A stretch of DNA of 33,408 bases from a virus: the IMG/VR virus record IMGVR_UViG_3300009159_000182, positions 1-33,408 of that record; one strand, 5' to 3'. Of this stretch, positions 1 to 33,408 are shown in pieces. Position 1 is the stretch's first letter. The number at the start of each line of letters is the position of its first letter. A program made the translations under genes and the position numbers. Below the pieces are notes generated by a model. It saw nothing but the letters and a program-made list of their open reading frames with translations, was not told the origin of the DNA and searched no databases.

Positions 1-77
1 GGTGTTATAAGTTGATAAGTATTAGGCTATACTGTAAATTCTTACATTCCCAATATTATGCCATATTCGCAACTACA

Positions 78-84
78 CTAAATA
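78..84 (+). promoter_or_regulatory. T4-type late promoter box (CTAAATA)
   Basis: CTAAATA ends 7 nt before the ATG at 92. There is no Shine-Dalgarno sequence in between. The motif matches the late-promoter core of T4-like phages (TATAAATA in T4, CTAAATA reported in cyanophages). Transcription starting about 6 nt downstream would leave almost no leader. Confidence 0.6.
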
Positions 85-91
85 CTTGACT

Positions 92-706
92 ATGGCAAAC
101 AAAGCATTCGATTCAGAAATATTCAAAGATCACCAAGATTATTGGCAAGTGGCCCAAAACATCAAGGACATATACCTATCCGAGGGTACGCTATTGACCC
201 TGTTAGACTTCGAGCGTGTATTAGATTCCATGGATCTATACGCATTTAAAAACTGGGATATCGGTGAGCTGGTACAAGGCCCAACAGTGGGAAAATATCA
301 CGTTAGTTGTATATTTCTCTGGCCCGAAAACTTAATGCCCGATCCACGTGGTGGACGTAGATTATTACCGTTTGATTGTACTGTAAAGTACAAGAAAACT
401 GACATGAAGATTCCCATTAAAATTGATGATCCTAGCGATTATCGCCCGGGAACAAAAATAGCAAGAATCATTGAGAAAAAGGTATGGCTAGTGGAAATCA
501 CCATGCCCAAAACTTTGATGAGCGATATACGTACAGGCAGTATTGATCTTGAAGAACAGGAACTTGATCTACAAGAATTAGATAACGCTTATTCGGTTGA
601 TGAACGTGGTACTGCACCTAGCGCACCGCCTGGAGCAGCACCGGCCCCAGCGGCACCTGCTGCTGCCGCAGCAGCCGCACCGGCCGCACCCCCCACTGGC
701 GCATAA
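92..706 (+). CDS. Conserved phage protein with Ala/Pro-rich tail, unknown function
   Basis: A protein of 204 aa. I chose the ATG at 92 rather than the in-frame TTG at 86, because the ATG follows the late box directly. Residues 1 to about 165 look globular, with motifs such as ELVQGP and MPDPRGGRRLLPF. The last 30 residues are almost only Ala and Pro. The late box and the two coupled genes downstream suggest a virion or morphogenesis protein. I recall similar proteins in marine T4-like phages but cannot name a role. The Ala/Pro tail locally raises GC content (about 612-702). Confidence 0.85.
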   Translation: MANKAFDSEIFKDHQDYWQVAQNIKDIYLSEGTLLTLLDFERVLDSMDLYAFKNWDIGELVQGPTVGKYHVSCIFLWPENLMPDPRGGRRLLPFDCTVKYKKTDMKIPIKIDDPSDYRPGTKIARIIEKKVWLVEITMPKTLMSDIRTGSIDLEEQELDLQELDNAYSVDERGTAPSAPPGAAPAPAAPAAAAAAAPAAPPTGA

Positions 707-708
707 AA

Positions 709-1266
709 ATGACTAATAAACCATCAAATTTTAACTTTGTTTTCGAAGGATTAGGATATAAGGATATGGATGGCTTGATCAAGCCTATTGTCCATGTTGA
801 TGAATTTACCAGTAAAATGGGTGACGATGATGATGTCATTGTATTATCTTTTTTCCTACGTGATCCTACCGCAGCCAAGGACCTAATGAATTGGTTTGAA
901 CGTGGCTATGATTTTATTATTGATGCTGATCGTAGCCCAGGTGAAATCAAAACAAATAGATACCTAGTATTTGTTGAAATACGTCGACGCAGTACAGCCG
1001 GCGCACATGTCAACCGATTATTAGAAGACCTGAGTACACTAACAGAACATGATGTAGAAGATTGGAAAATGGTGTACGATGGTAAGGAATTTCCCTTTAG
1101 CCAGGAAGAGTTTGAAAAAATAGTTCCACTATCGCCAAAAGCATATCGCGAGGCACACGATGGTGAATTAAATGAAATGCGTACCGCAGCTGGATTACCA
1201 GTAAAAACATATTATGAGCAGGATAACGATATTAAATCAATACAATCTGCTGCGGGGATACTGTAA
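709..1266 (+). CDS. Conserved late-region protein, unknown function
   Basis: A soluble acidic protein of 185 aa that starts 2 nt after the previous stop. It has an N-terminal beta-rich part and alternating helices afterwards, with motifs such as YKDMDGLIKPIVHVDEF and GYDFIIDADRSPGE. No signal peptide, membrane segment or recognised catalytic motif is visible. Its stop overlaps the next start (TAATG). Tight spacing with both neighbours implies one late transcript and probably a shared structural or assembly role, but this is inference from context. Confidence 0.85.
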   Translation: MTNKPSNFNFVFEGLGYKDMDGLIKPIVHVDEFTSKMGDDDDVIVLSFFLRDPTAAKDLMNWFERGYDFIIDADRSPGEIKTNRYLVFVEIRRRSTAGAHVNRLLEDLSTLTEHDVEDWKMVYDGKEFPFSQEEFEKIVPLSPKAYREAHDGELNEMRTAAGLPVKTYYEQDNDIKSIQSAAGIL

Positions 1267-1496
1267 TGAAAATGTCAGAAATATTAAGAATAATAGCGGA
1301 CACCATTGAGCCACTAGAAGAGTACGATCCTGCAGAAGTTACTCCTGACAATCCTGTAGAAGACCCTGCTCCTGGGATCGCATTGATCGTTCACCATGAA
1401 CCGGAAATGGAACCTGAAATGCAGCAGGCCCCCGAACAAGAACTTCCTGCTGGACTAAGTGATATACTTAGGCTCGCCGGTGGCCCTGGTTGCTAG
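1266..1496 (+). CDS. Small acidic protein, unknown function
   Basis: A protein of 76 aa whose ATG overlaps the previous stop codon. The middle is rich in Glu and Pro. Both ends carry a similar short amphipathic motif, SEILRIIADTIE at the N-terminus and LSDILRLAGG near the C-terminus, so it could bridge or bind a partner through two similar helices. An ATG two codons in (MSEIL...) is an alternative start. No known family was recognised. It is the last + strand gene before the inverted lysis cassette, with a gap of only 18 nt. Confidence 0.7.
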   Translation: MKMSEILRIIADTIEPLEEYDPAEVTPDNPVEDPAPGIALIVHHEPEMEPEMQQAPEQELPAGLSDILRLAGGPGC

Positions 1497-1514
1497 AATC
1501 TGGTGTCTATAAAT

Positions 1515-1775
1515 TTATTTTACTGAATCAAATATCTTTTTTTGTTCTATATACCAGTTATTCCACGCATCAACTTTGTAACTACATTCATGATATTTTC
1601 CATAGTTTGTAGTTACATTAGATATTAAAACACTTAGTTTATTAGTTATAGGAGCAGCAGTAAGCTGTTCACATGCTGTGGTCAATGATGGCGGAACAGA
1701 TGGAAAATTTCTTTCAACCGGCGTTGCGACACAGCCTGTTAAAAATAATAAAGATAAAATTATAACTGATTTCAT
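1515..1775 (-). CDS. o-spanin (Rz1-like outer-membrane lipoprotein)
   Basis: A protein of 86 aa with a lipoprotein signal peptide: a hydrophobic stretch followed by the lipobox LTGC, with the lipidated Cys at residue 15. The mature part is short with a Pro-containing start (FPSVPPSL) and two more Cys. Its start overlaps the i-spanin stop by 4 nt (ATGA) and is preceded by a strong AGGAG ribosome site. Order, size and lipobox fit the o-spanin of a two-component spanin system, which disrupts the outer membrane at the end of lysis. The assignment rests on architecture and context, since spanins diverge quickly in sequence. Confidence 0.75.
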   Translation of the reverse strand: MKSVIILSLLFLTGCVATPVERNFPSVPPSLTTACEQLTAAPITNKLSVLISNVTTNYGKYHECSYKVDAWNNWYIEQKKIFDSVK

Positions 1776-2218
1776 TTCTTAACTCCTACTAATGCTGATT
1801 GATTTAGTATGTCAATAGCCAATGGATCAACTTTACAAGTTAAGTCAAGTTTAGCAGCATTTTTGGCAATGCGATTTTTAACTACATACTGAACTTCTTT
1901 CACAATTTTAACACGATCAACATACACCGTTTCAATTTTGCCATTAGCTTCAGCGGCCTCCTTCTCTGCCTTAGCAACCTTTATTTCAAGTTCGGCAACT
2001 CTTGCTGCCCATTTGGCTTCATTTGCAATTCCGCCTTCTATCCACACACAAAATACAATAAGCACGGCACTAGCAATACGAATTACAAATGCATTGGTTG
2101 TGATAAAAGGAATCATTTTAAGAATGTAGCTGGCCCCAAATGCTAGTATAGCAAATATTAACAATAGATGATATACAAAATCAGGTAATAAAGATAACAG
2201 CCACATTATTTGCCACAT
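1772..2218 (-). CDS. i-spanin (Rz-like inner-membrane protein)
   Basis: A protein of 148 aa. Residues 6-33 and 44-64 are hydrophobic. An Ala/Glu/Lys-rich coiled coil (about 67-95) and a basic C-terminal part follow. The coiled coil and the following lipoprotein gene are typical of an i-spanin. Two apparent membrane segments are odd, because most i-spanins have one; the N-terminus may lie outside, or the first segment may be a re-entrant helix. The ATG is 1 nt past the endolysin stop, with TAGGGG upstream as ribosome site. Confidence 0.7.
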   Translation of the reverse strand: MWQIMWLLSLLPDFVYHLLLIFAILAFGASYILKMIPFITTNAFVIRIASAVLIVFCVWIEGGIANEAKWAARVAELEIKVAKAEKEAAEANGKIETVYVDRVKIVKEVQYVVKNRIAKNAAKLDLTCKVDPLAIDILNQSALVGVKK

Positions 2219-2219
2219 A

Positions 2220-2849
2220 TCATGCCCCTAGTACGTGACAAGCATGTTGATAGTGTTTTTCTCTGTCAGCAAGGCCAATGGTGCCACCATTGATTCGTTT
2301 AGTTAATGTTAAAATATCACCTGCGTCAGCAAATTGATTTAGTCCATTAGTTTCCCAGAACCAACATGCGCTCTGAACAGCGCCTTCAAATGTACCTAGG
2401 TACTCTGGCAATTGTTCAACAGGAGTTTCTATACTTTCCGCAAAGCGTGTATAATTATCTTTGCCTGTTAACTGGATAAGACCCTTGCCTGCGTAACGCC
2501 ATCCATCACCACTTTCTTCTGGACCATTGCCCATGCGGTCACAATAAGCACGATTGGCTATCATTTCTTGATTGTGTGCGTATTGCTCTGCAATAGCAGG
2601 CGGAAAACGACTAGGCCAGACACGGCTTAATGATGCTGCTGTGTAGTTTAAGTTTTCTTTTAATGCTGTAAAATTAGCACTCTCGTGGGCACATTGAGCT
2701 AAAAAAGCAGCTACCCTAGGTACTGTGTTAATTTCGTAATCAGGTAATATACGTGATATAGCATCATACCACTCTGCCACATACGGATTGTTAGGTATAA
2801 TTTGTGCCAGTTGTTCTGGTGTAAAGTTGAATGCGAATCCTTGACTCAT
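2220..2849 (-). CDS. Endolysin, glycoside hydrolase family 19
   Basis: A protein of 209 aa matching GH19 chitinase-like lysozymes, which cleave the glycan strands of peptidoglycan. Visible hallmarks are the catalytic Glu in AHES (residue 56), a second Glu at about 65 in KENLNY, and the family signature GKGLIQLTGKDNY at 121-133. A C-terminal substrate-cleft segment ends in TKRINGG. There is no signal peptide, so it should need the holin to reach the periplasm. It has a good ribosome site (AAAGGAAAATTAA before ATG). The length equals a single catalytic domain; the cell-wall binding module is encoded separately just upstream. Confidence 0.93.
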   Translation of the reverse strand: MSQGFAFNFTPEQLAQIIPNNPYVAEWYDAISRILPDYEINTVPRVAAFLAQCAHESANFTALKENLNYTAASLSRVWPSRFPPAIAEQYAHNQEMIANRAYCDRMGNGPEESGDGWRYAGKGLIQLTGKDNYTRFAESIETPVEQLPEYLGTFEGAVQSACWFWETNGLNQFADAGDILTLTKRINGGTIGLADREKHYQHACHVLGA

Positions 2850-2860
2850 TTAATTTTCCT

Positions 2861-3217
2861 TTATTTTTTAGGTACTAGGTGACCAAACTGAGCTTCAGCA
2901 CGGCGTGTGCCTGGACCAGTAATTCCATCTGCTGTGATCTTAGCTCCGGCAGCAATTAGTTCTTTTTGACGTTTCTGAACAGCAGCATCAAAACCAGGTG
3001 GTTTAGCAGCTGGCTTGGCAGGTGCCTTAGCTGGTACTGCTGTGCCTTCGTATTTCTTGTGTACCTTAATAGTACGGCAAGTTTGCTTAGTTGTCCCATC
3101 TTTATTTAATACAACATGACCAGCTTTGTCTTTAACTGGATTACATACTTGTTTAGTTTCGGCGGCATTAGCAGAAGATGCTATGCCTAATATGATTATT
3201 GCAAATAGAGTTTTCAT
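2861..3217 (-). CDS. Secreted protein with peptidoglycan-binding (PGBD1-like) motif
   Basis: A protein of 118 aa with a Sec signal peptide (hydrophobic residues 3-13, likely cleavage after SANA near residue 18). A Lys/Pro/Ala linker follows at about 55-75. The C-terminal 40 residues fit the PG_binding_1 pattern: a leucine helix, then DGITGPGTRRAEAQF, which resembles the family's DGxxGPxTxxAxxxFQ core. Two Cys in the first half could form a disulfide. It lies between holin and endolysin in the lysis operon, so it probably targets the cell wall in the periplasm. The ribosome site is AAGGAATAATA. Confidence 0.65.
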   Translation of the reverse strand: MKTLFAIIILGIASSANAAETKQVCNPVKDKAGHVVLNKDGTTKQTCRTIKVHKKYEGTAVPAKAPAKPAAKPPGFDAAVQKRQKELIAAGAKITADGITGPGTRRAEAQFGHLVPKK

Positions 3218-3226
3218 TATTATTCC

Positions 3227-3751
3227 TTATAAGGGTTGATCTACTTGTGCTGCTGGACCTGGTTTGCCAGCATACATAGTTTTTGTTGGTGCGCTGTTAA
3301 ACCCGGGAGATGGACTGTTAAATCCATTTGAGGGACTATTGAATCCAGGTGATGGGCTACCAAATCCAGATGATGGACTGTTAAGCCCGGTTGACGGACT
3401 GTTAAATCCTGACGATGGGCTACCATATCCATTTGATGGATTATTACCATACCCTGTATTCATGCCATTGTTGACCCCGGCTAATTTTTCTTGGGTACGC
3501 CCAAATGCCGCTACTCCTATTATGGCACCCATTGCCATATGAAATAGTCCTGCTCCTTGAAGAGTGATTGGTTGCCATTGTGTTTCAACACGGCCACCAT
3601 GTGCTGCTTGTATTAAACTCCATAGTATAGGAAATACCACAAAATCACACATACAGACAAACATATACATCCACCCCATCATAGGGCGCCATTTGCTGTT
3701 CATCCAATCTTCTTTTTTCTTTTCGCTTTCAGATTGTACTGTTTCTGACAT
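3227..3751 (-). CDS. Putative holin (GTA/3TM holin-like) with heptad-repeat tail
   Basis: A protein of 174 aa. A charged N-terminus (1-20) is followed by hydrophobic segments at about 24-49 and 66-84. The pattern WRPMMGWMYMFVCMCDF followed by GVAAFGRTQEKLAG resembles the GTA_holin_3TM family. Residues 104-153 form about seven imperfect 7-residue repeats (SPSxGFN), a long soluble tail that is unusual for a holin. As first gene of the lysis operon it would set lysis timing by permeabilising the inner membrane. The start is supported by GAGG 7 nt upstream and a late promoter further up. Confidence 0.75.
   Translation of the reverse strand: MSETVQSESEKKKEDWMNSKWRPMMGWMYMFVCMCDFVVFPILWSLIQAAHGGRVETQWQPITLQGAGLFHMAMGAIIGVAAFGRTQEKLAGVNNGMNTGYGNNPSNGYGSPSSGFNSPSTGLNSPSSGFGSPSPGFNSPSNGFNSPSPGFNSAPTKTMYAGKPGPAAQVDQPL
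3293..3442 (-). repeat. Coding 21-bp repeats in the putative holin tail
   Basis: About seven imperfect 21-bp units encode the heptads SPSSGFN, SPSTGLN, SPSSGFG, SPSPGFN, SPSNGFN and similar. The repeats keep the reading frame, so copy number can change without frameshifting. They also produce open frames on the opposite strand that are not genes. Confidence 0.85.
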
Positions 3752-3774
3752 ACTAAATCCTCGAATTGTACAGA

Positions 3775-3782
3775 TATTTATC
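3775..3782 (-). promoter_or_regulatory. Late promoter of the lysis cassette (GATAAATA)
   Basis: On the minus strand GATAAATA lies 23 nt before the ATG of the putative holin. It leaves a short leader that holds the GAGG ribosome site. It is the only promoter-like element I see for the five lysis genes, which fits their late timing. Confidence 0.65.
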
Positions 3783-3801
3783 TAGATTCACCAAAGCTAG
3801 A

Positions 3802-3830
3802 TTGACATAAATATCGTTTTACTATACAAT
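3802..3830 (+). promoter_or_regulatory. Sigma70-like promoter for dnaJ
   Basis: TTGACA (3802-3807), a 17-nt spacer and TACAAT (3825-3830) make a near-consensus host-type promoter. A CATAAATA late-type box (3806-3813) overlaps it, so the gene could be read both early and late. The predicted start site is around 3837. Confidence 0.65.
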
Positions 3831-3836
3831 ACACCC

Positions 3837-3866
3837 ATGACTATCTTATACCCTGTTACCATATGA
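3837..3866 (+). CDS. Possible 9-codon leader peptide coupled to dnaJ
   Basis: A minimal frame of nine codons (MTILYPVTI) begins at the predicted transcription start. Its stop TGA overlaps the dnaJ start (ATGA). DnaJ itself has no visible Shine-Dalgarno sequence, so translation could enter at this leaderless frame and restart at dnaJ. This is inferred from spacing only. Confidence 0.3.
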   Translation: MTILYPVTI

Positions 3867-4660
3867 GTAATCCTTACGATACACTGGGCGTGCCTAAAAA
3901 CGCCACTACTGACGAAATTAAAAAGGCTTACCGCAAGTTGGCTAGTCAACATCATCCTGACAAAGGTGGCGATACCAAAAAATTCCAAGACATACAAACA
4001 GCTTACGAGACACTGGGTGACGAACAAAAACGTGCTCAGTATGATAGACCACAGCCGCAAGGTGTGCATTTTGAATTTGGTGGACCGGGAGGATTCGATC
4101 TCGGTAGTATATTCAATATGTTCGGGGCGAAGGGATTTCAAAATCATCCTCCTGGTCAGCCACCAAGACAACAGCACACACGCATGAGCTTGTGGATTAC
4201 CTTATCAGACATTGCATCGGGCGGAAAACGTACAGTAGCCATTGGCGGTAGCCACGGTAGTATGAACATTGAAATCGAAATCCCCATGGGTATCAATGAT
4301 GGAGACAATGTTCAGTATGGAGGAATTGGTCCGGGAAATACGGATCTAATTATTAACTTCCGTATTCATCCTCACCCCAAATGGCAACGTAATGGATTGA
4401 CACTAATTGCCGAACAAACGGTATCCATCTGGGACTGTTTAGTAGGCGGTGAAACAATTGTAAAAGATTTACTGAATAATCAATATACTATTAGTGTTCC
4501 CCCATTAACTCAACCAGGGAGTTTATTAAGATTAAAAGACAAAGGGTTGCGTAACAGGCAAGGTCAGTCCGGAGATCTACTGATTAGGATTCAGGCTAAA
4601 ATGCCAGAATCTATCAGCCAAGAGCTATCGGAACTGATTAAAGAGCAGCAGGAAAAATAG
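3863..4660 (+). CDS. dnaJ: DnaJ/CbpA-like Hsp40 co-chaperone
   Basis: A protein of 265 aa. The J domain (about 1-65) carries the essential HPD motif at residues 31-33, needed to stimulate the DnaK ATPase. A Gly/Phe-rich linker follows at about 70-97, then a beta-rich C-terminal substrate-binding region. The four-cysteine-pair zinc finger of DnaJ is absent, so it is a type II, CbpA-like protein with a shortened C-terminal part. It has its own promoter and is followed 63 nt later by a ClpA-type unfoldase, suggesting a protein-quality or remodelling module that engages host DnaK. Confidence 0.93.
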   Translation: MSNPYDTLGVPKNATTDEIKKAYRKLASQHHPDKGGDTKKFQDIQTAYETLGDEQKRAQYDRPQPQGVHFEFGGPGGFDLGSIFNMFGAKGFQNHPPGQPPRQQHTRMSLWITLSDIASGGKRTVAIGGSHGSMNIEIEIPMGINDGDNVQYGGIGPGNTDLIINFRIHPHPKWQRNGLTLIAEQTVSIWDCLVGGETIVKDLLNNQYTISVPPLTQPGSLLRLKDKGLRNRQGQSGDLLIRIQAKMPESISQELSELIKEQQEK

Positions 4661-4669
4661 TCTTATCAC

Positions 4670-4698
4670 TTGTATTTAAAATATTTTTACTATATACT
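4670..4698 (+). promoter_or_regulatory. Sigma70-like promoter for clpA-like gene
   Basis: TTGTAT (4670-4675), a 17-nt spacer and TATACT (4693-4698) lie 25 nt before the ATG. The leader contains AAAGGAT as ribosome site. This suggests expression by unmodified host polymerase. Confidence 0.5.
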
Positions 4699-4723
4699 AT
4701 AACGGTACTGGATAAAGGATACC

Positions 4724-7003
4724 ATGCAAAACAACAAAGAAATTGAAGCAATTGTAGGGCAGGCGGTTTCGATTGCTCGGATTAAACATCACGAGTATGT
4801 GCTAACCGAACATATATTATTGGCCTTAATACGCCACATTCCTTTCCGCAAAGTACTGGAAGGATTCGGTACAAGTATTGCACTCATGGACGAGGAATTA
4901 GATGTCTATTTGGACAGTTTAACCAGTATAGTTACATCTAAGTCAGAATTTCAACCACGTAAAACTAACGCCCTTGAACGTTGTTTTAATCGGGCTATGA
5001 CACAGGTGTTATTTACTGGCCGCCGTTCAGTAACCACATTTGATTTGTATCTTGCTATGATGAGTGAGACAAACAGTCACGCACATTACTTCCTGATGAA
5101 GTATGGAGTTAAGAAAGCCGAGTTTATGGAATACTGGCAGCAAAATTATAAAGCTGAAGATGCCGAGGTTAGTGCTTCTGAAGCTGATGCCATCTTAACT
5201 GAATTTTGTACAAACCTAACCAAAATGGCTACTGAAGATAAGTTAGAGCCAATGATTGGCCGCTCAGCTGAACTAGACGAAATCATTACTGTACTGGCTC
5301 GAAAGTTTAAAGCTAACGTACTAATGGTGGGCGATCCGGGTGTAGGCAAAACTGCCATCGCAGAAGGGCTTGCCCAGGAAATTGTAAACAACCGTGTACC
5401 CGCATTCCTTAACGGACATGAAGTATGGAGTTTGGAAATCGGCTCATTGTTAGCCGGCAGTAAGTATCGTGGCGAATTTGAGGAAAAGTTTAAACAGGTC
5501 ATTGGTGCATTAGAAGCCAAGAAAAATTGTATCTTATTTGTTGATGAAGCACATACAATGAAAGGCGCTGGCGCAAGTTCACAATCATCACTAGACTTTG
5601 CTAATATGCTAAAGCCAGCTATTACCAAGGGTTATCTTAAGGTAATTGCGTCAACTACCTGGGAAGAATTCTATGAGTCATTTGAAAAGGATCGTGCGCT
5701 AATGCGTCGATTCCATCGTGTGTCCATTGACGAACCCACGCCAGAAGTAACGGAGCAAATCTTAATCGGCTTATCACCTCGCTTGGAAAAATTCCACGAT
5801 GTGTTGATTGATACTGATGCTATTAAAGCAGCAGTAGACTTGTCGGGTCGTTACATACATGATCGCAAGAATCCAGATAAGTCAATTGACTTGCTAGACG
5901 GTGCATGTGCCAAGGAACGTGTTAAAGATATAGGCACTACTACTGTGACTAAAGACATGATCATGGCACAGTTGAGTCGTATTACTGAGGTTCCCATGGA
6001 TCGTTTACAAAACGAACGTTCGGCTAATATTGTGGAACTGGAAGGTAATATTAAACAGAAGTTGTATGGCCAAGACGAAGCTGTTAATTCGGTACTTGAG
6101 CGGGTATACATTAACTTCTCGGGTATTGGTAACGAAAACAAACCAATTGCCAGCTTCTTATTCTTGGGACCAACTGGCACAGGTAAGACAGAATTGGCCA
6201 AGTTATTGGCTGAGCATTTAGATATGCAGTTGTTGAAATATGACATGAGTGAGTTCCAGGAGAAGCATACTGTTAGCTCATTGATTGGTGCTCCCCCAGG
6301 ATACGTTGGGTTTGAAGATGGTAATGTGGGTGGTGGAAAACTTATTAGTGATGTCAGTAAGAACCCTTATTCAATCTTGTTGTTTGATGAAATTGAAAAG
6401 GCACATCCGGATGTAGTTAACCTTATGTTGCAAATGTTGGATGAAGCTCGCATCACCAGTGCCAATGGTAAAACTGTTAACCTGAAGAACTGCATCATTA
6501 TTATGACCAGTAACTTAGGTGCTCGCGACAATGAGAATAACAACATTGGCTTTGGGCAGACACTGGAAAAGACAGGATCAGAACACAAGGCAATGAAGGA
6601 TTTCTTTAAACCTGAATTACGTAATCGTATTGATCAAATCTGTCGCTTTAAGAAACTAGATACACTGGCTGTTAAGAAAATTGTTGTTAAATTTGTTGAT
6701 CAACTACAAACCAGTTTAAGCACAAAGAATATTCGTCTTAACTTATCCGAGCCAGTAATCGACATGCTGGTTGAAAAAGGCTATGATAACAAGATGGGTG
6801 CTCGACCATTAAATCGTAAGATTGATGAACTTATTCGCGTACCATTGAGTAAGAAAATTCTCTTTGAACGATTAAGTGACTGTGTAATTACAGCGGACAT
6901 GGTTAATGATCAAATTGACTTTATCATCATACCTAATCCCGCATTAGCTATTGTCGACAACTCAGGAATTATTTTACTTGATGGCGAATCTTCCACCGTT
7001 TAA
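4724..7003 (+). CDS. clpA: ClpA-like Hsp100 AAA+ unfoldase
   Basis: A protein of 759 aa, the size of bacterial ClpA. It has a Clp N domain (about 1-140). AAA1 has Walker A GDPGVGKT (203-210) and Walker B ILFVDE (270-275). AAA2 has Walker A GPTGTGKT (482-489), pore loop GYVGF (526-530) and Walker B ILLFDE (551-556). The ClpB coiled-coil M domain is missing. An IGF tripeptide (608-610) sits where ClpA/ClpX carry the loop that docks on ClpP. No clpP is in this window, so the protein would have to work with host ClpP or act as a stand-alone unfoldase. Confidence 0.93.
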   Translation: MQNNKEIEAIVGQAVSIARIKHHEYVLTEHILLALIRHIPFRKVLEGFGTSIALMDEELDVYLDSLTSIVTSKSEFQPRKTNALERCFNRAMTQVLFTGRRSVTTFDLYLAMMSETNSHAHYFLMKYGVKKAEFMEYWQQNYKAEDAEVSASEADAILTEFCTNLTKMATEDKLEPMIGRSAELDEIITVLARKFKANVLMVGDPGVGKTAIAEGLAQEIVNNRVPAFLNGHEVWSLEIGSLLAGSKYRGEFEEKFKQVIGALEAKKNCILFVDEAHTMKGAGASSQSSLDFANMLKPAITKGYLKVIASTTWEEFYESFEKDRALMRRFHRVSIDEPTPEVTEQILIGLSPRLEKFHDVLIDTDAIKAAVDLSGRYIHDRKNPDKSIDLLDGACAKERVKDIGTTTVTKDMIMAQLSRITEVPMDRLQNERSANIVELEGNIKQKLYGQDEAVNSVLERVYINFSGIGNENKPIASFLFLGPTGTGKTELAKLLAEHLDMQLLKYDMSEFQEKHTVSSLIGAPPGYVGFEDGNVGGGKLISDVSKNPYSILLFDEIEKAHPDVVNLMLQMLDEARITSANGKTVNLKNCIIIMTSNLGARDNENNNIGFGQTLEKTGSEHKAMKDFFKPELRNRIDQICRFKKLDTLAVKKIVVKFVDQLQTSLSTKNIRLNLSEPVIDMLVEKGYDNKMGARPLNRKIDELIRVPLSKKILFERLSDCVITADMVNDQIDFIIIPNPALAIVDNSGIILLDGESSTV

Positions 7004-7676
7004 TCACTTTGAACACAGGAGTACTGTGCTCAAAGATCGATTATTTTATGATAAATTCAAATACTGTATCTCCTTCGTAATGGATGAGATTACAATATTA
7101 ATTAAACCCGTTACTCATTATGATATTGATCGCTTGATTGATATTCGTAATGAGTATCGAAGACAGTATTCAAGGAATAGCCGACCATACAAAGTTCCGG
7201 ATATTGCCTTGGATATACGACAACAGATTCACGAAATAGCCGATATATTGATCAAGACAACGGAAGATTACAAATTCAATACATCATATAGAACAATGTG
7301 GTTGTATACCAACAGCGAAGATCTTATTAACAAGTTGGATAAATTAGAATTTATTAGTAACATAAAAGTAAGCGAAGCTATTGTAAACCGACCCAGAGGT
7401 ACTGTTAAACTAAAGAATCCCGAACACACGCATCGCAGCTATTTTCGTTTTCTTAGGCCCACTGTTGATGATCGCAGGAGAATTGTTAATTTCCTAGACA
7501 CTCACTCCTCCCATATTAAGCCCAGTCCGGCATTGTCACGATATCTGCTCAACGACGGCTTTCCTTTTATTCTGGAATATTTTTTTATAGATTATACAGG
7601 TGAGAGTTGGGTAACTGTTTTGACCTTGTTGTATCCGGGATTAATTAGGAAGACCCTACCAATTATCCCAGCATAA
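6981..7676 (+). CDS. Conserved protein, unknown function
   Basis: A protein of 231 aa from the ATG at 6981, which overlaps the end of the clpA-like gene by 23 nt. A longer frame from a TTG at 6951 is less likely. It is a mixed alpha/beta soluble protein with basic stretches (RPYKVPDIALDIRQQ, RPRGTVKLKNPEHTHRSYF). A hydrophobic C-terminal part contains a WVTVLTLLYPG segment. No catalytic motif was recognised. The overlap suggests translation coupled to clpA, but a late box lies right after it, so it ends the ClpA unit. Confidence 0.75.
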   Translation: MANLPPFNHFEHRSTVLKDRLFYDKFKYCISFVMDEITILIKPVTHYDIDRLIDIRNEYRRQYSRNSRPYKVPDIALDIRQQIHEIADILIKTTEDYKFNTSYRTMWLYTNSEDLINKLDKLEFISNIKVSEAIVNRPRGTVKLKNPEHTHRSYFRFLRPTVDDRRRIVNFLDTHSSHIKPSPALSRYLLNDGFPFILEYFFIDYTGESWVTVLTLLYPGLIRKTLPIIPA

Positions 7677-7679
7677 ATA
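7672..7679 (+). promoter_or_regulatory. Late promoter box (CATAAATA), 7 nt before a start
   Basis: CATAAATA overlaps the stop codon of the upstream gene and is followed by ATAGACT and the ATG at 7687. No Shine-Dalgarno sequence is present. The spacing equals that at position 78, and GACT precedes the ATG in both cases. Confidence 0.65.
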
Positions 7680-7686
7680 ATAGACT

Positions 7687-8055
7687 ATGACAACCTTCAC
7701 AAATCAACAATTACTGCCGCCCACTACATTTGGTACACCATCGGGAAATTACGATGGTTCAAGTTCCAGTTTCACGGGTAACGCTATTCCGGCAGCAAAC
7801 TATTACGGTGGGCAAGGGTCTGCGCAAACAAACATTATACAAACAACCGGATTTCAGGGTGTCATTACTATTGAAGCATCACTAAATGACCTAACTCAAC
7901 AGGCACTTTGGTTTGAAGTTGCCGCTTATGGCAATGCCAGCACACCCACTACCGACACGCAGGCACTCAATGTCATCGGTAACTTTGTTTGGATACGAGC
8001 CCATGTTACAGATTTTACTGCTGGCACGGTAAATTCAGCTAACGTGGTTTATTAA
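7687..8055 (+). CDS. Putative virion surface or fibre-like protein
   Basis: A protein of 122 aa rich in Gly, Ser, Thr, Asn and Ala. The predicted structure is nearly all beta, from TTGFQGVITIEASL through FVWIRAHVTDF to the C-terminus. Composition and small beta-sandwich character resemble phage decoration or fibre-associated proteins. The late-type box with no ribosome site suggests late expression. It has no signal peptide or enzymatic motif. The structural role is inferred. Confidence 0.75.
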   Translation: MTTFTNQQLLPPTTFGTPSGNYDGSSSSFTGNAIPAANYYGGQGSAQTNIIQTTGFQGVITIEASLNDLTQQALWFEVAAYGNASTPTTDTQALNVIGNFVWIRAHVTDFTAGTVNSANVVY

Positions 8056-8056
8056 T

Positions 8057-8893
8057 ATGAACGTCATCGTAGTATATCCAGGGCGTTTTGAACCACCACA
8101 TCGTGGACATAAATCCAGCTATAATGAGCTGCAAAAAGCATTTCCCGGGGCTAAGATACTAATTGCATCCAGTGGCATCACTGCGCCTATAACTCATCCT
8201 TTTAAGTTTGAAGACAAGGTAGCACTATTTACCAAACTGGGTGTTCCTGCTACCAACATAATTTTGTCCAAGAGCCCGTACCAAATGCCTGAATTACGTG
8301 CAGATGTAAGTGAAGAAGAACAGGCTAATATTGTATTGATATTTGCTGTTAGCAAGAAAGACCAACAAAACAATCCCGAAGCAGGCAAGAAGCCGCGTTT
8401 TGCATACGGTCTTAAAAAGAATGGGGAAAAGAGTTATATGCAACCCTACCCAGGCAGTATCAAACAATGTCTGCCTATGACAAAACATGCGTATGTTTAC
8501 GAAACAGAAACCAAGACATTTAAAGTACTGGGCAAAGACGCTGAAGGCGCTACCGCTATACGCGATGCATATACCAACGGCAATGAAAATGAACGCGAGC
8601 ATATCATACATGATTTGTATGGTAAAGACGACCACGCAATTAAAGACCTATTCGATCAGAGATTGGGCGTTGCCAAAAAGCTCAAGGATATCGTAATACA
8701 AGAACCTAACATAGACGGAGATGTTATTGAACAACCCATGCCCGTAGTACGCACAGAAAGCAAAGCTAAACTGGCTAAACTATTGGAATCAGCATTATCA
8801 GCCGAACGTGCAGCAAACCGCAGTTATACCACCATCAAAGAAGACTTAGCCCCCAACTATGTAGACGAAAAAACAGGCAGAAAATTTTACTAG
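8057..8893 (+). CDS. Cytidylyltransferase-like nucleotidyltransferase
   Basis: A protein of 278 aa. The N-terminus has the HxGH superfamily signature: a first beta strand, then GRFEPPHRGH (residues about 9-18), where PPHRGH is the nucleotide-binding element. Members transfer CMP or AMP onto phosphate esters, e.g. nicotinamide or phosphopantetheine adenylyltransferases. The usual C-terminal ISSTxxR motif is not obvious. About 100 extra C-terminal residues are helical and charged, ending EDLAPNYVDEKTGRKFY. It starts 1 nt after the previous stop in a late cluster, so a virion-associated role is possible. The substrate is unknown. Confidence 0.8.
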   Translation: MNVIVVYPGRFEPPHRGHKSSYNELQKAFPGAKILIASSGITAPITHPFKFEDKVALFTKLGVPATNIILSKSPYQMPELRADVSEEEQANIVLIFAVSKKDQQNNPEAGKKPRFAYGLKKNGEKSYMQPYPGSIKQCLPMTKHAYVYETETKTFKVLGKDAEGATAIRDAYTNGNENEREHIIHDLYGKDDHAIKDLFDQRLGVAKKLKDIVIQEPNIDGDVIEQPMPVVRTESKAKLAKLLESALSAERAANRSYTTIKEDLAPNYVDEKTGRKFY

Positions 8894-8907
8894 CCCTGAC
8901 AAGTAGT

Positions 8908-8914
8908 GTAAATA
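8908..8914 (+). promoter_or_regulatory. Late promoter box (GTAAATA) with normal leader
   Basis: GTAAATA lies 24 nt before the ATG at 8939, and the leader contains AGAGGAAACC as a ribosome site. It contrasts with the boxes that sit directly on a start codon. Confidence 0.5.
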
Positions 8915-8938
8915 GTTTACACTTTATAAGAGGAAACC

Positions 8939-9865
8939 ATGGCATCAACCCAAGCAGCATCACCCGAAGTTCAAGCTACACCAACCGCACCAGCAGCACC
9001 CGTAGACCAAGCACCACAACAAGGACAAGTACAGGTCAACGTTGATTTTCTTAAGACCACCCGTGTTCACATCTGCATGCCCTGCTACGGTGGTATGCTT
9101 ACTGAATCTACTTTCATGAGTTATATTAAATGGGCCAATACAGCTCGTCAATTAGGCATTGACTGGACTATGGAAACAATGACAAACGAATCATTGATTT
9201 CTCGTGCTCGTAACACACTTACAGCTAAGTTCCTTTCAAATCCAGACTCAACGCACTTAATGTTTATCGATGCTGATATTGGCTGGGAGCCATGGCATTT
9301 GTTAGTCCTGTTGAATCGTGACGTGGACGTTATCGGAGGATTATATCCTATGAAATCACTGCCGGTCAAATGGTGTGTCAACGGATTTGACGGTGCAGAA
9401 GAAGGCCCAGATGGCTTACAAGAAGTTACCAAAACTGGCACTGGCTTCTTGCTAATGAAGCGTGGTGTATTTGAGAAATTAAATGCTCACCCTGCGGTTA
9501 AGCCATTCAATAGTGATATCGGCCTTCCCCCAGAGTTAAACGTTTACATGAAAACCTACTTTGATACAGCAGTTCGTGAGAACCGTTACTACTCAGAAGA
9601 TTGGACATTCTGCGAAAATTGGCGTGATTTAGGTGGTAAAGTATGGGTTGACAAACGTATATTATTACGTCACACTGGTACATACGTGTTTGACTTTGCT
9701 ACACAAGATCAGTTATACAAAGATCTACATGCGTTAGCCATGCAGAATCAATCTCAATCGGTGGTACAAGCCGCTCCTGTTGTAGCAGATACATCAGCCC
9801 CCCAGGCTCCTGTTGACCCAATAGCAAAAGTAGTGGCAACCAGTAAAGGTAAAAAGAAAAAGTAA
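8939..9865 (+). CDS. GT-A fold glycosyltransferase
   Basis: A protein of 308 aa. Residues 1-35 are a low-complexity Ala/Pro/Gln leader. The catalytic region follows, with MPCYGG, an N-terminal helix, and MFIDADIGW containing the DxD metal/nucleotide-sugar motif. A segment near the end of the fold (YYSEDWTFCENWRDLGGKVWVD) resembles the acceptor/base region of GT2-like enzymes. The C-terminus is a Pro/Ala linker ending in lysines. It probably transfers a sugar to a virion protein, DNA or host glycan; the target is unknown. A strong ribosome site precedes it and a terminator follows it. Confidence 0.85.
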   Translation: MASTQAASPEVQATPTAPAAPVDQAPQQGQVQVNVDFLKTTRVHICMPCYGGMLTESTFMSYIKWANTARQLGIDWTMETMTNESLISRARNTLTAKFLSNPDSTHLMFIDADIGWEPWHLLVLLNRDVDVIGGLYPMKSLPVKWCVNGFDGAEEGPDGLQEVTKTGTGFLLMKRGVFEKLNAHPAVKPFNSDIGLPPELNVYMKTYFDTAVRENRYYSEDWTFCENWRDLGGKVWVDKRILLRHTGTYVFDFATQDQLYKDLHALAMQNQSQSVVQAAPVVADTSAPQAPVDPIAKVVATSKGKKKK

Positions 9866-9888
9866 AACTACTCGCATAGTTTTATAAA

Positions 9889-9928
9889 GAAACCGCTATA
9901 GTTGATTCTGTAGCGGTTTCTGCTTTTT
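9889..9928 (+). terminator. Rho-independent terminator
   Basis: A 13-bp stem (GAAACCGCTATAG with CTGTAGCGGTTTC, one G-U pair) closes a 6-nt loop and is followed by TGCTTTTT. It ends the glycosyltransferase transcript just before the next late box. Confidence 0.92.
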
Positions 9929-9936
9929 GGTAAATA
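9929..9936 (+). promoter_or_regulatory. Late promoter box (GGTAAATA), 5 nt before a start
   Basis: TAAATA is followed by TTACT and the ATG at 9942, without a ribosome site. It directly follows the terminator, so it is the natural promoter of the next gene. Confidence 0.6.
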
Positions 9937-9941
9937 TTACT

Positions 9942-12401
9942 ATGAATATTGAACAACTTGAATCTTATAACTTAGCAGATGCTGTTAAGTTTCATGACCG
10001 TCTGAACCCATTACTATGGGATAGTCGTGAGAATCTGCACCCTGAAATACACAGTAAGTTGTTGAAAATTGCTGATGATTTTCGTGATTCGCTGGGCGTA
10101 AATGATTTAGAGCTTAAAGATATCACTATATCAGGTAGTAATGCTGCTTATTCCTATACTCCACATTCAGACATAGATTTACATTTAATTGTTGATTTAT
10201 CCGGGGTAGATCACCCAGAAATCTACAGAGAATTATTTGATGCTAAAAAAGCCATTTACAACAATGAGCATACAATTACAATCAAGGGAATTCCAGTGGA
10301 ATTGTATGTGCAGGATGCTGCTCAAGATCATCATAGTCAGGGCATTTATAGTATAATAAACAATGACTGGATACAGATCCCACGTAGAGTACAAGCTGAT
10401 ATCGACGATATGAGTGTGCGTAGCAAATACGAAGATTTAAGTAACCGTATTGACAAAGTTGTCAAAACTGAAAATCTTACTAAGATGGATGAACTTGCAG
10501 CAAAAATTAAAAAAATGCGACAAGAGGGATTAGCGGAACACGGTGAGTTTGGTCCCGAGAATTTAGTATTTAAAATGTTACGCAATCAGGGTCACATTGA
10601 AGAATTACGAACAGCACGCCATGAAGCAAAAAGTAAAGAACTAAGTCTAAAAGAACGTGTCGGCAAACCTAAAACAATATATGGATACGGTCGAGACTTT
10701 GTGGATGAGGTTGCACTAACACCCGGTGGTGTGTCAGATCATACTAAAATGTTTGTGGAAAAAGAAGAAGCTCCGGTTAACTCACAACAGGAAATTATTG
10801 AAGATTTCATTGATTTTTGTTCGGCACAGTTATCATTAGCAAAAGAAATCAACTTACGAATTCGACGTGACCCCGAGTGGTCTGTACGCAACAAGACATT
10901 TGGTAGATATGACCAACAGACCAATGAGTTAAATGTTGGGGTCAGTGGTCGTCATACCATGGACATACTGCGTACCGTAGCACATGAGCTGGTGCATCAA
11001 CGACAAAATGAAACTCAGGAAATGCCGCCGGATGCTGGAGCGGATGGTAGCGAATATGAAAATGAAGCCAATGCGCGGGCCGCTGTATTGATGCGTAAGT
11101 ATGGTAAGCTACATCCTGAATTATTCGTACCATCTGAATTGAATGAAGAATTAGAAAAGCCAGTTACTGCTCATGGTTATATGTACAATCGACAAGATCA
11201 GCGTATAGCATGGACCAAAGAATTTGCTAGTGAGGCGGCGGCCAAGGAATGGGCACGCCGTCGTAATGCTACTTTATTAAGTATTGTTTCCAAACAATTG
11301 GAAGCAGTGGGTAATTTCACTGCCGACCCCCAACAGCAGGCTAGGATGTATCTGCAATACCATACTGGTACGTTTGATCCAGCAACAATGCCCAAATTTT
11401 TGGCAATTAAACCTGGCGTTTCTTTATCCGTACAGCCTCCACCTCCTGGATCTTCTGGCTCGCATGAAGAAACATTGGCATATTTGTCAGCAGCTAATAA
11501 AAAGTTGCCCAAAGAGCTACAAGTTGGGTGGGATGAATTAAAGAATATCGGCGGCGTTAGTAACACAATTAAATTGACCGGTGAACCACATCCTGACAAA
11601 TACAATCCAGCCACTGATCCTACCGTTGCCAATCCAGTTGCTACACCGTTCAAGGTACAGGAAAATGGGTTAGGTGGCTTGGCGGAAGGCTTAAATGAAG
11701 CATCCGGCTACATTCCAACCGAAGCAGAAAGCGCAAAACAAATAAACTGGATTAAGCCCAACTTTGATTTTGAATGGCACGAAGTTGAAGAACAATCTAA
11801 GATGAAGCAAGTACCGCCCGAAGTAAGAAAATATTATCAAAAACATTTTCCCAACAAAGCCGCATGGCTTGCCGCAGTTCAAAATGGTAGAGCAGTTGTT
11901 GTGCCGCCTGATCATTCGTATGAGATTAGAAATGCCCCCCATGATAAGAAATCACTACTGCAAGTCTTGGCTCCTACTTCTCATGAAGGCGCTATTGGAC
12001 CTGCCAAACAGAAAAGGGTCAACGCACTATTTTCTAAAGGTGGTCCGATAGAAATGCCTATCATACTAAAAACAAGTAAAGGTTTGTGGTTAATTGGCGG
12101 TAAGACCAGACTAGGAACCGCAAATTACATCAAAGGAATTCCTGCTAAAGTATGGATGATTGACGGTGACCAAGATGTGACGAAAGGTTTAAAAGAATCA
12201 TCCGGTTATATTCCAACCGCAGCAGAAGCCAATGATCCACGTTTTGAGATGGCATTGACAGTTGATGTCAGACCAGGCGCATTAGGCAAGGCTGCTAACA
12301 GTTTCCTATTGAATACAGATAGGCAGGGTCATCCTCAAGAACTACGTCCTGATGGATTGGTCAATCGTATGATGGTGGAATATTTAGAGTTTAAACAATG
12401 A
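9942..12401 (+). CDS. Multidomain protein: nucleotidyltransferase, HEXXH peptidase-like, ParB-like
   Basis: A protein of 819 aa from the ATG at 9942 (an in-frame TTG at 9927 lies before it, next to the terminator). At about residues 65-85 there is a pol-beta-type nucleotidyltransferase motif: GS followed by SDIDLHLIVDL. At about 348-352 HELVH is a zinc-peptidase motif, with ENEANARA about 30 residues later as a possible third ligand. At about 700-735 the segment IILKTSKGLWLIGGKTRLGTA resembles ParB/sulfiredoxin-type domains. Two copies of a GYIPT-containing linker separate the last domains. A late box precedes it. It may be a virion-packaged or injected polyprotein-like effector; this is inference. 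Confidence 0.8.
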   Translation: MNIEQLESYNLADAVKFHDRLNPLLWDSRENLHPEIHSKLLKIADDFRDSLGVNDLELKDITISGSNAAYSYTPHSDIDLHLIVDLSGVDHPEIYRELFDAKKAIYNNEHTITIKGIPVELYVQDAAQDHHSQGIYSIINNDWIQIPRRVQADIDDMSVRSKYEDLSNRIDKVVKTENLTKMDELAAKIKKMRQEGLAEHGEFGPENLVFKMLRNQGHIEELRTARHEAKSKELSLKERVGKPKTIYGYGRDFVDEVALTPGGVSDHTKMFVEKEEAPVNSQQEIIEDFIDFCSAQLSLAKEINLRIRRDPEWSVRNKTFGRYDQQTNELNVGVSGRHTMDILRTVAHELVHQRQNETQEMPPDAGADGSEYENEANARAAVLMRKYGKLHPELFVPSELNEELEKPVTAHGYMYNRQDQRIAWTKEFASEAAAKEWARRRNATLLSIVSKQLEAVGNFTADPQQQARMYLQYHTGTFDPATMPKFLAIKPGVSLSVQPPPPGSSGSHEETLAYLSAANKKLPKELQVGWDELKNIGGVSNTIKLTGEPHPDKYNPATDPTVANPVATPFKVQENGLGGLAEGLNEASGYIPTEAESAKQINWIKPNFDFEWHEVEEQSKMKQVPPEVRKYYQKHFPNKAAWLAAVQNGRAVVVPPDHSYEIRNAPHDKKSLLQVLAPTSHEGAIGPAKQKRVNALFSKGGPIEMPIILKTSKGLWLIGGKTRLGTANYIKGIPAKVWMIDGDQDVTKGLKESSGYIPTAAEANDPRFEMALTVDVRPGALGKAANSFLLNTDRQGHPQELRPDGLVNRMMVEYLEFKQ

Positions 12402-13087
12402 TACTCAGTGACTTTACCCCCGCCCGAAGAGCACGATTTAGCCGTGAACAACTAGACGGATTACTAGCCGACCTTTGCGGAATGATTATTGATGGTCAAA
12501 AAGATAATTCGGATTTCTATGGCATGGTAGCAGCAGCAGTAATAGATCCCATGGGTCGAGTAGCAACAGGCGTAAACTATCTATATGGCAATGAACGCAT
12601 ACATGCCGAACGAGCTGCCGTAGACAACTATGAAAGAGAATACGGTGAGCTACCAGCGGGGTCTGTAGTGGTCACTACACTAAGCCCCTGTAATCAAGAT
12701 ACAGGTGACGTTAAAGAAACAACCTGTACCAGCGAATTAAATGAAAAACATGTTAAGATGGCCTATTGCGGATATCGTGATCCCACGCAGCATGATGAAC
12801 ACAACGACTTCGCTATTGTCATCACAGAAAATAACAAGCTACGGCATTTATGCAAAAAGTTTGCTGATACATTTTTGAAAAAAGATGTAGATGAAGCAGG
12901 TATAGGTATCAACGTATACGAAAACTTTGCTGATGGTAAAGGTCCAGGCCGCCCCGGTGACAGCGTTAGACACGGTATACCCAAACATGCTACAAAAGCA
13001 GAATTAACTAAAGCAAGCCACGCAAAAGGTCGTAAAGGGCAGTTAGCTCGTTGGCAGCTGAATATGCGAAATGGACATAAGAAATAA
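12398..13087 (+). CDS. Deaminase-fold protein (cytidine deaminase-like)
   Basis: A protein of 229 aa that starts within the previous stop codon (4-nt overlap). The zinc-dependent deaminase signature is present: HAE at residues 69-71 and SPC with Cys98. The second Cys ligand would be Cys110, giving PC-x11-C instead of the usual PC-x2-4-C. A basic C-terminal region (from about 185) carries GDSVRHGIPK and ends with QLARWQLNMRNGHKK. It may act on free nucleotides or on nucleic acid, but the widened zinc site makes activity uncertain. The nearest classical families are dCMP and RibD-type deaminases. Confidence 0.75.
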   Translation: MILSDFTPARRARFSREQLDGLLADLCGMIIDGQKDNSDFYGMVAAAVIDPMGRVATGVNYLYGNERIHAERAAVDNYEREYGELPAGSVVVTTLSPCNQDTGDVKETTCTSELNEKHVKMAYCGYRDPTQHDEHNDFAIVITENNKLRHLCKKFADTFLKKDVDEAGIGINVYENFADGKGPGRPGDSVRHGIPKHATKAELTKASHAKGRKGQLARWQLNMRNGHKK

Positions 13088-13091
13088 TCCG

Positions 13092-13098
13092 CTAAATA
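13092..13098 (+). promoter_or_regulatory. Late promoter box (CTAAATA), 4 nt before a start
   Basis: CTAAATA is followed by CAGT and the ATG at 13103, with no ribosome site. It is the shortest spacing seen in this group. Confidence 0.6.
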
Positions 13099-13102
13099 CA
13101 GT

Positions 13103-13390
13103 ATGGCCAAACAATTTGTACGCATACTGAGTAATATTGATTGCGAATGGGAGGGAATAAGCCCCATTTACCGTTTGTACATTAATAACGAGTTGTTTAC
13201 CGAACGTACTTGGGTCTGGACTGATAGTGCCCTGGAAGAAAACCTACAGGTTGAAGCTGAACCAGGTGTATATGAGGTAAGATATGAGTTGCTATCACCT
13301 AATTTAGCCCAGCTAAAGATAGGCAGTTTATCAGTAGATTTTGGACCAGCAGAAATACTGGACGATGCGCATTTTAGGATATTAGAATGA
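13103..13390 (+). CDS. Small beta-rich protein, unknown function
   Basis: A protein of 95 aa, with alternating strands through most of its length and an acidic character (PGVYEVRYELLSP, LKIGSLSVDFGPAE). No family recognised. It follows a late box at minimal distance and overlaps the next gene by 4 nt, so it is probably translated in a late structural unit. The compact beta fold would fit a small virion or assembly component. Confidence 0.7.
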   Translation: MAKQFVRILSNIDCEWEGISPIYRLYINNELFTERTWVWTDSALEENLQVEAEPGVYEVRYELLSPNLAQLKIGSLSVDFGPAEILDDAHFRILE

Positions 13391-13593
13391 GATTGTATGA
13401 ATTTGTGGGACTCAAGGAAGATGCATCGGCAGGCGCCACTAGCTCAGGTAGCATTGCCACTGTGTCTATGCCCATGGGTACAGTTCAGCGTAGAATTAGT
13501 CCAGATAATTTATTTTTAGGTAAATATACTACTGAGTTGAATTCAACGCCTAATACGCCGGATTCATATAAACAATACAAACGGAAAAAGTAA
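13387..13593 (+). CDS. Small protein with Ser/Thr/Pro-rich tail, unknown function
   Basis: A protein of 68 aa overlapping the preceding gene (ATGA) and sharing its last base with the next start (TAATG). The N-terminus MRLYEFVGLKEDAS resembles short leader segments seen in other proteins of this cluster (for example MNLFNLFEND at 14725). The rest is low complexity and ends in KRKK. It may be a linker or scaffold-type peptide. No function can be assigned. Confidence 0.65.
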   Translation: MRLYEFVGLKEDASAGATSSGSIATVSMPMGTVQRRISPDNLFLGKYTTELNSTPNTPDSYKQYKRKK

Positions 13594-14033
13594 TGCTAAC
13601 AGACTTGATGAAAATATTATTGGCTAGTGACTTCAGTTACTACTTGAAGGCGCACTTTTTTCACTGGAACGTGGAAGGTAAGGACTTTTACCAATATCAC
13701 CAATTCCTACAGGCAGTATACGAAGACGCTTATGAAGCTGTGGATACTATCGCAGAATTTATTCGTACGCTGGATGAATACGCCCCGGGTAGCTTATCAC
13801 GCTACCAAGAATTAACACATATTCAAGATCAAACTAAAGTGCCACGTGCCCAATTGATGTTGGAAGAATTACTTCATGATTCACACATTATGGTTGAACT
13901 TCTTAATGAATGTTTTGCTGCTGCTACTCAAGAAAACAAGCAAGACATAGCAAATTTTATCGCTGAAAGATTAACTGCTACCAACAAGTTTATCTGGATG
14001 CTGTCAAGTTTTTTGAGAGAAGCTAGAGCATAA
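13593..14033 (+). CDS. Dps-like ferritin-family protein
   Basis: A protein of 146 aa, predicted four-helix bundle. The Dps signature is clear: HWNVEG at 24-29, then H36, D51 and E55. These match in spacing E. coli Dps ferroxidase residues H51, H63, D78 and E82. The fifth position (Asp67 in E. coli) is Gln40 here. Dps dodecamers oxidise and store iron and can coat DNA. The protein lacks the Lys-rich N-terminal tail used for DNA binding. It lies in a chain of overlapping genes in the late region, suggesting late synthesis or virion association. Confidence 0.85.
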   Translation: MLTDLMKILLASDFSYYLKAHFFHWNVEGKDFYQYHQFLQAVYEDAYEAVDTIAEFIRTLDEYAPGSLSRYQELTHIQDQTKVPRAQLMLEELLHDSHIMVELLNECFAAATQENKQDIANFIAERLTATNKFIWMLSSFLREARA

Positions 14034-14725
14034 TGAGAGACGAAATTTACAGTATTGTTGAAAGATTAGCTGCCCTGGAAGGACGTATCGATACCCAGGC
14101 AAGCGGGACTATTACAGAATCTCGACAGAAAAAACCAGCCCTTTTCAACTACCTGAAAAGAACTGACGAAATGTTTAGTCCCGGCGTGTCGGGTGTAGAG
14201 TTTGCTGAAGATACTGTTGAAGAAGATGTACTGGCCCGAGTTAAACAAGGACTAGCCGACTATCTCAAATCCGCGGAAGATGGTAAACAGGACAAAACTT
14301 TAATTAAAAAACAAAAACAAGATTTAGATTTAAAGAAAAAAGAATTACGTGATCGAACACTACAAACTAAAGACCCGACCCATGTAAGTGATATGGAAGA
14401 AGATCCAACACAAGGTCCACATTCATCAGCATCGGGCGGCGGATCAAACCCCACATATGCACGTGAAAGCCGTGAAACTGCACCTGTTAAGACTATACAT
14501 ATTCCGGTAGGTGAAGAAGTTGGACTGAGTGGCGGTGGTGGTAGTACGCTAGTGGAAATACATGGCGATGAGCGCGATGGGTTCTGTATTAAATGTGCTG
14601 GTAAAGAAATGCGGTCTCGATTTAAGACCCTGGATGAATGCCAAATAGCATTGGAAATGTATATGGCACACCGTAGAGCCAAACACGAAAGCGGTGGCAC
14701 TGATGATTATATTGAGGAAGCATAA
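14033..14725 (+). CDS. Charged, partly disordered protein, unknown function
   Basis: A protein of 230 aa starting on the last base of the previous stop. It has an N-terminal helix (IVERLAALEGRI), a Lys/Asp-rich coiled stretch (about 80-115), a low-complexity middle with a GGG/Ser linker, and a small folded C-terminal domain with two Cys (GFCIKCAGKEMRSRFKT). The C-terminal part resembles short zinc or DNA-contact modules, but only CxxC is visible. It is coupled to both neighbours by 1-nt overlaps. I do not recognise the family. Confidence 0.75.
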   Translation: MRDEIYSIVERLAALEGRIDTQASGTITESRQKKPALFNYLKRTDEMFSPGVSGVEFAEDTVEEDVLARVKQGLADYLKSAEDGKQDKTLIKKQKQDLDLKKKELRDRTLQTKDPTHVSDMEEDPTQGPHSSASGGGSNPTYARESRETAPVKTIHIPVGEEVGLSGGGGSTLVEIHGDERDGFCIKCAGKEMRSRFKTLDECQIALEMYMAHRRAKHESGGTDDYIEEA

Positions 14726-17700
14726 TGAATTTGTTTAACCTGTTTGAAAATGACCGTTCGAGAAGAAATAAGGCACGTACTATCAGAGATCTATTCGACA
14801 GATGGACTAACAGTGAATACGCACCTTTCAATAGTGATTCCGGTGACCATAATGAAGTTATACGTAAAGCAGCAAGTTTCTTACAGGATATTGTAGACCC
14901 CAGTCAAGTTGAAAGATTGTCACATAAATTAAGCGACTATTGGCATGGCGAAGATGGCATGGAGTTAGATGAAAAGCTGGGCTCACAGTTGGTTAATCGT
15001 CGTCAAGCACACGCTCTTATCACCAAATTTAAAAGACATAGTTTTGGAGAAGGCGATGCATCTGAATCAGAAGGTGCTGGTGTATTTGATGTTGGTGATC
15101 ATGTACTGTTTAAAGGGCATTCGGCCGAGGTTATTGAGGTAGATGGAACAGCAGCCACTATACGTGTTCCTAATTGGAAAAATGTTTCTGGTATGGTTGA
15201 CGATACTACGGAAGTTGATCCTGCAAGTCATTTCTTAACACCCATAATGTCGGAAAGCGACAGTGGGACAGTTGATATGACGGGTAAGAAATGTACTGCT
15301 TGTAAAAAAGGCACTTATCAAGAAACTAGTCAGCACGACGACATGGATGGGGTGCTACATTGCACCAAGTGTCGCAAGGAAGTCAAGCGTCATCAGTCTG
15401 CTAAACCAAAAGAGAAAGGTGTGTCGGAAGGCAAAAAGGTAGATCGTTTTGTTGGGTATGTTGAAAAGAGCGAGGAAAAGGCCGGCAAGTCAAAGAAAGA
15501 TGCCGAAAGCATTGCTTGGGCCACAGCCAACAAACGTGGTATGCTGGATAACAAGAATAAAAAAAAAGTTAAAGAAGATAGCATAGCTGATCAAGCAGCT
15601 AGAGATACACAGACTATGATGCAGGCATTCCAATCTGGACAAATGAAGCCCCAGGAGTTTGCACCTGGAGAAATCAAACCTTCTCAAATATATGGTCATC
15701 CCAAATGGCGAGAAACTATACAGGCTATGCTTAAAAAATATCCTAACAATCAAGAGCAAGGACGACAAGCTGCCGTAGATGCAATCAAACAAATGATCCA
15801 ACAGGGAAATATTCAGGAAGGATTATCCAAAGAATTAGGTAAATGGATGAAATCCACATCTGGAAAAAGAATTTCGGAAGCAGGAGAATCAAACAATTAT
15901 ACTGCTAATGGATTTGTTGGATCCGACACTGGCGGCGGAGCATTTAGTGGATATAGAAGTCAACAGCGCCGGCCGACATGGTCGATCCAAGGCACCCCGC
16001 CACCTGCAATGCAATATCAAAAAGGTCCTGCGCCAGCTAATCCCCCTGAAATGCAATATCAAAAAGGTCCGGCTCCTGCCAGCAAAACTCCATTTAATTT
16101 CAGCGATTACGAATATGGCCCTGATAACACTACAATAGTCCCGAAGAAAAAGGCTGCACCGCCCGAGCCGAAAATAGATCAAACCTTTAGAGATAATCCT
16201 CCGGCCTATTTGCCTGACGTAGAAACTAAAGATCAGTTCAACCAGAGGACGCAGCAATGGCAGCAGAAGTTCGGCCCTCAACTGGGTGGTACTACTTCTG
16301 CGCCGGGGTACGAACAACCTGCACCTGGGAAAAAGGCACCAACTGACACTTCTGATCCATTAGCAAAAAATAATTCACAATATGCTGTTCCTAATATGCC
16401 CAGTAGCCCAGTAGATACTACTAATCCATTAGCACCAAATAATTCACAATATGCTGCTCCTCCTAGCGTACCAACTCCTGCGCCACAGAGTGCTGCTCCG
16501 GCACCACAGAGTGCTGCTCCGGCACCACAGAGTGCTGCTCCGGCACCACAGAGTGCTGCTCCTGCACCACAAAAATCACGCCCAGGGTTGGCACCAGGTG
16601 CTGATCCGCAGGTTTATGATTGGCAACAAGAATTAAGAAAGAAGAATCCAGCACTCGTTGCAGACGGACTATGGGGTCCTGGTACAGATGCCGAAGCAAA
16701 ACGACAACCTGACATTAAGCCGCCGGAGACAGCTAAACCAATGCCAGCTCAACCCGTGCCGCGTCAACAACCAGCACAACCAAAAACAACTGCACCTGAA
16801 GAACCTGCGCAACAAACTGGACCAGTTACTACAACAATCAGTTCAGACGAAGCTGAAAGACGTAGACGCGAAGGCGGTGTCATGGCACCAAAAAGTGGCG
16901 CTGAGGACTATTTTAATCAACACTATAATCCGGACGGTACTGAAAAAGTACAACCTGCACCAGTACGTCCTAAGCCTGCGCCGGCACGGCCGGCACCTGC
17001 TCCACAGCCGGCACAACCCGCACCAGTACGCCCTAGCCCTGCCCCACAGCAAGCACAACCTGCGCCACCAGTAAAGGCACAGCCTAGCCCTGAAATGGGG
17101 CAAGCGATGCCTGCGCCGGGGTACGAAGAGCCTGCACCTAGGAAAAAAGCACCACCTGAGTCGAAACTCGAATACTACCGCCGAACAGATCCCAAAGGAT
17201 ACGAACGCTATATGTACCTCCAAAACCTCAGCCAAACAGATCCCAAAGAATACGAACGCCAAATGCGACAATTAAATCCCCAAAATTACCCACCACAAAC
17301 TGAGTCAAAGAATAACTCCAAGCCCAAGAGTATGAAACGTGCAGCCAATGACGCAACAGGTGCCAAGTTTGGTGGATACTATAAAGGTACACAAAAAGGT
17401 GCGCCACGACCAGGACAAGGTTTTGGCTCCATGGAAGAAGGTATCGCCGGCAACATGACAGTTCGTTCTGATACACTGACCAATTTAAAGAAACCTGAAG
17501 ATTTGACCATGAAGACGGCGGATCCACTTAAAGGAAATCCTAACCGTAATGCATTGGTAAGCGCACAAGCAAGAAACCTTGTGGCCAAGGGTGCTCAGAC
17601 AGCTGGTCCAGGAACAGGGGCTCATACAAATAAAGCTCTGGATGTTAAGAAAGGTGACTTCCGTAAAATGAAGCACAAAGGTTCTTTTGATTTTTCAGAA

Positions 17701-18090
17701 TCAACTAACTTTTTAGCCTGGGCCATGGCATCTGGGTATAACGTTATTGGCAATCCAGCAGTATATGAATCTGCCAAGTACGAATACAATATGCTATTAG
17801 CAGAAGTAAAAAAAAAAGTTAAAGAAGCTGTAGATCCCAACGCAGCAGCACCAGCCGCTGCGCCTGCTGCACCTCCTGCTCCGCCGCCGCCTACACCCGA
17901 CGACAATATTCCCGACCTAAAGCCGGGACAATATTTTGTTTGGCGTGTATATTTTGATGATGGTACCAAAACACGTATGAAGATTACAGATCCCAAGTTT
18001 GATGTAAATAAATATTATGCTGATAAAAATATATCAGTGATTAATGTAGATTACAATTGGAAACCTAGAGGTAAAGCTAATGCAGTTTGA
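14725..18090 (+). CDS. Large low-complexity phage protein with zinc ribbon and PGBD-like motif
   Basis: A protein of 1121 aa. It has a helical N-terminal domain, then a zinc ribbon-like CTAC...CTKC pair (about 191-216). A Lys-rich segment follows (KAGKSKKDAESIAWATANK, about 251-270). Residues 400-870 are a Pro/Ala/Gln-rich disordered region with several duplicated phrases, including four PAPQSAA heptads. Embedded at about 627-660 is a segment like a peptidoglycan-binding core (DGLWGPGTDAEAK). A folded C-terminal domain ends with YFVWRVYFDDGTKTRMKIT. It could be an injected or tail-associated protein. The function is unknown, but the frame is intact throughout. Confidence 0.8.
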   Translation: MNLFNLFENDRSRRNKARTIRDLFDRWTNSEYAPFNSDSGDHNEVIRKAASFLQDIVDPSQVERLSHKLSDYWHGEDGMELDEKLGSQLVNRRQAHALITKFKRHSFGEGDASESEGAGVFDVGDHVLFKGHSAEVIEVDGTAATIRVPNWKNVSGMVDDTTEVDPASHFLTPIMSESDSGTVDMTGKKCTACKKGTYQETSQHDDMDGVLHCTKCRKEVKRHQSAKPKEKGVSEGKKVDRFVGYVEKSEEKAGKSKKDAESIAWATANKRGMLDNKNKKKVKEDSIADQAARDTQTMMQAFQSGQMKPQEFAPGEIKPSQIYGHPKWRETIQAMLKKYPNNQEQGRQAAVDAIKQMIQQGNIQEGLSKELGKWMKSTSGKRISEAGESNNYTANGFVGSDTGGGAFSGYRSQQRRPTWSIQGTPPPAMQYQKGPAPANPPEMQYQKGPAPASKTPFNFSDYEYGPDNTTIVPKKKAAPPEPKIDQTFRDNPPAYLPDVETKDQFNQRTQQWQQKFGPQLGGTTSAPGYEQPAPGKKAPTDTSDPLAKNNSQYAVPNMPSSPVDTTNPLAPNNSQYAAPPSVPTPAPQSAAPAPQSAAPAPQSAAPAPQSAAPAPQKSRPGLAPGADPQVYDWQQELRKKNPALVADGLWGPGTDAEAKRQPDIKPPETAKPMPAQPVPRQQPAQPKTTAPEEPAQQTGPVTTTISSDEAERRRREGGVMAPKSGAEDYFNQHYNPDGTEKVQPAPVRPKPAPARPAPAPQPAQPAPVRPSPAPQQAQPAPPVKAQPSPEMGQAMPAPGYEEPAPRKKAPPESKLEYYRRTDPKGYERYMYLQNLSQTDPKEYERQMRQLNPQNYPPQTESKNNSKPKSMKRAANDATGAKFGGYYKGTQKGAPRPGQGFGSMEEGIAGNMTVRSDTLTNLKKPEDLTMKTADPLKGNPNRNALVSAQARNLVAKGAQTAGPGTGAHTNKALDVKKGDFRKMKHKGSFDFSESTNFLAWAMASGYNVIGNPAVYESAKYEYNMLLAEVKKKVKEAVDPNAAAPAAAPAAPPAPPPPTPDDNIPDLKPGQYFVWRVYFDDGTKTRMKITDPKFDVNKYYADKNISVINVDYNWKPRGKANAV
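16477..16560 (+). repeat. Four tandem 21-bp coding repeats (PAPQSAA)
   Basis: Four consecutive 21-bp units, CCGGCACCACAGAGTGCTGC plus T, are almost identical. The first copy has two base differences and a degenerate fifth copy follows. The near-identity at DNA level implies recent slippage expansion. The unit length is the same as in the putative holin tail repeats. Confidence 0.95.
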
Positions 18091-18169
18091 TAACGAGTAT
18101 CCAGTATATCCCGAACAACAGGAAGGTGACGACAGTGATTACAAGCGTAATCCATACGCACCTACCTGA
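18080..18169 (+). CDS. Possible 29-aa acidic miniprotein
   Basis: A short frame begins inside the end of the 1121-aa gene (11-nt overlap). It encodes 29 residues rich in Asp, Glu, Tyr and Pro (MQFDNEYPVYPEQQ...). It fills most of the gap to the next late box, and codon choice is similar to its neighbours. No ribosome site is evident beyond coupling. It may be real or chance. Confidence 0.35.
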   Translation: MQFDNEYPVYPEQQEGDDSDYKRNPYAPT

Positions 18170-18189
18170 ATAGACAGACGTTACGGCGA

Positions 18190-18195
18190 CAAATA
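18190..18195 (+). promoter_or_regulatory. Possible late box (CAAATA), 4 nt before a start
   Basis: GACAAATA is followed by ACCT and the ATG at 18200. One base differs from TAAATA. No ribosome site is seen, so the arrangement matches the other boxes placed directly on a start codon. Confidence 0.4.
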
Positions 18196-18199
18196 ACCT

Positions 18200-18754
18200 A
18201 TGCATATACACGAAATTATTACAGAAACAGAAGATATCAGTCGACAATTAACCCAAGCACAGTTTATGCAAGGGCAATGTGCTGTATTAGCCCTCACGAT
18301 ACATAACATTGATTTCTGGAGGTATCAATTGGGATTTATTTACGAATTCTTTGATGAGATGCCAGACATATACTTAGATCCTGACGAATTTGCAGCATTA
18401 GATCCACATATGCAACAAAGTATAAAAACCGATGATCGACATTGGGCGTTGACTCACGCTTATGTAATGGATTCTCGAACAGGGGAGTACATAGATGCAA
18501 CAGGGCGACACAAAAATCCCCCTGATATTGGATATGGATTTAATGCCACACGGCACAATAAATTTCCTGCAGAGAGTGTAGACTTGGTAAGAGTCAGTAC
18601 CCATATGGAGTGGGACGAGCAAAAAGAAGAGTGGATTATACTACGTGGGTGGGACGCTCTTGATAAAGTATACACCCCCGAAAATAAACAAAAAGCCCGA
18701 GAATACGCTATTAAGTATTTGGGGGTTAAAGACCCTGCCTTAGGGACCGTTTGA
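18200..18754 (+). CDS. Putative papain-like fold protein
   Basis: A protein of 184 aa. Residues 22-30 (FMQGQCAVL) start a helix with Cys27 at its N-terminus. HAYVMD at 86-91 and GEYIDATG at 95-102 follow. A Cys at a helix start, then His on a strand and Asp on the next strand (Cys27, His86, Asp99), is the layout of papain-like peptidases and transglutaminases found in phage and polymorphic-toxin proteins. The fold call is from pattern only. It is the last gene of the late cluster; a structured GC-rich segment follows. Confidence 0.65.
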   Translation: MHIHEIITETEDISRQLTQAQFMQGQCAVLALTIHNIDFWRYQLGFIYEFFDEMPDIYLDPDEFAALDPHMQQSIKTDDRHWALTHAYVMDSRTGEYIDATGRHKNPPDIGYGFNATRHNKFPAESVDLVRVSTHMEWDEQKEEWIILRGWDALDKVYTPENKQKAREYAIKYLGVKDPALGTV

Positions 18755-18760
18755 TGCTGC

Positions 18761-18829
18761 GGTAAAGGCGTCCGTGCAATTGAACTGCCCCGCGTAGTGG
18801 GCGGGGGATAAAGTAACCCCCATTTTACC
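18761..18829 (+). other. Candidate structured RNA or terminator-like region
   Basis: GGTAAA (18761-18766) can pair with TTTACC (18824-18829). Inside, CCCCGC (18788-18793) pairs with GCGGGG (18801-18806), or GGGGG (18803-18807) pairs with CCCCC (18817-18821); these two stems exclude each other. No U-tract follows, so a simple terminator is not convincing. It lies in the 132-nt gap between the late cluster and dsbA, upstream of the dsbA promoter. Confidence 0.4.
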
Positions 18830-18836
18830 ATTACTC

Positions 18837-18864
18837 TTGTTTAATATAGCGATTAATGTATAAT
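18837..18864 (+). promoter_or_regulatory. Sigma70-like promoter for dsbA and DNA polymerase
   Basis: TTGTTT (18837-18842), a 16-nt spacer and consensus TATAAT (18859-18864) lie 22 nt before the dsbA start. The short leader carries AACAAGGAAC as ribosome site. This suggests early transcription by host polymerase. Confidence 0.65.
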
Positions 18865-18886
18865 ATATTTTTAACAAGGAACTATT

Positions 18887-19147
18887 ATGTCAGACAGAAT
18901 CTTTTCAGGCGAAGCTACTAAAAAACTCGAATCAATGATTAACGAGGGTATGGCAGTTATGCAGGAAATCGAAACACTTACCGGTGGATTGAATGACACC
19001 ATTAAAGCCGTAGCAGAAGAATTGGAAATTAAACCCGGTATCCTTAAAAAGGCAATTCGGTTAGCACACAAATCTGAATTTGGCCGCGAACAGCAGGATC
19101 ATGAATTGTTGGAAACTATCCTAACACAGGTCGGGAAAACTCTTTAA
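18887..19147 (+). CDS. dsbA: DsbA-like late-transcription dsDNA-binding protein
   Basis: A protein of 86 aa, all helical. The C-terminal half (AVAEELEIKPGILKKAIRLAHKSEFG, then an acidic helix) resembles T4 DsbA, which binds double-stranded DNA and promotes late transcription. T4 DsbA is 89 aa with the same layout: a helix, a conserved GxxxKxAIxLxHK-type turn, and an acidic tail. The stop is directly followed by the polymerase start codon, so the two are co-expressed. Identification is by remembered family pattern, not by a search. Confidence 0.75.
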   Translation: MSDRIFSGEATKKLESMINEGMAVMQEIETLTGGLNDTIKAVAEELEIKPGILKKAIRLAHKSEFGREQQDHELLETILTQVGKTL

Positions 19148-21808
19148 GTGAGTTATGTAGACGCATTATATTCCCGCGACGCGGATCGTATACATATTGT
19201 AGAACGTGTTGATGGTAAAAGAGTATACAAAGAATATCCAGCCAATCACATATTTTATTATGATGATCCCCGTGGTAAGTTCCAGTCAATATATGGAACT
19301 TCTGTGGCTCGTTTCTCCAGCCGGAACTTAAAAGAGTTTCGTAGGGAAGTGGCGGTGCAAAAAGGTCGGCAACTTTACGAATCCGATATTAACCCCGTGT
19401 TCCGTTGTCTGGAAGAAAACTATAAAGACAAAGATGCGCCAACACTACACGCAGCGTTTTTCGATATTGAGGTAGACTTCCACAAAGAACGAGGATACAG
19501 TCCTACGTCAGATCCATTTAATGCTATTACCGCAATATCAGTCTATCTGCAATGGATAGATCAATTGGTCACCTTGGTTATTCCACCAAAACACATGAGC
19601 ATGGAGACAGCACAGGAGATAGCATCGGAATTTGAAAACACTATTGTATTTGATAGTGAGGAGGAGATGCTAAAAACTTTCCTGGATCTAATTGAAGATG
19701 CAGATGTACTGTCAGGTTGGAATAGCGAGGGCTATGATATTCCCTACACAGTGAATCGTATTACTCGTGTGTTGAGTAAGGACGACACTCGTAGGTTCTG
19801 TCTTTGGGGACAATATCCCAAGCCACGCGACTACGAACGCTATGGCACTACCAGCACAACATATGATTTAATTGGGCGGGTACATTTGGATTATATGCAG
19901 TTGTATATACAATATACATATGAGGAACGACATAGTTATAGTCTGGATGCTATTGCTGAGTATGAGTTAAACGAACACAAGACACAATACGAAGGAACAC
20001 TGGATCAACTGTATAATCAAAACTTTAAAAAGTTTATTGAATATAACAGACAGGATACAATGATCCTAAATAAACTTGATACCAAGTTACGCTTCTTGGA
20101 CCTAGCCAATGAACTAGCACACGCTAACACAGTAACTCTGCAGAAGACCATGAGTGCAGTGGCGGTGACGGAACAGGCTATTATCAATGAAGCACATGAG
20201 CGTGGATTGGTCGTTCCCAATAAGAAACAACGATTACACGATGAGGATACTGCCGCGGCGGCAGGTGCTTATGTTGCGTATCCTAAAAAAGGTATACACG
20301 AATGGATTGGTGCTGTGGATATTAACAGTCTGTATCCATCAGCTATTCGTGCGTTGAATATGGGAATGGAAACGGTAATTGGTCAATTACGTCCGGTAAT
20401 GACCGATCGATATCTTGATGATCTTATCAGTCAGGGAAAATCTGCAACAGCAGCATGGGAAGGTATATTTGCATCGTTAGAATATACTGCGGTGATGGAA
20501 CAGCAACGCGGTACTGAGATCACTGTAGACTGGCAGAATGGTGAGAAGTCCGTACACTCGGCTGCTGAGATCTGGAACATGGTGTTTAACAGTAACCAAC
20601 CCTGGATACTGACTGCTAATGGTACCATTGTCACTTATGAGCGCAAGGGTGTTGTCCCGGGACTGCTGGAGCGGTGGTATGCTGAACGTAAAGAACTACA
20701 GGCCAAGAAGAAAGCAGCTACCGATCCAAAAGAAATAGCATTTTGGGATAAGCGTCAGTTGGTTAAGAAAATTAACCTAAACAGCTTATATGGTGCTATT
20801 CTTAATCAACATTGTCGGTTCTTTGACAAGCGTATTGGACAGTCAACTACGCTGACTGGTCGTAGTATTGCTCGTCATATGGCCGGTCATATCAATGAAT
20901 GTATCATGGGTGTTAAGGATCATGTAGGCGAAGCCATCGTATATGGTGATACAGACTCATGTTACTTTACTGCTTGGCCCGCGATTAAAGACGACGTAGC
21001 TAAGGGCGCAATGACCTGGAACAAGGACATGTGTATACAGTTATATGATAATATTGCTGATCAAGTTAACGAATCATTTCCAGCATTTATGGAACAGGCA
21101 TTCCACTGCCCGCGAGAGATGGGCGAACTGATCAAAGCAGGGCGCGAGCTGGTGGCATCTAACAGTTTGTTTATTACCAAGAAACGCTATGCTGTGTTGA
21201 TCTATGACCTTGAAGGTAAACGATTGGATACCGATGGTAATCCTGGAAAGATTAAGGCCATGGGATTGGATCTAAAAAGATCAGATACTCCTAAAGTGGT
21301 GCAGGAGTTCTTGTATGAGATTCTGGAAAAGGTCTTGACGGGTACATCACGTGATGATATTATTGAAAGAATACGAGAATTTAAATATGCGTTTAAAGAT
21401 AGACCAGCTTGGGAAAAAGGCACTCCTAAACGTGTTAACAATCTAACTACATACACCAAGAAAGAAGAAGCTGCGGGTAAGGCTAATCTTCCCGGTCATG
21501 TTCGTGCAGCATTAAATTGGAATAATCTGCGCAGAATGAACAGCGACAAATATAGTATGCAGATCGTTGATGGTATGAAAACTGTGGTGTGCAAACTAAA
21601 GGCTAATCCACTAGGTTGGACTAGTATTGGTTATCCTACAGATGAACAACGCTTGCCCGAATGGTTTAAGGAATTGCCATTTGACCACAGTTTAATGGAA
21701 GCCACAATTGTAGATCAAAAGATCGATAACCTGCTAAGTGTACTAAACTGGGATCTAGCAAGTGCCACTAACACAGAAAATACTTTCCAATCACTATTTG
21801 AGTTTTAA
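19148..21808 (+). CDS. 43: Replicative DNA polymerase, family B (T4 gp43-like)
   Basis: A protein of 886 aa, close to T4 gp43 (898 aa). The exonuclease motifs are present: FFDIE (about 104-108), GWNSEGYDIPY (about 190-200) and YNRQDT (about 299-304). The polymerase motifs are DINSLYPS (about 391-398), KKINLNSLYG (motif B, about 540-549) and YGDTDS (about 599-604). All catalytic Asp/Glu residues are intact, so proofreading and synthesis should both work. The start is GTG, immediately after the dsbA stop; this rare start and spacing suggest coupled, limited translation. There is no intein or split, which some T4-like phages have. Confidence 0.98.
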   Translation: MSYVDALYSRDADRIHIVERVDGKRVYKEYPANHIFYYDDPRGKFQSIYGTSVARFSSRNLKEFRREVAVQKGRQLYESDINPVFRCLEENYKDKDAPTLHAAFFDIEVDFHKERGYSPTSDPFNAITAISVYLQWIDQLVTLVIPPKHMSMETAQEIASEFENTIVFDSEEEMLKTFLDLIEDADVLSGWNSEGYDIPYTVNRITRVLSKDDTRRFCLWGQYPKPRDYERYGTTSTTYDLIGRVHLDYMQLYIQYTYEERHSYSLDAIAEYELNEHKTQYEGTLDQLYNQNFKKFIEYNRQDTMILNKLDTKLRFLDLANELAHANTVTLQKTMSAVAVTEQAIINEAHERGLVVPNKKQRLHDEDTAAAAGAYVAYPKKGIHEWIGAVDINSLYPSAIRALNMGMETVIGQLRPVMTDRYLDDLISQGKSATAAWEGIFASLEYTAVMEQQRGTEITVDWQNGEKSVHSAAEIWNMVFNSNQPWILTANGTIVTYERKGVVPGLLERWYAERKELQAKKKAATDPKEIAFWDKRQLVKKINLNSLYGAILNQHCRFFDKRIGQSTTLTGRSIARHMAGHINECIMGVKDHVGEAIVYGDTDSCYFTAWPAIKDDVAKGAMTWNKDMCIQLYDNIADQVNESFPAFMEQAFHCPREMGELIKAGRELVASNSLFITKKRYAVLIYDLEGKRLDTDGNPGKIKAMGLDLKRSDTPKVVQEFLYEILEKVLTGTSRDDIIERIREFKYAFKDRPAWEKGTPKRVNNLTTYTKKEEAAGKANLPGHVRAALNWNNLRRMNSDKYSMQIVDGMKTVVCKLKANPLGWTSIGYPTDEQRLPEWFKELPFDHSLMEATIVDQKIDNLLSVLNWDLASATNTENTFQSLFEF

Positions 21809-22735
21809 ATGACAGTAACGGAATTAGTACATTTTAAAAATCAACTGGATAAGCTGTCGGTTCCGCCTATACTAGAGAAGGCGGATATCGCTTTACAAGA
21901 ATTTTCTCATGTAATGTCCGTGCATTCGTCTACTGATGTCGATAAGATTATCAACAGCCATGCAGCTATCAAAGAAGCATTTAATTCTTTTGACAATGAA
22001 TTAGCTGAGATTAAACGCAACTTAAAAAGCAACATTGAAGAAGCGGAACGAGTATTATTTCAACAAAGCTATAGAGCATACCATGATGAAAGTATCTACG
22101 ATGCGCACCATATTCTAGGTAGGCGTTGGCAACCCGATATTAATCTTGAATTGTTTTATTCTAGAGTTAAGAAAACAGTGGATTGGCATTATCCCGCTAT
22201 GATTTTCCGCCCGGGATTTGCCAACTTCATTGATGATATGGTGGGATACGATCCCTTATATCTCGTTGAAGTTAGCCATCAATTTTTAGAACCAGTATTA
22301 ACGAAATTTAACCCGCAATATCAGAGAAGACTGCGTCCATATATTATTAAAGAACACACTGACGATCCGCTGCTAGACCGATTGCCCAACGAACAGTTTG
22401 GTGTAATTGTAGGGTGTCACTTTTTTAACTTTAGGCCCCTGGAAGTGATTAAGAAATACCTGTCGGAAATTTATACCAAATTAAGACCAGGTGGTGTGTT
22501 TATGCTGACGTTCAATGACTGCGATCGTTGGCCAGCAGTAAAATTAGTGGAAGAAAAGAAAGACGGCAGTTATACACCCGGTAGTTTAGTTTTTGAATTG
22601 GCAAAATCCATGGGGTATACTATAGATTATTGCTGGCATGATGAAGGTCCACAGACCTGGCTTGAATTACGCAAACCCGGTATGTTATCATCGCTGAGAG
22701 GCGGACAGACTTTGGCAAAAATAATTTCAAAATAG
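21809..22735 (+). CDS. Methyltransferase-like protein with degenerate SAM site
   Basis: A protein of 308 aa directly following the polymerase stop. Residues 1-95 are a coiled-coil-like helical region. The second half looks like a class I methyltransferase: a strand with an acidic residue (YLVEVS, about 151-156), a strand GVIVGCHFFNF (198-208), and the common LRPGGVFMLTF element (225-235). The glycine-rich SAM-binding motif I is not visible, so it may be an inactive relative or a binding protein. Its place between polymerase and clamp suggests a role near DNA replication or modification. Confidence 0.65.
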   Translation: MTVTELVHFKNQLDKLSVPPILEKADIALQEFSHVMSVHSSTDVDKIINSHAAIKEAFNSFDNELAEIKRNLKSNIEEAERVLFQQSYRAYHDESIYDAHHILGRRWQPDINLELFYSRVKKTVDWHYPAMIFRPGFANFIDDMVGYDPLYLVEVSHQFLEPVLTKFNPQYQRRLRPYIIKEHTDDPLLDRLPNEQFGVIVGCHFFNFRPLEVIKKYLSEIYTKLRPGGVFMLTFNDCDRWPAVKLVEEKKDGSYTPGSLVFELAKSMGYTIDYCWHDEGPQTWLELRKPGMLSSLRGGQTLAKIISK

Positions 22736-22765
22736 TTGCAAGGTCTAAATACAATCTGTTATACT
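22736..22765 (+). promoter_or_regulatory. Sigma70-like promoter for clamp and downstream genes
   Basis: TTGCAA (22736-22741), an 18-nt spacer and TATACT (22760-22765) lie just before the clamp gene. A CTAAATA late-type box (22745-22751) falls inside the spacer, so early and late expression are both possible. Confidence 0.5.
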
Positions 22766-22789
22766 ACATTTATTATAAAAGGAAATAAA

Positions 22790-23512
22790 ATGCGAGATCA
22801 TCTATTAGATTTAATCAGTCACATTCATGCATTGGGCGGCATCGACCAGCTAAGAATTTCAGGTACAGACACAGAAACAAATTTCAACGCTATTGCTGAC
22901 GATCGTTCGGTGGTAATTGACGGTATGTTTATTAATCCCGTAGCAGACTTCATGGGCACATTTGGTATGCCCAATTTGAAGAAACTTAGTATTCTATTGA
23001 ACTTAAAAGAATACCAAGAAGGTGCTAAGTTAACTATGAGCCGCAAAGATACCGGAGCCCCGGATCAACTGACTTTTGTAAACACCAACGGTGACTTTAA
23101 AAACAGCTATCGTTTTATGGCAGAAGCCCTGGCTAATGAAAAGATCAAACCTCCCAAGTTTAAAGACGTTACCTGGAACGTTGAATTTGAACCTAGTGCT
23201 GCTGCTATTCTGCGTTTAAAGATGCAAGCGTCAGCTAACGAAGAAGAAAATACATTCCAAGCTAAAGTTGAAGATGGGGATCTGAAGTTTTACTTTGGTG
23301 ACCATAGCTCACACGCTGGTAACTTTGTATTCCAACCTGATGTAGGTGGTGATATCAAACGTGCATGGCAATGGCCCGTTAAGACAGTTATTGGCATTTT
23401 GGATTTAGCTGGTGACAAAATTATGCGTATTAGCGATGGCGGTGCTACACAAATCATTGTTAACTCTGGTTTGGCAATCTATACTTTCATTATTCCAGCG
23501 CAGACAAAGTAA
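22790..23512 (+). CDS. 45: Sliding clamp (T4 gp45-like processivity factor)
   Basis: A protein of 240 aa (T4 gp45 has 228). The order of strands and helices fits the two-domain clamp fold. Recognisable segments are MGTFGMPNLKKLSILLNL in domain 1 and VKTVIGILDLAG...MRISDGGATQIIV in domain 2. The ATG at 22790 is chosen because AAAGGAAAT lies 4 nt upstream; a frame reaching back to a TTG at 22736 would run through the promoter. The clamp tethers the polymerase and, in T4, also activates late transcription. The next gene starts only 3 nt after its stop. Confidence 0.88.
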   Translation: MRDHLLDLISHIHALGGIDQLRISGTDTETNFNAIADDRSVVIDGMFINPVADFMGTFGMPNLKKLSILLNLKEYQEGAKLTMSRKDTGAPDQLTFVNTNGDFKNSYRFMAEALANEKIKPPKFKDVTWNVEFEPSAAAILRLKMQASANEEENTFQAKVEDGDLKFYFGDHSSHAGNFVFQPDVGGDIKRAWQWPVKTVIGILDLAGDKIMRISDGGATQIIVNSGLAIYTFIIPAQTK

Positions 23513-23515
23513 TCA

Positions 23516-25114
23516 ATGACTCAAGATAACCTTACCGCCAAACAACTGGACTATGCGATTTTTCTTCCTGCATTGTCGGGTTTTTACTCCAGCTATATAG
23601 GCAAACAACGTGGCGGCGTTCACGTTGAACCTGCTCGTATGCCCGCCAATATCCAGGATATGGAGATGCTTAATTGGCTCAACGACCAAAAGGCATTGTT
23701 CCCATATAAATGGAGTCTGTACTCCGCGGGGCATGCCAATTTAGATATCAATAAACAGGACTGGGCCGAAGACATGGTGCGTAATCGTGATCCCAATACA
23801 TTCCTGTTGGGTGATTCAGGCGGGTTCCAGATCGGCAAAGGTCGATGGGAAGGTGACTGGAAAAATCCTGCATGTCCCAAAGCAAAACAAAAACGTGAGC
23901 AAGTTCTTGCCTGGATGGATGCGTATATGGACTATGGCATGGTACTGGATGTGCCTACATGGATTACCAACTTTCCCAATAGTCGCAAGGTCACTGGTAT
24001 CAATACATATCAAGACGCTGTTGATGCTACGTATATTAATAATGAATATTTTATTGCCAATCGTTCGGGCAAATGTAAATTTTTAAATGTACTACAGGGT
24101 GGCAATCAAACAGACGCACACAAGTGGTATAACACCATGAAGAAGTATTGTGATCCAAAACAATATCCCGGCAAACATTTTAATGGCTGGGCACTGGGCG
24201 GACAACATACGTCTGATATTGAACTGGTATTAAAAAGAATAGTTACACTTAGGTTTGAAGGATTGCTTGAAGAAGGTCTACATGACTGGATGCACTTCCT
24301 GGGTATTGGTAGACTTGAGTGGGCGTTGATGTTGACCGACATTCAACGTGCTGTTCGTAAATATCACAATCCAAACTTTACTGTTAGCTTTGACTGTGCA
24401 AGTCCATTCTTGGCTACTGCCAATGGACAAGTATATCATCAAATTGATATTCAGGATAGGAAGAAGTGGTGCTATCGCATGAGTCCTATTGTTGACAATA
24501 AAAAGTACGCGACTGACACACGCACATATCGTGATGCGGTGCTACAAGATGGCCTAATAAAACACTTTGACGAGAGCCCAATGAGTGCAAACTTCCTGGT
24601 TAAAGATATCTGTTACTATAAAGATGGAGTTCCTAAAACTCCGGCTGAATTGGGAACGGAAACTTTTGATCCAGCTAATCCAGCACATTACACAGTGATG
24701 CCTGATCTAAATAAAATAGGCAAGATAGGTAGAACAAGTTGGGACTCGTTTAGCTATGCATTGCTAATGGGACACAATGTCTGGACTCATATTGAATCTG
24801 TGCAGCGTTCCAATCGTGAGTATGATGCTGGAATTTGTCCCACTATGCTGGTAGAAGAAAAGTTTGAACAGCTATATTTCAGAGATTTAGTAGATGCCAT
24901 ATTTTCTATTGACAATTTAGAAGATGCTCTTGCTTTCATTGACTATCATGATAAATTTTGGCAACGGTTCGTTGGCACTAAAGGCGCTACTGGAAAGAAA
25001 ACTGTTAATTCACGTACTATGTTTGATGCGTTATTTGAAATCCCCGATTATACGCAAGTAGATGAATCTGAACTGGATGAGTCTAAACTTGAAGATCTGG
25101 AAAAATCCGCATGA
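23516..25114 (+). CDS. dpdA: DpdA/TGT-family deazaguanine transglycosylase
   Basis: A protein of 532 aa. It has the residues that define tRNA-guanine transglycosylases: LGDSGGFQ (Asp100), LDVP (Asp145), VLQGG (Gln194), WALGG (224-229), FLGIG (261-265) and FDCASPFLATANG with the probable nucleophile Asp293. The Cys-x-Cys-x2-Cys...His zinc site of bacterial TGT is not visible. Phage DpdA proteins of this fold insert 7-deazaguanine bases into DNA. Downstream folE and a queD-like gene support that role. It overlaps the next gene by 4 nt. A tRNA-directed role cannot be excluded. Confidence 0.85.
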   Translation: MTQDNLTAKQLDYAIFLPALSGFYSSYIGKQRGGVHVEPARMPANIQDMEMLNWLNDQKALFPYKWSLYSAGHANLDINKQDWAEDMVRNRDPNTFLLGDSGGFQIGKGRWEGDWKNPACPKAKQKREQVLAWMDAYMDYGMVLDVPTWITNFPNSRKVTGINTYQDAVDATYINNEYFIANRSGKCKFLNVLQGGNQTDAHKWYNTMKKYCDPKQYPGKHFNGWALGGQHTSDIELVLKRIVTLRFEGLLEEGLHDWMHFLGIGRLEWALMLTDIQRAVRKYHNPNFTVSFDCASPFLATANGQVYHQIDIQDRKKWCYRMSPIVDNKKYATDTRTYRDAVLQDGLIKHFDESPMSANFLVKDICYYKDGVPKTPAELGTETFDPANPAHYTVMPDLNKIGKIGRTSWDSFSYALLMGHNVWTHIESVQRSNREYDAGICPTMLVEEKFEQLYFRDLVDAIFSIDNLEDALAFIDYHDKFWQRFVGTKGATGKKTVNSRTMFDALFEIPDYTQVDESELDESKLEDLEKSA

Positions 25115-26022
25115 AGAGTCTTGTTATAGGTATGGGCATCGGCCAGTTATATCTTCATGTATTAGTTGAGTTAGGTCACGAAGTTGTTACTGTTGATAGT
25201 GATGCTGCTAAATCAGCCGATTATACTAACGTAAAATCAGCATTACAGGAACACGCATATTTTGATACAGTAAACATTTGTACTCCTAACTTTACTCATT
25301 TGGAGATAGCAAGGGCTGTAGCTAAACATGCCAGGATCGTGTTCATTGAAAAACCAGGGTTAGAAACTTCAGCACAATGGAAACATCTATGTAATGAGTT
25401 TCCCGACACACGTTTTATGATGGTTAAGAATAATCAATATCGTGATAATATTAATGTATTAGCACAACTAGCACATAAGGCAACGATTATTAATCTAACA
25501 TGGAACAACAACGATCGTGTTCCTAACCCTGGCACTTGGTTTACCACGTATGATTTATCGTTTGGTGGAGTAAGTAGAGATTTAATTCCACACTTATTAA
25601 GTTTATTCCAATCGCTGTCAGGCTTTACTCATGATCAAGCTAAACTAGATTACGAAACAGTGGATCAACGTTGGCAATTAAAAGACTTAATCAAAACTGA
25701 CTATGGCATTGTAAATCCTAATGGAGTATATGATGTCGAAGATCATATAGAATTGCATTTTAATGACGCACAAGGCCGTAAGTGGTTTATTGAAAGTGAC
25801 TGGCGTACACTAAATGGTGACGATCGCAGTATTCTAATGATATTTGCGGATGGGTCTCGTTATTATTATGAATTAGGCTTGTGTCCTGAAGATGCGTATA
25901 AGCGTATGATTGATACTGCTGTTAAAATGACGGACGTCGACGCATACTGGCAACATCAATATGAGTTGGATATGTGGATACATAAAACAATTGAATCGCT
26001 TGATTTAGTGGGGGCAACATGA
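25111..26022 (+). CDS. Gfo/Idh/MocA-family dehydrogenase
   Basis: A protein of 303 aa. The N-terminal Rossmann domain has GMGIGQ (7-12) with Asp at the end of strand 2 (VTVDSD). NICTPNFTHLE (55-65) and the family's EKP motif (80-82, catalytic Lys81) follow. The C-terminal domain includes GGVSRDLIPH (152-161), matching the conserved GG...D...H segment. These enzymes oxidise or reduce sugar or inositol hydroxyls with NAD(P). It overlaps both neighbours by 4 nt, next to an MDR dehydrogenase, a pairing that also occurs in bacterial surface-sugar loci. Confidence 0.85.
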   Translation: MKSLVIGMGIGQLYLHVLVELGHEVVTVDSDAAKSADYTNVKSALQEHAYFDTVNICTPNFTHLEIARAVAKHARIVFIEKPGLETSAQWKHLCNEFPDTRFMMVKNNQYRDNINVLAQLAHKATIINLTWNNNDRVPNPGTWFTTYDLSFGGVSRDLIPHLLSLFQSLSGFTHDQAKLDYETVDQRWQLKDLIKTDYGIVNPNGVYDVEDHIELHFNDAQGRKWFIESDWRTLNGDDRSILMIFADGSRYYYELGLCPEDAYKRMIDTAVKMTDVDAYWQHQYELDMWIHKTIESLDLVGAT

Positions 26023-26924
26023 GAACAAGAATTTTATATACAGATGGGAAGGGTAAGTTTACGGAAACAGGTTGGAATAAACCCGATCCCACCGCAGATG
26101 AGATTGAAGTCAAAGCCGTTATGACCGGAGTATGCCGCAGCGACATTGACATGATGACTGGGGGCTTTGGTCCATTACCCTTGGAAATGAGTGGGCACGA
26201 AGGTCTGGGCAAGGTTACTCGTGTTGGGGCAAATGTACTGGACGTACGGGTAGGCGACCTAGTCTCCACTCGCGGCGAGCCAGCATATTCCGACTACTAC
26301 AATGTTCGGCAGGGAGAGTATGTATCGGTACCCGAGGCACATCCTCGATACATTATTGAGCCAGTGGCCTGTGGGTATAACCTCATCATGCAGACATATG
26401 ACGAACTGCTGGCACGACATGGCGATGGCAGTCGATTGTTAATCCTGGGCAGTGGATTTTTGGCTTGGGTAGCATATAACTCATTAATCATAGAAGGATT
26501 GCGATTTGAGGTAGATGTTGTGGGCAGTAGCAACACCGCAATATGGAAAGATCGATTACAGGATAAACCCGTAGGGCAGTACGATGTTGTTATTGACCTA
26601 AGTGATAAGACTACTGTATTTGATAGCGATATATTGAATCTTGGTGCATTAGTAGTCATGGGCACACAGAAACAAGTCACAACTGATTTTAGTCAACTGC
26701 TATGGAAAGCATGTACCATGGTATTTCCCAGTCCCCGCAATCCGAGATTCCATTTAGTCATGGCTCGTGCGGAGTTTTGGGTAAGTAAAGGTAACTTAGA
26801 TGTTGACTACTTCTGGACGCAAGCGTATACTAGAGATAGTGAGTGGCAACAGGCTTTTGACGATGGCTTAAATCGTCCCAAAAATTATAGCCGTGGTTAT
26901 ATTGTATGGCAGGATAACAAATGA
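26019..26924 (+). CDS. Zinc-type medium-chain dehydrogenase (MDR)
   Basis: A protein of 301 aa. The catalytic zinc site is visible: GVCRSD (Cys39), SGHEGLG (His60, Glu61) and IEPVACG (Glu114 and Cys118 region). A Rossmann segment LLILGSGFLAW follows at about 140-150. The four-Cys structural zinc loop is missing and the protein is about 40 residues shorter than usual alcohol dehydrogenases. It probably oxidises a polyol or sugar with NAD(P). It is coupled by 4-nt overlaps to the Gfo/Idh/MocA gene upstream and the T-fold gene downstream. Confidence 0.85.
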   Translation: MRTRILYTDGKGKFTETGWNKPDPTADEIEVKAVMTGVCRSDIDMMTGGFGPLPLEMSGHEGLGKVTRVGANVLDVRVGDLVSTRGEPAYSDYYNVRQGEYVSVPEAHPRYIIEPVACGYNLIMQTYDELLARHGDGSRLLILGSGFLAWVAYNSLIIEGLRFEVDVVGSSNTAIWKDRLQDKPVGQYDVVIDLSDKTTVFDSDILNLGALVVMGTQKQVTTDFSQLLWKACTMVFPSPRNPRFHLVMARAEFWVSKGNLDVDYFWTQAYTRDSEWQQAFDDGLNRPKNYSRGYIVWQDNK

Positions 26925-27379
26925 TTAATCAACAACGACAACAAGCATTAGCAGAAGAAGCTATCCGTATTATGTATAAAGCAGAACGTAAAGTATGGGT
27001 AACCTTTCGCAAAGAAGGTATTCACAAGTATCCCGCAGCAGCAACAGATCCCTTACTAGCAACAGGTGATGAATATGATGTGTCATTTCTAGCTAATGAG
27101 CATAGACATATTTTCCACTTCCGTGTTTGGATTGATGTATTTCATAACGATCGTGATATTGAGTTTATTCAGTTTAAACGATGGTTAGAAAATCTTTACA
27201 AAGATGGTATTCTATCATTAGATTATAAATCATGCGAAATGATCGCAGATGATTTATATATTAACATTTCTGCACGTTATCCTAAACGTGCGGTGTGGAT
27301 TGAGGTCTCCGAAGATGGTGAGAACGGATGCCTCATTAAATACGAACTTTCTCGCCCTTCACAAACAGTATTAATTTAA
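26921..27379 (+). CDS. T-fold (PTPS/QueD-like) protein
   Basis: A protein of 152 aa, 4-nt overlap with the MDR gene. The core has HRHIFHFRVWIDV (61-73), IEFIQFKRWLENLY (80-93), SLDYKSCEMIADDL (99-112) and AVWIEVSEDGENG (124-136). The order of an HxH strand, a D/E-F-x-x-K helix, an E-x-I-A helix and a final strand with Glu resembles QueD/PTPS; parts also recall QueF, another T-fold enzyme. No catalytic Cys of either family is in place. It may be a divergent pterin or deazapurine enzyme in the modification operon. The similarity is from visual pattern only. Confidence 0.6.
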   Translation: MINQQRQQALAEEAIRIMYKAERKVWVTFRKEGIHKYPAAATDPLLATGDEYDVSFLANEHRHIFHFRVWIDVFHNDRDIEFIQFKRWLENLYKDGILSLDYKSCEMIADDLYINISARYPKRAVWIEVSEDGENGCLIKYELSRPSQTVLI

Positions 27380-27389
27380 AGGAATTAAA

Positions 27390-27611
27390 ATGGCAAAGTT
27401 GTCTTTCAAGCCTAACGAACGTGCAAATCAAACTCTAGACGATCTCGAGAAGTTTTTAGAATTCTGTAGAGATTATGGGTATCGCTACAACGAGAACGAT
27501 TTATATAATTTTAAAGCGTATGCTTGGCAACAATACAACAAATTTGTTCAGGGTAAAAATGCCAAGAACATGTGGGCCGAAGATGCACGCAGATTTGGGA
27601 AAATAAATTGA
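27390..27611 (+). CDS. Small conserved protein, unknown function
   Basis: A protein of 73 aa with a good ribosome site (AAAGGAATTAAA). It is highly helical, with charged and aromatic residues (LDDLEKFLEFCRDYGYRY, NFKAYAWQQYNKFVQGKN). No known motif. It is inside the operon: 10 nt after the T-fold gene and overlapping the glycosyltransferase start by 4 nt (TTGA). It could be a small regulator or adaptor. Confidence 0.75.
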   Translation: MAKLSFKPNERANQTLDDLEKFLEFCRDYGYRYNENDLYNFKAYAWQQYNKFVQGKNAKNMWAEDARRFGKIN

Positions 27612-28663
27612 CAGTTTTTTTAGTTGATCTAGAAGCAGTCTCAACCCGGTATACCGGGCAGTGGAAGACTCATCTTCCACTGTTACTTGAAAAGGAAGGA
27701 CATAATGTCCATATTATTGACGGACCTACTGATATCCCTAATGCTACAACTCCTGGTGCTTTTCTTAATTTTGGGGGCACCAACATTTACAAAGCTGCAC
27801 AAGTTGAAGCTATGGGTAGACTCTTCACCCAGGGTGAAGTTAAGCCTGGCGATCATTTTATCTTTACAGACGCTTGGCATCCTGGTATTATTAACCTTAG
27901 ATACATGAGTGAGTTACTGAAAATTCCAGTAACTACACACGGTCTATGGCATGCAGGTAGCTATGATCCTGAAGATTTTCTAGGTCGGTTAATCGGCGAT
28001 AAACCCTGGGTTAGGCATGCGGAAAAAAGTTTCTTTTTTGCGTTTGATCATAACTATTTTGCCACTGATTTTCATATCAAGATGTTTGCCAAGAACTTAT
28101 TTGATGCAGTGGACAATGGTGCAAACCCTTACGTAACACGAACTGGGTGGCCCATGGAATATATGGATGAACTACTTACCCCATACAAGAATCTAAAGAA
28201 GCGTAATCTTGTATTATTTCCACATCGCATTGCCCAGGAAAAACAAGTGGAAATATTTCGGGATCTAGCATCTAAATTACCACAGTATGAATTCATTGTG
28301 TGTCAGGATCAAGAACTAACTAAACATGAATACCATACGTTATTAGGTGAAGCAAAAGTAGTATTCAGTGCTAACCTACAGGAAACACTGGGTATCAGTT
28401 GTTACGAGGGTGCAGTTGTTAATGCTATCCCCATGGTACCTGATAGACTTAGTTATAGAGAAATGTATTATGATGAATTTAGATATGATTCTACATTTAC
28501 TCAAAATTATAAATTTTATGAAAAAAGCAGACCGTATCTAGCTAAAAAACTCATGTCATACATGAGCAACTATGAATCATTGCTGCCTTTACTGGAACAA
28601 CAAGCAGCCAAATTGTCCAAGGATTTCTTTTCGGCCGGTAATTTACTATTAAATATAAGATGA
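27608..28663 (+). CDS. GT-B glycosyltransferase (GT4-like)
   Basis: A protein of 351 aa from a TTG start at 27608 that overlaps the previous stop as TTGA. The N-terminal half is an acceptor-type Rossmann domain with FTDAWHPG and TTHGLWHAG. The C-terminal half holds the donor-binding signature: VLFPHRIAQEKQ, then ETLGISCYEG (about 259-268), a version of the E-x7-E motif, and IPMVPDRLSYREMY. It probably transfers a sugar from a nucleotide donor. Its place among modification and sugar-redox genes suggests DNA or surface-glycan glycosylation. The acceptor is unknown. Confidence 0.8.
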   Translation: MTVFLVDLEAVSTRYTGQWKTHLPLLLEKEGHNVHIIDGPTDIPNATTPGAFLNFGGTNIYKAAQVEAMGRLFTQGEVKPGDHFIFTDAWHPGIINLRYMSELLKIPVTTHGLWHAGSYDPEDFLGRLIGDKPWVRHAEKSFFFAFDHNYFATDFHIKMFAKNLFDAVDNGANPYVTRTGWPMEYMDELLTPYKNLKKRNLVLFPHRIAQEKQVEIFRDLASKLPQYEFIVCQDQELTKHEYHTLLGEAKVVFSANLQETLGISCYEGAVVNAIPMVPDRLSYREMYYDEFRYDSTFTQNYKFYEKSRPYLAKKLMSYMSNYESLLPLLEQQAAKLSKDFFSAGNLLLNIR

Positions 28664-29370
28664 AAATTTTAGTATGTGGTGCCTCAGTAGTAATGCCTGA
28701 CCTGTCAGCCTCATGGACTCAACGCACTTGGGTACATTATTTACAACAAAAATTAAACTGTGAGATCGTAAATATAGCACGAGCAGGATGTGGAAACCAG
28801 TATATTCACGATGCAGTAATCGCAGAGGTTACTGAAAGGCCATATGATTTAGTTTTAGTATCTTGGAATATTGCAAATCGAGTAGAATTTAGAACTCATC
28901 AAAAACTACCAATAACAGACTGGATTAGAAAAGGAAAAAATACTAATCCACACACCGAATATATGCAGTCAGAATGGATATGGCCACATACTGCTGACAA
29001 TATAATGCCTTCTGAAGAAGCGGCGGAAAATAAAAATGAATTATTCCGACGTCGATTTCTCACTATTCCAACCTATGAAATCAATCATCAGATAATGTTA
29101 ACCCAAGCATTGTCACTTCAGTCTACACTTAAATCCTACGGTATACCATATACCTTTGTCTGGTACCGAACGCTGTTACGGCTCAAACAGTTTAAAAATT
29201 ATTACAATAAAATTGACTGGAATTTCGTGCATCCTGATAGTCTTTTTAGACAGGCCAAAAACAAGAAGATGTGGGATGACAAATCTCTACATCCTACTGA
29301 TGAAGCGTATAGATGGTATGCCGATGAGATGTACAAGTTCCTTAATGACAGGAATCTAATAAAGCCCTAG
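28660..29370 (+). CDS. SGNH-hydrolase-like protein
   Basis: A protein of 236 aa coupled to the glycosyltransferase by a 4-nt overlap. It shows a degenerate set of SGNH blocks: GAS with Ser9 near the N-terminus, ARAGCGNQ (40-47), SWN with Asn70, and DDKSLHPTDEAY (about 207-218) with the Asp-x-x-x-His type block V. Such enzymes remove or transfer acyl groups from sugars or lipids. The 3' end overlaps the end of the opposing ligase gene by 29 bp, so the two meet tail to tail. Confidence 0.75.
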   Translation: MKILVCGASVVMPDLSASWTQRTWVHYLQQKLNCEIVNIARAGCGNQYIHDAVIAEVTERPYDLVLVSWNIANRVEFRTHQKLPITDWIRKGKNTNPHTEYMQSEWIWPHTADNIMPSEEAAENKNELFRRRFLTIPTYEINHQIMLTQALSLQSTLKSYGIPYTFVWYRTLLRLKQFKNYYNKIDWNFVHPDSLFRQAKNKKMWDDKSLHPTDEAYRWYADEMYKFLNDRNLIKP

Positions 29371-30421
29371 ATATTTTTCCTGCTGGGCTAAGTGGAATAC
29401 TATCAACACACTTGAGTACTGCTGGTTTGCAATGTTTACCAAGGCTGATCAAAAAGTTCTTGATAGTATCTTCATCGCATGTACCTACATATAGACACTT
29501 AACATGATCTGTACCAAATACCACACATTCCTGCATACCCGGAATGTTCTGTAGTAACTGTCGTTCGATACTCACAGGATTAATTTTAGAACCCTTGACG
29601 TTAATTTGATCACGACTACGACCCAGTATACGATAGTAACCCATTTCATCTTGGTCAGCTAGGTCTCCTGTATCGTACCAATCACCATGACAAATATTAA
29701 AACCCTTGATCATCAAATGACCATTTTCAATTTTAGCTTCTATGCCATCAGGCAATCCTACTGTGCCAACTCGTTGTGGGCCGGCAAGTGGATTAGTGAA
29801 ACAGTGACTCATTGCTTCTGTCATACCAAACGCTTCTACTATAGGAACATTAAACTTTGCGCTTAATTTGTGATATAAATCGTGTGACATAGGAGCACTG
29901 GCAGAACGTATAAATCTTAAATTGTCAAAATTTAATTCAGCAATAACTCTTAGTACATCAGGAATGGCAGTTATAAAAGTTGGCTTAGTAGAGGGAAAGG
30001 TTTTAATGTCTTTCATAGTAACGTAGGTAGTTTCGCATCCTGCTAATTGCGCCGCCCAGTAAAAACCCTGCCCATGCGCATGCCATAAGCTCATGATGCT
30101 GGTATATCTATCGTTAGCTGTCAAGTTGTATGATCTAACAATAGTAGCAGCCATGTTGTTTAGATGTGCTTGTGTAAAGCTACAAAACTTACTATCTCCT
30201 GTGGTGCCTGATGTATACCAAAGTACTCTTTCGTTAGGATAGTCATTACCATTTCTAACTTTTTCTTGATCTCGAGTGATGTATAAACTCCAGTCGGAAT
30301 TTTCCAATAGGTATCGGTTCCTAGCCTCAGGGGCATTAGGATTTATGATCATTATCGAATGATCTTTTAACTGGGGAATAAAATCTTGTGGATTGTCCAC
30401 ACATAAGACGGCACGTTTCAT
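29342..30421 (-). CDS. Short ANL-superfamily acyl-adenylate ligase
   Basis: A protein of 359 aa from the ATG at 30421, which lies 5 nt after a consensus late box; a longer in-frame start at 30457 would lie upstream of it. ANL motifs are complete: YTSGTTGDSK (69-78), FGMTEA (198-203), YDTGDL (249-254), GRSRDQINVKG (267-277) and AGKISR with catalytic Lys349. It should activate a carboxylic acid as acyl-AMP and pass it to CoA or another thiol or amine. It is much shorter than typical family members (about 500 aa), missing most of the N-terminal subdomain. It is the only - strand gene outside the lysis cassette. Confidence 0.88.
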   Translation of the reverse strand: MKRAVLCVDNPQDFIPQLKDHSIMIINPNAPEARNRYLLENSDWSLYITRDQEKVRNGNDYPNERVLWYTSGTTGDSKFCSFTQAHLNNMAATIVRSYNLTANDRYTSIMSLWHAHGQGFYWAAQLAGCETTYVTMKDIKTFPSTKPTFITAIPDVLRVIAELNFDNLRFIRSASAPMSHDLYHKLSAKFNVPIVEAFGMTEAMSHCFTNPLAGPQRVGTVGLPDGIEAKIENGHLMIKGFNICHGDWYDTGDLADQDEMGYYRILGRSRDQINVKGSKINPVSIERQLLQNIPGMQECVVFGTDHVKCLYVGTCDEDTIKNFLISLGKHCKPAVLKCVDSIPLSPAGKISRALLDSCH

Positions 30422-30426
30422 GCAGA

Positions 30427-30434
30427 TATTTATA
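30427..30434 (-). promoter_or_regulatory. Consensus T4 late promoter (TATAAATA)
   Basis: A perfect TATAAATA on the minus strand is followed by TCTGC and the ligase ATG at 30421. No ribosome site lies between. It is the best match to the T4 late-promoter consensus in the window. Confidence 0.8.
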
Positions 30435-30506
30435 TAGCCATAATGGTAGCGTATCAATTTATGGTTAAGTTATAATAGTGAATGACAAATGAAATTACCA
30501 TAAACT

Positions 30507-30535
30507 TTGACTCAGGCCTAAATAGTCTATATAAT
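30507..30535 (+). promoter_or_regulatory. Strong sigma70 promoter for the folE operon
   Basis: TTGACT (30507-30512), a 17-nt spacer and consensus TATAAT (30530-30535) precede the gene at 30555, whose leader has AACAAGGAAG. This is the closest match to a host consensus promoter in the window and implies early expression of the folE unit. Confidence 0.8.
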
Positions 30536-30554
30536 ATAACAACAAGGAAGCAAT

Positions 30555-30953
30555 ATGCCATTTTTAAATGAAATGTTTACGCAAAGATCATCTACTCCCG
30601 AAGAGTATGATCGACTCTATGAATCTGACAACCTATATGTTGCTTGGGCCAACTCAAGAGAAGATAAAAAAATAGCGGTATTTGCCGACGCCATAGATCC
30701 CGAGAGTTACACTTGGCGACAGTCATTAGTGGGTGAGGCAAAAAGTAAATCTAAACTTCAAAATGATACTACTGACGGTCCGGTACAGGGACATATCTTC
30801 AGTGTCAGCAAAGAGCAAATGGATCTATTTGAAAAGGTAGCACTTATGCCTTCCATGAAGTATGGCTATAGATTTGAGAAATACGATATCAATGATCTCA
30901 AAGAAAAAGAGAAGCAAGAGATGGTAGATATACTTAAACAGGAAGATGAATAA
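30555..30953 (+). CDS. Acidic protein upstream of folE, unknown function
   Basis: A protein of 132 aa, rich in Glu, Asp and Lys, with a helical C-terminus ending in EKEKQEMVDILKQEDE. The ribosome site is AAGGAAG. It directly abuts folE, whose ATG follows its stop codon without a gap, so both are in one early transcript. No motif recognised. An early regulatory or host take-over role is possible from its promoter and size, but nothing in the sequence shows it. Confidence 0.75.
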   Translation: MPFLNEMFTQRSSTPEEYDRLYESDNLYVAWANSREDKKIAVFADAIDPESYTWRQSLVGEAKSKSKLQNDTTDGPVQGHIFSVSKEQMDLFEKVALMPSMKYGYRFEKYDINDLKEKEKQEMVDILKQEDE

Positions 30954-31646
30954 ATGGCGGGATACTTAGGTGACAGCATTCGTCGCAGAATGCAAGCAGA
31001 TGGTAAGAGATTTTGGGCCGGCGACAACATCAGTGACTACGTTACTGAAGAAGATAAAAGGATTCTAATTAACGAAGCCACAGAGGCGTTCGAAACTGTA
31101 CTAGAAAGTCTATTGATCGACATTGACGCTGATCCCAATAGTCAAGGCACAGCGCATAGATTGGCCAAAATGTATTTTAACGAAATTATGGCAGGCAGAT
31201 ATGAGCCTGCCCCAGATTGTACAGCGTTTCCAAATGATTCGGAGAATAGATATGAAGGTATGTTGGTCGTGCGCAGTGAGTTGCGTAGTATGTGCAGTCA
31301 CCACCATCAGCCTGTTACTGGTGTTGCCTACATTGGAATCCTTGCCGCAAATAAACTTATCGGGCTATCTAAGTATACTAGGATTGCTCAGTGGTGTGCT
31401 CGCCGTGGTACTCTGCAGGAAGAGCTCTGTAACGACATCGCCCGAGAAATAATGCGAGCAACCGACAGTGAGGATGTGGGTGTTTATATTCAAGCCATAC
31501 ACGGCTGCTGCGAAAATCGCGGAATTATGGCACACAGTAGTTTAACACAGACTACAGTATTGAAAGGTGCGTTCAAGGAACACATGGATACAAAGAAGGA
31601 ATTCTTTGATAATATTAAACTACAACAAGACTTTGCCCCACGATAG
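30954..31646 (+). CDS. folE: GTP cyclohydrolase I
   Basis: A protein of 230 aa that converts GTP to dihydroneopterin triphosphate, the first step to folates and to preQ0. Visible motifs are GTAHRLAKMY (65-74), SMCSHHHQP (112-120) with zinc ligands Cys114 and His117, IGLSKYTRIAQW (136-147), and AIHGCCENRG (181-190) with His183 and Cys185. All residues equivalent to the E. coli zinc and catalytic set are present. In phages with a TGT/DpdA-type enzyme, FolE usually feeds 7-deazaguanine synthesis. A queD-like gene lies about 1.5 kb downstream; queE and queC are not in the window. Confidence 0.95.
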   Translation: MAGYLGDSIRRRMQADGKRFWAGDNISDYVTEEDKRILINEATEAFETVLESLLIDIDADPNSQGTAHRLAKMYFNEIMAGRYEPAPDCTAFPNDSENRYEGMLVVRSELRSMCSHHHQPVTGVAYIGILAANKLIGLSKYTRIAQWCARRGTLQEELCNDIAREIMRATDSEDVGVYIQAIHGCCENRGIMAHSSLTQTTVLKGAFKEHMDTKKEFFDNIKLQQDFAPR

Positions 31647-31655
31647 GAGATCATA

Positions 31656-31883
31656 ATGGCAACTAAAACGTTTTTACCAACAACTGAAATCAGCGAAATC
31701 AAACACAAACTAGAAAAAGTAAACGAAAACTTTACTGTCTACATGTATGACAACGGATTTATGTTTGAAATTGCAGGACGAAACCGTGCTGGCGATTATA
31801 AAACTGTTAAAATTCTTTGTCAAAATATGGATCAATTGGTATCCTTGGTACAGCAAGCTGCTGATATGGAAAAAGATGATTGA
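31656..31883 (+). CDS. Small conserved protein, unknown function
   Basis: A protein of 75 aa with a strong ribosome site (ATAGGAGATCATA). An N-terminal helix (EISEIKHKLEKVN) is followed by a beta hairpin (FTVYMYDNGFMFEIAG) and a C-terminal helix (QNMDQLVSLVQQAADM). No family recognised. It belongs to the folE unit and overlaps the next gene by 8 nt. Confidence 0.75.
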   Translation: MATKTFLPTTEISEIKHKLEKVNENFTVYMYDNGFMFEIAGRNRAGDYKTVKILCQNMDQLVSLVQQAADMEKDD

Positions 31884-32232
31884 TCATGTTAAAGTAGGCG
31901 GCCCGTGGATAGAAATTACAACTTCTGGCGGTACTATACCATATGTTCCATCCGGCCCTAACCCCATGCAGGGTGCAGTTAGAGTTATAAATGGACAACA
32001 AGAAGTTTGGAATGGCACCACTTGGATGGCCATGTACGGTAATAGTGCAACAATTAATTTAACTAAACATGCAGAAGCAATAATGGCATGGGCCGACAAG
32101 AAAATGACACAAGAACATAGGGCAGAAGAATTGGCCAAAACTAAACCTGCAGTAGCAGATGCCCTTGCTGCGGCTAAACACGCACAAGAGCAACTTAATA
32201 TTATATTACTATTAACAGAGGAAAATAAATGA
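31876..32232 (+). CDS. Small protein with fibre-like beta motif and helical tail
   Basis: A protein of 118 aa from the ATG at 31876, overlapping the previous gene. The N-terminal half contains GAVRVINGQQEVWNGTTW, which resembles the G-x-x-R-x-N-x-x-x-x-x-E-x-x-x-G-x-x-W motif found in T4-like fibre and wedge proteins. The C-terminal half is a long amphipathic helix region (KHAEAIMAWADKKM to the end). A similar architecture is encoded at 32680, suggesting paralogues. It may be a small virion or receptor-region protein. The function is unknown. Confidence 0.65.
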   Translation: MIDHVKVGGPWIEITTSGGTIPYVPSGPNPMQGAVRVINGQQEVWNGTTWMAMYGNSATINLTKHAEAIMAWADKKMTQEHRAEELAKTKPAVADALAAAKHAQEQLNIILLLTEENK

Positions 32233-32378
32233 CACCAATGGTTAAAAACTTTGCCAAGTGCGGATGTGGTCGTACCAGAGACCTAGAAGGCTATTGCGAT
32301 AGTAGCCACGCACTATCAGAAGAGGAATATGCAGAACTGCAGAAAAATGAAGATATTGATTGGGGAGATGAAGAATGA
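32229..32378 (+). CDS. CDGSH-like iron-sulfur miniprotein
   Basis: A 49-aa protein overlapping both neighbours by 4 nt (ATGA). Residues 10-27 read KCGCGRTRDLEGYCDSSH. This gives C-x-C-x2-T-x6-C-D-S-S-H, with Cys11, Cys13, Cys23 and His27 in the order of the CDGSH [2Fe-2S] motif, one residue longer before the third Cys and with Ser for Gly. An acidic C-terminal tail follows. All four cluster ligands are present. CDGSH proteins take part in redox or cluster transfer. Its job in a phage is unknown. Confidence 0.7.
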   Translation: MTPMVKNFAKCGCGRTRDLEGYCDSSHALSEEEYAELQKNEDIDWGDEE

Positions 32379-32683
32379 AATGGTTTAAACGAAAGATACT
32401 ACAATGGTTGCAGGAAGCGCAAATGGAACAGTTAAATGATGAACCGTTAAATTCTCGCTTGGTCGACATGGATTCTGTTGAGGATGACAGCGGGCATAAA
32501 ATTGACATGGGTAAATCAGTTAGATTTTCCGTGCTACCCGCAAGAGGTGGATGTGTAATCGAAATTAAATCCTGGAACCAAAAAGACCACGAATGGGATA
32601 TTGTAGCACATATTATTCCTGAAGGTGAAGATATCGCTCATCGTGTTGGCCAATTGGTATCTATGGAATTTTTACGTCGATGA
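32375..32683 (+). CDS. Small protein, unknown function
   Basis: A protein of 102 aa coupled to the CDGSH-like gene by a 4-nt overlap. The N-terminus is a basic amphipathic helix (MKWFKRKILQWLQEAQ) that could lie on a membrane. A beta-rich domain follows (VRFSVLPARGGCVIEIKSW, EWDIVAHIIPEGED), ending with a short helix. The PARGG phrase is reminiscent of small proteins in other T4-like marine phages, but I cannot name a family. Confidence 0.7.
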   Translation: MKWFKRKILQWLQEAQMEQLNDEPLNSRLVDMDSVEDDSGHKIDMGKSVRFSVLPARGGCVIEIKSWNQKDHEWDIVAHIIPEGEDIAHRVGQLVSMEFLRR

Positions 32684-33018
32684 CTTTGTACGCCGTTAAT
32701 CCTGTACTGACAAATAGTGGTAGTGGGTATACAAATAATACTACTATCAATGTTGGTCCCGTCAGTCCAGCGTTGGGTCAAATACGATACAATACTACCA
32801 TTAGCTCATTTGAACTGTATGATGGTACTTATTGGCAACCTGCGTTAGCTACCGCAACCGCAATTGAGGATTTCCTTGAACAAGCTAAGACAAGCGTTAC
32901 AGAACATATCAATAACGAACACGCAGGTAATGTGACTATTAATGACGCATTGGCGACATGGTTGGAAGCATGTGATAAGTTTAAAGTTATCATTGCAATT
33001 GCAGGTAAAAGTAAATAA
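32680..33018 (+). CDS. Small protein with fibre-like beta motif, paralogue-like
   Basis: A protein of 112 aa overlapping the previous gene by 4 nt. GQIRYNTTISSFELYDGTYW is the same kind of motif as in the gene at 31876, and closer to the form seen in phage tail-fibre proteins (G-x-x-R-Y-N-T...E-x-Y-D-G-x-x-W). The C-terminal half is helical (DALATWLEACDKFKVIIAI). It is the last gene of this coupled set before a new promoter. Confidence 0.7.
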   Translation: MTLYAVNPVLTNSGSGYTNNTTINVGPVSPALGQIRYNTTISSFELYDGTYWQPALATATAIEDFLEQAKTSVTEHINNEHAGNVTINDALATWLEACDKFKVIIAIAGKSK

Positions 33019-33019
33019 T

Positions 33020-33068
33020 GCAGCAAAGCGGCCTTTTGGCATCACCCCCGCTATACAAACTCTGCTGC
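33020..33068 (+). other. Candidate structured leader upstream of queD-like gene
   Basis: Nested complementary blocks are visible. GCAGCA (33020-33025) can pair with TGCTGC (33063-33068), AGCGG (33027-33031) with CCGCT (33048-33052), and CC/GG close a TTTT loop (33032-33039). It lies in the only intergenic gap here. It does not match the preQ1-I riboswitch consensus as I know it. Confidence 0.25.
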
Positions 33069-33071
33069 CTA

Positions 33072-33080
33072 TGCTATAAT
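33072..33080 (+). promoter_or_regulatory. Extended -10 promoter for queD-like gene
   Basis: TGCTATAAT is an extended -10 element (TGn before consensus TATAAT). No clear -35 box is seen 17 nt upstream. The leader then has ATAGGAGATC as ribosome site before the ATG at 33100. Confidence 0.55.
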
Positions 33081-33099
33081 ATATCATAGGAGATCAATA

Positions 33100-33408
33100 A
33101 TGGCAAATAACCCCCACCAGCAAGCACTAAGTGATTACTTCGATGCTCGCATCAATCATTATCATCACACAAAATCTGGTAACACAGTAGGGCCAGTCTT
33201 GCAAAAAAGTCTAGCAGATAACGTAGAGCAGGCATTGAGTAGCGTGCCATCAACTGTGCAATACAAGTACACCAGTACAAAAGAATATCACGACGCTTTT
33301 CCCTGCGCCTACAGACAGTGGCGAGCAGATAGCCACTGTAATTTAATACATGGCTACAGCTTTAGTATGAAGTTTTACTTTGGCACCAACGACCTGGATG
33401 TACGCAAC
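33100..33408 (+). CDS. queD: QueD/PTPS-like protein (3' end outside window)
   Basis: The first 103 residues are visible; the frame runs off the window. HCNLIHGYSFSMKFYF (79-94) corresponds to the Cys-x-x-x-HGH-x-Y core of 6-carboxytetrahydropterin synthase, with the probable catalytic Cys80. The second zinc His is Tyr86 (HGY for HGH) and the first zinc His of the FxAxH motif appears as Tyr71. An N-terminal extension of about 60 residues is present. QueD makes the preQ0 precursor from the FolE product, linking this gene to folE and the transglycosylase. The altered zinc ligands leave activity uncertain. Confidence 0.75.
   Translation, partial: MANNPHQQALSDYFDARINHYHHTKSGNTVGPVLQKSLADNVEQALSSVPSTVQYKYTSTKEYHDAFPCAYRQWRADSHCNLIHGYSFSMKFYFGTNDLDVRN

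Follow-up and report, generated by a model that had tools for sequence, protein, structure and literature searches.

A phage operon that couples a TGT-fold transglycosylase to a GT4-type glycosyltransferase: a candidate system for sugar-bearing 7-deazaguanine in DNA

Results

The operon and its surroundings

The window, i.e. the whole stretch of 33,408 nt of viral DNA that was analysed, probably represents only part of a genome. The original prediction described an operon of seven ORFs on its plus strand, and all seven were found in the window (Table 1). The tight packing ascribed to these genes was also seen. They overlap by 4 nt throughout, with a 10-nt gap 5' of the gene for the small protein as the one exception, and 3 nt lie between the stop codon of the sliding clamp gene and the start of the transglycosylase (TGT) gene. 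The start codon of the glycosyltransferase (GT) gene is most likely the TTG at 27608, in correction of an earlier ORF call, because the TTGA at this position gives a 4-nt overlap with the stop of the small protein gene and restores the N-terminus MTVFLVDLEAV that is common to the GT of the relatives. A QueD-like protein had been described nearby; the N-terminus of QueD does begin at 33100, carries the motif SHCNLIHGY and is truncated by the end of the contig. FolE lies 3' of GT in most relatives, and a homologue of the clamp was present in 80 of the 83 loci with TGT.

Table 1. Genes of the operon and of its neighbourhood in the window
Feature	Coordinates	Strand	Size	Basis or remark
Sliding clamp	22784..23512	+		5' neighbour of TGT; identity from the original prediction and the annotated position in Phosso
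TGT/DpdA-type transglycosylase, predicted new subfamily	23516..25114	+	532 aa	Fold, motifs, profile comparison
Gfo/Idh/MocA oxidoreductase (GFO)	25111..26022	+	303 aa	PF01408, E 1.3e-7
Zinc MDR dehydrogenase (MDR)	26019..26924	+	301 aa	PF08240, E 4.7e-10
T-fold-like protein	26921..27379	+	152 aa	phrog_17812, E 3e-36
Small conserved protein	27390..27611	+	73 aa	Most relatives have a homologue between T-fold and GT
GT4-type GT-B glycosyltransferase (GT), predicted	27608..28663	+	351 aa	TTG start; model and Foldseek
SGNH-like hydrolase	28660..29370	+	236 aa	Lipase_GDSL_2, E 0.015, under cut-off
AMP-binding acyl ligase, convergent neighbour	29342..30457	-		PF00501, E 6e-28
FolE (GTP cyclohydrolase I)	30954..31646	+		PF01227, E 1e-38; catalyses the initial step towards 7-deazaguanines
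QueD (6-carboxytetrahydropterin synthase), cut by contig end	33100..33408	+		PF01242, E 1.2e-4 at 33292-33399

Transglycosylase, glycosyltransferase and T-fold protein

TGT had no match in Pfam, PHROGs, PADLOC or NCBIfam, and a sequence profile search of the PDB returned nothing. An AlphaFold2 model was built from 17 sequences (pLDDT 78, pTM 0.79). The best 50 PDB matches listed by Foldseek for this model were all tRNA-guanine transglycosylases (E from 3e-7, probability 1.00), with modest TM-scores to the solved TGTs of ~0.4 by query length and ~0.55 by target length. In hhalign profile comparisons the protein aligned at E 3e-7 with the DpdA2 type, to which the protein of phage nt-1 belongs, and at E 4e-12 with the TGT of Vibrio phage GR7B, which has a zinc site. 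Both alignments span two active-site Asp motifs of TGT. D100SGGFQ, D145, G229 and D293 are invariant across the 17 sequences, and the TGTs of the relatives carry DSGGFQ or DSGGYQ together with FDCASP. The CxCx2C zinc site of tRNA TGTs is missing in all window-type TGT sequences and was seen only in the GR7B type (L005, L091, L092). A tblastn search with the window TGT recovered neither nt-1 nor ACP17, which argues against membership of the DpdA2 subfamily. On its motifs and modelled fold, the 532-aa protein is predicted to be a TGT-fold transglycosylase of a new subfamily. Such homology would fit a DNA target as well as a tRNA target and by itself cannot tell the two apart.

GT gave weak matches only in Pfam. 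Its AlphaFold2 model (pLDDT 83, pTM 0.82) matched GT4-type GT-B enzymes in Foldseek, among them BshA, GlgM, PglA and MshA, and the donor-site motifs R-x4-K and E-x7-E were found in 136 of 138 full-length relatives. It is predicted to be an intact GT4-type GT-B enzyme.

In the T-fold protein His35, His61, His63 and an SCE motif are invariant. The Cys typical of QueD is missing, as there is none between His35 and His61. PF01242 did not match this protein, its hhalign alignment with QueD was restricted to the C-terminal half (E 5.5e-5), and a profile search of the PDB gave weak, unrelated matches only. The protein was ruled out as the QueD of the system, since a separate true QueD is encoded in the window and in 14 of 15 related records. 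The T-fold gene lies near FolE both in phages that have GT and in phages that lack it, Cellulophaga phage phiST among the latter. The T-fold protein is possibly a base-processing enzyme.

Conservation of gene order in viral contigs

One scan with TGT as query gave the best 80 contigs and a separate scan with GT gave the best 80 loci. Close relatives are over-represented in both since only the best matches were retained, and one contig (L019 and L095) was counted twice. In the TGT scan the common order was polymerase, clamp, TGT, (GFO, MDR), c2, T-fold, small protein and GT, with FolE further 3'. In the GT scan TGT was found upstream of GT in all 69 loci with at least 4.5 kb of upstream sequence; the remaining 11 of the 80 loci had too little upstream sequence for TGT to be judged. 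The occurrence of sugar genes without the transglycosylase, which had been named as evidence against the original prediction, was thus not seen for GT in any of these testable loci.

There were 128 viral contigs with both TGT and GT, corresponding to 92 clusters at 95% TGT identity, of which 26 contain GFO. In all of them the two genes are co-directional and a T-fold gene is present. TGT lies 5' of T-fold, small protein and GT in 125 contigs and T-fold lies 5' of TGT in the other three, so that the order is not a matter of chance, and the expected conservation around the transglycosylase in related genomes was confirmed. A gene of 175 aa (c2) was present in 127 of these contigs and is missing from the window and from locus L006. 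The viral contigs with TGT and no GT all end at most 3.2 kb from TGT. A related TGT that no GT adjoins is found in the isolates Vibrio 2.275.O and GR7B.

Accessory genes of the operon

GFO and MDR were present in 37 of the 128 contigs, invariably as a pair. Among 50,697 phages, full-length homologues of each were found in 11 records, which represent a single lineage; all are Arenbergviridae (Pseudomonas jumbo phages) that carry TGT and GT. In Arenbergviridae a GFO-MDR-c2 cassette lies 26 kb away from the TGT-GT-T-fold genes. GFO and MDR probably serve the TGT-GT system, because the pair occurs together with it without being adjacent and is found in no other phage record. This pattern is strong evidence that GFO and MDR belong to the same system as TGT and GT, although it comes from one lineage.

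The SGNH hydrolase, which had also been counted as a part of the system, did not hold up in this role. A full-length homologue was found only in L006 and none in the phage records, and its Pfam scores were under cut-off. The SGNH and AMP-ligase genes were ruled out as parts, as no fetched locus other than the window and L006 has them. L006 comes from a near-identical relative of the window phage. The SGNH gene lies on the operon transcript and is lineage-specific; it is probably not a core part. The SGNH hydrolase and the acyl ligase could provide a further tailoring step or could be unrelated.

Independent phage and bacterial lineages

GT was found in 20 of the 50,697 phage records, in about six lineages, and each lineage also has a protein of the TGT/DpdA type. 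GT adjoins a DpdA2-type enzyme in Acidovorax ACP17 and Xanthomonas X1, and is one small gene away from such an enzyme in Synechococcus BUCT-ZZ01. In Arenbergviridae (e.g. Paride) TGT and GT overlap or touch. In Phosso GT lies between clamp and FolE, and TGT is at another place. PhiXhv and Erwinia phage Ep032 form one GT lineage with a GR7B-type TGT; in PhiXhv a different Gfo/Idh/MocA protein is encoded 3' of GT, and a deacetylase-like gene and an ORF with a QueC domain lie 5' of it. As the transglycosylase subfamily differs among these lineages, GT keeps a transglycosylase partner while the subfamily of the partner changes. The cassette-bearing group consists of large water-borne phages.

In bacteria, Devosia, a Rhizobiales isolate and Methylobacterium have a TGT homologue and a Vut_1/YhhQ-like transporter (Vut_1 match over cut-off in one of these three alphaproteobacterial genomes) followed by a homologous GT. 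Among 297 genomes of the order of Devosia the bacterial GT was found in the starting genome only; a form this rare is probably mobile. The matches to GT in Hahella and Nitrospirota (L190, L191) resemble ordinary GT4 enzymes, lack the module and were set aside.

Supply of the 7-deazaguanine precursor

The original prediction invoked the known set of FolE, QueD, QueE and QueC. FolE and QueD are encoded in the window. QueE, expected beyond its end, is absent from the window itself; it was found in 12 of the 15 related records with one query, and it is annotated in ACP17 and Phosso. In one large relative (G006) QueD and QueE were undetected, and this record may be incomplete. QueC is where the set broke down. 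PF06508 had no match in seven large viral relatives, Paride, Phosso, ACP17 and BUCT-ZZ01 and was under cut-off in X1; among the GT-bearing records QueC occurs in the divergent PhiXhv only. Since hardly any of the GT-bearing genomes searched has QueC, 7-carboxy-7-deazaguanine (CDG) and not preQ0 is the probable source of the base. The encoded pathway would end at CDG unless the host supplies QueC, and preQ0 or archaeosine would not be the expected base.

Discussion

The present study suggests that the genes of the operon make up a DNA hypermodification system of the 7-deazaguanine type, which adds a sugar to a base in DNA. We give this reading a probability of roughly 0.6. A functional tie between TGT and GT is indicated by their conserved linkage, by its recurrence with differing transglycosylase subfamilies and by co-occurrence even where the genes are unlinked. 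It is very probable that GT belongs to the 7-deazaguanine pathway. The original prediction is partly supported: the evidence favours a functional tie of TGT to GT and to GFO-MDR beside 7-deazaguanine genes, and it does not support SGNH as a part of the system. In the proposed mechanism FolE, QueD and QueE would make CDG, and the T-fold protein may process it, for example by decarboxylation. The TGT/DpdA-type enzyme would then put the deazaguanine base, which may be CDG or 7-deazaguanine, in the place of guanine in phage DNA. The GT4 enzyme would take a sugar from a nucleotide-sugar donor and attach it to this base, either once the base is in the DNA or while it is still free. GFO and MDR could act as an optional module of two enzymes for oxidation or reduction of the sugar. 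As this module is optional, related phages may carry different sugar variants. Some observations count against this reading. CDG and 7-deazaguanine have no obvious acceptor hydroxyl, and GFO and MDR are present in only 37 of the 128 contigs; the modest TM-scores of the TGT model and the undetected QueD and QueE of G006 weigh on the same side.

The decarboxylation step has a possible precedent. CDG/7-deazaguanine variants with DpdL, DpdM and DpdN were reportedly described by Cui and colleagues in NAR in 2023, and no glycosyl derivative is said to be among them. The T-fold protein may be DpdL-like and is suspected to be DpdL, the CDG decarboxylase of that work. A pathway that ends at CDG would suit the missing QueC in the GT-bearing relatives.

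The main rival to glycosylation of DNA is a tRNA substrate, in which case TGT would act on tRNA and GT would make a glycosylated, queuosine-like wobble base that tunes translation of phage mRNA. The TGT superfamily is mostly directed to tRNA, and glycosylated queuosines occur in animals. In addition, MIJ3, a member of the Arenbergviridae, encodes the tRNA enzyme TilS (PMC6892783). We nevertheless consider this rival unlikely. The window TGT, unlike the GR7B type, has no zinc motif, and its gene keeps a constant place next to those for DNA polymerase and clamp. Moreover, the partners of GT include enzymes of the DpdA2 type, a subfamily linked with the modification of DNA, and QueA, QueG and QueH were not found in the viruses analysed by Hutinet et al. 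(PMC6884629). A system that places a plain 7-deazaguanine in DNA, with GT modifying another DNA base or a protein, is less probable still. The T-fold gene is indeed found in several phages without GT, so base replacement may stand alone, but few neighbours of TGT are as constant as GT, and no enzyme for hydroxymethyl-pyrimidines was recognised beside GT.

It is very unlikely that GT, GFO, MDR and SGNH form a surface-sugar or receptor-modification pathway that merely shares a transcript with an unrelated transglycosylase. Genes of these types do occur in polysaccharide pathways, and the accessory sugar enzymes differ among relatives. Such a pathway is, however, difficult to reconcile with the constant presence of TGT upstream of GT in the 69 testable loci, with the recurrence of the pair across transglycosylase subfamilies, or with GFO and MDR accompanying TGT and GT from 26 kb away; the conserved neighbours included no recognisable flippase, polymerase or membrane-bound glycosyltransferase. 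Least likely is that GT glycosylates a free pterin or deazapurine to give a soluble compound, TGT having a separate role. FolE and T-fold proteins are pterin enzymes, and a pterin glucosyltransferase (5zer) is among the structural matches of GT, but it ranks 32nd amid generic GT4 enzymes. QueE and a transglycosylase accompany GT, and the bacterial modules consist of TGT, transporter and GT with no FolE recognised nearby, which also speaks against a free pterin as the substrate.

If the reading of a sugar-bearing 7-deazaguanine in phage DNA is true, glycosylated deazapurines join the known chemistry of DNA. Genes now called hypothetical in the cultured Pseudomonas aeruginosa jumbo phages PA5oct, MIJ3, Callisto and Paride would acquire roles. 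The modification would bear on the resistance of phages to restriction and other DNA-targeting defences, and it may protect the DNA against host nucleases. We regard it as an even bet that this is a widespread, undescribed class of phage DNA hypermodification, made by a modular cassette of transglycosylase, T-fold protein and GT4 enzyme with interchangeable sugar-tailoring enzymes, and spread over jumbo phages, a cyanophage and sporadic islands in bacteria. No report of glycosylated 7-deazaguanine in phage DNA was found in the open-access journal papers searched; this is weak evidence of novelty. The passages searched in the papers on MIJ3, Paride and Callisto make no mention of such a base.

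Modification of DNA with 7-deazaguanines by DpdA is known in phages 9g, CAjan and nt-1, and in the DpdA2 phage nt-1 the modified bases were measured in its DNA (Hutinet et al. 2019, PMC6884629). The window system has in common with the phage DpdA systems an enzyme of the TGT superfamily, FolE, QueD and QueE, and a neighbourhood of replication genes, and some GT-bearing relatives carry DpdA2, the subfamily of nt-1. It differs in that its TGT is only remotely like DpdA2, QueC is absent, and GT, the T-fold protein and the sugar dehydrogenases are added. With the GT4 enzymes BshA, GlgM, PglA and MshA the window GT shares the GT-B fold and the R-x4-K and E-x7-E motifs, whereas its identity to them is about 11-17% and its partners are base-modification genes. 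In the CmoX/CmoY carboxymethylcytosine system (PMC12783734) a modified base serves as the handle for hypermodification, as is proposed here, but that base is a cytosine and the enzyme an amide ligase, in place of the glycosyltransferase of the window. The logic proposed for the window phage, a sugar added after replication to a modified base in phage DNA, is also followed by the alpha-GT and beta-GT of T-even phages. These enzymes are not among the best 50 structural matches of the window GT, and their handle is hydroxymethylcytosine, whereas the handle proposed for the window phage is a deazaguanine.

Results and Discussion

Neighbouring genes vary among relatives and include those for a phosphoribosyltransferase, an aminotransferase, a sulfotransferase-like protein and an NAD epimerase; this suggests that the modification has several sugar variants. 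The acyl ligase was found only in the window and its near-identical relative L006, and homologues of the methyltransferase-like gene were found in 49 of the transglycosylase (TGT) loci.

Features of the window, its relatives and comparison loci
Feature	Location	Strand	Remarks
AMP-binding acyl ligase, short	window 29342-30457	-	convergent with SGNH gene, overlapping it
Methyltransferase-like gene	window 21809-22735		between polymerase and clamp
dCMP-deaminase-like protein	window 12398-13087		
Ferritin/Dps-like protein	window 13593-14033		
Phosphoribosyltransferase	L081 9178-9735		variable neighbour
DegT-type aminotransferase, short	L029 4341-4922		variable neighbour
Sulfotransferase-like	L044 9078-9665		variable neighbour
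NAD epimerase	L045 1826-2593		variable neighbour
Devosia naphthalenivorans locus	L184 6081-9044		TGT homologue, Vut_1/YhhQ-like transporter, glycosyltransferase (GT)
Rhizobiales AFS055504 locus	L185 5565-9062		TGT homologue, Vut_1/YhhQ-like transporter, GT
Methylobacterium frigidaeris locus	L186 3-3428		TGT homologue, Vut_1/YhhQ-like transporter, T-fold gene, GT
Bacillota MAG contig	L189 6151-9766		QueD-QueE-FolE-T-fold-radical SAM-GT, 296-aa protein
c2 family member	L065 11556-12083		175-aa family
c2 family member	Paride OR805295.1 123910-124416		

It could be possible that the gene sets of Devosia, Rhizobiales and Methylobacterium, the last of which also includes the T-fold gene, are a bacterial or mobile form of the phage system, in which the base might be taken up and not synthesised. 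The 296-aa protein of the Bacillota contig, which starts with MIDLFLDSGAPTLY, may be a DpdA1-like transglycosylase.

The c2 family has no Pfam matches and is absent from the window and L006. In nearly all relatives c2 immediately precedes the T-fold gene, and in Acidovorax phage ACP17 it adjoins the DpdA2-type enzyme.
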